From positions 248,001 to 312,000 of the forward strand of contig NZ_RYFF01000001.1 of assembly GCF_004138165.1 (NCBI RefSeq): a DNA stretch of 64,000 nucleotides. The letters run 5' to 3'. Position 1 is the first letter of the stretch, and every line of letters begins with the position of its first letter. A program made the position numbers and the translations under genes. This DNA is from Candidatus Chloroploca sp. Khr17 (GTDB lineage Bacteria; Chloroflexota; Chloroflexia; Chloroflexales; Chloroflexaceae). The notes under the pieces were generated by a model. The model was not told the DNA's origin. It saw nothing but the letters and a program-made list of their open reading frames with translations, and ran no database searches. Positions 1 through 64,000 of this stretch are shown piece by piece.

Positions 1-1475
1 AGGCCCGCCTCGGCAACAATGCCAACCACCTGACCATCGCCCCGTTGGGCCAGTTCAAGACGGCCCAGCACAAATGCTAACTCGGTCTCGCGCCCAACCA
101 TCGGTAGCACATAACGTGGTTCGTGCAGGCGGATCGTATCGCGATCAGTGCTGATCAGGCGATAGGTCGCGACTGGCTCAGCCTTGCCCTTGACCATGAT
201 GGGGGCGAGTGGTTCCCAGGTAAAGCGGTCACCAGTGGCCCGCCGCAGCGTATGGCTAACCAGAACCTGGCCCACCGTTGCATGTTGCATCAAGCGAGCC
301 GCCATATTTACTTCGTCACCAAGTACACCATAGGTACGCCGAGTGATCCCTCCATATGCGCCCGTACGGGCACGACCCTGGCTCAAACCGATCTGAAACT
401 GGTCGAGATAGCCAACCTCCCATTCACGCAGTTCAAGTGCGGCCATCACGGCGCGCACAGGATCATCTTCGTGGGCCACCGGGGCGCCAAAGGCTGCGTA
501 GAAAAAACTACCTTTATCACCAATGGTCAATTGCAACACATAGGCATCGTAGGTGCGCAGCATCCGTTGCGCCTGCAGCATAAAGTTGTTCAGTTTGGTC
601 TGGGCATCAGGATCGTGGTCATAGTCGATCCCGCCAAAACGCACAAAGAGAGCCACCACTGGGCGCAGCTCGGTGAGAAACTCTCCCATCCCGACCTGCA
701 AGCGTTCGAAGATTGGTGGCAACATCCACTGACGATAGCCTGTTGCGTCAAGGGCCGTCTCGGGCAAGGTTGGCCATGGTGCAGGTGCCGCAACCGTACG
801 CAACCCATGCAACACGGCAAAACGTGCGCTAGTGGCAGGATCAGTGTGCCACCCTCCAACGCTTGCCAGTTCGCCCAGCGCAAGCGCGGTTGCTTCGTCA
901 AGCACTACCTGGCCCTGCTGGGCCAGATGCTCGGCTTCCGCCATGCGCTGGAGCGTATCGCCAGCCAGGACATCGAGGATCTGAATAGATGGGTCCCCAA
1001 CGAGAAAACGGCGCACGACACCACTGGCAACCCCAACTTTGATCGCCAGACGAAACCTGCCCGCGCCTGCAACCTCAAGCTCCTCAAAGGTCGCCATTGC
1101 CTGTTGCAAGGCAAGCGCACACGTTGCCGCTCGATACGCCGCATGGGCTGAATCTTCATCTGAGGCCCCATCTTCAGATGCGGACGGAGCGACGGCGTCG
1201 AACCAGCAGGTAATGGCATCCCCGGCAAAACCAAGTACCGAGCCGCCATACCGGTCAACTTCGGCAACTAGGGCATCATAGACCCGGTTGAGTTGACGCG
1301 GTAGTTCTTCGGCTCCACGTTGCGGCCCAAGCGCCCGCACGAGCGATTCGGTCAGGGGGGTGAAGCCAGAGATATCGGCGAACAGGGCCGTACCGCTGGT
1401 CTGTTCACGAAGCGTGTGACCATGAGCCAGTGCCTGACGCCGATCCATCGGGATATAGGCGAGGGGCGATTCCAT
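1..1475 (-). CDS. Twin class III adenylate/guanylate cyclase-AAA ATPase signalling protein (C-terminus cut by window edge)
   Basis: Read on the minus strand from an ATG at 1475, preceded by a GGAG ribosome site; 491 residues are visible before the window ends. Residues about 25-190 form a first class III cyclase homology domain (FADISGFTPLTE, then GSVLGFAGDAITCWFD). Residues about 275-420 form a second one (YAAFGAPVAHEDDP, RRTYGVLGDEVNMAARL). The LPMVGRETELAFVLGRLE segment that follows is the usual entry to an AAA/STAND ATPase. This order resembles soluble adenylyl cyclase and bacterial cyclase-ATPase regulators. The second domain reads FVRFGGIDY where a metal-binding Asp is expected, so it may be degenerate. 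The gene starts 12 bp after the stop of the large secreted protein at 1488-8111, suggesting co-transcription. Catalytic activity is inferred. Confidence 0.85.
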   Translation of the reverse strand, partial: MESPLAYIPMDRRQALAHGHTLREQTSGTALFADISGFTPLTESLVRALGPQRGAEELPRQLNRVYDALVAEVDRYGGSVLGFAGDAITCWFDAVAPSASEDGASDEDSAHAAYRAATCALALQQAMATFEELEVAGAGRFRLAIKVGVASGVVRRFLVGDPSIQILDVLAGDTLQRMAEAEHLAQQGQVVLDEATALALGELASVGGWHTDPATSARFAVLHGLRTVAAPAPWPTLPETALDATGYRQWMLPPIFERLQVGMGEFLTELRPVVALFVRFGGIDYDHDPDAQTKLNNFMLQAQRMLRTYDAYVLQLTIGDKGSFFYAAFGAPVAHEDDPVRAVMAALELREWEVGYLDQFQIGLSQGRARTGAYGGITRRTYGVLGDEVNMAARLMQHATVGQVLVSHTLRRATGDRFTWEPLAPIMVKGKAEPVATYRLISTDRDTIRLHEPRYVLPMVGRETELAFVLGRLELAQRGDGQVVGIVAEAG

Positions 1476-1487
1476 CGGTTGTGACTC

Positions 1488-4400
1488 CTACGGCAACATC
1501 TGCGATCCCGTCGCTGCCGAGCACGGCACGGGATCAGCAAGAAGCTTGACAAAACGTGTCTGGCCTTTCTTTACCGGCGCAAGACTGACTGGGGTCACCA
1601 GGATGCACCGATCCGCTTTGTTCCGGGCCTGCTTGAAGATAATTGCATACGGGATACCGTCTTCGACATAGAAACCGCACAATTCACCATTGTCACGCGC
1701 CCCATTCGTGCGCCCTACCAGCGCCCACCCGTCTTTCTCGGCACCATCGTAGTCGCCAAGCCCGGCTGCTTGAGTGTTGCGCTCGATCCAGACGCGTGCT
1801 CCCTGCTGCCGCGCACGGTAGAGGTTCTGGTTGACAATCCAGGTCTGTTGCGCCGGAGTCTCATCAACCAGGCCATCAGACGTGACCGCACGTACGTCAA
1901 AGAGGTAACTACCGTTGGCAAGACCTTGGTAACGGATCGGGCTGACACACGGCGCAAAGTTCGCAGGTTCACCTTGGTAGCTCAGGCGGCACTCAAAACG
2001 CAGGTCGCCTGTCCCACTACCTGCAAAGTCGATTGTTGCGACCGAGTCACTGATTGTTCCGCTTGGGCTACTGAGGATCGTTGTATCGAGCCCAGGATTA
2101 CCCTGGATTGTCAGGCTGCCCGTTGCAGTCGCAGGCAGATAACGGGCCTCATTTTCGGTGAGAAGACCGGTGGGGCCTGGAACAAGCAGATAGGTGACGG
2201 CAAATGGGTACTCGCCTGGCGCAAGAGGTGGCAAGGCAAAATTGGCAACCCCGGTCGGGCCAGTCAACCCCGTGATCACCTGGTCACCAACACTCAAGTA
2301 GAGCCGCGCTCCCCTGATCCCTCCGTTGCTATCAGTGAGTGTTGCCGTGATCCGTGACGGATCGCCAGGCTCGACCCCGGCGGTTAGCGCTGGCTGCTGC
2401 TTCGCCACATCCAGGCTGGCCTCAATCCGAGCTGGCTGCAGCACAAGGCTACCCCCAAAGGTCGCGCCGACAACCTGTTGGCCCGTGCTAAACATGACGA
2501 GGGTGAAGGTGGCTTCCCCAGCACTATTTGTCGGCACCGTAACCGTCTGGGCGCCAATACTCAAGCTGATTGGCTGATCGGCCAGGTTGACGGCACCGTT
2601 GGCACTCAGGCGGGCGATAAAGGTTGCGGGCTGACCGAAGGTTGCGCCTTCAGGTGTTTCAAGGCTCAGATTGGTTGCCAGTGCATTCGCCGGCGTCGTT
2701 GGCACTGGCGGCGGCGGTGGCTCAATGACGGTTCCATTCACAAAACCGCCAGCCTGGAAGTAGAGGCCCAGGTTGGTATTCATCGCCGTCAGACCCGCCG
2801 CATTCACCGCCTGCACAAAGAAGGCGAAGCCCTCGGTGCCGTCGGCAAGCAGATAACTGCCCTCCCAGCCCGACGGATCAGCCTCGCTGGGGCCAAGTTG
2901 CATTGATTGCCACTGACCGGCGAGCGGGCCGCGTGCGGCCGTAAAGGTGACCCAGACCTCGCGCATTGGAACACCGCCGCCATTGGCCGAAACTTCGAAA
3001 TCCACGCGGTCGCCATTACGGCTAAAGGTCACAACTGGGATCGCCGGGGCTCCGGCCAGAGCGGGGTTGAACCCGTTGGCATCAACCGCTGTCTGATCAC
3101 TATAAAAGAGGCGGAAGTCCGCTGCACCATCGTAGTAGCGCAGCGTGCCCTCGATCTGATCGGGATTCGCCAGGAATTGCGCCGGGGTTAGTTGCAGACG
3201 AGTGCGCTCGCCGCCTGTGATCCCGATCACTTCACCAATCCGATTGATCGTCCACCACTGTTCAGGATAGAACGCCTCGGTGGGGAAGGTGATATGCACA
3301 CCACGCAATTCGGTTGCCGGAGCGCCAGTCAATGGCAGCACATCGTACGCCTCGCTGTAGCTGCTGCGCAACAGAATTGCACCACGCAATTGCTGCCCCT
3401 CTTGCCCAACACGATACTGGACAACCGGCAAGACGGGTTCGCCAGGGCGGGCGATGACATCATCGGGTGTTGCCCCACGCACATAGGTTGCCTGCACCGT
3501 GGCTCCACTCCCCAGGGTTGTCACGTCCAGCGTCTCGACCGTCAAGTCTGGCCTGACGGTCACCTCGGCAACCTGCACACGGTAGAGTTCGTCTGGGGGG
3601 CCAATGGGTGTAAAGCTGTCGGGCAACGGTGGCAACGCCTCTGGCCCGAGCCGTTCACCTGGCATATTGATGCGCGTCATCGGCAGACCAAAGATCGCAC
3701 TGATCGTCAGGGTCTTTTTGTCAATCCCTCGAATAACAGCCGCGTCAAGCAAGTAACGCTGCTTGGCCAGCACCAGGGCCTCGCCAACCGCCACTTCATC
3801 GCCCAGCGGTGACGTCGGGTCGCGATCAATGCGGAGTTGGTCAAAGAAGTTTGTGTAGAGCTTTTCGGCAAACTCGGTAAACTGGGTATCACCATACTGA
3901 TAGCCCGTCCCGCCAACCAGGGTCGTCCCGCGGCGTGCAAAGAACTGCGCCCAATCGGGTTGGTCAGTTGCCCCCGCAATTGCCGCACCGTCGGGTGTAT
4001 TGTAGCCCGAGTGACATCCCGGGCTGACCACCAGTGCGCCAGCCAGCCGCGATGCGCCAAGATCGGCAAGATCGGCAGTCCGTAGCACGGTAGCATAATC
4101 AGCAGCCTTGAGTGCGCCATCGCTGAAATGACCCGCTAGATAGAGCAGGTCGTAGTCTCCGTTGCTCAACGCACTACGCAGATCATCGGCAGTCCACGTT
4201 CCCGGCAACTGGTAACTATCGGTGCTCGGCGAGAGCAAGGTTGCCGCAGCCTGATTCGTGCCCAGGCTCAGGCTCTCGGCAATCGCACTCGCCGACTCAA
4301 AGTGGAAATCGTATCCACTCACAAACGAACTTGTCGGAACCACAACGCCATTCGTTGCAAGGTACCGATTCAGCATCGTCATTGCCTCGTTTGCCGTTTC

Positions 4401-7400
4401 GACCAGTCGGCCAACCGGTAGATCCGGGATCGCCAGGCGCGTCGTGCGGAAACTGACGGTAAAGCGTGCGCCATACTCATCCTGCCCCAGAATATAACCA
4501 AGCCGCAAGGCTGCCTCAGAGCTGCTGTCATTGTCTACCGGTGGCTTGAATTCGCTCTCATTGCCAAGCAACGCTTGATCAGGGTAACGGAAGAAGGGGA
4601 TGACGTCATCGCCACCAATCAGCACGATATACCGCAGACTCGGATTCAAGGCACGATAGCGCTCAATGAGCGCCTTGATCTCGCCCGCTACGAGATTCTT
4701 CGCCTCGGGGCAACTGATATTCGCATCGGCGGTTGCATGCGCTGCCGCAATGCGCGCATCCAACCCTACGTCAACCAGGACACCGCCAATCTCAGGGCGT
4801 GCCATAAATGTGCCAAGCAGCGTTTGCAACTGGGTCAACTCGCTGGCACTGCCGGGTAGTCGGCTCAGATCGGTGAGCACCAGGGTCTGATACGCTCCTG
4901 CCTGAGCAGGTAACCCGTTGGTGTCGACAGCAGGCGGCACAACATTCACACAGCTGCTCTCGTTCGTGGCCGCCGTGAGGGTAAAAGGTTGCACAGGATC
5001 ATAGGCACCATTGCGGCCATAGACGGCAATGTAGATGCGCCCGCGCTCATTGAAGGTGTTGAGCGCCAGCGTGCGTGGCAGCGTTCCTTCAATATCAGTA
5101 TATGCAAGCAGGCCACTGTCAACCACAATGCTTGCCAGGTCTGAGGCTTTGAAGGGCGACGCCTTAAACGGCGACGCCTTAAACGGCGAGGCTTTGAAGG
5201 GCGACGCCTTAAACGGCGAGGCTTTGAAGGGCGACGCCTTAAACGGCGACGCCTTAAACGGCGAAACAACCGCCTCGGCCAACAGATTCGGCTGAAAGGC
5301 ACCTGGGGCAAAAGCCAGGCTGGTGAAAGCCTCCGGGCTATAGAGCTCGGGGGCGAGCGTATTGGTAATAAAGTTGCTCGCCTCAAGCGCCGTATAGTCA
5401 ATCTGAGTCTGGGCAAGCGCAAGCGTTGTGGTGAGATCGTTCGTCGCAGCGGCAAGGATCTCTTCGGCGCGCGCATTGAGATCATTAAAAAGGGCTACAT
5501 CATAGCCTGCCGGCAGGTTCGTCAGATTCACTACCAGGCGGCTGAGTGGTTCCACTTCCACATAGTACCAGCGCACCTGCTCAGCAAGGGCGAGTTGCTG
5601 ACTTGCCGTCGGATTGGCCCTACCGAGCGGCAGTGCCTGATACCAGACGGTATTGTCAGGCCCAACGGGGGCGCATGTTGCCAGGGCCGAGCTATTGCCA
5701 GCACTATCGGTTGCCGTTGCTGTGACAAAACTCCCTATGCCAACCGCAAGGGTACGTGTCATTGGCACGGTACCATCTTCGTCGGTGACAACCTCGAAGG
5801 TGTCGAGCAAGGTACGTGCTTCGGCATTGCCCCCGGCAGCACAAAATTCACCGCCAAAGAGCTGTACGGTGTACGTCATATTGCCCGTACCGGTCAACAG
5901 CCACCCTTGTATATTCGCCTTTCCTGCTACCGGAAAGTCTGGGATCGCGGTGGTAAGCGTTGGGGCACGTTGATCGTTGTTCGCCCCATTGCGCAAGACA
6001 ACGCTGCTGCCGTTGTTGTAGATGCGATTGCCAAAGATACGATTCGCGTTTGTGGTGGCTCCTTCAATCAGGATCGCCTGCTCTCCATGGCCGGCAATGA
6101 CATTGCCGGCCCCGTTGGCCAGACCGCCAATCGTATTATTATTGGCCCCACCATTGAGCCAGATGCCGAGGTTGCCCGAGCCAAAGGTGTTCACAACCGC
6201 ATTGCCCGTGACATTGACGCCGATATGGTTGCCCTCGATCCGGTTGTTAGCGCCGCTCGGCGCTGCCACATCAATGCCATACGCCGTGTACCCGCCGATC
6301 ACATTGCATGCACCAGTGCATGCGCCGCCCGGCGTGACCCCGGTCGTGCCACCGATCAGGTTGTTGCTGCCCGTCACGAGCATCGCCACCCCATTGGCCC
6401 CAAGCGATGCCGTACCTGCCGCATTCGTCCCCAGATAATTGCCCTGTATGACATTATTGCTGGCTGCGGCGACCCGGATCTGCTCGAAGTCATTGCCGGC
6501 GATCAGGTTGCGCTGACTTGCCAGGGCACCGCCAATGAGATTGTTGTCTGAACCATTGAGGAAGATCCCAATCTGACCGTTGCCCCGATCGAGTGAACCA
6601 GTGGCATCAGTGCCAATAAAATTACACGCAAAGACATGATTGCCACCCTCAGCAAAGATGCCATCGGCGGCAAACCGGTTGATCACCATGCCACGTACGG
6701 TACTTCCGCTAGCAGCTGCATCCAGGATGAGTCCGAAACTCGCTCCGCCTGCCCCACTCACCTCGATCGCCAGCGTTGGCGGCCACGTGGCACAACTCGC
6801 ACCGGGTTGGCTCAGACCATCCAGGATGATCGGTGCGGTAATACGCGGCAGATCGCTGGCAAGCACAATCGTCTGCACCCCTGTTCCCGGCAGATCAAAC
6901 CTGATCGTTTCATGCTCCGGCGTTGCGTTAGCCTCGAGAATTGCCTGACGCAACGAACCCGGTCCACTGTCGTTCGCATTCGTCACAACAAGCACGTCAT
7001 CAAACTCGATTGCTCCAAGATCACAGGCACCGTCAGACGCACGAGCAACCCCACGCTGATCGGTCGGCGCACAGGTCGCTACATCGCCAGCATTGCGCGC
7101 CGGGCTTGTGCGCTCAAGGGTGTAGAAAAGACCCGAGGAGTCAAGCAGAAGGCCAGGATTTGCCTCGCTAAACCCAGGACAACTGCCGCCGGGGCCTTCA
7201 AGATTTGTCCCACTCTCAGGACTCAAGGCTTCGATTGAGCAGTTTGGCCGAAAGAAGCCGGTATGACCAGTGATGATCGAATTATTGATCGTAAAGAGCG
7301 CTCGGTCTGAACTGCCGTAAATGCCACCGCCCGCGCTGATTTCTCCAGATAAAATATTATCAGCGATCGTGACATTGTTGAGCGTAATCGTGCCCTCAAC

Positions 7401-8111
7401 GGCATAGATGCCACCTCCATAGCTCTCGTAGCCAATGGCCTCGTTCCTGCTAATGGTTGCATTCTCGATCACCAACGACCCAGAGGCGTGTGCAATCGCA
7501 CCGCCGTGAGCCGTCGCAATATTATTGATCAGGGCACTCTGGCGAATACTTGCCGTGCCATAGTTGCTGAGCGCCCCCCCATTCCGTTCGGCCTCCCAAC
7601 TATACCCGGCCTCGTTATCACGTAACACCACATTCGCCAAGGTGAGGGTGCCAAAGTTCAAGATCGCCCCACCCTCAGCAGGGCCGGCATGACCATGTGC
7701 CAGTGTGAGATCCTGCAACGTGAGGTCTGCGCCAGAGGCCACTTCAAAGAAGCGAAATTCCCCCTCGCTTGTGCGTCCCCGCTCGAAGGTTGCCCCATTG
7801 CCTTCAATGATCAATGGCCCACCAGCAGCAGTGACCACCGGCAAGCCATTCAAACCATTTTCTGTGCTAATATATTCCACATCAAACTGATAGATGCAAG
7901 CATCTGTCAATTGAAGCGTATTCGCTTCTGGCGAATTCGTTGCTGCTGCCACAGCCTCAAGCAAAGCATTCGTATCGCATGCGACCACTAAAGGCTCAGC
8001 ATAGGCTGACTGCTGCAGATTGCCAAAACTTGCCGCAAGCACGACCAGGATGACACTACAAAGCAAAGCGAACCGCAACACCATAGCCTGTTGCTGTGCA
8101 ATGAAGGCCAT
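1488..8111 (-). CDS. Secreted beta-helix / gingipain-like (C25) caspase-fold protein with SPFKA repeats
   Basis: 2207 residues with an N-terminal signal peptide (hydrophobic LLCSVILVVLAASF, probable cleavage after SAYAEP-like region near residue 38). Residues about 40-800 are rich in N/G and turn motifs (LIGGALASQRNLIAGN, NNVIQGNYLGTNAAG), typical of right-handed parallel beta-helices. Residues about 949-989 hold eight SPFKA repeats. Residues about 1060-1480 resemble a C25/gingipain caspase fold: RYIVLIGGDDVIPFFRYPD, then His in LLYLAGHFSD near 1327 and Cys in VVSPGCHSGYN near 1365, a plausible catalytic His/Cys dyad. The C-terminal third carries Ig-like and FlgD-like beta-sandwich segments. 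No LPXTG or other sorting signal is visible. It probably acts outside the cell or on its surface; whether it is a protease is inferred. It is directly followed by the cyclase gene. Confidence 0.85.
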   Translation of the reverse strand: MAFIAQQQAMVLRFALLCSVILVVLAASFGNLQQSAYAEPLVVACDTNALLEAVAAATNSPEANTLQLTDACIYQFDVEYISTENGLNGLPVVTAAGGPLIIEGNGATFERGRTSEGEFRFFEVASGADLTLQDLTLAHGHAGPAEGGAILNFGTLTLANVVLRDNEAGYSWEAERNGGALSNYGTASIRQSALINNIATAHGGAIAHASGSLVIENATISRNEAIGYESYGGGIYAVEGTITLNNVTIADNILSGEISAGGGIYGSSDRALFTINNSIITGHTGFFRPNCSIEALSPESGTNLEGPGGSCPGFSEANPGLLLDSSGLFYTLERTSPARNAGDVATCAPTDQRGVARASDGACDLGAIEFDDVLVVTNANDSGPGSLRQAILEANATPEHETIRFDLPGTGVQTIVLASDLPRITAPIILDGLSQPGASCATWPPTLAIEVSGAGGASFGLILDAAASGSTVRGMVINRFAADGIFAEGGNHVFACNFIGTDATGSLDRGNGQIGIFLNGSDNNLIGGALASQRNLIAGNDFEQIRVAAASNNVIQGNYLGTNAAGTASLGANGVAMLVTGSNNLIGGTTGVTPGGACTGACNVIGGYTAYGIDVAAPSGANNRIEGNHIGVNVTGNAVVNTFGSGNLGIWLNGGANNNTIGGLANGAGNVIAGHGEQAILIEGATTNANRIFGNRIYNNGSSVVLRNGANNDQRAPTLTTAIPDFPVAGKANIQGWLLTGTGNMTYTVQLFGGEFCAAGGNAEARTLLDTFEVVTDEDGTVPMTRTLAVGIGSFVTATATDSAGNSSALATCAPVGPDNTVWYQALPLGRANPTASQQLALAEQVRWYYVEVEPLSRLVVNLTNLPAGYDVALFNDLNARAEEILAAATNDLTTTLALAQTQIDYTALEASNFITNTLAPELYSPEAFTSLAFAPGAFQPNLLAEAVVSPFKASPFKASPFKASPFKASPFKASPFKASPFKASPFKASDLASIVVDSGLLAYTDIEGTLPRTLALNTFNERGRIYIAVYGRNGAYDPVQPFTLTAATNESSCVNVVPPAVDTNGLPAQAGAYQTLVLTDLSRLPGSASELTQLQTLLGTFMARPEIGGVLVDVGLDARIAAAHATADANISCPEAKNLVAGEIKALIERYRALNPSLRYIVLIGGDDVIPFFRYPDQALLGNESEFKPPVDNDSSSEAALRLGYILGQDEYGARFTVSFRTTRLAIPDLPVGRLVETANEAMTMLNRYLATNGVVVPTSSFVSGYDFHFESASAIAESLSLGTNQAAATLLSPSTDSYQLPGTWTADDLRSALSNGDYDLLYLAGHFSDGALKAADYATVLRTADLADLGASRLAGALVVSPGCHSGYNTPDGAAIAGATDQPDWAQFFARRGTTLVGGTGYQYGDTQFTEFAEKLYTNFFDQLRIDRDPTSPLGDEVAVGEALVLAKQRYLLDAAVIRGIDKKTLTISAIFGLPMTRINMPGERLGPEALPPLPDSFTPIGPPDELYRVQVAEVTVRPDLTVETLDVTTLGSGATVQATYVRGATPDDVIARPGEPVLPVVQYRVGQEGQQLRGAILLRSSYSEAYDVLPLTGAPATELRGVHITFPTEAFYPEQWWTINRIGEVIGITGGERTRLQLTPAQFLANPDQIEGTLRYYDGAADFRLFYSDQTAVDANGFNPALAGAPAIPVVTFSRNGDRVDFEVSANGGGVPMREVWVTFTAARGPLAGQWQSMQLGPSEADPSGWEGSYLLADGTEGFAFFVQAVNAAGLTAMNTNLGLYFQAGGFVNGTVIEPPPPPVPTTPANALATNLSLETPEGATFGQPATFIARLSANGAVNLADQPISLSIGAQTVTVPTNSAGEATFTLVMFSTGQQVVGATFGGSLVLQPARIEASLDVAKQQPALTAGVEPGDPSRITATLTDSNGGIRGARLYLSVGDQVITGLTGPTGVANFALPPLAPGEYPFAVTYLLVPGPTGLLTENEARYLPATATGSLTIQGNPGLDTTILSSPSGTISDSVATIDFAGSGTGDLRFECRLSYQGEPANFAPCVSPIRYQGLANGSYLFDVRAVTSDGLVDETPAQQTWIVNQNLYRARQQGARVWIERNTQAAGLGDYDGAEKDGWALVGRTNGARDNGELCGFYVEDGIPYAIIFKQARNKADRCILVTPVSLAPVKKGQTRFVKLLADPVPCSAATGSQMLP
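5146..5265 (-). repeat. Eight tandem 15-bp units encoding (SPFKA)8
   Basis: Eight head-to-tail 15-bp units without spacers lie inside the large secreted protein gene. Two unit variants alternate (gctttgaagggcgac and gccttaaacggcgaB on the + strand), differing only at synonymous positions. All units keep the reading frame, so copy number can change without a frameshift. The repeat joins the beta-helix half to the caspase-like half of the protein. Confidence 0.95.
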
Positions 8112-8167
8112 TTTACGCTCTCCCTGGGATATGCCTTTTGATCACCCGCCTAGTGGATCGAGTTCTT

Positions 8168-8173
8168 ATTATA
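8168..8173 (-). promoter_or_regulatory. Candidate -10 box for the secreted beta-helix gene
   Basis: TATAAT on the minus strand about 57 bp upstream of the ATG at 8111, in an AT-rich patch between that gene and the hairpin at 8244-8314. No convincing -35 box is seen. The gene's ribosome site is GGGAGAG about 9 bp before the ATG. Confidence 0.4.
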
Positions 8174-8243
8174 TTGATATGGTACAAGCACAACCTGACA
8201 AAAGAATTATTTGTGCGAAAAATAACAAGATTGTCATCCAAAG

Positions 8244-8314
8244 AAGCCCGTGTGAGGAGGGTCGGAGGAGCGCGGTTCACAGGCCCGCTCCTTCGCTCTT
8301 CCCTACACGGGCTT
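8244..8314 (-). terminator. Long imperfect hairpin after the cNMP-binding gene
   Basis: AAGCCCGTGT (8244-8253) pairs perfectly with ACACGGGCTT (8305-8314), and the GAGGAGGGT...GGAGGAGCG / CGCTCC...CTCTTCCCT arms inside continue the pairing imperfectly. It lies just after the stop of the minus-strand gene at 8319 and is followed by a T-rich tract on the minus strand. This fits a rho-independent terminator. Confidence 0.6.
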
Positions 8315-8318
8315 GCGC

Positions 8319-9119
8319 CTAGCTCTCAGGCGTTGCTTTATCCCCGGCCTTATTCTCGCCTACGCTGGCGCGCATCGCTCTGGCCTGTTGCTGCAGGCGC
8401 CGAAAATAGTCATTCTCGGTAATCTCGGCGACTTGGTTTTGCTGGCGTGTACGATCAATTTCGATCCGCAATTCCTGTACCTCACGGCGCAGGTTCTGCT
8501 CACGGGCAATGACTTCGTCGGCCATCTGCTGAAAGGTGCGCGCCAATTGCCCCAGGGCATCCTCGCGGCGCACCACTTGGGCCAGACTCGCGGGGGTATA
8601 ACGGCCATCATTGATCGCCTGTGCGGCTTCGGTAATAATGCGTACCTGGCTGATATACGCATAGTCTTCGATCACGTCACGCACCCGACTTCGCAAATGC
8701 CGCGTCAGCACATGGATAATGCCACGCGCCACGCCGCTATGATTCTCGATTAAATCATAGAGAACGTCTTGACGCAGGCAAAGCAACTCGGTGGCTTGCG
8801 TCGCTGTCACCGAAGCACTGCGCGGCTCGGCATCGAGCACCGCCATTTCGCCGACAACCTCACCCGGTCCCAGTTCATTGAAGATCAGAGCGTCATCATG
8901 AATCCGCACCCCTCCCGAAATAATGACATAGAGGCTGTCACCTACATCACCTTTCTGGAAGAGCAATTGACCTTCGCCAAGGCGCACCGACTCTAGCGCC
9001 GCTGCTATCGTTGGAAGCGCATCCTCATAGGCACCGTCAAAAAAGCGCACTGCCTCTAACAACCTGATCCGTTGGCTAAGAGCGTCCAAGGTTGATTTAT
9101 CTCCGGGTGTGTTGTTCAT
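8319..9119 (-). CDS. Cyclic-nucleotide-binding / HAMP-like cytoplasmic regulator
   Basis: 266 residues. Residues about 20-140 form a CRP-type cNMP-binding beta-roll (FFDGAYEDALPTIAAALE, LFQKGDVGDSLYVIISGGV, GEVVGEMAVLDAEPRSASV). Instead of a helix-turn-helix, residues about 155-205 resemble a soluble HAMP segment (ITEAAQAINDGRYTPASLAQV, DALGQLARTFQQMADEV). A coiled coil follows (REQNLRREVQELRIEIDRTR). There is no catalytic or DNA-binding output domain, so it probably senses a cyclic nucleotide or membrane lesion-type signal and passes it on by protein contact. It lies upstream of the secreted protein and twin cyclase genes on the same strand, which makes a local cAMP circuit plausible but unproven. 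Confidence 0.8.
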   Translation of the reverse strand: MNNTPGDKSTLDALSQRIRLLEAVRFFDGAYEDALPTIAAALESVRLGEGQLLFQKGDVGDSLYVIISGGVRIHDDALIFNELGPGEVVGEMAVLDAEPRSASVTATQATELLCLRQDVLYDLIENHSGVARGIIHVLTRHLRSRVRDVIEDYAYISQVRIITEAAQAINDGRYTPASLAQVVRREDALGQLARTFQQMADEVIAREQNLRREVQELRIEIDRTRQQNQVAEITENDYFRRLQQQARAMRASVGENKAGDKATPES

Positions 9120-9151
9120 AAACTGACTAGCATTGACATCTATCGAGCGGC

Positions 9152-9157
9152 ACTATA
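9152..9157 (-). promoter_or_regulatory. Candidate extended -10 box for the cNMP-binding gene
   Basis: On the minus strand the sequence reads TGCTATAGT, an extended -10 (TGn plus TATAGT), about 33 bp before the ATG at 9119. It sits in the divergent gap to the metallo-hydrolase gene. Confidence 0.4.
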
Positions 9158-9221
9158 GCATAGCACGATAGACAACCCGTTGGCAAGCGTATGCCGCAAC
9201 GTTGATCCAGGAGTTCCAGCC

Positions 9222-10061
9222 ATGAACCAACCCGTCGTTCGTTTCTATCTGTTCGATACCGGCTCGTGCCGTGCCTCACTCCATCAGGCCTTACGCGGTG
9301 CCCCTCCCGAACCCATCGCGTTTCACGCACTTGTGGCCCTGATCGAGCACCCCCGGTATGGTTGGATCCTCTGGGATACCGGCTATGCGCCGCGTCTCTT
9401 TGAGGCGTTGCGTCCCTGGCCTTTTCTGCTCTACCCGCTCCTCATGCCGCTGGTGATTGAACCGCACCTGGCCCTTGTGACCCAGTTGCAACGACGAGGC
9501 ATTGATCCCGCCGAGATTGGCTATGTGCTGGTGTCTCACTTTCACTTTGACCATATCAGTGGCCTGCGTGATTTCCCACGGGCGACCATTGTTGCCGACG
9601 TTGATGCACTTGATAGTGTGATCGGGCTGGATGGCTTCGCGGCGCTGCGCCGGGCCTTTGCCCCTTCCCTCTTGCCCACTGATTTTGGGCAACGCGTGCA
9701 GCCGGTGTACCACTTCAACGATGCCCCGCTGCCCCCCTTCGGGACTACCCACGACCTCTTTGGCGACCATTCGCTGCGCCTGGTACGCTTGCCAGGCCAT
9801 GCCCGCGGGCAGATGGGCCTCTTGCTGCAAACCGACACTGGCCCCGTCTTTCTGATTGCTGACGGCGCATGGCTGACCCGTTCGATTGAAGAACAACGCG
9901 GCCCCGGCCCCTTTGGCTATCTCATTGCCGACAATGCGCACCTGGTCGACCAAACTCTGGCCCACCTGCATACTTTTGCCCGCGCTAATCCCGATGTCAC
10001 CCTCATCCCCACCCATTGCCCTACCAGTTATGCCCGCATTGAGCCTGTGGCTTCGGTCTGA
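9222..10061 (+). CDS. Metallo-beta-lactamase fold hydrolase (AHL lactonase-like)
   Basis: 279 residues from the ATG at 9222, chosen for the CCAGGAG ribosome site 8 bp upstream. The zinc motif HFHFDH lies at residues 106-111, followed by the later ligands in RLPGHARGQMG, FLIADGAW and PTHCP. These are the conserved metal positions of the metallo-beta-lactamase superfamily. The N-terminal VRFYLFDTGSC and the overall layout resemble the N-acyl-homoserine-lactone lactonase branch, which opens lactone rings. The substrate here is unknown; quorum quenching is only one option. A 22-bp perfect hairpin follows the gene. Confidence 0.8.
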   Translation: MNQPVVRFYLFDTGSCRASLHQALRGAPPEPIAFHALVALIEHPRYGWILWDTGYAPRLFEALRPWPFLLYPLLMPLVIEPHLALVTQLQRRGIDPAEIGYVLVSHFHFDHISGLRDFPRATIVADVDALDSVIGLDGFAALRRAFAPSLLPTDFGQRVQPVYHFNDAPLPPFGTTHDLFGDHSLRLVRLPGHARGQMGLLLQTDTGPVFLIADGAWLTRSIEEQRGPGPFGYLIADNAHLVDQTLAHLHTFARANPDVTLIPTHCPTSYARIEPVASV

Positions 10062-10082
10062 GGCCTCCGGCCAAGCCCCCAC

Positions 10083-10129
10083 GTTTCTGGTGGGTTTGGA
10101 CGGCAGAGCCGTCCAAACCCACCAGAAAC
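10083..10129 (+). terminator. Perfect 22-bp hairpin after the metallo-hydrolase gene
   Basis: Arms 10083-10104 and 10108-10129 are perfectly complementary around an AGA loop. It begins 21 bp after the stop codon and ends 4 bp before the -35 box of the next gene. There is no T-tract, so it may stop transcription poorly or act by another route, for example as an mRNA end-stabiliser. Confidence 0.55.
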
Positions 10130-10133
10130 AAAG

Positions 10134-10163
10134 TTGACCCACGCCCCTGCACCATGCTATACT
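10134..10163 (+). promoter_or_regulatory. Sigma-70-type promoter for the ANTAR regulator gene
   Basis: TTGACC at 10134-10139, 18-bp spacer, TATACT at 10158-10163, with an upstream TGC giving an extended -10. The ANTAR gene starts at 10222, so the leader would be about 50 nt. Confidence 0.65.
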
Positions 10164-10221
10164 AGCCCTTGTCTTGATGATTGCTTTTGTATCCTTGTTC
10201 TAGCAATAAAGAAGGTGCCAT

Positions 10222-10797
10222 ATGGCCCAGACACGTCTGGTCATTGCCGATGATGAGTCAATCATTCGCATGAACCTGAAAGAGACTCTCGTGGGTCTTG
10301 GCTATCTTGTCGTCGGAGAGGCTGGTGATGGTGGCAGTGTCGTCCATCTGGCACGTGAGTTGCAGCCTGACCTAGTGCTCATGGATATTAAGATGCCCAA
10401 GCTGGATGGGATCCAGGCTGCCAAGATTTTGACCGAAGAGAAGATCGCTCCTGTTTTGCTCTTGACCGCCTACTCTGATCGCGATCTCGTTGAGCGCGCC
10501 AAAGAGGCCGGCGTGGTCAATTATGTGGTCAAGCCCTTCCGCGAGGCTGAGTTGCTGCCGGCGATCGAGATCGCCATGGCTCGCTATCAAGAGTTTCTTG
10601 AGATGGATCGCGAAATTTCCGATCTGAAGGAGACCCTTGATACGCGGAAACTGGTTGAACGCGCCAAGGGGATTCTGATGGATTCCCAGGGCCTCAAAGA
10701 GGCTGAAGCGTTTCGCAAGATCCAGCAACTCTCGATGAATACACGCAAGTCGATGAAAGAGATTGCCCAGGCCATTATTCTGGCCAACGAGATCTAG
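10222..10797 (+). CDS. Response regulator with RNA-binding ANTAR output domain
   Basis: 191 residues. The receiver domain spans about 5-120 with the acidic pair DD at 10-11, phospho-acceptor Asp55 in LVLMDIKMP, and Lys in YVVKPF. A helix links it to the ANTAR domain at about 130-190 (DTRKLVERAKGILMDSQGLKEAEAFRKIQQLSMNTR). ANTAR proteins bind twin-hairpin RNAs and antagonise transcription termination when phosphorylated. No histidine kinase lies nearby. A close paralogue is at 28488-29066. The downstream gene begins 8 bp after the stop. Confidence 0.92.
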   Translation: MAQTRLVIADDESIIRMNLKETLVGLGYLVVGEAGDGGSVVHLARELQPDLVLMDIKMPKLDGIQAAKILTEEKIAPVLLLTAYSDRDLVERAKEAGVVNYVVKPFREAELLPAIEIAMARYQEFLEMDREISDLKETLDTRKLVERAKGILMDSQGLKEAEAFRKIQQLSMNTRKSMKEIAQAIILANEI

Positions 10798-10804
10798 GTC
10801 TTCT

Positions 10805-11404
10805 GTGTCCGAAGAGCCTCAGCCCTCTGCGGAGTCATTAGCACCGCCAGAATCTGCTCTGCGGTCGTGGATCAGGGCTGCATTGCCGTTTGTTGTAACG
10901 GCAATCGCAGCCGTTTTTGTCAGCCTTGCGTTCCAGGCTTGGCTCTTCTCACCAACGCCAGTGACTTCCCCCCCTGTTGCACAACCTGCAACCGAGGTGC
11001 AGCCTACATCGGTACCCACACCGTTGCCAACGCTTGTGCCTTCAGCAACACCTCCCCCGACAATGCTTGACGAGAGTGCCCTGCGCCTCGATATTCTTGA
11101 TCTCCAGGCTGAACAACGACGCCTCTGGAGTGTGATCTATCTCCTGCGCGCCGTCGCGCAGATTGATGATGTGCTTGCCGCATTGCAGGCGAATGATCTG
11201 GATGAAGCCGACCGCACCCTGATGCTGGTCTATCGTTCACTGGATCGGGCTTATGCCGTTAGCGCCGAGCAGGACAAAGGCCCGATCGACTCGTTCCGCC
11301 TGCAGATTAGCCAACTCCGCGACGAACTCCGCCTTCGCCCCGAAGGGAGTGACCGGCGCCTCCGCCAGATCCGGCGCCTCATCCTCAGCCTCGTCGAAGC
11401 CTAA
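10805..11404 (+). CDS. Single-pass membrane protein with Pro/Thr-rich linker
   Basis: 199 residues from a GTG at 10805. An in-frame ATG at 10763 would overlap the ANTAR gene by 35 bp and give a non-conserved-looking extension, so GTG is preferred, although its ribosome site is weak. A transmembrane segment (FVVTAIAAVFVSLAFQAWLF) lies near residues 24-43. A proline/threonine-rich stretch follows and then a helical region rich in E/R/L (LDILDLQAEQRRLWSVIYLL). The C-terminal part probably lies outside the membrane. I do not recognise a family. The 8-bp spacing suggests co-transcription with the ANTAR regulator. Confidence 0.65.
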   Translation: MSEEPQPSAESLAPPESALRSWIRAALPFVVTAIAAVFVSLAFQAWLFSPTPVTSPPVAQPATEVQPTSVPTPLPTLVPSATPPPTMLDESALRLDILDLQAEQRRLWSVIYLLRAVAQIDDVLAALQANDLDEADRTLMLVYRSLDRAYAVSAEQDKGPIDSFRLQISQLRDELRLRPEGSDRRLRQIRRLILSLVEA

Positions 11405-11409
11405 AACCC

Positions 11410-12138
11410 TTACCCCGTCGCTTTTTCAGGTGCCCCATCAAAAGCAACAAAACGATACCCTACGCCGCGCTCGGTGAGGATGTAGCGCGGATTGGCCGGA
11501 TCTTTTTCCAGTTTCTGCCGCAAATAGGTAATGTAGAGGCGCAGATAGTGGTTTTCGTCGCGGTATTCTGGCCCCCAAACCTTCGATAACAACATTTCGT
11601 GCGTCTGCACATACCCAGCGTGTTGCACCAGATGGTAGAGCAGGCGATATTCAGTGGGCCGTAAATTGACCCGTTCACCTTCGACAAGCACCTCACGACG
11701 GGCAAAGTCAATGCTCAGGCGTTCATCAACCTGCACGAGCGTCTGTGGCACCGGCGGCGTAGCATAGTGACGGCGCAGCACGGCCCGAATCCGGCTCACG
11801 AGCTCACGATGGCTAAAAGGTTTGCCCACATAATCATCAGCCCCCAGCTCTAACCCGCGGATGCGATCTTCTTCTTCGTCCTTGGCCGTCAGCACAATGA
11901 CCGGTACCTGCGTGAATTGACGAAGACGGCGCAAGGCTTCGAAGCCATCGAGTACCGGCATCATGATATCGAGCAGGATAATATCTGGCATCGTCTCACG
12001 AACCTGATCAATGGCCTCGCGCCCATTCGAGGCGGTTGCTACACGCATCCCCTCGAGTTCAAGATTCATCCGCATAAAACTGACCATCCGCGGCTCATCA
12101 TCAACAACCAGCACCAGTTTGTCTTTGAGCTCTGACAT
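11410..12138 (-). CDS. OmpR/PhoB-type response regulator
   Basis: 242 residues from the ATG at 12138, preceded by AGGA; an earlier start in the same frame adds 21 unconserved residues. The receiver domain (about 8-120) has the acidic pair at 13-14, Asp57 in [13 protein letters not shown], Thr in [10 protein letters not shown] and Lys in YVGKPF. The winged-helix domain (about 140-235) shows [21 protein letters not shown] and [15 protein letters not shown], typical of the KdpE/PhoB branch. No partner kinase is visible. It is convergent with the membrane protein gene, with 5 bp between stops, and divergent from the small membrane protein at 12201. Confidence 0.93.
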
Positions 12139-12165
12139 ACAGCAATCCTGTCCTTCTAGCCGACG

Positions 12166-12194
12166 TTCACACCAGCTACAAGCTATGCTATCAT
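12166..12194 (+). promoter_or_regulatory. Promoter implying a leaderless mRNA for the gene at 12201
   Basis: TTCACA (12166-12171), 17-bp spacer, TATCAT (12189-12194) with an extended TGC. A start site about 7 bp past the -10 falls at the A of the ATG at 12201. On the opposite strand the same block offers TATGAT for the divergent regulator gene. Confidence 0.5.
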
Positions 12195-12200
12195 AGAGCA

Positions 12201-12482
12201 ATGCAAGTTCTGATCACTAACCTTCTTCTCCTCACAATCGCGGGCGGTATTGGGTATCTGGTTGCGCAGGGACGACCAGACTGGTTCGGGCCAGAGTCTC
12301 GTCAGCGCCTCTTCTTTATGGGCTGGATTATTGCCCTGTTGCTCGCCGGTGCCCTCCGAGCAGCAGCAATAGTCTATGGGCCAGCGTCAATGTTTGCCCT
12401 GTTGAGCATCGGCGGTGGTTTTGCCCTCGGTGTCTGGCTCGGCCTCCGCTTGTTGCGTGCCGAGCGCCCCCGTCGGCGCTGA
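12201..12482 (+). CDS. Small integral membrane protein, unknown function
   Basis: 93 residues with three probable transmembrane helices: [39 protein letters not shown] and [21 protein letters not shown]. It ends in an arginine-rich tail (RAERPRRR). There is no Shine-Dalgarno sequence, consistent with leaderless translation from the promoter just upstream. It is divergent from the OmpR-type regulator and converges on msrQ with 6 bp between stops. No family recognised. Confidence 0.65.
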
Positions 12483-12488
12483 GTTTAC

Positions 12489-13052
12489 TTACGTGCGCCG
12501 TAGCAAGGCGCGCCGAATGATGGGCAGCCGGAGGGCAAGCAAGACGAGCAAGATCACCCCGAAGATCACAGGCTCACGGATCACTTTTGCTAGCCACAGA
12601 TAGTGCAAGACGGCGAGGATGGCCGCCAGGTAGACGAGGCGGTGTAAACGCCGCCACCAGCGCCCGAGTTTCCGCATCGCTGCCCCGTTGGACGTCAAGG
12701 CAAGCGGAACAAGCAGCAAGAACGCCGCCATCCCTGCCAGAACATACCGTTTTTCACGTACCGCCTGGCTGATCAAGCCAAGATCCAGGCTGTAATCCAC
12801 CACCACAAATAAGAAGAGATGCAGCACGATATAGCCAAAGCTGTAAAGACCGAGTGGCTTGCGTGCTGCCATGATCCATTTCCACCCAAAGAGCAGATTG
12901 AGCGGCGTACACGCTAGCGAGGCGATGAGCAGCACGAGCGCCGGCTTGCCTGTGCGCAGGATGAGATCCTGGATCGGGTTGACACTCAAGCGCCCTGTCA
13001 TCGCATCAAAAAAGATGAGCCCCAGCGGCAAGAGCGCCCCGATCGTCACCAT
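12489..13052 (-). CDS. msrQ: Heme-binding membrane subunit of the MsrPQ methionine sulfoxide reductase
   Basis: 187 residues as read from the ATG at 13052, with five or six membrane helices. It carries conserved features of the YedZ/MsrQ ferric-reductase-like family, including DLILRTGKPALVLL, the heme His in YIVLHLFLFVVVDY, and WWRRLHRLVYLAAILAVLHYLW with two further His. It passes electrons from the quinone pool or respiratory flavins to MsrP outside the membrane. It follows msrP by 40 bp. Codons upstream of the ATG stay open (KRQILDL), so a non-ATG start nearer msrP is possible. Confidence 0.9.
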   Translation of the reverse strand: MVTIGALLPLGLIFFDAMTGRLSVNPIQDLILRTGKPALVLLIASLACTPLNLLFGWKWIMAARKPLGLYSFGYIVLHLFLFVVVDYSLDLGLISQAVREKRYVLAGMAAFLLLVPLALTSNGAAMRKLGRWWRRLHRLVYLAAILAVLHYLWLAKVIREPVIFGVILLVLLALRLPIIRRALLRRT

Positions 13053-13092
13053 AAGATCAAGGATCTGGCGCTTAATAAATATATGTTTTCGC

Positions 13093-14022
13093 TTAATAAT
13101 TCACTCGCAAATCAAGATTCTGATACAATGCTGCAACCTGATCTTCGTAGCCGTTGAACATCAAGGTTGGGCGGCGTCCCTGCTCACCAATGCGTCGTTC
13201 ACTAGCCTGTGACCAGCGCGGGTGAGCCACTTCGGGATTGACATTGGCGTAAAAACCGTACTCATTGGGGGCCAGCGCCATCCAGAGCGAGGTTGGCATC
13301 GTGTCAACCAGTTCGATCTTGACAATCGCCTTGATGCTCTTGAAGCCATATTTCCAGGGTACCACAAGCCGCACTGGGGCACCACTCTGGGCCGTCAGGG
13401 TCTGACCATACAACCCGGTGGCAAGCAGGGTCAAATCGTGCATCGCTTCATCAAGGCGCAGCCCTTCGACATACGGCCACGGATAAAAACGATCCTTCTG
13501 CCCTGGCATCTCTTCCGGGCGATAGACGGTCTCGAAGCGCACATACTTCGCCTCGGGGCGCGGTTCAACAAGCGCGAGCAAACGATGCAAGGGCAACCCG
13601 AGCCACGGAATTACCATTGACCAGGCTTCCACACAACGCAGCCGATAAATACGTTCTTCTTGCTCAAACGCAAGCAGATCCTCCAGCGCAAAGACACGCG
13701 GCTTGTTGACTAGGCCACTAACTTCCAGTTCCCACGGTGACGTCTGAAAGTTAGCGGCTAACCGGGCAACGCCCTGTTTATCCGTCGTAAACTCGTAATA
13801 ATTATTGTAGGTCGTAATGGCTTGAAAACTATTCACAGGAGCGCCCAGTTCATCCGTTAGCCCAGCAGCCTCTTGCTCAAGAACTTCCGGTGAAACATAC
13901 GTGCCGCCACCGCACGCTGTCAACAAGGCTGCCGCACTCAACGCGCCGGCAGCCCCGAGAAACGCCCGACGCGACAGATACAAACCCTCGGGCGTGATCG
14001 CCGAGGACGGAATTTTCTGCAC
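13093..14022 (-). CDS. msrP: Molybdopterin-dependent protein-methionine-sulfoxide reductase catalytic subunit
   Basis: 309 residues from a GTG at 14022 with GGAGG upstream. Residues 16-37 read [11 protein letters not shown]...LLTAC, a twin-arginine signal followed by a lipobox-like Cys37, so the protein may be a Tat-exported lipoprotein; the E. coli protein is soluble. [26 protein letters not shown] with molybdenum-ligating Cys130, [24 protein letters not shown], and [18 protein letters not shown] match MsrP/YedY along the whole length. It repairs oxidised methionines in extracytoplasmic proteins together with MsrQ. Confidence 0.95.
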
Positions 14023-14044
14023 ACTCCCTCCATCTCCAGGTAGC

Positions 14045-15112
14045 TTAGAGCACTCCCACGGTACTATTATCGCCGATCAGCAACCGATACGCCTTCGGCT
14101 TGAGTGGACTACGTGTCACCGTCACATTGCGCCCGATTAGGCTATCCTCAATGCGTGCTGGCATACCACGGATCGTACTATGTTCTAGCACGATGCTATG
14201 TTCGACCTCACTATCTTCGATTAGACAGTGATGATAAATAGACGTAAAAGGCCCGACATAGGCATTCAAAATTCGGGTCTGTTCACCAATAATGGCCGGG
14301 CCACGAATGGTCGAATTAATAATCTCGGCCCCAGCCTCGACAATCACCTTGCCAATCAGATTCGAATCGCGGTCAACATACCCATGGACAACTGGCTGCA
14401 TCTCCTCGAGCACGAGGCGATTGGCTTCAAGCATATCGTCTTTCTTCCCGGTATCGATCCACCAGCCATCGTGGATATAGGGAAAGACCTGATAGCCCGA
14501 CGTAATGAGCCACTGAATGGCATCAGTAATCTCGAGTTCGCCACGCAGCGAGGGCGTAATGCTATGCACGGCCTCAAAAATGTGGTGGTCAAACATATAG
14601 ACCCCAACCAGGGCCAGATCGCTCTGTGGATCACGGGGTTTTTCGATCAGGCGATCGATCCGTCCATTTTCGTCCAGCTCAGCAACGCCAAACGACCGAG
14701 GATCAGCGACCTGTTTGAGCACCACCTGGGCATTGAAATCGCTATGTCCAAATTGTTGGATCAAGGGACTGATGCCACCCTGGATACAGTTATCACCAAG
14801 GAACATCACAAAGCGGTCATCGCCAATAAAATCCTGACTAATCTTGACCGCGTGGGCCAGACCGAGAGGCGCATCCTGCTCGATATAGGTAATCTGAACC
14901 CCCCAGCGGCGTCCATTGCCAACTGCGGTGCGGATCTCCTCGCCAGTATCACCAATCACGATCCCAATATCCCTGATCCCGGCATCCCTGATCGCTTCAA
15001 GCACACGAAAGAGAACCGGTTTATTGCCAACAGGAACGAGCTGTTTGGCACTCGTATAGGTAATCGGGCGAAGGCGCGTTCCCTTGCCTCCACTCAGCAC
15101 GAGCCCTTTCAT
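14045..15112 (-). CDS. Glucose-1-phosphate thymidylyltransferase (long StrD/RmlA-type)
   Basis: 355 residues. The N-terminal [23 protein letters not shown] is the nucleotide-binding signature of sugar-1-phosphate nucleotidylyltransferases. [24 protein letters not shown] and [15 protein letters not shown] match the long dTDP-glucose pyrophosphorylase family. Residues about 240-355 form a left-handed beta-helix tail ([20 protein letters not shown]). It makes dTDP-glucose for deoxysugar or polysaccharide synthesis. No other sugar genes adjoin it. The start ATG has AAAGG about 8 bp upstream. It ends 22 bp before the msrP start. Confidence 0.9.
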
Positions 15113-15225
15113 GCAACAACCTTTCCATAACCACGGCCATAACCCATGCTTCTATTGTACCAGTATCCGCGTGTTACATGTACACGAAGCGTTGCAACCG
15201 CATGGTGCTTGCCCGGTAACCTGTT

Positions 15226-15272
15226 GATGGGTGCAAAAGAGGCCAGCAATGCTGGCCTCTTTTGCACCCATC
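15226..15272 (-). terminator. Perfect 22-bp hairpin after the NlpC/P60 gene
   Basis: Arms 15226-15247 and 15251-15272 are perfectly complementary with an AAT loop and a GCCAGC-AAT-GCTGGC core. It lies 33 bp past the stop of the minus-strand gene at 15305. The TTTT tract is inside the stem arm rather than after it. Confidence 0.65.
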
Positions 15273-15304
15273 AGGATGTTCAGGTCGGTAGCCCGCGCCA
15301 TCAT

Positions 15305-16921
15305 CTAACGATAGGGACGAATAGCACCGACAAACGTATTCTGCCAGTAGCTACTCCAGATACTTGAAGCCTGCACGCCATAGCTTGGCGTCATCGCGTG
15401 AACCATCCGGCCACCGCCGAGATAGAGCGCCACGTGGCTGATGCCACGACGCCCACCGGTATTGGCAAAGAACATCAAGTCACCGGGGGCAAGGCTGCCC
15501 ATACTGCCAATCATCGCACCATAGCGTGTGCTGTACTGACCGGCAGCACTATGAGGCAGATTAACCCCAAACTGGCGATAGACATAGCTGGTCAGGCCAC
15601 TACAATCGAAGCCCCGGGGGCTGCTGCCACCCCAGACATACCGTGAACCAATAAACTGTACCGCATAGCTTGCGACATCGCCACTCGCAGGCACACTGAC
15701 CGGAGCACCGCCGCCGCCACTGCTGCGCGTCTGCGCCACCGCAGTACGCACAGGCAGCGCAGGGATATCATTGGTAACGGGAACCCGACGGGATGCCATT
15801 GGCGAAACGCGCAGCAGATCCGAGAAAATCCAGGCCCGGGTTCCATTTTCGAGTTCAACCCGGTACCAATCTTTATGGCGGGCAAGCAACTTCACGTTAT
15901 TATCGGCATTGATCGAACCAACCCGATCATAAGCAGAACCCGGACCACGGCGCAGGTTGACTCGGTTTTCCAATACCATGCCGACCAGGGGAGGATTGGG
16001 ATCAGGAATAGAGGAAGCAATTGGAATGCGCTCGATGACCCCATCAACAATATTCAAAAACTCTGACGTGACCCAGCCATACTGTGAACCATACTCAACC
16101 AGGAACCATTCCTCATACCGTTGAATAAGGGTCAACTCCTGACCAGCCGTCATCTTAGCCATACTCACATAGTTCACCCCAGGGCCATCTCGCAGGTTCA
16201 GACTTTCTTCGCGCACCACGCCAATTTTGGGCGGCGGGGGCGGTGGGATAACGTCAGCAGGAACCTGATTGAGCGTGTAGACGACGGCCTCAGGAATATT
16301 CACCAGTTCAGCCGAGGCCCAATAGAGTGTCTCTTCGCCGACACGACGAATCTGGAGCCACTCTTCAAAGCGTGCGACAACCTCAATTTCGGTACCAACC
16401 TGAACACGATCAACATCATCATACGCAAGGCCAGGGCCATTCCGTAGGCGCACGGTGTCGCCCGCAATCGTTGCCGGTACAATCAACGGCGCAAGCAACT
16501 CGGTGCGGGAGGAGAGCGAAATAGGTACCGGCAGCGCATCGTGCTCATCAAGAGGAGGATCACCGACCAGCGGTACACCATCTTCGATCTGCAACGCGAC
16601 CGAACCAAAAGCAGCTTCACCTGGCAGGAAGAGCGCACTCGCTTCGGGAGCAGGGGCAACAGGAACAGTGGTTGGCAACTGACTCAGCAGCAATGCCAGA
16701 GGGATCATCAACGCAATGATCGCGTGGAGAATAAAGCGTGTCGGAAGATAGGAAACCCAGGTACGGGGATGAAGAAATGCAACGATGCCGCTGGAACGAA
16801 GGCCTGCGAAAGGGTGACTCTGCTGACGGTAGCGATCGTGGCGTCTCGACGCCTGTTGTTGCAGATGTTCAGTGCTACTGCGCAGGTCTGAAGAAGGCTG
16901 ATTGCGATTAAGCTCGATCAT
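15305..16921 (-). CDS. Membrane-anchored SH3-domain NlpC/P60 peptidoglycan endopeptidase
   Basis: 538 residues. An N-terminal cytoplasmic part of about 60 residues leads to one membrane helix (FILHAIIALMIPLALLLSQL). Three bacterial SH3 repeats follow between about 150 and 370 (each with RNGPGLAYDDV / RDGPGVNYVSM / RRGPGSAYDRV). The C-terminal NlpC/P60 (C40) domain has catalytic Cys near 440 in RGFDCSGLTSYVYRQ and His in GISHVALYLGGG. It cleaves the stem peptide of peptidoglycan outside the membrane, for growth or filament-cell separation. The GTGAGGT ribosome site precedes the ATG. A long non-coding leader lies upstream. Confidence 0.93.
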   Translation of the reverse strand: MIELNRNQPSSDLRSSTEHLQQQASRRHDRYRQQSHPFAGLRSSGIVAFLHPRTWVSYLPTRFILHAIIALMIPLALLLSQLPTTVPVAPAPEASALFLPGEAAFGSVALQIEDGVPLVGDPPLDEHDALPVPISLSSRTELLAPLIVPATIAGDTVRLRNGPGLAYDDVDRVQVGTEIEVVARFEEWLQIRRVGEETLYWASAELVNIPEAVVYTLNQVPADVIPPPPPPKIGVVREESLNLRDGPGVNYVSMAKMTAGQELTLIQRYEEWFLVEYGSQYGWVTSEFLNIVDGVIERIPIASSIPDPNPPLVGMVLENRVNLRRGPGSAYDRVGSINADNNVKLLARHKDWYRVELENGTRAWIFSDLLRVSPMASRRVPVTNDIPALPVRTAVAQTRSSGGGGAPVSVPASGDVASYAVQFIGSRYVWGGSSPRGFDCSGLTSYVYRQFGVNLPHSAAGQYSTRYGAMIGSMGSLAPGDLMFFANTGGRRGISHVALYLGGGRMVHAMTPSYGVQASSIWSSYWQNTFVGAIRPYR

Positions 16922-17581
16922 GGAGCAATATACCTCACTTGTAATCCATACGGCGCATATGCGCAGGTCTTATGCCCGCAATACAATCGGGGTGCCTTTG
17001 CGCCTTCACTGGCTATCAGGAACGAGGGGGCCTGAATATAACACAGGTCTGCACACCCTACAACTATCAGAGCCGTATCAGGTCTTAAGTGGGTTGTTAC
17101 CGTGCTGGGAAGGTGACCGGCTTTGAGTTTGCTGCCCCACATCCGCTTTCATCGCACGTGCAAGCGTAAGTTATCTGGGGAGGCTACACAATCACTGTGC
17201 GCCAAAATGGTAAATCTAAGTTTAAGATATGTCACGCATTCTGTCAATAGTACCTGTGATCCAGTCGTTTTTGTGCATTAGAATGCCAAATAGTCTACGT
17301 AGCCTTTTGTACAAAACAGGATTAGTGTCAAGACTTTTTCGACTACGCATCATTTGCCCGGGTCTACAGGTAGCTGCAATGAGCCGTTCTCAGTCACATG
17401 TCGCTAGTCTGAACGATGGCTGATATGACGCTGCGTAAGCTGATAATCATTGTCAGTTGCTCGTTGACAGTTTGAGGTCTACGAACTGTGACCATAGTAC
17501 TATTATATCAACGAAACGCCGGGTTTAGCCTTGAAGCCCGAAACGCCATGCGCTGGGGCCTTTAGCCTCAACCCTCGCGTA
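16922..17581. other. 660-bp intergenic region; no gene recognised
   Basis: No open frame here has family-like sequence or a good ribosome site. On the minus strand 16922-17230 would be the leader of the NlpC/P60 gene and contains several complementary segments, so structured RNA is possible, but I could not match it to the c-di-AMP or other riboswitch consensus. Near 17520-17545 a short imperfect hairpin (CGGGTTT / AAGCCCG) may end the minus-strand gene at 17582. Confidence 0.5.
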
Positions 17582-17926
17582 TTACCAGACAATCAACATC
17601 ATTGGGACGATCAGCACTGCAGCGATCATAAGCAAAAAGACGAGCAATTTGAGTTGCTCAGCGGTACGGCGGTTTCCTAGTTCCTGACGGACAGCGGGGT
17701 CATAGGGAACATTTGGCAACTCGCCCAGCAAAACCTCACCAAGCGCCCCAGGATTCGTGAAGAGGGTCTGAACAAAGGTTGTGATCAACTGGCGTGTGGT
17801 GATAAGGGGTGGTGCCCAGTACGCGTGATCAGGGCTGATTGGTTTACCAGTTAAGGCACAATGGAGTTCACCCTTGATGACGGTGGGCGAAGGGCCAGAT
17901 GATGAGGTGGTAACCGGTACAGACAT
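17582..17926 (-). CDS. Small tail-anchored membrane protein, unknown function
   Basis: 114 residues from the ATG at 17926, which has an ideal AGGAGG site 9 bp upstream; the 7-residue longer reading is rejected for that reason. The N-terminal half is soluble (GELHCALTGKPISPDHAYWAPPL) with only two Cys/His-like pairs. The last 22 residues form one transmembrane helix (LLVFLLMIAAVLIVPMMLIVW), giving a tail-anchored layout. It is 50 bp downstream of the aminotransferase gene on the same strand and may share its transcript. No family recognised. Confidence 0.7.
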   Translation of the reverse strand: MSVPVTTSSSGPSPTVIKGELHCALTGKPISPDHAYWAPPLITTRQLITTFVQTLFTNPGALGEVLLGELPNVPYDPAVRQELGNRRTAEQLKLLVFLLMIAAVLIVPMMLIVW

Positions 17927-17976
17927 TGTCTTGTTCCTCCTGCGCATTGGATGAGATGCAAGTTGTTCTGCCGACG

Positions 17977-19137
17977 CTAGGCAATGCGCCGCACAAAACG
18001 CTCGATCCTTTCAAGCGCAACTTCAATCTTTTCCATCGACGTTGCATAACATGCACGAACATACCCCGCCCCACTGGGGCCAAAAGCATCGCCAGGGATG
18101 ACCGCGACATGCTCTTCGGTGAGCAGTCGATCACAAAATTGTTCACTCGTCATCCCAAGGTGTCCGATAAAGGGGAAGGCATAAAAGGCCCCCTGTGGTT
18201 CAAAGGTCTTGAGGCCAATCGCATTCAACCCATCCACAATCATGCGACGACGCCGATCATATTCAGCAACCATTGCCTGCACACTTGCTTCCCCATGGCG
18301 CAGCGCTTCGATCCCTGCATACTGGCTCATCGTCGGGGCCGACATGATGGCATACTGATGCACTTTGCGTACCGCAGCCGTGATTTCTTCAGGGGCGGCC
18401 ATCCAACCAAGGCGCCACCCCGTCATTGCATAGGCCTTCGAGAAACCACCGAACAAGACGGTGCGGTCGCGCATCCCTGGCAAGGAAGCAAAGCAGGTGT
18501 GCTCAACACCATAGACAAGTCGGTCATAGATCTCGTCCGAAAGGACAAGTAGATCATGGCGTCTGGCAACCTCGGCAATTTCACGCATTCGTTCTGGTGA
18601 AAGCACCGCCCCGGTCGGGTTGTTGGGATAGCCAATCATAATGGCCTTGGTCCGCGGGGTGATCGCTGCTTCGAGCGCCGCCCCGGTTACCTGGAAGCAT
18701 TCTTCGACCCGGGTGGGCACATAAACTGGACGCGCATCAGCCAGTTGCACACTGGCCATATAGGCCACAAAACACGGCTCGGGCATCAAGACTTCATCGC
18801 CAGGATCAAAGAGAGCAAGCGCCGTCGCCGCCATTGCTTCGCTCACGCCAACGGTCATGAGGACGTCGTGTTCAGCGTCATACATGACGTTGTAGCGCTG
18901 CTTCAGATGCTCCACAACGGCTTCACGGAGTTCGTACAGCCCCGAGTTTGACGTGTAGGCGGTTGTCTGATCAATTGACCGTTGTCCTGCCTGACGAATC
19001 ACCTCGGGTGTCATAAAATCTGGTTCACCGACCCCCAATGAGATCACATCGGGCATGGTGGCTGCAATATCAAAAAAGCGTCGAATGCCAGAGGGAGCAA
19101 TGCCGCGGACACGACGCGAGATACGCTCGGAGGACAT
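17977..19137 (-). CDS. Class I/II pyridoxal-phosphate aminotransferase
   Basis: 386 residues from the ATG at 19137 with AGGAG 6 bp upstream. VISLGVGEPDFMTPEVI, YTSNSGLYELREAV, IGYPNNPTGAVLSPE, VLSDEIYDRLVYG and FGGFSKAYAMTGWRLGW with the PLP Lys (SKAYAMTG) are the class I aspartate-aminotransferase fold signatures. The ARCYATSMEKIEVALERI end is also typical. It resembles the PatA/AspC-like group acting on aromatic or aspartate-family amino acids; substrate cannot be assigned from sequence alone. Length is normal. Confidence 0.92.
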   Translation of the reverse strand: MSSERISRRVRGIAPSGIRRFFDIAATMPDVISLGVGEPDFMTPEVIRQAGQRSIDQTTAYTSNSGLYELREAVVEHLKQRYNVMYDAEHDVLMTVGVSEAMAATALALFDPGDEVLMPEPCFVAYMASVQLADARPVYVPTRVEECFQVTGAALEAAITPRTKAIMIGYPNNPTGAVLSPERMREIAEVARRHDLLVLSDEIYDRLVYGVEHTCFASLPGMRDRTVLFGGFSKAYAMTGWRLGWMAAPEEITAAVRKVHQYAIMSAPTMSQYAGIEALRHGEASVQAMVAEYDRRRRMIVDGLNAIGLKTFEPQGAFYAFPFIGHLGMTSEQFCDRLLTEEHVAVIPGDAFGPSGAGYVRACYATSMEKIEVALERIERFVRRIA

Positions 19138-19233
19138 GGAAAACTCCTGACACTTGGCTGCACCATCAACTGCTTCTTGGTGCAAGCTTATCTTACCACG
19201 CTGATCGATCCACACTAATACCAGGGCCTCGCC

Positions 19234-21174
19234 CTAGCGATGCCCACGTTCACGCCCATACGCGATAATTTCATCCAGGAACCGCGAGGGCTTCAGTTGT
19301 TGCCCGCGATTCCGCCCCGGTGTCCACGAAAGATAGAGGCGCTCGCCAGCACGCGTCAGGGCGACATAACAGAGCCGCCGCTCTTCTTCGATCCCTTCGC
19401 TACTCCCCATACTCCGCTCGTGGGGGAGGGTCTTCTCTTCGAGGCCGGTAACGAAGACAAAGGGCCATTCGAGGCCTTTCGCCGCATGAATCGTGAGCAA
19501 CTGCACCTGATCGCGCGCTTCGTCACCGGTGTCGGCTGAGGTAAGCAAGGCGATCTCTTGCAGCAGCGAACGCAGATCAGTATGCTCTTCGGCTGCCAGC
19601 ATCAGTTCTTGCAGGTGCGCACGCGCCTCGGGTAGTTCTTCGGGAGTGAACCGTTGTTCCAGGGCTGTCATATAGCCGCTCTGCTCGAGCACATCGGCCA
19701 GGAGATGATCCGGTGGGGTTGTGCCCTCGGCCATGCGTTGCCAACGGGCAAAGAGACTCGCGAGCCGGCGCGCCCCCTCGGTGGCTTTGGGTGACAGGCT
19801 CTTCTGCGCTTCAGGATGACTCAGGCTTGCAACCAGGTTTAACCCTGTCTGCCTGGCAACGTCAGTTAAACGGGCCAGCGCCTGCGCGCCAAGCCCTCGC
19901 GGGGGGACATTGGCGATCCGATTGAAACTGAGGCTATCAGCCGGATTATTGATGACCCGCAAGAAAGCTATTGCATCACGAATAACGGCCCGATCATAGA
20001 AGCCCACGCTGCCACGTACCGCGTAGGACAGTCGGGCATGGCGCAAGGCTGTTTCAAGCGGACGACTCATATGGCGCGTCCGATAGAGAATCGCCATCTC
20101 ACGGAGTGGACGGCCCTGCTGCTGCAATTCGCTGATTGTCCGTGCAATCTGTTCGGCCTCTTCACGGCCATGCTTGGCCTCGTTGATCAAGAGGCAACGA
20201 TCACCAGGCAGCACCTTGCGGGCCGCCTGGAGGTTCATCGGGGCAACGCTGCGGCTATGGCGAATGACGGCATAGGCGGCATCAAGGATCGGCTGACGCG
20301 AACGATAATTGGTTTGAAGTTCGATCACCTGCGCTTCAGGGAAGTCGTGGGCAAAGCGCGTGATAATGCTATGGTCAGCATTGCGGAAACCATAAATGCT
20401 CTGCATCCCATCGCCCACCACAAAGAGCGAGCGCGTCTGCGCATTGGCAACCCCAGGCCGCGTGAGCAACTCGACGAGCGCATGCTGACTCGGATCAGTA
20501 TCCTGATATTCATCAACCAGCACATGGCACCAACGCGCCTGGCATGCTTCAAGGACGTCGTGGTGTTCGTGCCATAGCCGATGGGTCAGCAGAATAAGAT
20601 CGTCAAAATCAAGGGCATTGGCCTGTTCCAGAGCACGTTGATAACGACGATAACATCCAGCGACAAAGCGATCAACCGGATCAGGGCTCAAGCGTGCCAT
20701 CAAGCGCGGCGAAAGCATCCGGCTCTTGGCCCGCGAGATGCGCCGCAGTACCTCATCGGCTTCGATCAAAACTGGAGGGCGTTCCGTTGTGTTGGCGAGG
20801 GCTTCCGCCGCAAGTTGAAGTTGTTCATCGGCGGCATAAATCGAAAAAGCCCCGGTATAACTCCCAATGCGCCCACCGATCTCCTCGCGCAGCAACCGCG
20901 CACAGACGGCGTGAAAGGTTCCGGTCATCAGACCGCGTACCCCTCGCCCGAGCTGCTGTCGCAAGCGCTCGCGCATCTCTTTCGCCGCTTTATTCGTAAA
21001 GGTCAGCGCCAGGATCGCGTCGGGCTTCACACGGTGCTGTTCGATCAGATACGCAATCCGCAAGGTTAGCACGCGGGTTTTACCGCTCCCCGCCCCTGCC
21101 CGCACCAGCACTGGGCCAAGCGGGGCCGTAATCGCCGCACGCTGCGCCTCATTTACATTCCTCAGAGCATCCAT
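19234..21174 (-). CDS. UvrD/Rep-family superfamily 1 DNA helicase
   Basis: 646 residues. Motif Q and Walker A lie at the start (NEAQRAAITAPLGPVLVRAGAGSGKTRVLTLRI). Further motifs are ALTFTNKAAKEMRERL (Ia), VLVDEYQDTDPSQHALVELL (II), FVVGDGMQSIYGFRNAD (III), LQTNYRSRQPILDAAYA (IV), LLTIHAAKGLEWPFVFVTGLEE (V) and ERRLCYVALTRAGERLYLSW (VI). It is a 3'-5' helicase of the kind used in repair and replication restart. It is shorter than PcrA/UvrD and lacks their C-terminal Tudor-like tail. A second, larger UvrD-like protein is encoded at 38462-40960. The upstream ribosome site is weak. Confidence 0.93.
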   Translation of the reverse strand: MDALRNVNEAQRAAITAPLGPVLVRAGAGSGKTRVLTLRIAYLIEQHRVKPDAILALTFTNKAAKEMRERLRQQLGRGVRGLMTGTFHAVCARLLREEIGGRIGSYTGAFSIYAADEQLQLAAEALANTTERPPVLIEADEVLRRISRAKSRMLSPRLMARLSPDPVDRFVAGCYRRYQRALEQANALDFDDLILLTHRLWHEHHDVLEACQARWCHVLVDEYQDTDPSQHALVELLTRPGVANAQTRSLFVVGDGMQSIYGFRNADHSIITRFAHDFPEAQVIELQTNYRSRQPILDAAYAVIRHSRSVAPMNLQAARKVLPGDRCLLINEAKHGREEAEQIARTISELQQQGRPLREMAILYRTRHMSRPLETALRHARLSYAVRGSVGFYDRAVIRDAIAFLRVINNPADSLSFNRIANVPPRGLGAQALARLTDVARQTGLNLVASLSHPEAQKSLSPKATEGARRLASLFARWQRMAEGTTPPDHLLADVLEQSGYMTALEQRFTPEELPEARAHLQELMLAAEEHTDLRSLLQEIALLTSADTGDEARDQVQLLTIHAAKGLEWPFVFVTGLEEKTLPHERSMGSSEGIEEERRLCYVALTRAGERLYLSWTPGRNRGQQLKPSRFLDEIIAYGRERGHR

Positions 21175-21297
21175 AGAAATATGTTATGTTTGCCGCCGGA
21201 TCGCTGTTCAGCAGCCTTTGTTTCTCTCATCAGGTGTCAGTTTGACGAACAACTGATAAGGTTGCATCTTACCACACCTCGCCTGTGTACACGAGGG

Positions 21298-21306
21298 TGG
21301 TATACT
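21298..21306 (+). promoter_or_regulatory. Extended -10 promoter element for ruvA
   Basis: TGGTATACT (TATACT at 21301-21306) sits 51 bp before the ruvA ATG. A hairpin with stem GTCCTGCG / CGCAGGAC and a 5-nt loop (21308-21328) follows at once in the leader. No clear -35 box is seen. Confidence 0.5.
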
Positions 21307-21356
21307 TGTCCTGCGCCCACCGCAGGACGTGAAGAAAGACCGCTGGCAGGAAGCTT

Positions 21357-21950
21357 ATGATCGCATCATTGCGGGGAACACTCATTCAACTTGGGGCTGA
21401 TCACCTGGTACTTGAGACGGGAGGGGTTGGCTATCTCGTCTATGTGCCACGTACGGTGCTGAGTAACATGGGCTCGCCTGGCGATATGCTCTTTCTCTAT
21501 ACCTTGCTGCTGGTGCGTGAAGATAGTATGACGCTGTATGGGTTTATGACGGTCGAACAGCGTCAACTTTTCGAGTTGTTCCTGACGGTGGCCGGGGTTG
21601 GGCCAAAAGTAGCCTTGAATCTTTTGTCAACTGGCGATCTTGATGTGCTGCGCGTTGCGATTGTGCAAGGCGACACCACCACGCTGGCGCGCGTGCCTGG
21701 CATTGGCAAGAAGACAGCCGAGCGCATCTCGCTCGAACTCAAGGGCAAAATAGATCTCAAAGGGTTGCCGGCAACCCCTGCTCTGCCGCCAGCAGTCGCC
21801 GCGCTCAATACGGAACTAGCCGAACTCCTCACCAGTCTCGGCTATACGCAGGCCGAGGCGGTAGCAGCCCTGGCCTCCATCCCGGCTGAGGCGCCCCCTG
21901 AGCTTGAAGAGCGGCTACGCCTGGCTCTGCGTTATTTTGGCAGTGCCTGA
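21357..21950 (+). CDS. ruvA: Holliday junction branch-migration protein RuvA
   Basis: 197 residues, normal length. Domain I ([20 protein letters not shown]...[10 protein letters not shown]) is the OB fold. Domain II has two helix-hairpin-helix motifs ([20 protein letters not shown] and [22 protein letters not shown]). Domain III is the C-terminal three-helix RuvB-binding segment ([20 protein letters not shown]). RuvA tetramers bind the four-way junction and load RuvB. Neither ruvB nor ruvC is adjacent. CAGGAAG precedes the ATG. The gene converges on prmA with 19 bp between stops. Confidence 0.97.
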
Positions 21951-21969
21951 CGAAATGGCGCACGGTTGC

Positions 21970-22944
21970 TCAACCCTGATGCACGAGGGCAACCCATTCG
22001 CCCTCGCTGTGGCGTTCGCGCAGATGCAGGCCCGCTGCGGCGAGCGCGGACGTGACTTCTGCTTCGCGGGTGTTGATGATGCCACTACTGATCAATATAC
22101 CGCCAGGTTCCAGGTTCGCCGCGAGATCATCAGCAAGCGTGATCAGCACCCGGGCGATCAAGTTGGCCACGATCAATGCAAAGGTCTGCGGAGTTTCATC
22201 AGAGGCGGTTGGTTGCCGCTCGGCCTGCTCACCAAAATCACCACTCAGCCAGTGGCCCATCTGCCGTCCCGCCCCAAGGCTCCCCTCGGCGACGGCAACA
22301 ACCGTAGCAACCTCGTTGTGGGCAACATTTTCAGCGGCAACCTGGACGGCAACAGGATCATTATCAAGCGCAAGCACTGGCCGAGCACCGAGTTTGGCTG
22401 CGGCAATCGCCAGAATCCCTGAACCGGTACCCAGATCGAGCGTACGCATACCCGGTTGCACATACTGCTCGAGGAGGCTCAGACAAAGGCGCGTTGTCGG
22501 ATGGAGCCCCGTGCCAAACGCCATGCCAGGGTCGAGGCGCAGAACAACCTCCTCGGGGCGGGCTTCATGTTCCAACCACGAGGGCACAATCACGGTACGC
22601 GCACCAATATGCATGACCGTGTAGTGCTCTTTCCACGCATTAGCCCAGTCCTCTTCAGCGAGCGTACGCACCTGGAGCGGGCCAACCGAGCGCATCTGAC
22701 CCAGGTACCAAAGGGCCTGCTCGATGCGTTGACGCGCCTCTTCAGACTGTGCATCGAGGGGCAAATAGGTACGCAAGACCGACGGGCGGCTCGGATCGTA
22801 GCGAAATTCCGGCCCCTCGTCGCCTGGTGTCCAGGCTGGCTCAACCACCACCCCGCCATTATAGCCATAGCGAGCCAGCACTTCCGCGACTGACTCGACC
22901 GCCTCTTGATCCACCTCAACCGAACACTCAAGCCATGCGGTCAT
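21970..22944 (-). CDS. prmA: Ribosomal protein L11 methyltransferase
   Basis: 324 residues from the ATG at 22944, 5 bp after the cysS stop; a GTG at 22965 would overlap cysS and add MEDRVAC-like residues. The N-terminal domain ([24 protein letters not shown]) binds L11. The C-terminal class I methyltransferase has [25 protein letters not shown], the SAM loop [19 protein letters not shown] and the active NPPY-type position as [15 protein letters not shown]. PrmA trimethylates L11 N-terminus and lysines. It is the last gene of the cysE-cysS-prmA run. Confidence 0.93.
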
Positions 22945-22949
22945 ACAAG

Positions 22950-24365
22950 CTACCCTATCTTCCACCGTGTCCCCTGGGGGCCATCTTCGAGTGTAATGCC
23001 AAGCTCGGCGAGCCGCATGCGCACGTGATCAGCCAGCGCATACTGCTTCGAGGTGCGCAACTCGGCGCGCAACTCGATCAGCAACTGGATAAACGGAGCG
23101 ATATCCTGGTTGCGTTCGCGTCGCGACGGATCGAGGCGCAGGCCCAGTACCCCACCAAGTTCACGCAACGCAGCCTGGGCAGCAGCAAATGGTGCGCCAC
23201 CCACGCCCGCATCACGGGCGCTATTGATCGCCCGTACCAGATCAAAGAGGGCGGCGACTGCCCCGGCAGTATTGAAGTCCTGATCCATCACCCTGGTAAA
23301 GAACGCCTGCGTTGTAACCACGGCACTGGCGAGATCCGCCACAACCTCACCGGTCTCCACGGAGCCTACCGGTGGTTGCAAAGCCGACAACAGGCGTTCG
23401 AGCTTACGGGCGTTATCGTTAGCAACAGCGGTATTATACGTCAACGGACTACGATAGGAACTACTGAGCACAATCAAACGGAGCACATCGGCATCATACT
23501 GCGCGAGGAAACTCGCAATGGTCACCACATTGCCGAGCGATTTCGACATCTTCTCGACCTGGCGCGTCACTGGATTGACGAGTTGCAACATCCCATTATG
23601 CACCCAGAAGCGGGCAAACTGCTTATCAGTCAGACTCTCGCTCTGCGCAATCTCATTCTCGTGATGAGGAAAGACGAGATCGCTGCCACCGCCGTGAATA
23701 TCCATCTGTTCACCAAGGTGTTTCATGCACATCGCCGAGCATTCGATATGCCAACCTGGGCGGCCTTCGCCCCACGGACTCTGCCATGCCGGTTCACCGG
23801 GGCGAGCTGCTTTCCAAAGCGCAAAATCAGCGGGCGACTCTTTGCGCGGATCAACCTCAAAGCGCGTTCCGGTGAACATATCAGCCAGTGAGCGTCCCGA
23901 GAGTTTGCCGTAATCTTCGTCCTTGTGAACCCGAAAATAGACATCCCCCTCGGCAGGATAGGCATAGCCCTTGGCGATCAAGCCCTCGACAAACGCACGG
24001 ATCTCGGGGATAGTTTGACTGACCCGCGGATAAGCCGTTGCGGGCAACACATTGAGGTCCTGCAACTGGGCGAGAAACTCTTCGGCAAGTTGCGCTGAAA
24101 GGTGCAAAGGATCAACGCCCATGGTCTCGGCACGCGCAATGATCTTATCGTCCACATCAGTAAAATTGACGATATGGCGCACTGTGTAGCCACGATACTC
24201 AAGATAGCGCCGGATCACGTCAAAGACAATAGCCGACATCGCATGACCGATATGAGCTTCGTCATACGGAGTCACCCCACAGACATACATCCGCACGACA
24301 CCTGGCTCAATCGTTTCCAGGGGCTCGATCTTGCGGGTGAGCGAGTTATAGAGCATCATCGTCAT
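22950..24365 (-). CDS. cysS: Cysteinyl-tRNA synthetase
   Basis: 471 residues. [30 protein letters not shown] contains the HIGH motif and the first zinc Cys. [11 protein letters not shown] is the KMSKS loop. [39 protein letters not shown] holds the other zinc ligands. The tail is the DALR anticodon domain. The ATG at 24365 lies 1 bp after the cysE stop, so the two genes are probably translationally coupled; GGGGGA within cysE serves as ribosome site. A tRNA-Cys gene is elsewhere in the window. Confidence 0.97.
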
Positions 24366-24366
24366 T

Positions 24367-25146
24367 TTAGATTCCCCCACCCTGGCTATATTCGCCATCG
24401 GCAACGCCATTGTGATGTTCTTCTTCTTCCAGGATACACCAGAGGCTCTCGGGCAGCGCATCGTAGGTCAGATGGTGCTCGAGATGATGGACGTGGGTCA
24501 CATCTTCGAGATCAGCGAGGCGCATTTCGAGTTCCATGATCTTAGCACGTAAGCCGCGGAGCATCTCGCCTTCAGGGTCGGGCAGGCTCTCGACGCGGCG
24601 GGTTTCGCCGGTGGCGGGGTCACGGGTCGCCACGATGCGGGCGGGCACACCAATCGCGGTGGCATGAGCGGGGACATCCTTAACGACCACCGCGCCCCCA
24701 CCGACACGAGCACCTTCACCGACTGTAATCGCCCCGAGCACACTTGCGCCAACGCCAACAACAACCTTATCAGCAAGGGTCGGGTGACGTTTGCCCTGCT
24801 GTTTACCCGTACCACCAAGAGTAACGCCCTGATAAAGCATCACATCATTGCCAATCTCGGTGGTTTCGCCAATCACGACCCCCATCCCGTGATCGATAAA
24901 GAAACCGCACCCGATACGCGCACCGGGATGGATCTCGATCCCCGTAAGAAAGCGGGCATACTGCGAAATCAAGCGTGGTAAAAAGGGGGTTTTGCGCCGC
25001 CAGAGGGCGTGGGCCAAGCGGTGCAAGACAATCGCGTGCAGCCCAGGATAGAGCAGCACCTCGGCGAGATTACGGGCAGCCGGATCATTACGAAAGATCG
25101 CACGGATATCATCACGCAGGACGCGCAGCAAAGAATACGTAGCCAT
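24367..25146 (-). CDS. cysE: Serine O-acetyltransferase
   Basis: 259 residues. The N-terminal helical part ([20 protein letters not shown]) is followed by the hexapeptide left-handed beta-helix: [31 protein letters not shown], then [28 protein letters not shown]. His in FIDHGMG and the KRHPT segment are the active-site features of CysE. It makes O-acetylserine, the carbon skeleton of cysteine. The C-terminal tail is about 60 residues longer than the catalytic core, acidic and His-rich (EEEEHHNG). Gene order cysE-cysS couples cysteine supply to charging, as in Bacillus. GGGAGG precedes the ATG. Confidence 0.96.
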
Positions 25147-25199
25147 TTTCCCTCCCGTTGGGCAAACTTCCGACGAAGACGAGCGACGGAACAGCGCAT

Positions 25200-25228
25200 C
25201 AGGGGCACTGTGACCTACAGTGCCCCTG
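25200..25228 (-). promoter_or_regulatory. 12-bp perfect hairpin in the cysE leader
   Basis: CAGGGGCACTGT and ACAGTGCCCCTG form a perfect stem around a 5-nt loop, 54 bp upstream of the cysE ATG. No T-tract follows. It may be part of an attenuator or an mRNA-protecting structure. Confidence 0.5.
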
Positions 25229-25275
25229 GCTACACCAGCACCCGGAAAGGAAAGTCAGGCTGAGCGCATCCATAG

Positions 25276-25304
25276 AAAAAAGGCGCGATAGCATGCTACC
25301 GCGC
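25276..25304 (-). terminator. Rho-independent terminator between fmdB-like gene and cysE
   Basis: On the minus strand GCGCGGTAGC pairs with GCTATCGCGC (one G-U), followed by CTTTTTT. It lies 58 bp after the stop of the zinc-ribbon gene and 130 bp before cysE, so transcription reaching cysE from upstream must read through it. Confidence 0.8.
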
Positions 25305-25361
25305 AATAATGAAGATGGTGGTAGACCCTGGTGAACAGAGCGCCTAACGCGGTACTGCCAC

Positions 25362-25679
25362 CTACTGGGTCGTGGTATCAGACGAAGTCGTGGTCTCTGC
25401 GCCACTATCGCTCTTCTCGGTCTTCTCGGTTGTCGCAACCGCATCAGCCTTCTCATCAGTCTTTTTGGCAGCCTCGGCACCAACCGTGCTGCTACCTGTC
25501 CCGCGGCTGTCGTTGATATACCAGCCTGAGCCCTTAAAGACGATCCCGGCAGGCTGGATCACCCGCCGTACCGTACCACTGCTGCCACAGCGACAGGCAG
25601 TCAGGGGCTCATCTTTGAAGCTCTGAAACTGCTCAAACTGTTTGCCACAAGCATCACAGGCATAGACGTAAGTAGGCAT
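25362..25679 (-). CDS. FmdB-type small zinc-ribbon protein
   Basis: 105 residues from the ATG at 25679 with GGAGG upstream. MPTYVYACDACGKQFEQFQSF then CRCGSSGTVRRVI is the FmdB zinc ribbon with Cys pairs CDAC and CRC. SGWYINDSRG is also a family hallmark. The last 45 residues are a low-complexity K/E/S/T tail of no fixed structure. FmdB-like proteins are named as putative regulators of formamidase or amide genes, but their function is not firmly known. A hairpin leader lies upstream. Confidence 0.88.
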   Translation of the reverse strand: MPTYVYACDACGKQFEQFQSFKDEPLTACRCGSSGTVRRVIQPAGIVFKGSGWYINDSRGTGSSTVGAEAAKKTDEKADAVATTEKTEKSDSGAETTTSSDTTTQ

Positions 25680-25724
25680 AAGTGAAGTACCTCCATCTGA
25701 TAGTTTAGTCGAAACTCCACGATC

Positions 25725-25746
25725 AAGGAGGGCTAAAGCCCTCCTT
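25725..25746 (-). promoter_or_regulatory. Hairpin in the leader of the FmdB-type gene
   Basis: AAGGAGGGCT pairs with AGCCCTCCTT across a 2-nt loop, and the flanking CCACG / CGTGG can extend the stem. It sits 46 bp before the ATG at 25679. Confidence 0.45.
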
Positions 25747-25829
25747 AACACCACACCGTGGTAAATTTGCTACTTGGTATTGTACCTGAAGTCGCCTTCC
25801 TGTGCAATTAGAACTTTGTTAGAAAGCGC

Positions 25830-25878
25830 GCTTCGCTGGTGCAAAAGCCAGCTATGCTGGCTTTTGCACCAGCGAAGC
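25830..25878. repeat. 23-bp perfect palindrome in a divergent intergenic region
   Basis: Arms 25830-25852 and 25856-25878 pair perfectly around TAT, with the GCCAGC / GCTGGC core seen at other gene ends in this window. Here neither neighbour ends: the FmdB-type gene and the alcohol dehydrogenase gene both start and point away. Confidence 0.85.
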
Positions 25879-25954
25879 ACGAGAATTTTCCCTCTTCACA
25901 GGCCGCGTATAATAGAAGGGGAAGCAAAGCCGCTACAACCAAAGGATGGTCAGC

Positions 25955-27109
25955 ATGCAGGAGTTTTTCGAATTTGGCCTGGGTGGGCGCGTTCTCTACA
26001 AGGCCGGTCTAGCACACGAGCTCGGCCAGGTTGTTGAAGATATGGGGGCAAAACGGGTTTTTGTGGTGGCCGACAAAGGCGTCGTTGCAGCTGGCCTGCT
26101 GAGCACTGTGCTTGCCGGTCTCGAAGGCAGTGCCGAAGTGGTCGGCGTGCTTGATGATGTGCCGCCGAATTCGTCGGTGCGGGTGGTGATGCAGGGTGCC
26201 CAAGCCGTGCGTGACGCAGAGGCGGATGTGTTGATTGCGATTGGTGGGGGCAGCCCGATTGATACAGCCAAGGGCATCCGCATTGTGGCAACGATGGGCG
26301 GGGATATCCTCGATTACGAGGGCTACAATGTGTTGACCGAGCGTTTGATGCCGCTCATTGCTATCCCAACCACCGCCGGTACCGGCAGTGAAGTAACGTC
26401 AATTGCCGTTATTCTCAATGAAGACGAACACCGCAAGATTATTTATAGCAGCCGCTATATCTATCCCGATCTTGCGCTCCTTGATCCCGAATTAACCTTG
26501 ACCATGCCGCCGCGGCTGACTGCGGCAACCGGGATGGATGCGCTTTCGCATGCGATTGAGACCTTTGTTTCGACCGATAATAATCCGTTCAGTGATAGTC
26601 TAGCCCTGGCAGCCATTGACTTGATTGCGACCCACCTTCGCGATGCCGTCAATGATGGCACCAATCTCGAAGCACGGGGCCACATGCTGATTGCGGCATG
26701 TATGGCAGGCATTGCCTGTTCCAACAGCTTCTTCGGAGTGATCCACGCGATCTCGCACGCGGTCGGGGCAATGTTCCCGGTGCATCATGGAACACTCAAT
26801 GCGCTCGTTATGCCATATGGCATGCAATTCAATAGCGTGGTCGCACCTGAAAGATATGTGCGGATCGCCCATGCAATGGGGGTGAATGCCGGCGGCCGCA
26901 GTGATGAAGAGGTCATCGCCGATGGCATCAACGCCGTGCGGACGCTCGCGGTTGACTGTGGTTTGCCAACCCGCCTGCGTGATGTTGATGTGCCCGAGTC
27001 GGCCTTGCCCGAGCTGGCAGCCTTCTCGGTCGTTGAGCCTGCGATTTTCAATAATCCACGTGTCGCGACCGAAGAGGAGTTGCTCGATCTGCTGCGTGAG
27101 ATGTGGTAG
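25955..27109 (+). CDS. Iron-containing alcohol dehydrogenase
   Basis: 384 residues; the ATG at 25955 is preferred over 25946 because AGGA is correctly spaced only for it. FEFGLGGRVLYKAGLAHELG starts the family fold. IAIGGGSPIDTAKGI binds the dinucleotide. TTAGTGSEVTSIAV, the metal-binding DALSHAIETFVS, VIHAISHAVGAMFPVHHGTLNA supply Asp/His iron ligands. It should interconvert an alcohol and an aldehyde with NAD(P)H; it is closest in feel to 1,3-propanediol/lactaldehyde-type enzymes but the substrate is unknown. It ends in a 19-bp hairpin. Confidence 0.93.
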   Translation: MQEFFEFGLGGRVLYKAGLAHELGQVVEDMGAKRVFVVADKGVVAAGLLSTVLAGLEGSAEVVGVLDDVPPNSSVRVVMQGAQAVRDAEADVLIAIGGGSPIDTAKGIRIVATMGGDILDYEGYNVLTERLMPLIAIPTTAGTGSEVTSIAVILNEDEHRKIIYSSRYIYPDLALLDPELTLTMPPRLTAATGMDALSHAIETFVSTDNNPFSDSLALAAIDLIATHLRDAVNDGTNLEARGHMLIAACMAGIACSNSFFGVIHAISHAVGAMFPVHHGTLNALVMPYGMQFNSVVAPERYVRIAHAMGVNAGGRSDEEVIADGINAVRTLAVDCGLPTRLRDVDVPESALPELAAFSVVEPAIFNNPRVATEEELLDLLREMW

Positions 27110-27112
27110 GTG

Positions 27113-27156
27113 ATCCCGTTGCGGTGCAGCGCTGACGCGCTGCACCGCAACGGGAT
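27113..27156. terminator. 19-bp hairpin between convergent adh and nucleotidyltransferase genes
   Basis: Arms 27113-27131 and 27138-27156 are perfectly complementary around CTGACG. It starts 3 bp after the alcohol dehydrogenase stop. The palindrome can serve both strands. Confidence 0.65.
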
Positions 27157-27234
27157 GAAACGGATCTGCACGGAGGGTGGTTGGAGACAGCGCTGACGCA
27201 CTGCACCGCAATTGAATGAAGCTGATCCGCAACC
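27126..27234. repeat. Two degenerate direct copies of a ~45-bp sequence
   Basis: The segment CAGCGCTGACGCgCTGCACC...GATGAAaCgGATC (27126-27170) recurs as CAGCGCTGACGCaCTGCACC...AATGAAgCtGATC at 27190-27232. The first copy overlaps the right half of the hairpin, so the second looks like a decayed duplicate of it. Confidence 0.7.
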
Positions 27235-27237
27235 GGC

Positions 27238-28389
27238 TTAAGCTGACCGCGCTTCCGCAAGGATCGTGCCCGGAGCGATCTGGGCTCCAGGGGGGACACT
27301 TACACCCGAGGCAAGAATAGCGCCTCGGGTTTTGAGTTGGGTCGCGCTGAGCAAGCCACGGGTTTCGACGGTTGGTTGAACCTCTTCAAAGATCGTGGCT
27401 GTCAGGGTGGCTTGGTCACCAATCACAACGTTTTCGTCGAGCCAACTTGCCTGGATGGTAGCACCTTCACCGACCACAACGCCAGCGGCAAGCGCCGAGG
27501 CTTGAACCGTTGCGCCTGCTTTGATGATGCAGCCATCGCCAATGGCAACCGGGCCAATCAGACGTGCCCCGGCTTCGATTACGGCGTTGCCAATATGAAC
27601 CGCACCCTCAAGCTCTACTTCAGGGTGCAGGGTTGCTGACGGATCAATGCTGGCCCGGAGGTTGGCCTGGCGCATAACCAGAAACTGGGCCGCGCTTAGG
27701 GCTTCCCAGGGGTTGCCAACAGGAACCCAGAAGCCCGTACAAATATGAGGGCGCACAGAATGCCTGGCGGCGAGTAGGGCAATCAGATCGGTCAGTTCCA
27801 ATTCGCCGCGTGGTGACGGTGTAATAGTCTCGACCAGAGGGAAGACCACCTGATCAAACTGGTAGATCCCGGGGTTGGCAAGCGCATCAAGTGGTGGATC
27901 GGCAGGCTTTTCGAGCATCCCCTGAACCTTGCCGTCAACAATCTGGAGGACGCCGAATGAGCGGGCATCAGCCACCCGTAACCCGGCCACCCCATAACGG
28001 CTCTGGCACACCCCGAGCAGATCGGCCTGGGCAACGAGGTTATCGCCATACAGCAAAAAAAAGGGCTCATCAACCGGTTGTGCCGCAAGCAAGGCACCGG
28101 CCGTGCCGTTGACAATCTGTTGCCGCACATAGCGCAGGGCCATGCCCTGATAGTCTGCGCCAAAGGTCGCTTCGATCTGGTCGGCCCGATAGCCCACGAC
28201 CAGGGTGACACGGTCAACGAGGCCTACCAGTTCATCAAGAATATGCGTGAGCAGCGGGCGTCCAAGCAGGGGAATCAAGGGCTTGGGGCGCAACAAGGTG
28301 AGGGGTCGTGTACGTTTCGACTCGCCAGCCGCCAGAATGACCGCGTGCCGCGTCGTACAAGCGTATGTCGTCGTATCATGATGAGCCAT
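27238..28389 (-). CDS. Sugar-1-phosphate nucleotidylyltransferase with beta-helix tail
   Basis: 383 residues from the ATG at 28389, with GGAGG 5 bp upstream. HAVILAAGESKRTRPLTLLRPKPLIPLLGRPLL is the pyrophosphorylase signature, though the usual GxGTR is ESKRT. FFLLYGDNLV and GIYQFDQVVFPLVE follow. The C-terminal half has hexapeptide repeats (IDPSATLHPEVELEGAVHIGNAVIEAGARLIGPVAIG) of the GlmU-like type. It probably makes a UDP- or dTDP-activated sugar. Identity of the sugar cannot be told. A second nucleotidylyltransferase of the StrD type is at 14045-15112; similarity between them is family-level. Confidence 0.88.
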   Translation of the reverse strand: MAHHDTTTYACTTRHAVILAAGESKRTRPLTLLRPKPLIPLLGRPLLTHILDELVGLVDRVTLVVGYRADQIEATFGADYQGMALRYVRQQIVNGTAGALLAAQPVDEPFFLLYGDNLVAQADLLGVCQSRYGVAGLRVADARSFGVLQIVDGKVQGMLEKPADPPLDALANPGIYQFDQVVFPLVETITPSPRGELELTDLIALLAARHSVRPHICTGFWVPVGNPWEALSAAQFLVMRQANLRASIDPSATLHPEVELEGAVHIGNAVIEAGARLIGPVAIGDGCIIKAGATVQASALAAGVVVGEGATIQASWLDENVVIGDQATLTATIFEEVQPTVETRGLLSATQLKTRGAILASGVSVPPGAQIAPGTILAEARSA

Positions 28390-28431
28390 GCAACCCTCCA
28401 TCAACCGGATGTGTCATGGCTCAAGCATACC

Positions 28432-28482
28432 AGAAAAGAGCCGTTCTTGGGGGCCTATGGCCCGCAAGAACGGCTCTTTTCT
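28432..28482 (-). terminator. Hairpin terminator after the second ANTAR regulator gene
   Basis: Arms of 18 bp (28432-28449 and 28465-28482) are perfect and continue after one mismatch into GGGCC / GGCCC. It starts 5 bp past the stop at 28488. The A/T-rich outer arm gives a T run on the minus strand. Confidence 0.75.
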
Positions 28483-28487
28483 GATGA

Positions 28488-29066
28488 TTACGCCGTCAAC
28501 TGCTGAGTGAGCAAAATAGCCTGGGCGACTTCACGCATGGTTTTGCGGCTATTCATCGCGAGCTGCTGGATCTTGCGAAACGCCTCGCCTTCACTGAGGC
28601 CCTGGCGATCCATCAGATAACCCTTGGCGCGCTCGATCAGCTTGCGCGTCTCGATGCGGTCACGTAACTGGTGCAATTCACGGTAGCGGTTCATCTGTTC
28701 CTTCCACCGGGCCGTCGTGACCTCGATCAGGGGCATCAGATCGGTTTCACGAACAGGCTTGGTCAAATAACCAAGCACGCCGGCCTCGCGGGCCTGCATC
28801 ACCAGTTCACGTGAACTGTAAGCGGTAAGGAGCAAGACCGGGGCGAACCGTTCATCGTGGATCATACGGGCGGCGGTCAGCCCATCCACAAGCGGCATTT
28901 TGACATCAAGGATCACAAGATCAGGGCGAAGCTGGCGCGTCAGATTGAACGCACTCTGCCCATCACTAACGTCACCGACGACAAGATAGCCCTGTTCTTG
29001 CAGGATCTCACGGAGATTCATGCGAATGAGTGGTTCATCATCAGCAATCAAGATGCGCGTGGTCAT
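28488..29066 (-). CDS. Response regulator with ANTAR RNA-binding domain (second copy)
   Basis: 192 residues from the ATG at 29066; the 25-residue longer reading has no family support. The receiver domain has DD at 9-10, Asp54 in LVILDVKMPLVDGL and YLTKPVRETDLMPL. The ANTAR domain (RDRIETRKLIERAKGYLMDRQGLSEGEAFRKIQQLAMNSRKTMREVAQAILL) is nearly collinear with that of the protein at 10222-10797; the two are clearly paralogues with the same length. It probably binds hairpin RNA to prevent termination. No kinase or obvious RNA target lies next to it. Confidence 0.92.
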   Translation of the reverse strand: MTTRILIADDEPLIRMNLREILQEQGYLVVGDVSDGQSAFNLTRQLRPDLVILDVKMPLVDGLTAARMIHDERFAPVLLLTAYSSRELVMQAREAGVLGYLTKPVRETDLMPLIEVTTARWKEQMNRYRELHQLRDRIETRKLIERAKGYLMDRQGLSEGEAFRKIQQLAMNSRKTMREVAQAILLTQQLTA

Positions 29067-29238
29067 AGGTTTTCTCGTGGTAAGCAAAGAAAAAAGCCCA
29101 TGTGAGTGCCACATTGGGCACACAGATGAGCTACATTGCAATAAGTATTGTTATGGTAGCAACAGGATACCACGTTGTTACCAGCGTTTCCTACGGTACC
29201 ATTGCACAATCACACAGGGGTAGCACTTGGATCTATTG

Positions 29239-30327
29239 CTACCCACTACGTGGCGTAACGCCGTGTCCCGCCGTGATGTGCCCGATTTCAAGGCGTCCAC
29301 CCCGTTGCTGGAAGCCACCAACAAACGGATTTTCAGCCATAAACATTGGCGTATCAAGATCAACAAACTCAAACCCACCGACACCTGCGGCGAAATGGGC
29401 CGACATTGTCATCGCCAGGAGAGACTCGACCATGCCGCCAATCATCAGGCGGAGGCCGGTCACACGACAGATCGTCGCAATATCAAGCGCCTCGACGACA
29501 CCGCATTTCATCAACTTGATATTGACGACCTGCGCGGCCTGTTCGTGGGCCAGGCGCAAGACATTCGCCGCACTCGAAGCGGTTTCATCAGCGGCAACTG
29601 GGGCACCACACCAGCGCGCCAACTGATTCATCCCTTCCCAATCATCACCAGGGACGGGTTGCTCGATCAAAACCGGGTGGATCTGCTGGGCATGCAGCGC
29701 ACCAAGCAGCGCCAACATCTCGTCGGCGCGCATCCCGCCGTTGCCATCGAGCATCAGCGGCGCGTCGGGCGCAACAGCGTGAACAGCAATGAGGCGGCGC
29801 AAGTCAAGATCGAGATCACCACCGCCAATCTTGACTTTGATCATCCGAATACCGCGATCGAGGATCGCCAGCGCTGCGGTTGATGCATCTTCGGGACTAC
29901 CAGTCGTAATCGTCATATCGGTCTCGAGCACACTGCCTGCGCCGCCAAAAAAGACATAGAGCGGCATGCCGACATGCCGGGTCAGCGCATCCAGGATGGC
30001 TGTTTCGAGCGCACAACGCGCACTGCCGTGCTTGATCAACGGCTCACCCAGCGCACGCGCTAGGGGGCGCCACTCACGGACATCCGCCCCCTCGATGATC
30101 GAACGGACGCTTTCGATGGCAGCCTGGGCACTCGCTTGCGTTTCGCCATTAAACGCCGGGAAAGGTGCGGCTTCACCATACCCAAGCGTGCCATCAGCGA
30201 GCTCGATTCGTACCAACAGATTGCGGGCGATCTCCTGCGACCCACCGGCAATCCCAAAGGGCGTTAGCAAGGGGATATCGAGTGGCTGGACGGTCAGGTT
30301 GTGGATTGTTGTTGCGCGCATGCTCAT
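29239..30327 (-). CDS. Enolase-superfamily dipeptide epimerase-like enzyme
   Basis: 362 residues from an ATG 8 bp after the upstream stop. VQPLDIPLLTPFGIAGGSQ begins the capping domain. The barrel carries KVKIGGGDLDLDLRRL (Lys-x-Lys type), LMLDGNGGMRADEML, VLIEQPVPGDDWEGM, APVAADETASSA and QVVNIKLMKCGVVEAL. These are the Asp/Glu/Asp metal ligands and paired lysines of muconate-cycloisomerase-type enolases; the pattern favours L-Ala-D/L-Glu (dipeptide) epimerase. Such enzymes work in murein peptide recycling. Substrate is inferred. It shares a transcript with the DMT transporter gene. Confidence 0.85.
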   Translation of the reverse strand: MSMRATTIHNLTVQPLDIPLLTPFGIAGGSQEIARNLLVRIELADGTLGYGEAAPFPAFNGETQASAQAAIESVRSIIEGADVREWRPLARALGEPLIKHGSARCALETAILDALTRHVGMPLYVFFGGAGSVLETDMTITTGSPEDASTAALAILDRGIRMIKVKIGGGDLDLDLRRLIAVHAVAPDAPLMLDGNGGMRADEMLALLGALHAQQIHPVLIEQPVPGDDWEGMNQLARWCGAPVAADETASSAANVLRLAHEQAAQVVNIKLMKCGVVEALDIATICRVTGLRLMIGGMVESLLAMTMSAHFAAGVGGFEFVDLDTPMFMAENPFVGGFQQRGGRLEIGHITAGHGVTPRSG

Positions 30328-30334
30328 CGTTGTT

Positions 30335-31285
30335 CTAAAAACTGCGTTGTAGACGCAGATAGATCGTAATGGTTGCCAGCACAATCAGGGCCCCGAGAGC
30401 TTGCCAGAACGAGGTGAGGCGCTCACCAAGCAGCAAGGCGGCGAGCACAAGCGTTGCAATGAGCCGCCAGGCCATCGTGCTACTGACAAGCGGCGCCCCA
30501 AGGTGGCGCAGGGCCGCGATCTGCCCAAGGTTGGAACCGAGCATGACAAAGACGACAAACCCAAAGAAGATCGCCCAATCGGTGGCCCCGATCACCGCAT
30601 ACCGGCTCCAATCTTCGCCGATCATAAGGCTGATCATACCAGTCGTCAGGGTCAGTACGGTCAATTGTACCAGCATCACCGCTTCACCGGGAATAGCCGA
30701 CTTGACGGTGCGCGGGATCAAGATCATATAAAATGCCAGGCTGATCGCCGAGACGAGGGCCAGGCCAATGCCGAGCCAATCACTGGCCGTGAGCACGAGC
30801 GTGAAACCTTGCCCGGCCAAATCGCCACTCATCAACAGAAGCGAGCCGAGCAGCGAAAAGCCTATCGCCGTCCAGGTGTAGGGGGGCAGGCGATCGCGAA
30901 AGAGCAAAAAACTGAGCAGCGCGACGAGCAGCGGCGTCATGAGGGTGATCAGTTGCACATAGACCGCGAGCGTATAGCGTGCCGCCAGAACATTGGTAAT
31001 CGCGCGCAAGACCACAAAAAAGGCAAACGCCCAGATGGCAGGTTGCAGCAAAAAGCGACCATCCAGACGACGCAACACAAAGGGAGCAAAAACGGCCAGA
31101 GCGATCAAGTTGCCAAACGCGAGCAGCGACATACTTGGCAGAAGCGTGACGGTCTGAAGGTAGCGGGCAAGCACGGGATACGCGCCCCAGCCAGTGTGGG
31201 CCAGCAGTGCCATGCCCATCCAGATCCAGTCATTGCTGCTATCGTCGCGGGTCGTTGTCGGGACAGGCGTAACAGAAGAGCTCAT
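30335..31285 (-). CDS. EamA/DMT-family transporter
   Basis: 316 residues from the ATG at 31285 with GGGAA upstream; a longer in-frame reading crosses the promoter. About ten membrane helices are visible in two EamA repeats (MALLAHTGWGAYPVLARYLQ ... FVLRRLDGR; then LGIGLALVSAISLAFYMILI ... LGAPLVSSTMAWRLIATLVLAALLLGERLTSFWQALGALIV). These carriers export or take up metabolites such as amino acids. Pairing with a dipeptide-epimerase-like gene 7 bp downstream suggests an amino-acid or peptide substrate, but this is a guess. Confidence 0.88.
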   Translation of the reverse strand: MSSSVTPVPTTTRDDSSNDWIWMGMALLAHTGWGAYPVLARYLQTVTLLPSMSLLAFGNLIALAVFAPFVLRRLDGRFLLQPAIWAFAFFVVLRAITNVLAARYTLAVYVQLITLMTPLLVALLSFLLFRDRLPPYTWTAIGFSLLGSLLLMSGDLAGQGFTLVLTASDWLGIGLALVSAISLAFYMILIPRTVKSAIPGEAVMLVQLTVLTLTTGMISLMIGEDWSRYAVIGATDWAIFFGFVVFVMLGSNLGQIAALRHLGAPLVSSTMAWRLIATLVLAALLLGERLTSFWQALGALIVLATITIYLRLQRSF

Positions 31286-31339
31286 GATTCCCAGATTTCT
31301 ATAAAACAGAGGGTTGCAGTGCGCCATTGCAGTGGCGGT

Positions 31340-31345
31340 ATTATA
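31340..31345 (-). promoter_or_regulatory. Candidate -10 box for the DMT transporter gene
   Basis: TATAAT on the minus strand, 55 bp upstream of the ATG at 31285. It is divergent from the ettA promoter. Confidence 0.4.
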
Positions 31346-31385
31346 ACGCACAGGTACAACAAAGTTTAAAGCCGCGCTCACCACA

Positions 31386-31394
31386 TGGTATAAT
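31386..31394 (+). promoter_or_regulatory. Extended -10 promoter element for ettA
   Basis: TGGTATAAT, a full extended -10, about 148 bp before the ettA start. The intervening leader holds no recognisable gene. Confidence 0.5.
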
Positions 31395-31541
31395 GTTGGC
31401 TCACCGAGTTACAAGCTACATTATCCCTGCACAGGATATGCACGCTTATAAGCATAAGCTTTGACATGTCGTGGTTGGTTTTCCGGTGCAGGTTGCCCGA
31501 TTCTTTGGGCCGTGATGGTTTTGGAAGTTGAAGGAGCGGTT

Positions 31542-33215
31542 GTGTCTGATACTAAAATTATCTATTCGATGATCCGGGTGAGCAAGTTGCATCCACCCAA
31601 TAAGGAGGTGCTGAAGAATATTAGTCTCTCGTATTTTTACGGGGCCAAGATCGGAGTTATTGGGGCCAACGGTTCAGGCAAAAGCTCGCTGCTGCGCATT
31701 CTCGCCGGGGTCGACAAAGATTTCAATGGCGAGACGGTGCTGGCCCCTGGCTATACGATTGGCTTGCTCGAGCAAGAGCCGCAGCTTGATGATACGCTGA
31801 CGGTGCGTGACATTGTCGAGCAGGGTATGGCCGAGACCGTCGCCTTGATGCGGCGCTACGACGAAATCGCCGAACAGTTTGCCGATCCCGAAGCTGACTT
31901 TGATGCGCTGATTGCCGAGCAGGGCGAGTTGCAAGAAAAGATCGATCATGTTGATGGCTGGAATCTCGAAAGCAAGCTGGAATTGGCGATGGACGCCCTC
32001 CGCTGCCCGCCAGCCGATACGCCGATCCGAGTGCTCTCGGGTGGGGAACAGCGACGGGTCGCGCTCTGTCGTTTGCTTTTGCAGACACCTGATATTCTGC
32101 TACTCGACGAGCCGACCAATCACCTCGATGCCGAGTCGGTTGCATGGCTTGAACGTCACCTGCAAGAGTACAAGGGAACGGTGATTGCGGTGACACACGA
32201 CCGTCACTTTCTCAACAATGTGGCCGGCTGGATTCTTGAGCTTGAGCGAGGCCAAGGTATTCCCTGGCGGGGCAACTATTCAAGCTGGCTGGAACAAAAA
32301 CAGCAGCAGGTGGCCGCCAATGAAAAGCAGGCTAGCCAGCGCCAGAAGTCACTGCAACGCGAACTTGACTGGATCAATATGGCCCCCAAGGGTCGTCACG
32401 CCAAAAGCAAGGCGCGCATCAGTGCCTATGAGCGGCTGCTTAGTGAGAACCAAGAGCAGCAGGATCGCGAGTTGGAGATTTTTGTGCCCGCCGGGCCACG
32501 CCTCGGCGATGTGGTGATCAAGGCCGAGGGGTTGGCCAAGGGGTACGGCGACCGGTTGCTCTACGACAATCTCAGTTTTGATCTGCCGCCTGGCGGCATC
32601 GTGGGCATTATTGGGCCCAATGGTGCCGGCAAGACAACCCTTTTTCGTATGGTTGTCGGCAACGAACAACCTGATAGTGGCACCCTGACGATTGGCTCCA
32701 CCGTCACCCTGGGTTATGTCGATCAGAGCCGCGATGCCCTCAACCCTGACAAGACAGTCTGGGAAGAGATTTCGGAAGGTAACGATCTTATTGTGCTTGG
32801 CAATCGCCAGATCAATTCACGGGCCTACTGTGCGCGTTTCAACTTCACCGGAAGTGACCAGCAAAAACGGGTTGGCACGCTCTCGGGTGGCGAACGCAAC
32901 CGTGTCCATCTTGCGAAGGTGCTCAAGTCGGGGGCGAATGTCTTGCTGCTCGACGAGCCAACCAATGATCTCGATGTGCATACGTTGCGTGCGCTCGAAG
33001 AGGGCCTCGAGAACTTTGCCGGGTGTGCCGTGATTATCTCGCACGATCGCTGGTTCCTCGACCGTATTGCGACGCATATTCTCGCCTTCGAGAATGACAG
33101 CCAGGCGTTCTGGTTCCCCGGAAGCTATTCTGAATACGAAGCCGACTACCACCGGCGCAAAGGCTCGGTGGCTGATCAACCCCACCGTGTCATCTATAAA
33201 AAGCTCGTCCGTTAG
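31542..33215 (+). CDS. ettA: Energy-dependent translational throttle ABC-F ATPase
   Basis: 557 residues from a GTG at 31542 (AAGGAGCGGTT upstream). It aligns with E. coli EttA end to end: IRVSKLHPPNKEVLKNISLSY, first Walker A IGANGSGKSS, signature LSGGEQRRVALCRLLL, DEPTNHLDAESVAWLE, the arm and linker GNYSSWLEQKQQQ and KGRHAKSKARISAYE, second Walker A IGPNGAGKTT, LSGGERNRVHLAKVL and DEPTNDLDVHTLRALEE. No membrane segment exists. EttA binds the ribosomal E site and gates entry into elongation by ATP/ADP ratio. A 23-bp palindrome follows. Confidence 0.96.
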   Translation: MSDTKIIYSMIRVSKLHPPNKEVLKNISLSYFYGAKIGVIGANGSGKSSLLRILAGVDKDFNGETVLAPGYTIGLLEQEPQLDDTLTVRDIVEQGMAETVALMRRYDEIAEQFADPEADFDALIAEQGELQEKIDHVDGWNLESKLELAMDALRCPPADTPIRVLSGGEQRRVALCRLLLQTPDILLLDEPTNHLDAESVAWLERHLQEYKGTVIAVTHDRHFLNNVAGWILELERGQGIPWRGNYSSWLEQKQQQVAANEKQASQRQKSLQRELDWINMAPKGRHAKSKARISAYERLLSENQEQQDRELEIFVPAGPRLGDVVIKAEGLAKGYGDRLLYDNLSFDLPPGGIVGIIGPNGAGKTTLFRMVVGNEQPDSGTLTIGSTVTLGYVDQSRDALNPDKTVWEEISEGNDLIVLGNRQINSRAYCARFNFTGSDQQKRVGTLSGGERNRVHLAKVLKSGANVLLLDEPTNDLDVHTLRALEEGLENFAGCAVIISHDRWFLDRIATHILAFENDSQAFWFPGSYSEYEADYHRRKGSVADQPHRVIYKKLVR

Positions 33216-33222
33216 AGAAAGA

Positions 33223-33269
33223 GCATGCATAAAAGAAGATCAGTTGAACTGATCTTCTTTTATGCATGC
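33223..33269. terminator. Bidirectional 23-bp palindromic terminator
   Basis: Arms 33223-33245 and 33247-33269 are perfectly complementary. It sits between the convergent ettA and FAD-oxidoreductase genes. A-rich and T-rich blocks in the arms supply a T run on either strand. Confidence 0.8.
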
Positions 33270-33289
33270 TTGCTCTTGCAATGCTGTGC

Positions 33290-34567
33290 TTAGCGCATAG
33301 CAGCCGCGACCCGCTGGCCCAGTTCTACGGCAAAATTTGTCCCGCGATCCCAGGGATAGACCTGGCTCATACTAGCCCAGAAGAGACCAGGGAGCGGGGT
33401 GCGCAGCGGCGGGATGTTGGCGCTGTGGTTGACCGGCACAATTGGCTGCGCATAACGCTCACGATGGAGCCAACTATCGCGCACCCAGCTTGGCTCGAAA
33501 GCCCGGTTGACCAGCTTGAGCGAGGGCAAAAACCGCTCAAGCAGCGCCTCACGGCTCAGTTGGAAATATTCGTGGTCGGGTTCAAGATAGTCACCCAGAT
33601 AGAGCAGATGGTCGCCCCCGTAATGCTCGGGTGCGATGAAATTGGTATGTTCAACCAGCGCCAGGTAGGGGAACTGATCTTTGGGCATATTCACCCAGTA
33701 GAGGCCGTTGGTCAACGGGCGTTTGAGGGCGAGGGTCAGCACAACCGCGCCCATCGAGTCGAGCGTATTGAGTTGAGCCAGGTAGGTTTCAGGCAACTGC
33801 GGGGCAAGGTGCGTCAGAAGTGCCGGTGATCCCGTCACAAGCAGGCGATCACACGTCTCGGCAGGCAACCCCGCACAGAGCACTTCCCAGCCGGTGCCAA
33901 GCTGGTGGAGCGCGGTAACAGGTGCCCGCAGACGAACCTCCACCCCAAGACTCTGCAGGCGCGCAAGCAGCGCATCGCAAAAGGCCTGAAACCCGCCGGT
34001 GAAATAGCCGAGCTTGAAGCTCCGCGAGCGCAAGCGTGCCCAGAGCCAGGCCATATTCACCGTCTGCGCGTGGGGGCCAAATTTGCCTTCGAGGAGCGGC
34101 AACCAGAGTTGCTCGTAGACATTGCGCCCGGCCCAGCGTGACGTCCAGCGGGCGGCCGTTGTACGCTCGAGGCGTTGCCAGTTGCGCGTGACATACTTCA
34201 GATAGAAGGCCACCGCGCCAAAGCGCACCCGATCAAGGAAGGGCAAGGCAGGAAATTGCAACACCTGTCGTGGCCCATTGAGGTCATAGCCACGCCCTTG
34301 CCACCACTGCGCCGTCACCTGCCCACGAAAAAAGAGCCGATCGGCAAAACCAATCGTTTCAGCAAGTTGAATAATGGCGTGATCCGTCTCAAAAATATGG
34401 TGATAGAACCGTTCAAGCGGCCATTGCCAGCGCGGATCGCGAAACCCCGAGGCAAGCCCCCCGACAAGTGGTGCAGCTTCAAAGATGATGACCTGATGAC
34501 CAGCCTGCGCTAGATCATAGGCGGCCGTCATCCCCGCGACCCCGGCCCCAATAATCGCAATCTTCAT
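33290..34567 (-). CDS. FAD-dependent amine-oxidase-type oxidoreductase
   Basis: 425 residues. KIAIIGAGVAGMTAAYDLAQAGHQVIIFEAAPLVGGLASGF is the Rossmann GxGxxG dinucleotide site plus the GG doublet of the amine oxidase/phytoene desaturase/protoporphyrinogen oxidase family. WPLERFYHHIFETDHAIIQLAE and GFQAFCDALLARLQSLGVEV match the uncharacterised NAD(P)/FAD oxidoreductases near protoporphyrinogen oxidase and UDP-galactopyranose mutase. The C-terminal PGLFWASMSQVYPWDRGTNFAVELG completes FAD binding. Its ATG overlaps the stop of the membrane protein upstream (ATGA), so the two act together, perhaps in lipid or polysaccharide modification. Substrate unknown. Confidence 0.85.
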   Translation of the reverse strand: MKIAIIGAGVAGMTAAYDLAQAGHQVIIFEAAPLVGGLASGFRDPRWQWPLERFYHHIFETDHAIIQLAETIGFADRLFFRGQVTAQWWQGRGYDLNGPRQVLQFPALPFLDRVRFGAVAFYLKYVTRNWQRLERTTAARWTSRWAGRNVYEQLWLPLLEGKFGPHAQTVNMAWLWARLRSRSFKLGYFTGGFQAFCDALLARLQSLGVEVRLRAPVTALHQLGTGWEVLCAGLPAETCDRLLVTGSPALLTHLAPQLPETYLAQLNTLDSMGAVVLTLALKRPLTNGLYWVNMPKDQFPYLALVEHTNFIAPEHYGGDHLLYLGDYLEPDHEYFQLSREALLERFLPSLKLVNRAFEPSWVRDSWLHRERYAQPIVPVNHSANIPPLRTPLPGLFWASMSQVYPWDRGTNFAVELGQRVAAAMR

Positions 34568-35643
34568 GGCGCAACTCCTGGCGCAACATCCTCGCGGTCG
34601 CTCTGCTCCTGTTCAGCTTTCAAGCGCGCGGCCTGCTCCATATCCCTCCACCCGATGCTCTTGCGCAGCATATAGACAGCCCCAAGCAGGGTAATCGGCA
34701 ACCAGAGGGCAATATGCAATACGACCGTATACCCGGTGGCAAGAGCCTGAGTAACGCCTGCCTGCATCAAGACGGCAATGCCAGGGGCGTGAAAGGTGCC
34801 AATGTAGCCTGGCGTAGAGGGGATGGTCGTAAAGAGATTCACGACGGCGGTCATCAGCATCAAGACGGCAAACGAGACGGTGAAGGGAAAGGCCTGGAGC
34901 ACTAGCCAGTACGTAGATGTCTCGATCAGCCAGATGAAGAGCGAAAGCCCGAACATAGTCACAAGGTCACGCGGACTGCGGAGGGATTGCAGGCCAATGA
35001 CAAAGCGATCAAAGAGACCGTGCAGCTTCGGGCGGATGCCAGACGGCACCAGATGGTCAACAACGAGGTCATAGCCTTGACTCAAACGGGCTGGGCGAGC
35101 CGCGAGCACCATAAAGATGATCATCGCAACGCCAAAGAAGAGACTAAAACCCAGGGCAACGGTTTGCAAACCTGCGGGCAAGGGCGCAAAGGGCAGCGTC
35201 ATGCCGATGAAGAGCAACATCACCAGACCATCAAAGATGCGCTCGAGGACAACGGTTGCCAACGAGGCACTCATCGCAACGCCTTCTGTCCGCCGCAGCA
35301 CATAGCTGCGCAAGACTTCACCTGCCCGTGCGGGATAGACATTATTGCCCATATAGCCAATAACAACCACAGGAAAGAGCCGTCGGGCCGGTATGGGCAC
35401 TAGGTGAGCAAGCATCACCTGCCAGCGCAAGGTACGCAACCAGACACCCACAAAATAGACCATGACGGCAGGTAGTAACCACCAGTAATTCGCGGTGCGA
35501 AGAGTCTGCAAGAACAGCCGCAGGTCAAGCCCACGCAACGCAATCGCGAGAAAGACAACGCTTACTCCCAGGCCAACCCACAACTTCCAACTACGCACCA
35601 GATCCTCCCTACCGTGACGTAAGCCGCTATAGCGCTTCATCAT
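34564..35643 (-). CDS. UPF0104 / lysylphosphatidylglycerol-synthase-type integral membrane protein
   Basis: 359 residues from the ATG at 35643 (35640 is also possible). About eight membrane helices are visible, beginning KLWVGLGVSVVFLAIALRGLDL. WRTLRW-like LRTLRWQVMLAHLVPIPARRLFPVVVIGYMGNNVYPARAGEVLRSYVLRR is the core signature of the LPG-synthase transmembrane family, including the glycosyl-/aminoacyl-lipid flippases. TTIPSTPGYIGTFHAPGIAVL is conserved near the end. It lacks the cytoplasmic aminoacyl-transferase domain of MprF. It probably flips or synthesises a modified lipid. Translation is coupled to the FAD enzyme downstream. Confidence 0.87.
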   Translation of the reverse strand: MMKRYSGLRHGREDLVRSWKLWVGLGVSVVFLAIALRGLDLRLFLQTLRTANYWWLLPAVMVYFVGVWLRTLRWQVMLAHLVPIPARRLFPVVVIGYMGNNVYPARAGEVLRSYVLRRTEGVAMSASLATVVLERIFDGLVMLLFIGMTLPFAPLPAGLQTVALGFSLFFGVAMIIFMVLAARPARLSQGYDLVVDHLVPSGIRPKLHGLFDRFVIGLQSLRSPRDLVTMFGLSLFIWLIETSTYWLVLQAFPFTVSFAVLMLMTAVVNLFTTIPSTPGYIGTFHAPGIAVLMQAGVTQALATGYTVVLHIALWLPITLLGAVYMLRKSIGWRDMEQAARLKAEQEQSDREDVAPGVAP

Positions 35644-35668
35644 ATCCCGGTGCGTGATCCCTGTCAAT

Positions 35669-35913
35669 CTAAGAGGCTGTCTGCAAAGAGTGTCAGCATC
35701 GTTCGCTACTACGTGGTGTGCCTTTGGAGTGCCGGCTTTAGCCGGCTAATGGTGTTCCAGTACATAATCCGGTATGCGCCCAATGCCGTGGGGCTAAAGC
35801 CCTCGGCGAGGGGAAGCGAAGCCCGCCTGCGCGGTCTATACCGGATTAATTTCTGGAAGACCATAAGCCGGCACTCCGGAGCAGTTCGTCGACTTTTCAG
35901 ACAGCCTCTAAGG
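35669..35913. mobile_element. MITE-like palindromic element, full copy
   Basis: Terminal repeats TAAGAGGCTGTCTG (35670-35683) and CAGACAGCCTCTAA differ at one base. Inside, about 40 bp at each side are also inverted (GGAGTGCCGGCTT...ATGGTnTTCCAG...AATCCGGTAT). The 70-bp centre holds its own small dyads (GGGCTAAAGCCC). No coding capacity. A second copy, opposite in orientation and shortened, is at 59201-59375. It is inserted between the membrane protein gene and tRNA-Cys. Confidence 0.8.
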
Positions 35914-35977
35914 TATGCAGGACAGAAGGAGGCGGCTTGCACGCACCGTATGACTATGCTACAATCGTTGCGGCGAT

Positions 35978-36052
35978 GGCGACGTAGCAAAGTGGTAATG
36001 CAGCGGTCTGCAAAACCGCGATTCGCGGGTTCAAATCCCGCCGTCGCCTCCA
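35978..36052 (+). tRNA. tRNA-Cys (GCA), CCA encoded
   Basis: Acceptor GGCGACG pairs with CGTCGCC; D arm GCAAAGTGGTAATGC; anticodon stem GCGGT-CTGCAAA-ACCGC with anticodon GCA; variable GATTC; T arm GCGGG-TTCAAAT-CCCGC; discriminator T then CCA. All cloverleaf stems are perfect. It decodes UGC/UGU and is the substrate of the cysS product. A 16-bp hairpin terminator follows at once. Confidence 0.97.
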
Positions 36053-36054
36053 CA

Positions 36055-36090
36055 CAGCAGTGCCCCACCATTTCTGGTGGGGCACTGCTG
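36055..36090 (+). terminator. Hairpin downstream of tRNA-Cys
   Basis: A 16-bp perfect stem (36055-36070 / 36075-36090) with a TTTC loop begins 2 bp after the CCA end. There is no strong T-tract. It probably ends the tRNA transcript or guides 3' processing. Confidence 0.7.
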
Positions 36091-36150
36091 TTGATACACT
36101 AGGAAGCAGCGGAATCCAGCCAATTTCAGGTCGGTAGACCTGACGTTGAA

Positions 36151-36159
36151 TGGTATAAT
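36151..36159 (+). promoter_or_regulatory. Extended -10 promoter for the TPR/zinc membrane protein gene
   Basis: TGGTATAAT (TATAAT at 36154-36159), 20 bp before the ATG at 36179. It overlaps a longer in-frame start at 36146, which is therefore rejected. Confidence 0.6.
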
Positions 36160-36178
36160 GCTTTTTAGGGAGGTTTTC

Positions 36179-37069
36179 ATGGCCGAGACAATAACTACCA
36201 GCGAGATTGAAACTCTGGTGAGTGAGGGTAATAGTGCTTTGATTGCTGGCGATGCCTACACGGCCCGTCAGCGTTTTCGACGTGTGCTTGAACTGGACGC
36301 CGAACGGGTCGAGGCGTGGATCGGGCTGGCAGGAAGTGTGCGCCCATACCGCGAAAAGCGTGAACATCTACGGCGGGCGCTCGAGATTGATCCGTCTCAT
36401 GCGACGGCCCGAGCCATTCTGGAACAGGTCGAAGCACGCCTTGCGGCTGGTCAAGTGCTGGCCCCTGGTGGGGTGCAGGTGCGCGAGACAGAACCAACCC
36501 TGCAGAGCATAGCACGTACCGAAGAGACTGCGGTACTCGAAACAGCGCTGACTGCGTCAGAAGCATCCAGTGATGAGGTGGCAACCCTCTTCTGTTACAA
36601 CCATCCGGATCGCGAAACTGGCCTCCGTTGTACCAACTGCAATCAGCCAATCTGTAGCGAGTGTGCCACCCCGGCGATTGTCGGCCAACTTTGTCCGACA
36701 TGCTTGAAGATCCGACGCCCCGTCAATTACCAGGTGAGCGAAGTCAACCTGCTGGTGGCTGGCGCGACGGCTTTGATCTATAGCCTGGCTATCTCTTTCG
36801 TGGCCGTGCAACTGCTCGGCATGGTCGGTTTTTTTGGCTTCCTACTGGCCTTTTTTCTCGGGCCACTGGCAGGCAACCTGCTTGTCCGGCTCTCTGATCG
36901 TTTCACAAAAGGCAAGCGCGGCAAATTGATGCAAATTGCCCTGGGTATCTGTTACACGCTCGGTACACTGCCATGGCTCGGGATCTCGCTGATCTTCGGT
37001 GGCTTGCCGCTGGGTCTGATTATCTTTACGGTGATGGCAATCACGACGGTTGTGGCCCAGATGCGTTAG
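36179..37069 (+). CDS. TPR / zinc-binding / membrane protein, unknown function
   Basis: 296 residues from the ATG at 36179 (GGGAGG upstream). Residues about 5-95 form two TPR-like units (LVSEGNSALIAGDAYTARQRFRRVLELDAERVEAWIGLAG...HLRRALEIDPSHATARAIL). Residues about 138-180 resemble a B-box zinc site: CYNHPDRETGLRCTNCNQPICSECATPAIVGQLCPTC. The C-terminal third has three or four membrane helices. This TPR plus B-box plus membrane arrangement recurs in Chloroflexota hypothetical proteins. It may tether partners at the membrane; no enzyme activity is suggested. It precedes the ClpB-D2-like ATPase by 116 bp on the same strand. Confidence 0.75.
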   Translation: MAETITTSEIETLVSEGNSALIAGDAYTARQRFRRVLELDAERVEAWIGLAGSVRPYREKREHLRRALEIDPSHATARAILEQVEARLAAGQVLAPGGVQVRETEPTLQSIARTEETAVLETALTASEASSDEVATLFCYNHPDRETGLRCTNCNQPICSECATPAIVGQLCPTCLKIRRPVNYQVSEVNLLVAGATALIYSLAISFVAVQLLGMVGFFGFLLAFFLGPLAGNLLVRLSDRFTKGKRGKLMQIALGICYTLGTLPWLGISLIFGGLPLGLIIFTVMAITTVVAQMR

Positions 37070-37185
37070 GCGGCCCTTCGTTTTGTACGAAGAAAATAGT
37101 AAATATTTGGTAATATGGTCGTTCTATCAAGCATAGGCAGGATGCAAAGAGCGCAAAGCGACGGCACAAGAAGCATGAGGGATGT

Positions 37186-38400
37186 ATGAGTGAACAGATC
37201 TATGGAATGACCCGGGCGCTCAGAGGCAATCAGAATCCGCTCGATGCGGTCGAGCAACGTTTGCGCGACCAGATTTTTGGTCAAGAACGGGCGATCGAAA
37301 GCCTTGTGCGGGTGCTCAATCGTGCTCGTTTTGGTTTTTCAGCGGGTAATCCGCGACGCCCTCGTGCGACGCTGCTCTTCCTTGGCCCAACTGGGGTGGG
37401 CAAGACGGCGACGGCCCGTGCGCTCGCCGAAATGTTGCGCCCCGATGGCGAAGCTTTTTTGAAGGTCGATTGCTCGCTCTTCAGCCAGGGCCACGAGGTT
37501 AGTGCGCTGGTTGGCGCTCCACCAAGCTATGTGGGACGTGATCAGAAGCCGTTGCTCAATCCTGAGATTATCGAACAAGAAAATAGTGTTGTGCTTTTTG
37601 ATGAAATTGAGAAAGGCCAGCCTGAACTTTGGAATCTGTTGTTGCAGGTGATGGAAGATGGTGAGATCCTGCTGCTAAACGGGGGGCGGCGTGTCTCTTT
37701 CCAACGCAGCATTGTCATTTTCACCACGAATGTGGGGGCCAAAGAGATGGTTGATTTCCTTGATCGGCGCACGATTGGGTTCCGTACGCCGCATCAGGAT
37801 GTCGAGGCAATGGGTCAGCAGATCTACCAGATTGGCTTCGAGTCCCTGCAGAAGGTCTTCCAACCCGAGTGGATCAATCGCCTTGATGAGATTATTGCGT
37901 TTCGCCCTCTTTCGAGCGATGTGTTGCGCCAGGTGCTCGATTATATGGTGTTGGAGAGCAATGAGCAATACCTGCGCCACGGGATCAAGGTTGAGTTGAC
38001 CGCCGAAGCACGTGAGTATCTGCTGAACAAAGGGTTTGACTCGCGTTTTGGGGCACGGCCTTTGCGTCAACAGTTGCTCAAGCATATTGATGCTCCTCTG
38101 GCCGATTTGCTTGCCTCCGGCGGTATTCCAACGGGTAGCAAGGTGCTGGTGACGTATACCGGGGTCGACCGGCACGGCAAGGCGCTTGAGTTCTTTTACC
38201 AGGCGGCCCCTGAATTGTTGCGCCAGGCCGAAGAATTGCGTGCCCGTGAGATTGGTCGCATTGCCATCAAAGAGAGCGAAGGTCCCCAGCCGCCCAGCAT
38301 TAGCCTTACCAATGAACGCAGCAATGCGGCTGAAGGTGGTATGGGTGGCCTGGGTATCCGCGGCCCCCGGATTACCCCGCGCCGCAACGAAGGCCGGTAA
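37186..38400 (+). CDS. Stand-alone ClpA/B-type D2 AAA+ ATPase
   Basis: 404 residues. Residues about 20-340 match only the second AAA+ module of ClpB/ClpC: QIFGQERAIESLVRVLNRARFGF, Walker A FLGPTGVGKTATARAL, pore loop GAPPSYVGRDQ, Walker B VVLFDEIEKGQPELWNLLLQVMEDG, sensor 1 IFTTNVGA, arginine finger WINRLDEIIAF, sensor 2 DSRFGARPLRQQL and the D2-small domain. The N-domain, D1 and middle coiled coil are absent. There is no ClpP-binding IGF loop that I can see, so it is probably not a protease partner. The C-terminus is a basic Gly/Arg tail. It likely remodels a specific protein complex. GAGGGA precedes the ATG. Confidence 0.85.
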   Translation: MSEQIYGMTRALRGNQNPLDAVEQRLRDQIFGQERAIESLVRVLNRARFGFSAGNPRRPRATLLFLGPTGVGKTATARALAEMLRPDGEAFLKVDCSLFSQGHEVSALVGAPPSYVGRDQKPLLNPEIIEQENSVVLFDEIEKGQPELWNLLLQVMEDGEILLLNGGRRVSFQRSIVIFTTNVGAKEMVDFLDRRTIGFRTPHQDVEAMGQQIYQIGFESLQKVFQPEWINRLDEIIAFRPLSSDVLRQVLDYMVLESNEQYLRHGIKVELTAEAREYLLNKGFDSRFGARPLRQQLLKHIDAPLADLLASGGIPTGSKVLVTYTGVDRHGKALEFFYQAAPELLRQAEELRAREIGRIAIKESEGPQPPSISLTNERSNAAEGGMGGLGIRGPRITPRRNEGR

Positions 38401-38422
38401 ACTTCAGCATGAGTGGCAGAGC

Positions 38423-38448
38423 AACGGCCAGTTTTGCTGGCCGTTTTT
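38423..38448 (+). terminator. Rho-independent terminator after the D2-like ATPase gene
   Basis: AACGGCCAG-TTTTG-CTGGCCGTT followed by TTT, 22 bp after the stop. It also faces the end of the convergent helicase gene. Confidence 0.85.
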
Positions 38449-38461
38449 GTATGTTATGAGG

Positions 38462-40960
38462 TTACGACCCTCTTTCCAGGGGGGCGATGCTCGCCAGCAG
38501 TTTGACAAAACCTCGGCTCCGAAACTCGACGGTGATGTGCCATTCGACGGTGCGCCGCGTGCGTCGTTGATCAATCGCCACGACCGTGCCGGGGCCAAAG
38601 TGGGGATGACGTACCGCTTCGCCGATGCGGTAGTCGGGCGGATCGGCAGGTGAGCGCACACGTTCATCTGGCGGCACCGGTGCAGGCTCTGGGAAGAGAC
38701 GCTCGAAGTCGGGAAAGGGGGCCAAGTCAGGCGCGAGTTTGTCATCCGCTAGGGTTCGCCAGAAGGCTTCGTCAGCAGGTGTGACGTTGTGAGGTTCGGT
38801 GAGTTGCTGGTCGCCAAGCAACACAAGCAAGCCAAGGACACGGGCAAGGAACCGGATACGCAGGGTCGGCTCGATCTTCCACCAGTGGGTAAAAAAGCGT
38901 TCTTGCCCGTACTGACGAGGGAAGGTGAGCATCTGCACGGCGACCACTGCCGTCCATGTCGTCGGATCGCTCGCGAGCAACGCGCCAATGACGGTGCCAC
39001 ACTCGAGCACTGTATCTACGTCAGCGGCGAGCAAGAAGGGCGAGAGCTGCGCATCACCGCCATTGACCGCATAGAGGTACAGGTCGCGCCGTGCCCGCGT
39101 GATGGCAACATAGAGCAAGCGACGTTCTTCATCAATGTCATCGGAACCACCGCAGGGAAGATAGCCAGCATTGCAATTGGGCAGTAACACGACCGGCCAT
39201 TCGAGACCCTTGGAACGGTGGATCGTGCGAATGTCCACCCCGTCAGACGGGGCCTCGCGCTGAGCCTGCAGTCGTTCCGCTGCCAATTCTTCCAGGTGCT
39301 GGAGCAACTGATCCAGCGTACCTTTCCCTGCGGCATACTGCAGAAAAGCCGCCACATTGCCCGCTCGTCCCGCCCCTGTTTCGGCACTGCCGCTCTGCTC
39401 ACGCAAGAAGGACTGGTAGGCCAAACGCCGATCCAACTCAAGCAGGAGTTGATCGGCAGGAAGGGTCGCCCGCATATCGCCCAGCCAGACGAGCAGATCG
39501 GCGAGTTCTTGCAGCTTCACAGCGAGCCGATCATGCACCCGGGGCATCAGTTCGGCCAGGGCATCACTGAGCGGTACATGACGACTGATCGCCAGGGCCA
39601 GCACTTCATTGGCGAGTTGGCGTGAGAGATAGCGTCGCGGTCGGTTGTAGAGCGCACGCCAGCAAGCCGCAACACGCTCGGCTTCTTCGCCCACGAGGGG
39701 TTGACCACGGCGCAACTGAGCATCACCGGCGGCGAGTTCGGCATACTTCAACAGATCGGCCACCTCGCGCCGGGCAAAAAAAGGCTCGTCACCAGCAATG
39801 CGATACGGAATACCCGCCTCGATCAGCGCCTGTTCGACCGCTGGCGTCTGGGCGGTAAGCCGCACCAGGATCGCAATCTGGGGATAGGTATACCCCTGGC
39901 GTAGGGCTGCGGTGATATCGGCAACCACCTGCTGGCCCATTGTCTGGACATCAAGTGCCCGGCGTAGCAGGGTACAGCCGGCAAAACCCTGGGTTATCAC
40001 CAACTGCTTGGGGTAGCGATCACGATTCTGGGTAATGACACTGTTGGCCAGCAGAATCTGCGAGGCCTGGCAGCGAAAATTCTCGGTAATCGTATAGACA
40101 ACCGCTCCATAGCGCTGCTCAAACTCGCGAAAAAAGCTCATACTGGCCCCGCGAAAGCCGTAGATCGTCTGGTCGTCGTCACCGATCGCCATATAGTTGC
40201 GATGCATCTTCGTCAAGCGATCAAGGATCTCGGCCTGGGCCAGATTGACATCCTGGAACTCATCAACAATGACGGCATCAAAACGCTGTTGCCAGCGGGT
40301 GCAAAGCGCGGGACTGCGCATCAGGGCTTCCCAACTCAACATCAGCATATCATCGAAGGTCAGCCAACCGCGTTCACGACGCACCTCTTCGTGCAACCGA
40401 TAGAGTTCACGGTACCAGGGCATGCCAGGTGGGGCGATGGCCTGACTCGCTACCGACATAGCCTCTTCGGGCAAACCACTGGTCGCAAGCTCAGGGTAAC
40501 AGAGATTGCCCTTGCAGGCACCGAGGTAATCAAGAAAATCCTGCTCATCAAGCGCATCGAGCGCATCAGCGGGAATAATCTGGGTCGTACGCGCACGATC
40601 ACGGGCTGTCCAGAGGATCTGGCGCTCCTCGCCATTCATTTTGAGCGCATTTTGCGCAAGCGGAGGTAAGACCCCAGCTTCAGCCGCGTCATTGACGATT
40701 TTGAGACCAAGCCCGTGGAGTGTGCGACGGATCACGCGGCGACAGTGCGGCCATGCGGCTAGCGCTTCGCCGAGGTCATCAACAGCGGCCTTGCTAAACG
40801 AACTGACCAGAATACGGTCAGGGGCGAAAATTCGCTCACGCACCAGGCGCTCGACGCGATGAACCATAGCGGTCGTCTTGCCAGCGCCTGCCACAGCAAA
40901 AACCATGGCCGGGCCATGGTTATGGGTAACGATCTGTTGTTGTTGCTCGGTAAGTTGCAT
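38462..40960 (-). CDS. UvrD/PcrA-type superfamily 1 helicase, large form
   Basis: 832 residues. Motif Q and Walker A: LTEQQQQIVTHNHGPAMVFAVAGAGKTTAMVHRV. Others: LVSSFSKAAVDDL (Ia), VIVDEFQDVNLAQAEIL (II), AIGDDDQTIYGFRGAS (III), ENFRCQASQILLAN (IV), IRTIHRSKGLEWPVVLL (V) and ERRLLYVAITRARRDLYLY (VI). The last 60 residues (YRIGEAVRHPHFGPGTVVAIDQRRTRRTVEWHITVEF) form the Tudor-like tail that contacts RNA polymerase in PcrA/UvrD. This makes it the better PcrA candidate of the two helicases here; the QQ/DD-rich motifs differ from canonical PcrA. It acts in repair, replication or transcription-coupled processes. Confidence 0.9.
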   Translation of the reverse strand: MQLTEQQQQIVTHNHGPAMVFAVAGAGKTTAMVHRVERLVRERIFAPDRILVSSFSKAAVDDLGEALAAWPHCRRVIRRTLHGLGLKIVNDAAEAGVLPPLAQNALKMNGEERQILWTARDRARTTQIIPADALDALDEQDFLDYLGACKGNLCYPELATSGLPEEAMSVASQAIAPPGMPWYRELYRLHEEVRRERGWLTFDDMLMLSWEALMRSPALCTRWQQRFDAVIVDEFQDVNLAQAEILDRLTKMHRNYMAIGDDDQTIYGFRGASMSFFREFEQRYGAVVYTITENFRCQASQILLANSVITQNRDRYPKQLVITQGFAGCTLLRRALDVQTMGQQVVADITAALRQGYTYPQIAILVRLTAQTPAVEQALIEAGIPYRIAGDEPFFARREVADLLKYAELAAGDAQLRRGQPLVGEEAERVAACWRALYNRPRRYLSRQLANEVLALAISRHVPLSDALAELMPRVHDRLAVKLQELADLLVWLGDMRATLPADQLLLELDRRLAYQSFLREQSGSAETGAGRAGNVAAFLQYAAGKGTLDQLLQHLEELAAERLQAQREAPSDGVDIRTIHRSKGLEWPVVLLPNCNAGYLPCGGSDDIDEERRLLYVAITRARRDLYLYAVNGGDAQLSPFLLAADVDTVLECGTVIGALLASDPTTWTAVVAVQMLTFPRQYGQERFFTHWWKIEPTLRIRFLARVLGLLVLLGDQQLTEPHNVTPADEAFWRTLADDKLAPDLAPFPDFERLFPEPAPVPPDERVRSPADPPDYRIGEAVRHPHFGPGTVVAIDQRRTRRTVEWHITVEFRSRGFVKLLASIAPLERGS

Positions 40961-41022
40961 GCTTTGGCAGCGTTTTGGGGGCCTGCGGCCTCAAACCCCA
41001 GGTATGCTGGTCATTTTTGAAA

Positions 41023-41063
41023 GCCTACGGATGAGGATGCCTACGGCACCCTTATCCGTAGGC
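41023..41063 (-). terminator. Hairpin after the SPFH-domain gene
   Basis: GCCTACGGATGAGG (41023-41036) pairs with CCTTATCCGTAGGC (41050-41063) with one mismatch, just past the stop at 41072 on the minus strand. Only a short T run follows. Confidence 0.6.
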
Positions 41064-41071
41064 ACCTTCAT

Positions 41072-42019
41072 CTACGGCGTCGTCTCGGTCACCGGCTCAC
41101 CGACCTGCTCAGCCGGAGCGGCAGGCTGTTGTTGCACCGGATTCGACACAATGTCATCGACAGGAATGCTAATCAGGGGCATAAACCCATTTTCGCCACT
41201 GCCCATAAAGCGGGGCAAAATGCCATCCCAGCGCTCGATCATACGCAACTGCAGCAACTCGGGTGAGATGACTTCGCGCTGGAGGCGCAGGGCCTCGGCT
41301 TCAGCGCGGGCAACTTCAAGCCTGGCCTTGGCCTCGGCCTCGGCGCGGGCAACCTGCTGCTGGGCCTCGATCCGAGCACGCTCAAGCTCACGCGTAGCGC
41401 GGAGGGCATCCTGCTCAGCGACCTGCTTGGCCTCGATAGCGCGTGCAAACTCGGGGCTGAAATTGAAATCGGTAATCGACACGCTTTCGACAATCACTCC
41501 ACGTGGCGTGAGTTGTTCAACAAGGACATCGCGCATCTGCGATGAAACCTCGGGGCGGCGGGTAATCAATTCTTCGGCAGTAAAGCGTGCCGTCACCGCC
41601 TTGAGAGCCTCTTGAATGGCTGGGTCAACCACACGGCGCTCGTAATCGACACCGATCTCACGCACCAGACGATCAACGTTACTTGCATCAGGCCGATAGT
41701 TGATCACGAGCTGTGTCGTCACGGTCTGAAGGTCACGCGAGGCTGCAGTTGACTGCGACTCATAGCGTTGCGTGCGCACTTCAACCACGGTTACCGATGT
41801 GACAAAGGGCATACGGAAGTGCAAGCCTTCATCATAAACAGTCGTAATTTCACCAAACGTCTTGACGACACCACGGGTACCCGCCTGCACCTGGGTTACC
41901 GAATTGGTGAGCAAGATCGCGCCAACGGCCAATAGAATCACCACTCCGGTGAGAAGTGGAACAAGTGCCCGGGGTGAAGAAGGGCCGGGCATTGGTACTC
42001 TGGAAGGTCCTTGAGACAT
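41072..42019 (-). CDS. SPFH/prohibitin-family membrane protein (HflC/HflK-like)
   Basis: 315 residues from the ATG at 42019 with AAAGGA upstream. A membrane anchor (ALVPLLTGVVILLAVGAILLTNSV) near 25-45 leads into the PHB/SPFH domain: VQAGTRGVVKTFGEITTVYDEGLHFRMPFVTSVTVVEVRTQRYE and YRPDASNVDRLVREIGVDYERRVVDPAIQEALKAVTARFTAEEL. A long Ala/Glu/Arg coiled coil follows (QDALRATRELERARIEAQQQVARAEAEAKARLEVARAEAEALRL). Such proteins build membrane scaffolds and often regulate FtsH-type proteases. No ftsH lies nearby. Confidence 0.92.
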   Translation of the reverse strand: MSQGPSRVPMPGPSSPRALVPLLTGVVILLAVGAILLTNSVTQVQAGTRGVVKTFGEITTVYDEGLHFRMPFVTSVTVVEVRTQRYESQSTAASRDLQTVTTQLVINYRPDASNVDRLVREIGVDYERRVVDPAIQEALKAVTARFTAEELITRRPEVSSQMRDVLVEQLTPRGVIVESVSITDFNFSPEFARAIEAKQVAEQDALRATRELERARIEAQQQVARAEAEAKARLEVARAEAEALRLQREVISPELLQLRMIERWDGILPRFMGSGENGFMPLISIPVDDIVSNPVQQQPAAPAEQVGEPVTETTP

Positions 42020-42309
42020 AAGTTTTCCTTTTCTCTTTCGATCTAGCGTGATGCTCTTACCACTTGTGTTGCACACGCCGTTAGCGTGTATATCTCAGTA
42101 TACCCCATTCTAGCCTTGCTTGCTGCAATGCGGCGATGCGTAGACGTGGCCCCCTTTGCTGCGCCGATTTTTGCCAGCGCAGCAACAACAGGTTTCTCAG
42201 CAAACTCTCAGCAAAGCGTAACGCTCTGGCAAGCTAGCTATTATCGCTCTGGAGAGCACACAGATGTATGCTAGATTCAGATGGAAAGCGATCCGAAAGG
42301 GGGCTCATC

Positions 42310-43518
42310 ATGCAGACCCAATCCAGTTTAAGCATTCACACGTATACGTATGGCTTACGACGTCGTATCTATTCTGTACGGACACTTAGTTTGCTCGTAC
42401 TCTTGTTCTTGGTAGCCTTTTTAACGCTTGGAGCGGCAAAACCAGCCGGGGCAGCAAGTACCGCGAGGACACGTTGTTTTCCCGAAACCGGTTATTGCAT
42501 CACCGGGCCAATTCTGAACTATTGGGAAAAGCGTGGTGGCTTGTCAGTTTTTGGGTATCCTATTACCGAACAGCGCCTCGAAACGGTGGAAGATCGGACG
42601 ATTCAGGTGCAATGGTTTGAGCGTGATCGCCTCGAGATCCAGGCCGACGGTACGATCACGGCTGGGCGACTCGGCGCGCGTGCGCTTGAGCTCCAGGGTC
42701 GGCGCTGGGAAAACCAACCCCGTCAAGATCCCTTGCCACCTGATACTGGGGGATGCCACTATTTTGCGGCGACAGGTCAGGTGCTCTGCGAGCCATGGCT
42801 TGGCTACTGGGTCAATAACGGAGGCTTGGAGCGTTTCGGTTACCCGATTTCGAGCTTACGTCTCGAACTGATCGAAGGCAAGCCGTATACGGTACAATAT
42901 TTCGAGCGCCGCCGGATCGAACATCATCCAGAGTATGCCGGTACGCCCTACGAATATCTCTATGGTCTCTTGGGTCGTGAGGTGCTCGCCGTGCAGAATC
43001 TGCCGGTCTGCCAAGGGCCGCCTCGCGATGTCCAGTTTGGTCTTGAGGATCGCATCGGCTATGGCGAATTCCGTTCAGCCCTGCAATGCCCCAGCAGCAG
43101 TTATGCCAATATCCCAGCAGCCTTTCAGCAATTCAGTGGCGGCGTGATGATCTGGCTCGACCTGGGTGAAGCTGGCCGTAAGATCTATGTGCTGCGGTAC
43201 CCACGCGAGGGCATGGATAGCTACACCTATGCAGTGTATGATGATACCTATCAAGAAGGCGATCCGCCGATTGATGAGCAACCGCCTGAAGTGCCGCCAC
43301 GCTCGCCAATCAAGCCAAGCATCCCGCAACGTGGCTTTGGCAAGGTCTGGGCTGCTGGTGAACGCGAATACCTGGGCTATGCAATGTTCCGTGAACAACC
43401 CGAACAGGCCAATGTCCAGTTCTTTGGGGTCGGCGGAATGGCCCTGCGGTTGCTCGTCTCTGGTCAAATCGGCATCTTTGGGCCTGAATACAATCAGGCG
43501 CAACTCTGGCCTTCTTAA
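42310..43518 (+). CDS. Secreted protein with LGFP-like repeats
   Basis: 402 residues from the ATG at 42310 (AAAGGGGG upstream). A signal sequence (SLLVLLFLVAFLTLGAAKPAGA) ends near residue 48. Two repeats follow: RCFPETGYCITGPILNYWEKRGGLSVFGYPITEQ and CHYFAATGQVLCEPWLGYWVNNGGLERFGYPISS. Each has a Cys pair and the GG-L-x-x-FGYP core of LGFP repeats, which are linked to cell-wall or surface attachment. A further imperfect unit (GKVWAAGEREYLGYAMFREQ) is near residue 350. No catalytic motif is seen. It is probably a surface or matrix protein. Confidence 0.8.
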   Translation: MQTQSSLSIHTYTYGLRRRIYSVRTLSLLVLLFLVAFLTLGAAKPAGAASTARTRCFPETGYCITGPILNYWEKRGGLSVFGYPITEQRLETVEDRTIQVQWFERDRLEIQADGTITAGRLGARALELQGRRWENQPRQDPLPPDTGGCHYFAATGQVLCEPWLGYWVNNGGLERFGYPISSLRLELIEGKPYTVQYFERRRIEHHPEYAGTPYEYLYGLLGREVLAVQNLPVCQGPPRDVQFGLEDRIGYGEFRSALQCPSSSYANIPAAFQQFSGGVMIWLDLGEAGRKIYVLRYPREGMDSYTYAVYDDTYQEGDPPIDEQPPEVPPRSPIKPSIPQRGFGKVWAAGEREYLGYAMFREQPEQANVQFFGVGGMALRLLVSGQIGIFGPEYNQAQLWPS

Positions 43519-43590
43519 GACATTGGGCGACCCGCAACCCAAAACGCCCATGCCGAGCAGCAAAACCGAGCGCTGGGCGGCTCAGGCCAC

Positions 43591-43643
43591 AATCATGCGC
43601 GTATGTTCGGGACTTGAATTCACAGAACATACGCGCTATGATT
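43591..43643. promoter_or_regulatory. Interrupted inverted repeat downstream of the LGFP-like gene
   Basis: AATCAT-G-CGCGTATGTTC (43591-43608) is complementary to GAACATACGCG-CT-ATGATT (43625-43643), with a 16-bp loop. It may be the terminator of the upstream gene or an operator for the downstream truncated gene; no T-tract. Confidence 0.55.
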
Positions 43644-43680
43644 GAGGTATCTCTGGTACGTAGACCGCATGGAGGCAGCG

Positions 43681-43836
43681 ATGACGGCACGGCCAAAACG
43701 ATATATGACGGAAGAAGAGTATACCGAGTTTGAGGTGGCAAGCCCCCGCAAGCACGAATATTATCAGGGTGATATTTTTGCCATGACGGGCGGAACCGAG
43801 CCGCACAATTGTGCCTTGGATCCGTCGAAGGATTGA
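43681..43836 (+). pseudogene. Uma2-family (DUF820) endonuclease fragment
   Basis: 51 residues: MTARPKRYMTEEEYTEFEVASPRKHEYYQGDIFAMTGGTEPHN is the clear start of a Uma2-family restriction-like nuclease, which normally runs to about 190 residues with catalytic residues in the missing part. After PHN the frame leaves the family and stops. GGAGG precedes the ATG. The break coincides with the start of the apparent cassette region, so an insertion probably replaced the rest of the gene. It is unlikely to be functional. Confidence 0.75.
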
Positions 43837-43841
43837 GAAAC

Positions 43842-44615
43842 ATGGACACGTGGAAATTCTACGACATTACACACCGCGAACACGTGGTGTGTAATCCCAC
43901 GAGCAACGACAAACTGACGCGTCTTGTCGATCTCTTGCGGCTTCCAGCGGAAGCGCACGTGGTCGACATCGCCTGTGGCAAAGGTGAGTTCCTGATTCGC
44001 TTGGCTGAAGCGTATGGCATCCGTGGAATCGGCATTGATATTTCACCATTCTGCATCGCCGACGCACAGAGGCAGCTGCAGATGCGAGTGCAGGGGGCAA
44101 AGGTCGTCTTCAGTCAGATGAACGGCTCCGATTTCAGGCCCGAAGAGCCACGCAGCTTGACGCTGGCCTCCTGCATCGGCGCCAGCTGGGTGTTCGGTGG
44201 TCACGCAGCGACTCTGGACGCGCTCTCGGGCATGATCGCACCCGGTGGTTGGGTGATTGTCGGGGAGCCCTACTGGCTTCAGCAGCCCTCGGAGGAGTAT
44301 CTTGCAGCATCGGGGGCCAGCAGAGACGGCTTCGGGACACATGTTGGCAACGCAGAGGCCGGTGAACTACGGGGGCTCGAGCTGGTTCACACGTTTGTGA
44401 GCAGCAAGGATGACTGGGACAAGTACGAAGGTCTGCAATGGTATGCGGCGGCTGAATACGCCCGCTGTCACCCAGACGATCCCGATCTGCCCGAACTCTT
44501 GGAGCGCGTAGCCAAGGGCAAGGCTGAGTATCTTCGCTGGGGGCGAGACACCTTGGGCTGGGCGATATACGTCTTCAGACATCGTCCGTCACAGCGCACC
44601 ACGTCGGCTGCCTAA
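43842..44615 (+). CDS. SAM-dependent class I methyltransferase (cassette-borne)
   Basis: 257 residues from the ATG at 43842, AAGGA upstream. SAM motif I is HVVDIACGKGEFLIRLAEAYG, followed by IGIDISPFCIADAQRQL (motif post I) and LASCIGASWVFGG and MIAPGGWVIVGEPYW (motifs II/III). Small-molecule methyltransferases of this kind are common cargo of mobile gene cassettes. The TAA stop lies inside the attC-like site GCCTAAC at 44610-44616, as in many integron cassettes. Substrate unknown. Confidence 0.85.
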   Translation: MDTWKFYDITHREHVVCNPTSNDKLTRLVDLLRLPAEAHVVDIACGKGEFLIRLAEAYGIRGIGIDISPFCIADAQRQLQMRVQGAKVVFSQMNGSDFRPEEPRSLTLASCIGASWVFGGHAATLDALSGMIAPGGWVIVGEPYWLQQPSEEYLAASGASRDGFGTHVGNAEAGELRGLELVHTFVSSKDDWDKYEGLQWYAAAEYARCHPDDPDLPELLERVAKGKAEYLRWGRDTLGWAIYVFRHRPSQRTTSAA

Positions 44616-44775
44616 CGCTCGGCTTGCTAGTGGACGCCTCCCAAGGGCGGTGTCGCTTTGCCTCATCAATCATAGAATGAAGCAAAAAGTATTTACGATT
44701 CCTTAGAGCCAATGGCATCCCCAGGACGGACCAGTTCCGAGGCGTGAGCGGGCCAGAGGACGCGCTACGTTGGGC
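44610..44775 (+). other. attC-like recombination site
   Basis: It begins GCCTAAC (RYYYAAC) and ends GTTGGGC (GTTRRRY); the flanks extend this to GCTGCC[T/C]AACG inverted (44607-44617 and 44768-44778). A second internal pair ACGCCTC (44634-44640) / GAGGCGT (44739-44745) is also inverted. These are the R''/L''...L'/R' features of integron attC sites. The length of 166 bp is at the long end of the known range. No integrase gene lies in the window. Confidence 0.6.
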
Positions 44776-44826
44776 AGCGCATGGCTCGCTCACGAGTGCG
44801 AGACGATGCAGAAAGGGAGGCGAGAC

Positions 44827-45702
44827 GTGAAACACTTGCACGGTCGGGCAATGCCATTCTTTCAAATTGACGTCTTTGGGAACGCTCCCTTCAAGGGCAA
44901 TCCGGTTGCGGTGGTTCTCCATGCGGATGAACTCACTGATGCGCAGATGCAGGAGATAGCGAACTGGACTAACTTGTCGGAAACGACCTTTGTCTGCGAC
45001 CCGACCACCAGTGACGCTGACTACCGACTGCGGATTTTCACGACGCACAGTGAGCTCCCATTCGCTGGTCACCCCACCATCGGCAGCGCCGCAGCGGTGC
45101 TCAAGCATGGGCTGCAACCCAAAACACCCGGCAGACTAGTCCAAGAATGCGCGCGAGGTCTCGTGCCGCTACGGCTTGACCGCGACAGGATCTTCTTCGA
45201 ACTCCCTGAGCCGGAGTTCACTCTGCCAAGCGAGCGTGAACTGGCGGACGCCCTGGGGGCCCTTGGGGTCTCGCGCGAGGCCGTACGCAATCTCTCGATC
45301 GTCGACGTCGGAGCGGTCTGGCTCACCTTGCAGCTTGGTTCAGCGCAAGACGTCATCGATCTAGTGCCTGATATGAACCGTCTCGCACGGGCGACGGAAC
45401 GCTGTACGGGTTTGACGGTCTTTGGTCTGTACGCCCCGGGCGGCCCAACGTCGGTGGAGGTGCGATCCTTCGCGCCCGGCGACGGCGTGCCAGAGGATCC
45501 GGTGTGCGGTAGCGGCAACGGCTGCGTCGCCGCCGTGATTCGGCGCAACGGCGTACTCCCCGCATCGCGCTACATCGCTGCGCAAGGGCGAGTCTTGGGC
45601 CGCGCCGGCAGGATCGAAGTGGAGTTCGATCCCGCCGGCGCAATCTGGCTCGGAGGCACCGCCGCCGTCCTGGTAGAGGGTTCGATTGCACTCGGGCGGT
45701 GA
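44827..45702 (+). CDS. PhzF-family isomerase/epimerase (cassette-borne)
   Basis: 291 residues from a GTG at 44827 with GGGAGG 6 bp upstream; an internal ATG at 44851 is an alternative. FFQIDVFGNAPFKGNPVAVVLHADELTDAQMQEIANWTNLSETTFV contains the catalytic Glu of the PhzF family (NLSETTF). HSELPFAGHPTIGSAAAV and EDPVCGSGNGCVAAVI are the other active-site signatures. The fold is diaminopimelate-epimerase-like. PhzF relatives isomerise dihydro-anthranilate-type substrates, but most paralogues have unknown roles. It is preceded by the attC-like site and followed by a half site. Confidence 0.92.
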   Translation: MKHLHGRAMPFFQIDVFGNAPFKGNPVAVVLHADELTDAQMQEIANWTNLSETTFVCDPTTSDADYRLRIFTTHSELPFAGHPTIGSAAAVLKHGLQPKTPGRLVQECARGLVPLRLDRDRIFFELPEPEFTLPSERELADALGALGVSREAVRNLSIVDVGAVWLTLQLGSAQDVIDLVPDMNRLARATERCTGLTVFGLYAPGGPTSVEVRSFAPGDGVPEDPVCGSGNGCVAAVIRRNGVLPASRYIAAQGRVLGRAGRIEVEFDPAGAIWLGGTAAVLVEGSIALGR

Positions 45703-45734
45703 AGCGGCAGCGCTTTGCGGCCATCAACTGAGCG

Positions 45735-45765
45735 GCTGCCCAACGAGCGCCTAGAGCGGACGGCC
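45735..45765 (+). other. Half attC-like site after the PhzF gene
   Basis: GCTGCCCAACG (45735-45745) repeats the 5' core GCTGCC[T/C]AACG of the complete site at 44607, and GAGCGCCTAGAGCGG follows. No matching GTTRRRY half is seen before the PfkB gene, so the 3' half seems lost. Confidence 0.5.
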
Positions 45766-45820
45766 AAAAGGTAAATTGCTGCTGACACAACAAGTGACCC
45801 ACTAGCTTCCGAGGAACGTG

Positions 45821-46756
45821 ATGACGGTGCTGATTCTTACCCCTAATCCTGCGCTTGACCGTACAATGACCTTTGCCAACTTGCGCCTCGGGATGGTTCA
45901 GCGCACCGATCAGGTGGTTGTCGCCGCAGGTGGCAAGGGGTTGAATGTCGCCCGTGCAGCGCACACGCTCGGGCAGCAAGCGCTGGTCTGTGCGCCCCTT
46001 GGTGGACATACGGGCAGGTATGTGGCAGCCCTGGCCGAGGCCGAGGGACTTGCTGGCTCTTGGTACTATCACCATGCAGGTGAGACACGTACGTGTGTCT
46101 TGCTGGTTGACCCCGAAGCCGATGATGCCACGGCGCTCAATGAGGCGGGGCCGATCCTTGGCGACGATGACTGGGCTGGCTTTGCCGCCAGGGCAAGCGA
46201 GGCTGCCGTGGAAGCCACACTTGGCATCGTCTCAGGGAGTCTGCCCGGCGGCATTGCGCCTGCATCGCTCGGTACCCTGATTACCCGACTCCAGGGCCAG
46301 GGCTTGCCACTGATCATTGACACCAGTGGTGCGGCGCTCGTTGCGGCCCTGACGGCCCAACCATGGGGCGTGAAGGTGAATGGGGCCGAGCTCGGCGAGG
46401 TTCTGGGACGATCCATTGCGACCATCACCGAAGCTGTGTCGGCCCTGCGTGAGCTACGCGATCAGGGGATCACGCTGGCGGCGGTTTCCCTTGGCGCACT
46501 GGGCTGTGTCGCAACCGACGACACTGGCACCTGGCATGCCCAACCGCCACGCATCACGCTGGTGAGCAGCATTGGCAGCGGCGACTCACTGCTCGCCGGG
46601 TTGGCAACGGGCCTGCTGCGCGGCATGGCGCTGCCCAACGCATTGCGCCTCGCGGTCGCCTGCGGTACCGCCGACGCCCTCACCGTTGGCGGCGGCCGCA
46701 TTGACCCGGCGCAAGTCGCCGAGCTCGCGGCGGCAACAATGATCACCAGGGTGTGA
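45821..46756 (+). CDS. PfkB-family hexose kinase (1-phosphofructokinase-like)
   Basis: 311 residues from the ATG at 45821, GAGGAA upstream. TVLILTPNPALDRTMTF is the start of the FruK/LacC branch. VVVAAGGKGLNVARAAHTLG binds the sugar. SGSLPGG, IIDTSGAAL, VKVNGAELGEVLG and VSLGALGCV follow. The ATP/anion-hole motif reads SSIGSGDSLLAGLATGL with Ser in place of the usual Ala (GAGD), and keeps the catalytic Asp. It should phosphorylate fructose-1-phosphate or a tagatose phosphate. No PTS gene adjoins it. Confidence 0.9.
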   Translation: MTVLILTPNPALDRTMTFANLRLGMVQRTDQVVVAAGGKGLNVARAAHTLGQQALVCAPLGGHTGRYVAALAEAEGLAGSWYYHHAGETRTCVLLVDPEADDATALNEAGPILGDDDWAGFAARASEAAVEATLGIVSGSLPGGIAPASLGTLITRLQGQGLPLIIDTSGAALVAALTAQPWGVKVNGAELGEVLGRSIATITEAVSALRELRDQGITLAAVSLGALGCVATDDTGTWHAQPPRITLVSSIGSGDSLLAGLATGLLRGMALPNALRLAVACGTADALTVGGGRIDPAQVAELAAATMITRV

Positions 46757-46802
46757 CGTTCGTTGTCATAACATTGCCGTAAACTGAGTGGCCCGTGAAC
46801 TA

Positions 46803-46901
46803 AGTTTTCTGATCCTTCGCGCCCTGGGTACGCGGGCATCCCGCCCGCTGGTGCGCCCGAAGCGGGCGAGAGGCCCGGGCACCCAGGAAAGTCAGAAAAC
46901 T
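46803..46901. repeat. Palindromic dispersed element B, copy 1
   Basis: Outer inverted arms AGTTTTCTGA (46803-46812) / TCAGAAAACT (46892-46901) enclose a GC-rich hairpin (CCTGGGTACGCGGGC / GCCCGGGCACCCAGG with mismatches). A close copy is at 59072-59200. It lies between the kinase and ada genes; the rest of that 248-bp gap shows no gene. Confidence 0.75.
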
Positions 46902-47004
46902 CTTCAGTGTGATTGGCATAACAGCGCAAGAATCTGAGTGCGTGGTGTCACTTGTTGCCATACACTGGTGGTAGGCAATCTGTTCAGCAAATGAGGTCTA
47001 TGCG

Positions 47005-48060
47005 ATGGATGATGGCGAGACTGAATCACGTTACTGGCATGTGCTGGTGAGCCGTGCGCCAATGAACGACGAAGTGTTTTATTATGCGGTACGAACGACA
47101 GGGATCTTTTGTCGTCCCGGTTGCGCCTCGCGGTTGCCTCGACGTGAGCATGTGCTCTTTTTTGCTACGTGTGCAGAGGCTCTGTTGGCGGGTTTTCGCC
47201 CGTGCAAGCGCTGCCAGCCCGATAAGGCGCCCGATTTGGAACTGACGGCGATGATTGTTCAGGCTTGTCGACGCATCGATCACGACGAACAGGCACCGTC
47301 GCTTGCAACACTGGCTGCTGAAGCAGGTTTGAGTCCCTGGCATTTTCAGCGGGTTTTCAAGCGGCATGTTGGCGTGACCCCAAAACAGTATGCGATGCTA
47401 CAGCGCTCGCGCCGTTTGCGCGAACGGCTCAAACATGACCAGTCGGTCACCGAGGCAATCTATGACGCTGGGTTTGCGTCAAGTAGTCGGGCGTACGAAG
47501 ATGCTGCGCTGCGTTTTGGTATGAGCCTGTCACGTTATAAAGATGGAGCAGTCGGTATGATCATAGCGTATAGCATTGCTGAGTCGTCACTGGGCCTGGT
47601 GCTTGTGGCGACAACCGAACGTGGTTTGTGTGCGGTAGAGTTTGGGGACGATGAGGCGATGCTGCTGGCGCAGTTGCGCGCCAGTTTCCCTCATGCTGAA
47701 CTTCAAGCTGCTGGCCCCGATGCTGAGGCAATCTTGCAACAAGTGCTTGCGCTCGTCGAGCAGCCTGAACGCACCCTGGATTTGCCGCTCGATATTCAGG
47801 GGACAGCCTTTCAGGAGCGCGTGTGGCAGGTGTTGCGCACCGTTCCCGTCGGGTCAACCATTAGCTACAGCGAGCTTGCCGAGCGTATCGACAACCCAAA
47901 GGCTGTCCGTGCCGTTGCCAGCGCCTGTGCCGCCAATCGACTCGCCGTGGTCATTCCGTGTCATCGGGTGGTGCGCAGCGATGGTGCACTCAGTGGCTAT
48001 CGTTGGGGTATCGAGCGCAAGCGCGCCTTGTTGCAACGCGAACAAACAACGGAATCATAA
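47005..48060 (+). CDS. ada: Ada-type DNA alkylation repair protein and transcription regulator
   Basis: 351 residues containing all three Ada parts. Residues about 8-80 are the zinc/phosphotriester domain with FCRPGCASR and FRPCKRCQP Cys ligands. Residues about 90-175 are an AraC-type helix-turn-helix (LATLAAEAGLSPWHFQRVFKRHVGVTPKQY). Residues about 180-345 are the O6-methylguanine methyltransferase with the acceptor Cys in VVIPCHRVVRSDG. It removes methyl groups suicidally and activates its own regulon. GAGGT precedes the ATG at 47005. No other alkylation gene is adjacent. Confidence 0.96.
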   Translation: MDDGETESRYWHVLVSRAPMNDEVFYYAVRTTGIFCRPGCASRLPRREHVLFFATCAEALLAGFRPCKRCQPDKAPDLELTAMIVQACRRIDHDEQAPSLATLAAEAGLSPWHFQRVFKRHVGVTPKQYAMLQRSRRLRERLKHDQSVTEAIYDAGFASSSRAYEDAALRFGMSLSRYKDGAVGMIIAYSIAESSLGLVLVATTERGLCAVEFGDDEAMLLAQLRASFPHAELQAAGPDAEAILQQVLALVEQPERTLDLPLDIQGTAFQERVWQVLRTVPVGSTISYSELAERIDNPKAVRAVASACAANRLAVVIPCHRVVRSDGALSGYRWGIERKRALLQREQTTES

Positions 48061-48196
48061 CAACCTACGCCTTGCGACCACATTATGCTACGCCTTCAGA
48101 CTGATGGCGCTTGCGACAAGAACACGTACAATGAGCGAAGTTTGAAGCCTCGCACGTGGGTTGGGAGGCAGGGTAGAAGGATAAAGAAAGGCATAT

Positions 48197-49210
48197 ATGC
48201 TTGCGGTAAAAACAGTGGCGCAACAGGAACCGGTCGCACCTGCCCACCTGATCATCCGGGATATGGACTATAGCGACGCTGATTATGTCGCTCTGGTTGA
48301 AGTTAGCAATGCCTGTTATCCTGAATATCCTGGCACCATTGATGAGTGGAAGCATGAAGATGCGCATCGCCCGGCCCATCTCAAGTATCGGCGCTGGCTG
48401 GCAGAAGTTGATGGTACCGTTGTCGCCTATGGCAACTATGATCAATTTGAAGCGATGTACAATCCGCGCCTCTTCCATATCTCGGTTGGGGTGCATCCCG
48501 CCTGGCAGCGGCGCGGCATTGGTACTGCTTTCTATCAGGTGATCGTTGATGCGGTGAACGAGTTTGACCCGCTGCGCCTCCGTGCGCGTGCCCGCGAAGA
48601 TTATCAGGCTTCCCTGCGCTTTCTTCAGCAACGGGGGTTTGTTGAGGATCTGCGTGAGTGGGAGTCACGGCTCGATGTCGCGACGTTTGACCCGACACCC
48701 TATCAGGATCACGAGGACAAAGTTCTCACCAGTGGCATACGCATTGCGACGCTTGCCGAGTTGATAGCGACCGATCCCGATCATCGCCAAAACCTTTATG
48801 CGCTTGATGGCGATCTTATGCACGATGTGCCCCATCCCGAACCAGCAACGGGGTTTAGTTACGAGACCTTCGAGCATTTCTATTTCAAGGGGCCAAATCT
48901 CATGCCCGAAGGTGTTTTTGTGGCCCTCGATGGCGATCGCTACGCCGGCCTCAGTGCGCTCTGGAAGAGCCAGGCCGACGCACGTGAATTGTATACCGGT
49001 CTCACCGGTGTCCGTCGTGAGTATCGACGCCGTGGCATTGCCCTGGCCCTCAAGTTACGGGCGATTGAGTTTGCCCGTCTTCGTGATGTCGCGGTCATCA
49101 AGACCTGGAACGAGTCGAATAATCGGCCCATGCTGAGCATCAACGAAGCGCTTGGCTTTGTGAAGCAGCCGGCCTGGGTAAGTTTTGTCAAAACGCTGAA
49201 GGACATATGA
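48197..49210 (+). CDS. Tandem-domain GNAT acetyltransferase (first of a pair)
   Basis: 337 residues with two GNAT domains. The first (about 18-160) has HISVGVHPAWQRRGIGTAFYQVI, the acetyl-CoA loop RRGIGT. The second (about 185-335) has TGLTGVRREYRRRGIALALKLRAIEFAR with RRGIA. NESNNRPMLSINEALGFVKQPAW is the typical GNAT C-terminal strand. Twin GNATs occur in mycothiol synthase and many unassigned enzymes. Its stop overlaps the next GNAT gene (ATGA). Substrate unknown. Confidence 0.88.
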   Translation: MLAVKTVAQQEPVAPAHLIIRDMDYSDADYVALVEVSNACYPEYPGTIDEWKHEDAHRPAHLKYRRWLAEVDGTVVAYGNYDQFEAMYNPRLFHISVGVHPAWQRRGIGTAFYQVIVDAVNEFDPLRLRARAREDYQASLRFLQQRGFVEDLREWESRLDVATFDPTPYQDHEDKVLTSGIRIATLAELIATDPDHRQNLYALDGDLMHDVPHPEPATGFSYETFEHFYFKGPNLMPEGVFVALDGDRYAGLSALWKSQADARELYTGLTGVRREYRRRGIALALKLRAIEFARLRDVAVIKTWNESNNRPMLSINEALGFVKQPAWVSFVKTLKDI

Positions 49211-50172
49211 AGATAACCATCCGCCCTTTTCGCTATGATGAAGCAGATTACGAAGCGTTTGTCACGATTCGCAATGCCGTCTATCTCGACTATCCACATT
49301 CAGTGGCCGAGTGGCGTCGCTGGGACGACAAACGGGAGGAGCGGATGAACTTTCGCCGGTTCATTGCCGAGGCTGATGGGCAACCGGTCGCAAGCGCATT
49401 CTTCGAACACGTCCCGTGGATGTACCATCCGCAGAAATTCTTTGTCAATCTCTTTGTCCATCCAATGCACCGTGGGCAGACGGTGGGGACACAGCTCTAC
49501 CATCATTTGCTGAACGAGCTTGCACCGTATGAGCCGGTGATGTTGCGGCATACGCTGCGCGAAGATCAAGCCGAGGGGATGCGGTTTGCCCAGCGCTATG
49601 GGTTTGTGGAAGAGATGCGCGCCTGGGAATCGCGGCTTGATGTGGCGAGCTTTGATCCTACCCGCTTTGCCGGGGCAGAAGAGCGCGTCCTCAACCAGGG
49701 TTTGACCATCACAACAGCCGAAGATCTGCTCGCCCGCGACCCCCAGTTCTGGCAGAAACTCTATGCGTTTGATTGTGAGGCGTCGGTTGATGTGCCCATG
49801 CCCGAGCCATATACCGCGCCCCCTTTCGAGGTCTGGGTCAGGCATTTTGAGGATAATCCGAGTTTCATCCCTGAAGCCTATTTTGTCGCGGTGGACGGCG
49901 ATATCTATACAGGATCGAGCGCCCTCTGGCGCCGTGACCAGAGTGCTGACCTCGAAACCGGCTTTACGGGTGTCTTGCGGGCCTACCGGCGTCGCGGCAT
50001 TGCCCTCGCGCTCAAGTTGCGGGCGGTGGCCTATGCAAAACAGGTCGGCACACCAGTCATCCGTACTGATAATGAATCAAGCAATCGTCCGATGCTGAGC
50101 ATCAACGAAGCCATGGGTTTTGTGAAACAGCCAGCATGGGTTACACTATGTAAGCAGATGCAAAGCGCGTAA
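49207..50172 (+). CDS. Tandem-domain GNAT acetyltransferase (second of a pair)
   Basis: 321 residues, a clear paralogue of the preceding gene along its length (shared SVAEWRRWDDKREERMNFRRF-type region, FVEEMRAWESRLDVASFDPTRF, and NESSNRPMLSINEAMGFVKQPAW). The first domain's loop reads HPMHRGQTVGTQLYHH, so the RGxG pattern is weakened (RGQTVG), while the second keeps RRRGIALALKLRA. The pair arose by tandem duplication. Four-base overlap implies translational coupling. It is followed 21 bp later by the C45 acyltransferase gene. Confidence 0.87.
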   Translation: MKITIRPFRYDEADYEAFVTIRNAVYLDYPHSVAEWRRWDDKREERMNFRRFIAEADGQPVASAFFEHVPWMYHPQKFFVNLFVHPMHRGQTVGTQLYHHLLNELAPYEPVMLRHTLREDQAEGMRFAQRYGFVEEMRAWESRLDVASFDPTRFAGAEERVLNQGLTITTAEDLLARDPQFWQKLYAFDCEASVDVPMPEPYTAPPFEVWVRHFEDNPSFIPEAYFVAVDGDIYTGSSALWRRDQSADLETGFTGVLRAYRRRGIALALKLRAVAYAKQVGTPVIRTDNESSNRPMLSINEAMGFVKQPAWVTLCKQMQSA

Positions 50173-50193
50173 GGTGCGTTGAGGAGAAGAGTA

Positions 50194-51270
50194 ATGACGC
50201 TGCCCCTGGTGCGGCTGGCAGGAACACCCTATGAGCAGGGCTTTGTACATGGCGAGACGCTCTATGAGCAGATCGAAAATAATCTCGGCGTCTATTTTGC
50301 CCGTTTCGAGCGTGAACTGAAACTTACCCGGGTTGAAACGCTACGGCGTGCCGATCGGTATGCCGAGGAAATCGCCGAACAGTGCCCCGCCTACCACGAA
50401 GGGATGCGGGGCATTGCTGATGGTTCGGGGGTGAGTCTCGCGGCCATTGCCGCCCTGAATGTGCGTTACGAACTCTTTTATGATGAGTTTGCCGAAAAGC
50501 CAATCCCTGATGGGTGTACGGCCTTTGCCCTTTTACCCGAAGCAACAACAACCGGTCACCTGTTGATCGGCGAAAATTGGGATTGGATCGCCGGGGTGCG
50601 CGGGGCGATCATTCATACCGAAGAGACTGATGGTCTGCGGACGCTAGCATTTACCGAAGCAGGCATTTTCGGCGGCAAAATTGGCATGAATAGCGCGGGC
50701 CTGGGCCTGCTGATCAACGGGTTGACCAGTCGCGATGATGATTGGTCGCGGTTGCGTCGCCCCTTTCACGCCCGCTGCTACGAGATCCTGCGCTCGCGGA
50801 CACTGGAAGAAGCGATCCGGGTTGTCCTTGAAGAAGATCGCTCATGCTCGGCCAATTTTGTCCTTGCGCAAACACCTGATCAGGTGCTTGATCTTGAAAC
50901 ATCGCCCGACCGAGCCGGAACGTTGCACTGTCAGGCTGGGTGCCTTGTGCATTCGAATCACTTTGTCAACCCGACCGCCCTCGGCATTGTGGAACGCAAT
51001 GTCGAGACGAATCCGCACTCGCAGCGACGCCATGCCCGCCTGGAACGCCTCTTGCAAGCCCATCGTCCCGTGAGTCTCGCGGATGTGCAGGCCGCACTGC
51101 GCGATCACGAGGGCTATCCCTATTCGGTCTGCTTTCATATTGACCCGAACGAGCCGCCAGAAGAGTTTTATGAAAGTGTGACCTCGTTGGTAATGGATCT
51201 GCAGGCCGGTACGCTGTATGCAACCGATGGGCCACCGTGTGGTACCGACTACGTACTGTATCATTTATAG
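50194..51270 (+). CDS. C45-type acyl-transferase (isopenicillin N acyltransferase-like Ntn hydrolase)
   Basis: 358 residues from the ATG at 50194, GAGGAG upstream. LAGTPYEQGFVHGETLYEQIENN is the N-terminal family signature. IPDGCTAFALLP places the likely nucleophile Cys at the autocleavage point, giving an N-terminal Cys after maturation. GENWDWIAG, IGMNSAGLGLLINGL and LVHSNHFVNP follow the C45 pattern. Such enzymes cleave or form amide bonds between acyl groups and amines. The cluster with two GNATs suggests acyl-amine chemistry, but no pathway can be named. Confidence 0.85.
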   Translation: MTLPLVRLAGTPYEQGFVHGETLYEQIENNLGVYFARFERELKLTRVETLRRADRYAEEIAEQCPAYHEGMRGIADGSGVSLAAIAALNVRYELFYDEFAEKPIPDGCTAFALLPEATTTGHLLIGENWDWIAGVRGAIIHTEETDGLRTLAFTEAGIFGGKIGMNSAGLGLLINGLTSRDDDWSRLRRPFHARCYEILRSRTLEEAIRVVLEEDRSCSANFVLAQTPDQVLDLETSPDRAGTLHCQAGCLVHSNHFVNPTALGIVERNVETNPHSQRRHARLERLLQAHRPVSLADVQAALRDHEGYPYSVCFHIDPNEPPEEFYESVTSLVMDLQAGTLYATDGPPCGTDYVLYHL

Positions 51271-51279
51271 GTAACGACC

Positions 51280-51840
51280 ATGTGGCTTCTCGTTGGCCTG
51301 GGCAATCCGGGCGCTCAGTATGCACGCACCCGTCACAATATCGGCTTTGACGTGGTGGAGACCCTGGCCGCCCGGCATGGGCTGGAATTTGGTGGCAAGC
51401 GGGCCAACAGTTTGCTCGCCGAAGGCAAGGTCGCAGGGCAGCGCGTAGCGCTTGTCAAGCCGCAGACCTTTATGAACCTGAGCGGTCAGGCAGTCGCAGC
51501 CCTGCGTACGTGGTACAAGGTTGATGCTGCCCGTGAGATCTTGATTATCTATGATGATCTTGATCTGCCCTTTGCACGCCTCCGGTTTCGTGAACGCGGT
51601 AGCGCCGGAACACACAACGGCATGCGCTCAATTGTCCAACAACTTGGCACTAGTGACTTCGCCCGCCTTCGTATCGGGATTGGCCAGCCGCCAGGAAAAA
51701 TGGATGTGGCCGCGTATGTCTTGAGTCGTTTTAGCAAAGAAGAGGCTGAACAGGTGCCCGACCTGATCGCGACCGCCGCCGATGCGGTTGATCTGGTCGT
51801 TCGCGAAGGATTAGTAGTTGCGATGAATCGTTATAATTGA
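51280..51840 (+). CDS. pth: Peptidyl-tRNA hydrolase
   Basis: 186 residues, normal length. WLLVGLGNPGAQYARTRHNIGFDVVETLA holds the catalytic His (RHNIGF). VKPQTFMNLSGQAV, IIYDDLDLPFARLRFRERGSAGTHNGMRSI (with Asp93-equivalent) and RLRIGIGQPPGKMDVAAYVLSRF are conserved throughout. Releases peptides from prematurely dropped tRNAs. The start lies 9 bp after the acyltransferase stop. A short hairpin follows. Confidence 0.97.
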   Translation: MWLLVGLGNPGAQYARTRHNIGFDVVETLAARHGLEFGGKRANSLLAEGKVAGQRVALVKPQTFMNLSGQAVAALRTWYKVDAAREILIIYDDLDLPFARLRFRERGSAGTHNGMRSIVQQLGTSDFARLRIGIGQPPGKMDVAAYVLSRFSKEEAEQVPDLIATAADAVDLVVREGLVVAMNRYN

Positions 51841-51853
51841 TATAGTAGAGATA

Positions 51854-51876
51854 AGCACGGCGGGTTTTACCGTGCT
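51854..51876 (+). terminator. Short hairpin after pth
   Basis: AGCACGG (51854-51860) pairs with CCGTGCT (51870-51876) across a 9-nt loop rich in T. It is weak and may allow read-through into the STAND genes. Confidence 0.45.
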
Positions 51877-51923
51877 ACGTACTGCATAGGCACGTAATAC
51901 CCCATGCCCCTCTGGGAGGTAGG

Positions 51924-53297
51924 ATGGTTAGCAACAAGCCAGCGCGTCTCGTTGCCCATACTGCTGAGTTGGATCAACTCCATGAGCGTCTGGATAATCT
52001 ACAGCGTGGTGCTGTGCCGCTCAGATGCCTGGTCAATCTCTGTGGGGTCTATGGCATTGGCAAACGAACGCTGCTTACGCATCTTGATCAGCGTACGTTG
52101 TTACCTGATGACATTGTCAAGTTGCGTCTGGCATTACCGATCTTGCCACCTTCAGCGCGTTTCGTGCCTCTTGCGCTCAAGCAGGCGCTGCTCGATCAGA
52201 TTGCAGCTTGTCATCCCGCCCTCACGATCTCGCCTGCGCCCATCAATGATCTGAATGCCGATGCGGCCCTGACCGGTCTGGCTGGGCAGTTAATTGAGCA
52301 GAGCACCTGCTGCCTCTTTTTGTTGGATGCAACCGTACGAGGGACGCCAATCGCCTTCAACTGGCTCGAACGCGGATTGCTGCTGCCTCTGGTACGCACT
52401 GATCACGTGATTGCAACGATCATCAGTCGCTCGCCCCTCCGCTGGCGTGAATTTGACACACGACGGCGGGCCGAGATCATGGTGCTTGCCCCGCTGAGCC
52501 TTGAAGAGACGGCCCTGCATCTCCAACTGAGCATCCCTGAGGCCGAGATCATCTATGGCCTGACCAGTGGTTTGCCTCTGGCGAACGAACTTGCGCTTCA
52601 GATGCAGGCTTATTTGCCTGTGCCATCAGAGTGGGAAACGGGCCATAAAGCGGATCTGATGGATCAGATTCTTGATGCACTCTATCAACTAGTTGGGCCG
52701 GATCTCTCCCCCGTGCTCCAGTGTGCGCTTGAAGTTCTGTCAGTCGTACGCGAGTTCTCGGTGCCCTTGATGCAGCGTCTGATCCAGCATACATGCGGTA
52801 CGACAAGTGAAACAGCGCGCCAGACCTTCCTCTTGCTGATGGTCAAACAACTGCAAGAGCTTGATCTGGTGATCTGGGATCAGGCGAGTCTTTCGTATCG
52901 CGTGGCCCCGACGTTACGGCGCATTATCGGTACCTATGTGCGCTATACTGATCCGGAACGGTACGAGGCCATCCGCCAACTTGTCACCGACTACTATCGT
53001 CAAATGTTGGACGAAGTTCTGGTTTCCCGTCACATCCATCTTGTCGAATTTTTGTGGCATCTCCTTGACACACCCATACCCAGCGAGCACCGTCCGGCGC
53101 ATTTGCTGCGTGGTCTGGTGACACGCTATCTAGTCAGCCCCGATGGACGGCAGATTGATGACGAGGAGATGAGTCAATTACAGATGTACCTGGTGACTGA
53201 TCCCGATCTGCCCGCAGTGCTGCGGCGCTACGGAACCCACAGCCAGGAATTGGTTGCCATGCTAGAGGCCCAGCTTTCCAACGACGTTGCTGCATGA
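51924..53297 (+). CDS. STAND-type ATPase with atypical P-loop
   Basis: 457 residues. The N-terminal LVAHTAELDQLHERLDNLQ resembles the entry of a STAND/NACHT-like domain. The P-loop at residues 41-48 reads GVYGIGKR, with Arg where Ser/Thr coordinates magnesium; the Walker B-like CCLFLLDATVRG is near residue 130. LAPLSLEETALHLQLSIPEAEIIYGLTSGLPLANELAL corresponds to the GxP (GLP) helical subdomain of STAND ATPases. The C-terminal part is helical without recognised repeats. ATP hydrolysis may be lost, suggesting a regulatory subunit for the larger STAND protein 16 bp downstream. GGGAGGT precedes the ATG. Confidence 0.75.
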   Translation: MVSNKPARLVAHTAELDQLHERLDNLQRGAVPLRCLVNLCGVYGIGKRTLLTHLDQRTLLPDDIVKLRLALPILPPSARFVPLALKQALLDQIAACHPALTISPAPINDLNADAALTGLAGQLIEQSTCCLFLLDATVRGTPIAFNWLERGLLLPLVRTDHVIATIISRSPLRWREFDTRRRAEIMVLAPLSLEETALHLQLSIPEAEIIYGLTSGLPLANELALQMQAYLPVPSEWETGHKADLMDQILDALYQLVGPDLSPVLQCALEVLSVVREFSVPLMQRLIQHTCGTTSETARQTFLLLMVKQLQELDLVIWDQASLSYRVAPTLRRIIGTYVRYTDPERYEAIRQLVTDYYRQMLDEVLVSRHIHLVEFLWHLLDTPIPSEHRPAHLLRGLVTRYLVSPDGRQIDDEEMSQLQMYLVTDPDLPAVLRRYGTHSQELVAMLEAQLSNDVAA

Positions 53298-53313
53298 ATG
53301 AAGCAAGAACGCT

Positions 53314-56277
53314 ATGATCACTACCCTCGAAGCATATTTTCGCAGTGCCCGTCACCTGGTAGGCCGGAAGCGCGAGCTTGATCTCGTTGATCGGGCCTTG
53401 ACACACGTTAAGGCCGAGAGTTCGGTGTTCTTGATCGAAGGACAAGGGGGGATCGGCAAAACACGGCTGCTGGCCGAGATTCGGCAACGCTGTCGCGAGA
53501 TGAGTGAGGTGCTCTGCACCGAGGTGATTGATCTCTATCTGGGGCGCTATCTTCAGCCTGCCCGCATGCTGTATGCGCTTGCAACGCAACTCGAAGCTGA
53601 TGCCGTGCGTTGGGGGCGGTCGCAACCCGCTTTCACCCGCTTTTATGAAGCGCACGAGCAATTCTATGCGACGCTTGGCCATGACGCTGAAGCGCAACGT
53701 ACCCAACTCGAACAGATCTTTCTTGAATGCTATGCCAAACTGGCCGCTGCGCATCGCCTGGTGGTGTTGATTGACACCTTTGAGAAATTACACCCGGCGC
53801 TAGTGGATGCCCAGGAGTTTGATTTTCGCGAGCTTGGGAGGCTCGAACAGTGGCTGGCGCATCTGCTGAAACGCCTGCCCAATACGATCGTGATCCTCGC
53901 TGGACGCCCGCGGGCCGGTCAACGCAGGATGCTTACCGAGATTCTTGGCTCGATCCTGACCCCATTGACGATTGAGCCTTTTACGCTCACCGAAACGACT
54001 GAGTATATCGCCACTGAATTTGCCAACCTCACACCCCTTGACCCTAAACAGATTCAGTTACTCCATGCGATTAGCGCAGGGCGACCGGTTGTGCTTGCCG
54101 TTGCGCTGGCCTGTGCCCAGCAAGGCATTATTGATATTACGGCGTTGCCGCCCGAGTTTGTCTACCCGGCGAATCAAGCCCATCTCAGTGATGCGTTGGT
54201 GCAGCTGATTGTCGGCGATCTCTATCGGCAACGACCAGATCTGGCCCAGTTGCTTGCCCGTGCTGTCTATTTGCGCAAAGGTGTGCGTCGCGAGATGCTC
54301 GCCTTCCTCTTTGCTGAAGAAGGTGAGGTCGTTGAACCATTTGAACTCGATCAGCAACTCGATGAATTGACCGCTTTTGTGTTTGTCAAGCGGGTTGATG
54401 AGGATGAGCTGATCCTGCATGACGAGATGTACGAGTTGCTGCTGGGGAAACTGGCCGATCAGCAGGCGCTGTCGTGGTGGCGCCTGGCCGTGCAGTTTCT
54501 TGATCAGCAGATTGCGGCGGTCTATACACAACTGCAATCAACAGCTGCAGCCCTGTCGGCACCCTCAAGCTTTGCCAGCCTGCAGCAGCAACTCCAGAAC
54601 CTGCAAATTGAACGTATGTTTTATCATATGTCAATCAATTTGCGCCAGGGCTATCAAATCTATCGCGAGTTGAGCACCAATGCGATTGAGGCCCGCGATG
54701 ATGATTTTGACGCGCAATTACAAGAAGAATTAGCACGTTTCTTTGATCGTGACATGGCATGGGGGCGCCTCTATCGCCAACGCTTGTTGACGAGTGGCCT
54801 GACCTGGGAACGCATCATCTATGATGAAGCCATTCGCTGGGTCTATCGGCGCATGCTCACCCCAATGCCCGGCGGCAATGCATATAGTGCCGCTGTGGCG
54901 CTGGCGGAAGATGTACGGGAACGCTATCGTGCGATCTATGATCGCTCGCCACTAGCACGCTGCGATCTTGATGCCGCCCAGTTGCAGGCCGAGGTCTATA
55001 TCGCCGGGCGCACCTCGCGTGGGGCACAGATTACCCACAACTATCAGGTGCTCGTCGCTGAGCTTGAGACAATCATTGGTCAACTCGATCCGGCTGATCC
55101 AGATGCCGCCTATGCGCAATTTATCCTGGCGAATGCGTATAACTACTGGGGCTATTTTGAACGCGTGCAAGAGCACTTGCAAAGTGCGATTACGAAATAC
55201 AAAGAAGCGCTCCGTCTGTATCGGCAACTCGGCCCCGAGGTCAATAGCCTACACGCAGTAACGCTCAATAATCTAGGCTATGCGATGGGCCGCCAGGGTG
55301 ATTCGGAACGTGGCCTGCGCTGCCTTGATCAGTCGCTCGCCCTGGTTGAACACGCCGGGGTCGCCTACCGCATCGCGACAACGCGCAATACCCAGGCCCA
55401 TCTCTATGCCGATCTTGGCCGGATGGATCAGGCACTTCGTTGCGTCCAGGAGGCTCGACGGCTCTTTGCCCGCTTTGAGAGCGTCCGGGCCACCGCCCTC
55501 AATGCGAATGCCGAAGGCCGTATCCGCAGTCGCATTGCCGAGACAATGGCCGATCCTGGGCAACGCAATGCCGAGTATGCCCGTGCAGTGGCGGCCTATC
55601 GTCAAGCCATCAAAGGTTTTGATCAAGAGGGCGAGCTTGTGCGCCAAATCGAGGTACGCAGTGCCCTGGCCAAAGCGTTGCGCAATTGGGCGACCAACAT
55701 GCCCCCCGGGCCAGCGGTGACAACCAGGCGCAATGAGGCCTTTGCATTGCTGACCGAAGCCAATACCCTAACGAATGAGACCACGTCGCGGCTGATTCGC
55801 TGTAGCATCCTTGAGGCAATGGCCGCGATCTGTGTGGACGAAAAGCGCTATGATGAAGCGATCACCCTGCTTGAAGAAGCCTGCTCGCTCTTGCCAGCAA
55901 GTTTGCAGGATCCCATGCGCTACGGTGAGTCTTCGGAAACCGTAGAATTGCGGCTCTATTGGCTGCGTTTTGCCCAGATCCAATGGCAGTATGCGGCAGT
56001 CGCCTTTGGTCAGGCGCATTATCACGATGCGTGTCTGCATCTCGTGCATACCTTTACCGGCCTGCTGGCCTTCTCGCCAGATGCCGCCCCCATCGAACGA
56101 TTCCGCCATCTGGCACGCCGTGCGCTCACCGCACCGGGTGATCCGGCGCTGATCGAAGCACTGCGCGAACCGATGCACCAGGCCGCCGCTCAGAGTAGCG
56201 CCTCGATTTCGGCCCTTTCGCTCGTTGATCGCTTGCTCACTCAGGCAATTGAAGATATTGACCTCTTTGGAGCGTGA
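53314..56277 (+). CDS. Large STAND ATPase with C-terminal TPR array
   Basis: 987 residues. HLVGRKRELDLVDRALTHVKAESSVFLIEGQGGIGKTRLLAEIRQRC holds an intact Walker A (GQGGIGKT, 43-50). Walker B is RLVVLIDTFEKLHPALVDAQEF near 150. LLHAISAGRPVVLAVAL is the GxP motif near 265. Residues about 420-560 are helical and residues about 590-970 form TPR-like repeats (AVTLNNLGYAMGRQGDSERGLRCLDQSLALVEHAG, TRNTQAHLYADLGRMDQALRCVQEARRLF). This is the switch-plus-sensor layout of STAND proteins such as MalT or FxsT-like regulators, but no DNA-binding domain is present. It lies between the smaller STAND gene and a radical SAM gene. Confidence 0.85.
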   Translation: MITTLEAYFRSARHLVGRKRELDLVDRALTHVKAESSVFLIEGQGGIGKTRLLAEIRQRCREMSEVLCTEVIDLYLGRYLQPARMLYALATQLEADAVRWGRSQPAFTRFYEAHEQFYATLGHDAEAQRTQLEQIFLECYAKLAAAHRLVVLIDTFEKLHPALVDAQEFDFRELGRLEQWLAHLLKRLPNTIVILAGRPRAGQRRMLTEILGSILTPLTIEPFTLTETTEYIATEFANLTPLDPKQIQLLHAISAGRPVVLAVALACAQQGIIDITALPPEFVYPANQAHLSDALVQLIVGDLYRQRPDLAQLLARAVYLRKGVRREMLAFLFAEEGEVVEPFELDQQLDELTAFVFVKRVDEDELILHDEMYELLLGKLADQQALSWWRLAVQFLDQQIAAVYTQLQSTAAALSAPSSFASLQQQLQNLQIERMFYHMSINLRQGYQIYRELSTNAIEARDDDFDAQLQEELARFFDRDMAWGRLYRQRLLTSGLTWERIIYDEAIRWVYRRMLTPMPGGNAYSAAVALAEDVRERYRAIYDRSPLARCDLDAAQLQAEVYIAGRTSRGAQITHNYQVLVAELETIIGQLDPADPDAAYAQFILANAYNYWGYFERVQEHLQSAITKYKEALRLYRQLGPEVNSLHAVTLNNLGYAMGRQGDSERGLRCLDQSLALVEHAGVAYRIATTRNTQAHLYADLGRMDQALRCVQEARRLFARFESVRATALNANAEGRIRSRIAETMADPGQRNAEYARAVAAYRQAIKGFDQEGELVRQIEVRSALAKALRNWATNMPPGPAVTTRRNEAFALLTEANTLTNETTSRLIRCSILEAMAAICVDEKRYDEAITLLEEACSLLPASLQDPMRYGESSETVELRLYWLRFAQIQWQYAAVAFGQAHYHDACLHLVHTFTGLLAFSPDAAPIERFRHLARRALTAPGDPALIEALREPMHQAAAQSSASISALSLVDRLLTQAIEDIDLFGA

Positions 56278-56343
56278 TGGAATTGCAATTTCTCACGTTT
56301 AATTGAGGTAGAACAAGGAAAATCTTCAGTTGTGTGAGTATGC

Positions 56344-57771
56344 ATGCATTCCATAGCACACATTTTGGTGCCAGAACAAACCTCGGTAGCGCTTAATGAC
56401 TGCCGCTTGCCGTTGCCAGTCTATGTACAAGCACCCACGGGGACCAAGGATGACCTGGCAATCCACCGCCTGCGTCCACATCCTTTGCTCACAACGCTGG
56501 ATCTGGATGATGGGGAACATGTCGTCGCATTTGTCCCATCCTTGAGCCAGGTAGCTGTGTTGAATCAAGCAGCCCTGGCGCTGATCCAGCGCTTGCCGCT
56601 CACCGAGGCCGCCGAGGCCGCCGAGGTGTCTGGTGCGCTGGTGCGGCTCGTCGAGATGGGATTGCTGGTTACGACCGACAGCCCGACGTTGCCACGTCCT
56701 GCCGAGCCAACGACGCTGGTGGCATGGCTGCATCTCACCAATGCATGTAACCTGCGTTGTACCTATTGCTATATCGAAAAGAACCATGAGGCAATGAGCC
56801 TTGCAACGGCATATCAGGCGGTTGAGGCAAGCATTGCCGCAGCCCAACGCCACGGCTATCGCGAGCTTGCCCTGAAGTATGCAGGTGGTGAGCCATTGCT
56901 GGCGTTTGATACCCTGGTTGCAACCCACCAGTATGCACAGGAGCAGTGTGCCGCCGCGGGCCTTGGCCTTGCGGCAACCGTGCTGACGAATGGCACTGGT
57001 TTGACAGCGCCGCGCGTGGCGCGTTTGCGCGAATTGGGCCTGGACGTGACTGTTTCACTTGATGGTGCCGCTATCAGCAATGACCAGCAGCGTCCAATGT
57101 GCAACGGCACTGGCTCAACGAAGGCCATTATGGCTGGGCTTGAACGCGCACAGGTGGGAGGGCTCAAACCCGCTGTTGCCTTGACGATCACCAGCACCAG
57201 TCTGGCAGGCGTGCCCGAACTCGTGGCGTGGCTGCTCGAACGTGACCTGCCTTTTACGCTGAGCTTTGCCCGTGATCACACCTGCGGCCGCAGTCATCGT
57301 GACCTGCTGGCCGATGAAGCGGCCCTGATCGAAGGTATGCGGACAATCTATGCCACGGTTGCGGCCAACCCACCTTCGTGGAGTCTGCTTGGTGCCTTGT
57401 TGGATCGTACCGATCTCTCGCATGCACATGGGCATGCCTGTGCCGCTGGATCACACTATCTGGTCATTGATCATCACGGTCGTATCGCCGCATGCCAGAT
57501 GGCGCAACATATGCCCGTTGCTGATATCTACCACGAAGATCCCCTTGGGGCAATTCGCCATGACGAGCGTTTGCCGCTAGGTCGCCACGTCGACACCAAA
57601 GAGGGCTGTCGCACCTGTGTGTGGCGCTACTGGTGTGGTGGAGGATGCCCGCTCGCGACCCTACGGGCAACCGGACGCACCGATATCCAATCCCCCGATT
57701 GCAACATCTACCAAGCCCTCTACCCCGACCTGTTACGCCTCGAAGGATTACGCCTGCTGCACCAGCGCTGA
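56344..57771 (+). CDS. Radical SAM/SPASM peptide- or protein-modifying enzyme with RRE-like N-terminus
   Basis: 475 residues. Residues about 55-110 look like a PqqD/RRE winged-helix (VVAFVPSLSQVAVLNQAALALIQRL...LVEMGLL), which recruits a precursor peptide. The radical SAM cluster is C135-x3-C139-x2-C142 (LTNACNLRCTYCYIEK); KYAGGEPLL is the GGE motif. The SPASM region starts near 365 (HACAAGSHYLVIDHHGRIAACQ) and includes EGCRTCVWRYWCGGGCP and a final Cys in QSPDCN, enough for auxiliary clusters. Such enzymes make thioether, C-C or cyclophane links in RiPPs or mature proteins. No precursor peptide is visible nearby. No good ribosome site precedes the ATG; coupling to the STAND gene 66 bp upstream is uncertain. 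Confidence 0.9.
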   Translation: MHSIAHILVPEQTSVALNDCRLPLPVYVQAPTGTKDDLAIHRLRPHPLLTTLDLDDGEHVVAFVPSLSQVAVLNQAALALIQRLPLTEAAEAAEVSGALVRLVEMGLLVTTDSPTLPRPAEPTTLVAWLHLTNACNLRCTYCYIEKNHEAMSLATAYQAVEASIAAAQRHGYRELALKYAGGEPLLAFDTLVATHQYAQEQCAAAGLGLAATVLTNGTGLTAPRVARLRELGLDVTVSLDGAAISNDQQRPMCNGTGSTKAIMAGLERAQVGGLKPAVALTITSTSLAGVPELVAWLLERDLPFTLSFARDHTCGRSHRDLLADEAALIEGMRTIYATVAANPPSWSLLGALLDRTDLSHAHGHACAAGSHYLVIDHHGRIAACQMAQHMPVADIYHEDPLGAIRHDERLPLGRHVDTKEGCRTCVWRYWCGGGCPLATLRATGRTDIQSPDCNIYQALYPDLLRLEGLRLLHQR

Positions 57772-57778
57772 AGATGCG

Positions 57779-57825
57779 TACGGACACGAAAAAAGCCAGC
57801 AATGCTGGCTTTTTTCGTGTCCGTA
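57779..57825 (+). terminator. Perfect 22-bp hairpin terminator after the radical SAM gene
   Basis: Arms 57779-57800 and 57804-57825 around AAT, with the GCCAGC / GCTGGC core and a T6 tract inside the descending arm. It ends the STAND/radical SAM cluster 7 bp after the stop. Confidence 0.8.
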
Positions 57826-57849
57826 GTGACACGTTGCAACCTGTGCGCC

Positions 57850-57880
57850 TTGACAAATAAAAAAGATTAGTATAATCTAA
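57850..57880 (+). promoter_or_regulatory. Iron-transport promoter with overlapping palindromic operator
   Basis: TTGACA (57850-57855) and TATAAT (57871-57876) are spaced 15 bp, so the promoter is tight. The -10 lies inside two overlapping dyads: AGATTA-GTA-TAATCT (57864-57878) and TTAG-TATAAT-CTAA (57867-57880). TTAG-N6-CTAA half-sites resemble DtxR/IdeR-type metal-repressor boxes. A further TATACT is at 57896. The substrate-binding protein gene starts at 57930. Confidence 0.55.
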
Positions 57881-57929
57881 CTTCTAAATTTACACTATAC
57901 TTACCAAAGGCATTGAAGGAGTGAAGTCT

Positions 57930-59054
57930 ATGCCCAGTTTGCTCAAGCGTCGGTTCATGTTGACCCTGTTCACCATGGTTGCGCTGTTGCTCACCGCTTG
58001 CACCCAGGCAGCAACCCCGCCCGCCCCAACTGCTGAAATTGTCCGCGAGACCGTTGTGGTTGAGGTGACAGCCGAACCGCAGGTGGTCGAGACGGCCATC
58101 ACGCAGCCTGCCACCCCGGGGAACCTGGTGATCTATTCAGGGCGCAGTGAGGCCCTTGTCGGCCCATTGATCAACCAGTTTGCTGCGGCGAGTGGGGTGG
58201 ATGTGCAGGTACGCTATGGGTCAACCTCTGAAATGGCGGCAACCCTGCTCGAAGAGGGAGGCAATTCGCCTGCCGACATCTTCTTTGCCCAGGATCCCGG
58301 CGGTCTCGGAGCGGTAGCACAGGCTGGCCTGTTTGCGCCACTCCCCGCCGAACTGGTGAGTCAGGTGCCGACACGCTTCCGCTCACCCGAGGATCTGTGG
58401 ATTGGCATTTCGGGTCGGGCACGGGTAGTGACGTACAATACCGATGCGATCAACCCGGAAGAGTTGCCAGCCGACATCTTTGATTTTACCGACCCGGTCT
58501 GGTCAGGACGGATCGGCTGGGCACCGACCAATGGCTCGTTGCATGCGATGGTCACCGCAATGCGCCAGGTCTGGGGCGACGAAAAGACCCGAGCGTGGCT
58601 CGAGGGCATTCAGGCTAACAATCCTGTTGTGTATGACCGCAACACCACGATTGTGACCGGCGTGGCCGCAGGCGAAGTTGACATAGGCTTCACAAACCAT
58701 TACTATCTCTACCGTTTTCTGGCCGAGCAGGGCGAGGGCTTCAAGGCACGCAACCATTTCTTGACGGGCAGTGGCCCCGGGTCACTGATTATGGTCGCTG
58801 GAGCGGGCCGTCTTGCTAGTAGCCCCAACGAAGCGAATGCGCTGCGGTTTATCCAGTTTATGCTCTCGCCCGTTGCCCAGCAGTACTTTGCCAGTCAAAC
58901 GGCTGAATATCCCGTTGTCGAAGGGGTGATTGGCCCGCCGGGCTTGCCCCCGCTCGAAGAACTCGAATCAGCCGCGCTGGACATTGACATGGCTGAGCTG
59001 GATGATCTTCAAGGGACGATCCAGTTGATGCAGGATGTAGGGGTACTCCCGTGA
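57930..59054 (+). CDS. Iron(III)-type ABC transporter substrate-binding lipoprotein
   Basis: 374 residues from the ATG at 57930 (AAGGAG 8 bp upstream; the GTG at 57921 lies inside that ribosome site). A lipoprotein signal ends in LLLTAC. A Thr/Val/Glu-rich linker leads to the class II periplasmic-binding fold: LVIYSGRSEALVGPLINQFAAASGVDVQVRYG, PADIFFAQDPGGLGAVAQAGL, GRARVVTYNTDAI and VDIGFTNHYYLYRFL with the Tyr pair typical of FbpA/FutA iron ligands. It delivers Fe(III) to the permease encoded downstream. It is separated from that gene by two repeat elements. Confidence 0.93.
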   Translation: MPSLLKRRFMLTLFTMVALLLTACTQAATPPAPTAEIVRETVVVEVTAEPQVVETAITQPATPGNLVIYSGRSEALVGPLINQFAAASGVDVQVRYGSTSEMAATLLEEGGNSPADIFFAQDPGGLGAVAQAGLFAPLPAELVSQVPTRFRSPEDLWIGISGRARVVTYNTDAINPEELPADIFDFTDPVWSGRIGWAPTNGSLHAMVTAMRQVWGDEKTRAWLEGIQANNPVVYDRNTTIVTGVAAGEVDIGFTNHYYLYRFLAEQGEGFKARNHFLTGSGPGSLIMVAGAGRLASSPNEANALRFIQFMLSPVAQQYFASQTAEYPVVEGVIGPPGLPPLEELESAALDIDMAELDDLQGTIQLMQDVGVLP

Positions 59055-59071
59055 CGGCTCCCAAGCGTAAT

Positions 59072-59200
59072 TAGTCTGGAACCTAAAATTTCTGATGTTT
59101 CGGCACCCTGAGTACGCGGGCGTCCCGCCCGCTGGTGCTCCCGAAGCGGGCGGGACGCCCGCGTACCCAGGAAGGTCGGAAAACTTAAGTTACAGACTAG
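59072..59200. repeat. Palindromic dispersed element B, copy 2
   Basis: Inverted flanks TAGTCTGGAACCTAA / TTAAGTTACAGACTA enclose a 21-bp perfect stem made of GTACGCGGGCG...GCGGGC and its complement. The core shares most bases with the copy at 46803-46901, including the TGGTGC-CCCGAA loop. It is placed between the substrate-binding and permease genes of the iron operon. Confidence 0.8.
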
Positions 59201-59375
59201 TAATGGTCTTTCAGCAATGAATCCGCTCCAGCCCACGAAGGTGGGCTTCGCATTTCCTAGCCGAGGGCTTGAAGCCCGACGGCATCGGGCGCATAGCGGA
59301 TTCATTTCTGGAAAACCATTAGCCGGCTAAAGCCGGCACTCCAGAGCAACCCGGCGACTTTTTAGACAGTCTGTG
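59201..59375. mobile_element. MITE-like palindromic element, shortened second copy in opposite orientation
   Basis: Read on the minus strand it matches the element at 35669-35913: GGAGTGCCGGCTTTAGCCGG, TAATGG, AATCCG arms and the centre GCGCCCgATGCCGTcGGGCTtcAAGCCC. Inner arms 59201-59227 / 59295-59321 pair with three mismatches. One end is missing where it abuts element B. It is inside the iron operon, with the permease start 12 bp away. Confidence 0.75.
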
Positions 59376-59386
59376 GAGCTTTCAGG

Positions 59387-61024
59387 TTGAATCAAGCAAA
59401 GCTTTCTCCAATTAGACAGCAGCGCCAGCGTTCTTTCACGCTGCGCCAGCGCCTGCCGCACTGGTCAACCCTCCTACTCTGGGCAGGGGCATTGCTGGTC
59501 ATGGCAGGTTTGTTGTTACCTACGGTCTATCTGCTCATCCGTGCCTTTGAGACAAGCGAAGCGGCGCTTCAAATCTTCATGCGCCCGCGTACGTGGGTCA
59601 TCATCGGCAACACCACCGGCCTTGCGCTTGCCGTAACAGCCGTTTCAGCGCTGATTGCCGTGCCAATCGCATGGCTGACGGTACGCAGTGATCTGCCGTG
59701 GCGCCGCTTCTGGGCCGTGGTGACACCCTTGCCCCTGGTGATCCCCAGTTATGTCGGGGCCTATCTCTATATTTCAGCACTGGGGCCACGCGGTGCGTTG
59801 CAGCAGTTGCTCGAGGGGCTATTTGGCATTACACGACTGCCATCAATCTACGGTTTTACCGGGGCACTCTTTGCCTTGACGTTGATGTGTTATCCGTATA
59901 TGCTGCTCAGTGTCCGTGCAGCGCTGATGCGGATGGATCCGTCGCTCGAAGAGGCGTCACGCAGTCTGGGACATAACGCAACAACAACCTTCTGGCGGGT
60001 TGTCTTGCCTGCCCTACGCCCCGCGCTAGGGGCAGGTGGGCTGCTCGTAGCCCTCTATACCTTGCGCGATTTTGGTGCCGTGGCAATTATGCGCTTTGAT
60101 ACCTTCACCCGGGTGATCTACCTGCAATACAGTTCGTTTGATCGCTCGCAAGCGGCATTTTTTGCGCTCCTGTTGATTGGTTTGACGCTTGTGCTCGTTA
60201 CATTCGAGGCTCAAACGCGTGGGGCGGCACGCTATGCTCATGCGAGCGGCGCCGTGGCTCGCCCACCGACGATCATTGCGCTAGGCCGCTGGCGCTGGCC
60301 TGCCTTTGTTTTCTGTGCGCTCATTGTGAGCCTGAGCCTCGTATTGCCACTGACCATCCTGATCTACTGGCTGGTGCGCGGCTTGCTGGCAGGTGAACAG
60401 ATGGGAAATCTGGGGTCAGCTGTCTGGAATTCATTGCTTGCCTCTGGTGGGGGAGCGCTTGTGACGGTGCTAGCTGCATTGCCTCTGGCGGTGTTGGTGG
60501 TGCGTCGGCCCGGTCGCTTCACGGCCCTGATCGAACAAATGGCCTATTCAGCTTTTGCCCTGCCTGGCATCGCCGTTGCGCTCGCCCTGGTCTTCTTTGG
60601 CATCAGTTATGCCCGTGGTCTCTACCAGACCTTTGCGATGCTGCTGTTTGCGTATGCCATTCTCTTTCTCCCGCAGGCGTTTGGAGCGCTGCGTACATCG
60701 CTCTTGCAGATCCATCCTGGTCTCGAAGAGAGTGCGCGGAGTCTAGGGTACCGCCCGCCGCAGGTCTTTCTGCGGGTGACCGCGCCGCTGATGCGCCCTG
60801 GCCTGCTTGCCGGGGCGAGCCTTGTTTTTCTGACTGCGATGAAGGAATTGCCCGCAACCCTCTTGCTTGCGCCGCTTGGTTTTCGCAGCCTCGCCACCGA
60901 GATCTGGTCGGCAGTGTCTGAAGCCTTCTTTGCCCGTGCCGCCGCGCCGGCTCTGTTGATTGTGCTGCTATCGTCAGTGCCAATGGCCCTGCTGTCGCTG
61001 CGCGAGCGTCGAGGTATGTCATGA
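59387..61024 (+). CDS. Iron(III)-type ABC transporter permease
   Basis: 545 residues from a TTG with GGAG 8 bp upstream; no ATG lies nearby. It is a fused double-module permease of about 12 helices, as in FbpB. The first half ends with LEEASRSLGHNATTTFWRVVLPALRPALGAGG and the second with LEESARSLGYRPPQVFLRVTAPLMRPGLLAGA, the two EAA coupling loops for the ATPase. LTAMKELPATLLLAPLGFRSLATEIW is the usual FbpB end. It imports ferric iron across the membrane. The stop overlaps the ATPase start (ATGA). Confidence 0.94.
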   Translation: MNQAKLSPIRQQRQRSFTLRQRLPHWSTLLLWAGALLVMAGLLLPTVYLLIRAFETSEAALQIFMRPRTWVIIGNTTGLALAVTAVSALIAVPIAWLTVRSDLPWRRFWAVVTPLPLVIPSYVGAYLYISALGPRGALQQLLEGLFGITRLPSIYGFTGALFALTLMCYPYMLLSVRAALMRMDPSLEEASRSLGHNATTTFWRVVLPALRPALGAGGLLVALYTLRDFGAVAIMRFDTFTRVIYLQYSSFDRSQAAFFALLLIGLTLVLVTFEAQTRGAARYAHASGAVARPPTIIALGRWRWPAFVFCALIVSLSLVLPLTILIYWLVRGLLAGEQMGNLGSAVWNSLLASGGGALVTVLAALPLAVLVVRRPGRFTALIEQMAYSAFALPGIAVALALVFFGISYARGLYQTFAMLLFAYAILFLPQAFGALRTSLLQIHPGLEESARSLGYRPPQVFLRVTAPLMRPGLLAGASLVFLTAMKELPATLLLAPLGFRSLATEIWSAVSEAFFARAAAPALLIVLLSSVPMALLSLRERRGMS

Positions 61025-62058
61025 GTCTGGTTTCGTGCGAAGGATTGAGCAAAGCATTCGGCCCGACCTGTGCCGTTGACCAGGTAAGCATGACGATCCA
61101 GCCTGGCGAGATTCTGGCGTTGCTGGGGCCAAGTGGCTGTGGCAAGACAACCGTATTGCGCATGCTGGCAGGTTTTGAAGCGCCCGATCAAGGCACGATT
61201 GCGTTGGATCAGCGCCTTGTCGCCGGGCCGGGTCTTCATGTGCCACCCGAAGAGCGTCACGTCGGCATGGTCTTTCAGCAGCATGCGCTCTTTCCCCATC
61301 TGAATGTCGGGCTGAATGTCGGCTTCGGACTGCGTGGCAAGGCACGTGAACGTCAGGCCCAGGTGCAGGCCATGCTTAAACTGGTCGAGCTCGATGGCTA
61401 CGAACGACGGATGCCCCACCAACTTTCGGGGGGGCAACAACAACGGGTAGCGCTGGCACGGGCGCTGGCCCCGAATCCAGCGGTCTTGCTCCTTGACGAG
61501 CCATTTAGCAACCTCGACGCTGATTTGCGTACGACCTTGCGGGTGCAGGTACGGACGATCCTCAAACAACTGGGCACCACGGCACTCTTTGTCACACACG
61601 ACCAGGAAGAGGCCCTCTTTATGGGTGATCGCATTGCCGTCATGCAAGCCGGGCGGCTCGAGCAACTCGCCAGGCCGCAGGAGCTCTTTCTTGCGCCAGC
61701 GACACGGTTCATTGCCGAATTCATTGGCCTTGCAGCCTTCATTCCTGCCACCGTCACCGCAGCGGGGCTTGCGACCGAACTCGGAACCGTGGCCCAGGCA
61801 ATTGACGCACCAGTGGGAACCTCGGTTGACATGCTGGTACGCCCCGACGACCTCGAGCTAAGCGCTGACCCTCAGGGTAACGCACGGATTCTTCGCTGCA
61901 CTTTTCGGGGGGGCGACTTTCTGTACGATGTCGCCCTTGCCTCGCAACGCACGCTGCGCTGTGTCTGCAACCATGTCCACGAATTTGCCCCCGACACCAG
62001 GGTGCAAGTCACCCTTGCCCCTGGACATCCCCTGGCATGGTTTCACCCCTTACAGTAG
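61021..62058 (+). CDS. Iron(III)-type ABC transporter ATP-binding protein
   Basis: 345 residues. Walker A LLGPSGCGKTTVLRML, Q-loop MVFQQHALFPHL, signature LSGGQQQRVALARALAPNP, Walker B VLLLDEPFSNLDADLR and H-loop FVTHDQEEAL are intact. The last 110 residues form a TOBE domain (VDMLVRPDDLELSADPQGNARILRCTFRGGDFLYDVAL), as in FbpC. It powers the permease encoded four bases upstream. Translation is coupled. Confidence 0.95.
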   Translation: MSLVSCEGLSKAFGPTCAVDQVSMTIQPGEILALLGPSGCGKTTVLRMLAGFEAPDQGTIALDQRLVAGPGLHVPPEERHVGMVFQQHALFPHLNVGLNVGFGLRGKARERQAQVQAMLKLVELDGYERRMPHQLSGGQQQRVALARALAPNPAVLLLDEPFSNLDADLRTTLRVQVRTILKQLGTTALFVTHDQEEALFMGDRIAVMQAGRLEQLARPQELFLAPATRFIAEFIGLAAFIPATVTAAGLATELGTVAQAIDAPVGTSVDMLVRPDDLELSADPQGNARILRCTFRGGDFLYDVALASQRTLRCVCNHVHEFAPDTRVQVTLAPGHPLAWFHPLQ

Positions 62059-62214
62059 CGTCTAGTCAGTTTGCCCAAATACCACACCATAAATACTAGA
62101 CACAGTATCCATAGCATCATGCCCGCAACGAGGAGTAGACTCGCGGTGTGCAGCGTGGCCACCGTGGGCCGCGCTTTGTTGTGCGCAGAAGGATTGCGCT
62201 AAAGGCAGGGAGTT

Positions 62215-62835
62215 GTGGGCGAAATCATCTGGCTAGGCGTTTTGCTAGGGGTCGGGGCAGCCCTGTCGGTAGGGCCAATCTTTGTCACGATTGTCCAGGA
62301 AGCGGCAACACGGGGGTTTCAGGCGAGCTTCCGCGTTATTCTGGGTTCGGCCACGGCTGACCTGTTTCTGCTGTTACCCGCCCTGGCCTTTAGCTGGATC
62401 ATTGCCCAGGTAGCGGCTGCCTCCCTGTGGGTTGGACTCTTTGGTGCCCTATGCCTCTCCTATTTTGCCATCGAAGCGCTGCGCGATGCGCGGCGGCTCT
62501 GGCATGCTGAGATGGCAGCGGCGGCACCGCTCAGTTGGTCGTTCTGGAAGGGGGTTGTGGGCAACCTGGCCAACCCGTTGACCTGGACCTTCTGGCTGGC
62601 GACAGGAACGCCGACCATGCTCCGCACCTACGAACTCGGTGGAGCGATGGGGTTGATCCTCTTTACGGTGATCTGGTTTGTGGTTGCTTCAGGGCTCGAG
62701 GCACTGATTGCGCTGGCTATTTCGCGGTCGGGTCATATGATCGGCCCACGCGGACAGGCGGTTTTTACGAGTGTATCGAGCGTGATGTTTTTTGCGCTGG
62801 CGGGCATGCTGGTAGGGCAGAGTGTGTTGTTGTAG
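62215..62835 (+). CDS. LysE/RhtB-family amino-acid exporter
   Basis: 206 residues from a GTG at 62215 (AAGG/GGGAG just upstream). Six membrane helices are apparent. LGVGAALSVGPIFVTIVQEAATRGFQASFRVILGSATADLFLLL is the LysE-type N-terminus, where GPIF replaces the usual GP motif. GVVGNLANPLTWTFWLATGTPTML and the C-terminal VFTSVSSVMFFALAGMLVG match the family. Likely exports an amino acid; substrate unknown. It is 156 bp past the iron operon. A 34-bp hairpin follows. Confidence 0.85.
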   Translation: MGEIIWLGVLLGVGAALSVGPIFVTIVQEAATRGFQASFRVILGSATADLFLLLPALAFSWIIAQVAAASLWVGLFGALCLSYFAIEALRDARRLWHAEMAAAAPLSWSFWKGVVGNLANPLTWTFWLATGTPTMLRTYELGGAMGLILFTVIWFVVASGLEALIALAISRSGHMIGPRGQAVFTSVSSVMFFALAGMLVGQSVLL

Positions 62836-62882
62836 GGCTACCGCCTTACAACCCGCTGAGGTTTTGGGGACCCATGGCCCCC

Positions 62883-62953
62883 AAAAATCGTGCGTATGCT
62901 GACGAAAACAGCCAGCTTCGCTGGCTGTTTTCGTCAGCATACGCACGATTTTT
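62883..62953 (+). terminator. Perfect 34-bp hairpin terminator after the LysE-type gene
   Basis: Arms 62883-62916 and 62920-62953 pair at all 34 positions around a TTC loop, ending in a T run. The GCCAGC / GCTGGC core recurs. The remaining 190 bp to the next gene show no further gene. Confidence 0.85.
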
Positions 62954-63144
62954 TAGAGCGCCCGCCTTAACGTTGATACGTATGGAGACTACGGCTTTCA
63001 CCCCCCTATTAGATCGGGTAGGTAGGATACCGCCCAACTCACCCTTGACGAATGAGGGCATCCTCGGTACCCTAGTGTATAGTCCCTTTGTACGTCATAT
63101 CACAATCTGTTACACGTGCCTTGCATATCCCCGGAGGATAAGTA

Positions 63145-64000
63145 ATGTTCGAGGCTCCGTCCCTCGCCCCACCGCGCACTCCGCGCAGCAATCCGATCCT
63201 TAGCCGTGTTGACTGGGAGGCTCAACGTAATGCCGTTCTCGATGATCCGGGTGCCTTTCATGCTGCCATCGCCCGCAGTGCTATTCACTGGTACGATGCT
63301 GAACTGAACGCCTGGATCACCTGGGACGAGGCCGCATCCCGCTGGACAGGCCTCGATGCAGGTAACGGCGCAGTTGTTGAGGTGCCCTATGGGGCTGATC
63401 ATCAGCCCTGGGCGCGTACCTTCAATGATGATAATCCCCCACACTACCGCTGGTTCGAAGGTGGTCTGACCAATGCCTGCTTCAATGAGGTTGACCGCCA
63501 CGTCCTCAACGGTTTTGGGGATGAAATCGCTTACTATTTTGAGGGCGACCGCTGGGACAGTTCACTCAATGGTGGGCGCGGCGGCCCGGTGGTGCATACC
63601 AGCATCACCCGCAAACAATTGATGCTTGAGGTCGTCAAGGCCTCGCTGGTGCTTCAGGGGTTGGGGTTGAAGCAGGGTGATCGCATTGCCCTCAATATGC
63701 CCAATATTCTTGATCAGATCTACTACACCGAGGCCGCCAAGCGCCTGGGCATTGTCTATACGCCCGTTTTCGGTGGTTTTTCTGATAAGACCCTCTCGGA
63801 TCGCATCCATAATGCGGGTGCCGAGGTGGTCATCACCTCGGATGGTGCCTACCGCAATGCGCAGATCGTGCCCTATAAAGAGGTCTATACCGACCAGGCG
63901 CTCGATAAGTTTATCCCGGTCGAGATGGCAATCAGCATCGTTGAGCAGACCTTGACGCAACTTAGCCTTGCTGCGGCAAAGGCCGAGATGATGCTCAAGA
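63145..64000 (+). CDS. pcs: Propionyl-CoA synthase, N-terminal part (cut by window edge)
   Basis: 285 codons are visible from the ATG at 63145, with GGAGGA 6 bp upstream. LAPPRTPRSNPILSRVDWEAQRN, GGLTNACFNEVDRHVLNGFGDEIAYYFEGDRWDSSLNGGRGGPVV and GLKQGDRIALNMPNILDQIYYTEAAKRLGIVYTPVFGGFSDKTLSDRIHNAGAEVVITSDGAYRNAQIVPYK agree closely with the acyl-CoA synthetase domain of Chloroflexus propionyl-CoA synthase. The whole enzyme (about 1800 residues) fuses a CoA ligase, enoyl-CoA hydratase and enoyl-CoA reductase and turns 3-hydroxypropionate into propionyl-CoA. Only the start of the ligase is here; the other two domains lie beyond the window. Confidence 0.93.
   Translation, partial: MFEAPSLAPPRTPRSNPILSRVDWEAQRNAVLDDPGAFHAAIARSAIHWYDAELNAWITWDEAASRWTGLDAGNGAVVEVPYGADHQPWARTFNDDNPPHYRWFEGGLTNACFNEVDRHVLNGFGDEIAYYFEGDRWDSSLNGGRGGPVVHTSITRKQLMLEVVKASLVLQGLGLKQGDRIALNMPNILDQIYYTEAAKRLGIVYTPVFGGFSDKTLSDRIHNAGAEVVITSDGAYRNAQIVPYKEVYTDQALDKFIPVEMAISIVEQTLTQLSLAAAKAEMMLK

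What the first reader, a model, noticed from the sequence alone, without database searches (positions are those of the whole stretch)
51924..57771. Candidate undescribed system: two STAND ATPases plus an RRE-type radical SAM/SPASM enzyme
Three same-strand genes, closed by a strong terminator, encode a STAND ATPase with a non-standard P-loop (GVYGIGKR), a 987-residue STAND ATPase with TPRs, and a SPASM radical SAM enzyme with a PqqD-like N-terminus. A damaged ATPase beside an intact one suggests a regulator/switch pair. TPR-STAND proteins with radical SAM maturases are known from the actinobacterial Fxs RiPP loci, but the pieces here differ and no FxSxx precursor is seen. It may be a ligand-gated peptide- or protein-modifying system.
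Basis: partly seen in the sequence, partly recalled or inferred. Interest (0 to 1): 0.75.

Follow-up and report, generated by a model that had tools for sequence, protein, structure and literature searches.

The report
Immune-like ATPase module with peptide-modifying enzyme
Three neighbouring genes in a Chloroploca-type bacterium are the small form of a gene module found in several Chloroflexota families: two immune-receptor-like ATPases and a radical enzyme that may carry its own short cysteine-rich substrate peptide as a tail, which would couple danger sensing to peptide modification.

Summary
The three genes are real and belong together. In Chloroflexota the radical SAM/SPASM protein has a homologue of the 987-aa TPR-STAND protein within 2 kb in 57 of 59 loci with at least 1 kb of upstream sequence. 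Other copies add AAA-ATPases, some with a C-terminal winged helix, and variable conflict-type partners or fusions: CHAT, TIR, SIR2, nucleoside phosphorylase, trypsin, EAD7.

New here: the enzyme's otherwise variable N-terminus carries Asp-Cys motifs in varying number (NDCR; DCDCACP; ETDCF..ETDCACP; GQCDCS x4; DCAC x4): 97 DC pairs against 18 expected and at most 33 in 2000 shuffles. No separate precursor was found, and the best-scoring maturase model (PapB, far below its cut-off) makes Cys-Asp/Glu thioethers. I propose that the substrate peptide is fused to its own maturase.

Corrections: the damaged-P-loop switch fails (GKR only in the three Chloroploca copies; 37 of 47 STAND1 homologues show GKS/GKT, 7 unmatched by the pattern). 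The RRE is unproven. No effector was recognised beside the window copy, and two STAND pairs have no such enzyme beside them. All function is inferred; nothing was assayed.

The parts
51924..53297 (+). STAND1: 457-aa P-loop protein, the subunit that carries fused effector domains (TIR, trypsin, CHAT) in some relatives; none recognised here
   Evidence: ORF; homologues; fusions in relatives
52044..52067 (+). STAND1 P-loop GVYGIGKR (R where most relatives have S/T)
   Evidence: R only in the three Chloroploca copies of 47 listed
53314..56277 (+). STAND2: 987-aa NACHT/AAA_16 ATPase with C-terminal TPRs, probable sensor (role inferred)
   Evidence: homologue within 2 kb of the rSAM in 57 of 59 loci
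53440..53463 (+). STAND2 intact P-loop GQGGIGKT
56344..57771 (+). radical SAM/SPASM enzyme with N-terminal Asp-Cys tail
56344..56469 (+). variable N-terminal tail, candidate fused core peptide (residues 1-42)
56395..56403 (+). Asn-Asp-Cys motif (residues 18-20), invariant in the tails of the six nearest relatives aligned
56470..56679 (+). RRE-like segment by pattern only (residues 43-112); unproven
56746..56769 (+). CNLRCTYC radical SAM cluster motif
   Evidence: its three cysteines are invariant
57439..57702 (+). SPASM-type cysteine region (C366 to C453)
   Evidence: cysteines invariant in 32 sequences
57779..57825 (.). perfect 23-nt inverted repeat with T6, terminator

Best explanation
The locus is a minimal copy of a Chloroflexota NTP-dependent conflict (immunity / controlled-suicide) module. 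STAND2 probably senses an invader or damage signal through its TPRs and assembles with STAND1, the subunit to which effector domains are fused in some relatives (inferred from architecture). The SPASM radical SAM enzyme modifies a Cys-containing peptide; the best candidate substrate is its own N-terminal tail, whose Asp-Cys motifs it would cross-link (most likely Cys thioethers, by analogy with PapB). The modified tail then licenses, tunes or signals to the STAND complex. Shown by sequence: the gene unit, effector domains in relatives, the motif-rich tail, and no separate precursor found. Inferred: self-modification, its chemistry, and its role in signalling.
For: A STAND2 homologue lies within 2 kb of the rSAM in 57 of 59 loci; in the 25 loci not used to build the profiles, in 21 of the 22 with at least 1 kb upstream. 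Control: of 17 regions around the other 17 radical SAM genes of the same genome, none has a STAND2 hit and one has a STAND1 hit of 49 bits. STAND1 and STAND2 are one chain in L124. Above-cut-off partners: STAND1-CHAT (L113), TIR-STAND1 (L115; STAND1 part weak, 23 bits), trypsin-STAND1 (L070), TIR gene with sub-threshold SIR2 (L111), SIR2 gene and phosphorylase gene (L116), CHAT gene several kb upstream on the other strand (L048); phosphorylase gene with sub-threshold SIR2 (L123), EAD7 (L068), KAP (L055). Tail: of 55 N-terminal regions 49 have DC and 53 have DC or EC; 97 DC against a shuffle mean of 18.2, maximum 33; 0 of 16 other rSAM proteins of the genome have DC there. Motifs stay while flanks change, and copy number varies. 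In 12 genomes chosen because their rSAM encodes DCACP, 15 of 51 DCACP-encoding places are in that rSAM; of the other 36, 33 overlap a longer open frame in another reading frame. PapB accepts Cys-Xn-Asp with n=0-6 (PMC9413430, abstract and section 7 read).
Against: No activity is known. PapB score 130 of 340 needed. Asp precedes Cys here, whereas PapB joins Cys to a following Asp, and n=0 and n=6 substrates reacted incompletely. The window tail has a single Cys. L117 has no DC or EC in its N-terminal region. No effector was recognised beside the window copy and no AAA hit lies within 11 kb upstream. L044 and L125 have the rSAM without STAND beside it; L210 and L212 have the STAND pair without this rSAM beside it. 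Three of the 36 other DCACP places are not explained by a longer overlapping frame (L144, L151, L180). The shuffle test ignores shared descent, and the DC control is crude and from one genome. Conflict role rests on domains in relatives, not on a test.
Confidence: 0.5

Rival explanations
1. The Asp-Cys tail is not a substrate but a metal or Fe-S ligand set, or a redox tail, of the enzyme, which modifies some other peptide or protein.
For: Cys and Asp are good metal ligands (general knowledge); the tail stays with the rSAM where STANDs are absent from the locus (L044, L125).
Against: Motif number, spacing and position vary, in L109 with two DCAC also between the RRE-like part and the catalytic domain; the window tail has one Cys. 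A fixed cluster site would not be expected to vary so.
Confidence: 0.2
2. The rSAM modifies a separate substrate (a small protein coded elsewhere, or a STAND subunit), and the tail is a pseudosubstrate that occupies the active site until STAND activation removes it.
For: rSAM RiPP maturases usually act on a separate peptide (recalled); small membrane-like ORFs lie beside some copies.
Against: Clustering of small ORFs in and around the cores of 38 loci found no family shared beyond a few related genomes; no convincing second DCACP gene in 12 genomes. A precursor without this motif, coded elsewhere, is not excluded.
Confidence: 0.2
3. Not a conflict system: a STAND-based transcriptional or developmental regulator.
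For: AAA partners with a Trans_reg_C-like end (above cut-off in L060, below in L109) could bind DNA; no effector was recognised beside the window copy.
Against: TIR, CHAT, trypsin, SIR2, phosphorylase and EAD7 partners or fusions in relatives are of the kinds described for conflict systems (PMC7159879, passages read).
Confidence: 0.15

Closest known systems
FxSxx-COOH / VMAP ternary peptide-processing systems (Kaur et al. 2020, PMC7159879, passages read)
   Same: Radical SAM/SPASM enzyme coupled to an AP-ATPase with TPRs in a predicted conflict system; [quoted passage not shown]
   Different: No separate FxSxx-like precursor was found; two STANDs, AAA partners and a Cys-rich tail on the enzyme itself. 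FxsB is matched by fewer homologues and less strongly than PapB. Zincin peptidase and MoxR-vWA/VMAP were not searched for.
PapB-type ranthipeptide maturases (NF047865)
   Same: Best NCBIfam model of the window protein; PapB joins Cys to Asp/Glu (PMC9413430).
   Different: 130 bits against a cut-off of 340; [quoted passage not shown] here Asp-Cys motifs sit on the enzyme.
Borosin methyltransferases (recalled; PMC8429565 seen in a search listing only)
   Same: A core peptide can be fused to its own modifying enzyme (recalled).
   Different: Methyltransferase with a C-terminal core (recalled); here radical SAM, N-terminal tail, STAND partners.
iSTAND ternary systems (PMC7159879, passages read)
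   Same: A STAND relative in a system with variable effectors and EADs.
   Different: The iSTAND is catalytically inactive, whereas 37 of 47 STAND1 homologues show GKS/GKT; a MoxR-vWA pair was not searched for here.

Membership tests
FxSxx/VMAP peptide-processing system | separate small precursor gene | tested here: not met
   no small-ORF family shared beyond a few related genomes in and around the cores of 38 loci; the FxSxx motif itself was not searched for
FxSxx/VMAP peptide-processing system | FxsB-type rSAM/SPASM | tested here: not met
   FxsB model matched by 26 of 32 homologues at E<=1e-10 (best 1.5e-18) against PapB 32 of 32 (best 2.5e-41); not among the 25 best models of the window protein
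FxSxx/VMAP peptide-processing system | MoxR-vWA pair, VMAP and zincin peptidase | not tested
   no dedicated search; none appeared among the 20 proteins of other loci scanned with Pfam
Ranthipeptide maturase PapB | NCBIfam NF047865 above cut-off 340 | tested here: not met
   130.1 bits
Ranthipeptide maturase PapB | Cys-to-Asp/Glu thioether formation | not testable with these tools
   needs reconstituted enzyme and mass spectrometry
Radical SAM/SPASM protein | CxxxCxxC and C-terminal SPASM cysteines | tested here: met
   SPASM Pfam score below cut-off, cysteines invariant in 32
STAND NTPase (STAND2) | AAA_16/NACHT-type P-loop NTPase with C-terminal repeats | tested here: met
   both above cut-off, TPRs
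STAND NTPase (STAND1) | recognisable P-loop NTPase domain | tested here: inconclusive
   no meaningful Pfam hit for the window copy; homologues with GKS/GKT and AAA_22 above cut-off in L070, below in L115
RRE (PqqD-like) domain | PqqD/RRE match or RRE fold | tested here: inconclusive
   0 of 35 PqqD hits; RiPP-recognition protein only at E 0.3; model pLDDT 43
Known anti-phage system | specific PADLOC model hit | tested here: not met
   STAND1 none, STAND2 three hits at E 0.03-0.04, rSAM prokaryotic-viperin models at 4.8e-15 over residues 129-248 only, read as the shared radical SAM fold
NTP-dependent conflict systems, broad sense | NTPase switch plus variable effectors and EADs | tested here: inconclusive
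   met in relatives; no effector recognised beside the window copy

The most novel reading that the evidence does not exclude
A radical SAM peptide maturase that carries its own core peptide as a multi-motif N-terminal tail and modifies itself, with two STAND receptors reading or releasing that modified tail as the alarm of a suicide/immunity module: enzyme and signal in one polypeptide.
Probability: 0.35. Interest if true: 0.9.

Novelty: new variant of a known kind. Interest (0 to 1): 0.72.

Why it matters
It would link peptide-modifying radical chemistry to STAND immune-like receptors in bacteria in a form that can be tested with one purified protein, and would give a RiPP-type pathway in which precursor and radical maturase are one chain. 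It also gives a searchable module (AAA partners, STAND1, STAND2, rSAM with DC tail) in several Chloroflexota families for defence-system tests.

Tried and rejected
Separate precursor: small-ORF clustering in and up to 3 kb around the cores of 38 loci gave low-complexity matches, overlaps shared by the three Chloroploca genomes, and two families of small membrane-like ORFs in four and three related genomes. A DCACP pattern in 12 genomes gave 36 places outside the rSAM; 33 overlap a longer open frame in another reading frame, three do not; some recur in sister genomes. Damaged-ATPase switch: rejected as a lineage quirk. RRE proof: three tests inconclusive. AlphaFold with three near-identical sequences gave pLDDT 43, so no fold search was run. 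Viral and plasmid carriage: the viral relatives that cover most of the protein are about 22-27% identical (80 of 168 listed); none in plasmids at 1e-20. Print: paper searches listed no paper that, by title, abstract start or the passages I opened, describes this module or an rSAM fused to its precursor; lists were capped (20 shown of 61 and of 48) and the library holds open-licence papers only.

Rows dropped before counts: in the tail statistic seven of 63 loci were left out by name (L041, L042, L043, L044, L074, L076, which carry NDC, and the truncated L077), and L075 (which has DC) because its frame is open-ended: 55 remain. The regions counted include the RRE-like segment, up to the first W[LMVIF][HQ]. 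L069 counts as lacking DC only because an inner start codon was picked; its frame upstream reads FPETDCACP. In the linkage count four of 63 loci with under 1 kb upstream were set aside. The short G025 contig (L038) was not among the 63. In the DC control one of 17 regions gave no ORF.
Full report
What is there. The window comes from a Candidatus Chloroploca-type genome: the two relatives found among named genomes are Ca. Chloroploca mongolica and asiatica, whose rSAM proteins are 95% identical, and the genome search places both as same genus. Three same-strand genes lie between pth and a gene that looks by eye like a transporter binding protein: STAND1 (457 aa), STAND2 (987 aa) and a radical SAM/SPASM protein (475 aa), gaps 16 and 66 bp, closed by a perfect 23-nt inverted repeat with a T-run. 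Promoter-like sites were not above chance (2 found, 3.7 expected) and terminator-like sites hardly (8 found, 6.0 expected), so no promoter is claimed.

The genes are a unit. The rSAM was found in 31 of 61 genomes, the window's own included (E<=1e-30), and by profile in 44 of 400 Chloroflexota genomes (E<=1e-60), 20 of 224 genera, in the coded families f1, f4, f13, f24, f45 and f68. I analysed 63 loci including the window. Of the 59 with at least 1 kb upstream, 57 have a STAND2 homologue within 2 kb of the rSAM; of the 53 with at least 4.5 kb upstream, 46 have a separate STAND1 hit within 7 kb; of the 30 with at least 9 kb upstream, 18 have an AAA hit within 9.5 kb. The STAND and AAA profiles were built from the first batch of loci; in the second batch of 25, 21 of the 22 with enough sequence have STAND2. 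Some STAND1 misses are fusions or weak: TIR-STAND1 in L115, and STAND1 and STAND2 as one chain in L124. In seven loci (L060-L063, L065, L066, L069) STAND2 lies convergent to the rSAM. As a control, 17 regions around the other 17 radical SAM genes of the same genome contain no STAND2 hit and one STAND1 hit of 49 bits.

Exceptions. L044 and L125 have the rSAM but no STAND beside it. In the reverse search, 25 STAND1 matches at E<=1e-40 appear in the 61 genomes: 18 are on a contig with this rSAM, 3 are cut by a contig end, 2 were not fetched, and 2 have the STAND pair without it: L210 in G014, and L212 in G024, where only 1 kb remains to the contig end.

What kind of system. Relatives carry domains known from bacterial conflict systems. 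Above Pfam cut-off: CHAT fused to STAND1 (L113), TIR at the N-terminus of the STAND1-position protein (L115), trypsin fused to STAND1 (L070), a TIR gene upstream (L111), a SIR2 gene upstream and a phosphorylase gene downstream (L116), a CHAT gene several kb upstream on the other strand (L048); EAD7 next to the rSAM (L068), KAP NTPase (L055), FGE-sulfatase domain (L064), phosphorylase (L123). Below cut-off: SIR2 in L111, L112 and L123, TIR in L112. AAA partners can end in a Trans_reg_C-like winged helix (above cut-off in L060, below in L109). I scanned 20 such proteins, chosen by eye, not every neighbour. Kaur et al. 2020 (PMC7159879, passages read) describe conflict systems built from NTPases, EADs and such effectors, including rSAM/SPASM enzymes predicted to modify FxSxx peptides next to AP-ATPase-TPR proteins. 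The present module follows that grammar with different parts. PADLOC gave no specific model. No effector was recognised beside the window copy: pth and the acyltransferase gene were scanned, the other neighbours read by eye; no AAA hit lies within 11 kb upstream. The genome has 13 CHAT matches, none in the window, so a partner in trans is possible but unproven.

The tail. The catalytic part of the enzyme is well conserved; the N-terminus is not, except for Asp-Cys motifs: NDCR in the window and near relatives; three DCR/DCH repeats (L045, L047, L048); DCDCACP-like motifs (L050-L054, L057-L059) and DCACP (L056); ETDCF...ETDCACP (L060, L061, L063, L065, L066); four GQCDCS (L067); two GDCACDSP (L125); four DCAC, two of them between the RRE-like segment and the catalytic domain (L109); GGCDGDCACS (L128, L130, L131; similar in L132); and NEC/DEC in family f24, Ktedonobacteria-like by my reading. 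In 55 N-terminal regions there are 97 DC pairs against a shuffle mean of 18.2, maximum 33 in 2000 shuffles; 49 of 55 have DC, 53 of 55 have DC or EC, 33 of 55 have two or more DC. None of 16 other rSAM proteins of the same genome has DC before its cluster motif; 3 have EC. Copies without the RRE-like segment (L067, L070, L073) keep the motif. No conserved small ORF stands in for a precursor. In 12 genomes, chosen because their rSAM encodes DCACP, 15 of 51 DCACP-encoding places are in that gene; of the other 36, 33 overlap a longer open frame in another reading frame and 3 do not.

Mechanism. Among NCBIfam models, all 32 homologues match PapB, Nif11-peptide, SCIFF, Cys-rich-peptide and other maturases, and also some non-peptide radical SAM families (NirJ2, sulfatase maturase); for the window protein every score shown is far below cut-off. 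PapB forms Cys-to-Asp/Glu thioethers and accepts Cys-Xn-Asp with n=0-6, n=0 and n=6 incompletely (PMC9413430, abstract and section 7). I therefore commit to: the enzyme modifies its own tail, most likely by thioether formation at Asp-Cys motifs, and STAND1/STAND2 use or control that tail. Shown: the unit, conflict-type partners in relatives, the motif tail. Inferred: self-modification, chemistry, signalling.

The GKR P-loop is confirmed but is found only in the three Chloroploca copies among 47 STAND1 homologues; 37 have GKS or GKT and 7 were not matched by the simple pattern. The RRE is not proven.

Novelty. My paper searches listed no description of this module or of an rSAM fused to its substrate; lists were capped and the library is limited to open-licence papers. 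I file it as a new variant of a known kind (NTP-dependent conflict systems with a peptide-modifying arm), with the fused-substrate reading as the bolder case.

Noticed in passing
L066:10636-11437: Three near-identical tandem small ORFs (71-89 aa) on the - strand between the rSAM and STAND2 genes; perhaps a DNA repeat.
   Followed up: partly
L061, L063, L065, L069 (- strand, upstream of the rSAM) and L054, L057, L059 (downstream): Small membrane-like ORFs beside the module in a few related genomes.
   Followed up: partly
window 48197-51270: Two tandem GNAT-like genes (by eye) and a C45-family autoproteolytic acyltransferase gene (NF040521) upstream of pth; gene order shared with the other two Chloroploca genomes.
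   Followed up: no
G000 genome-wide: Thirteen CHAT matches in this one genome; the same search rings in one of 14 control genomes.
   Followed up: no
L125:8997-10466 (+): A stand-alone rSAM of this family among housekeeping-like genes (by eye), with two GDCACDSP repeats and no STAND nearby.
   Followed up: partly
L111, L112, L116, L123: SIR2-, TIR- and phosphorylase-type genes flank the module in family f24.
   Followed up: partly
L151, L162, L170, L171: A DCACPRRFNL stretch recurs at four places of one genome (G042), probably a repeated element rather than a precursor gene.
   Followed up: no
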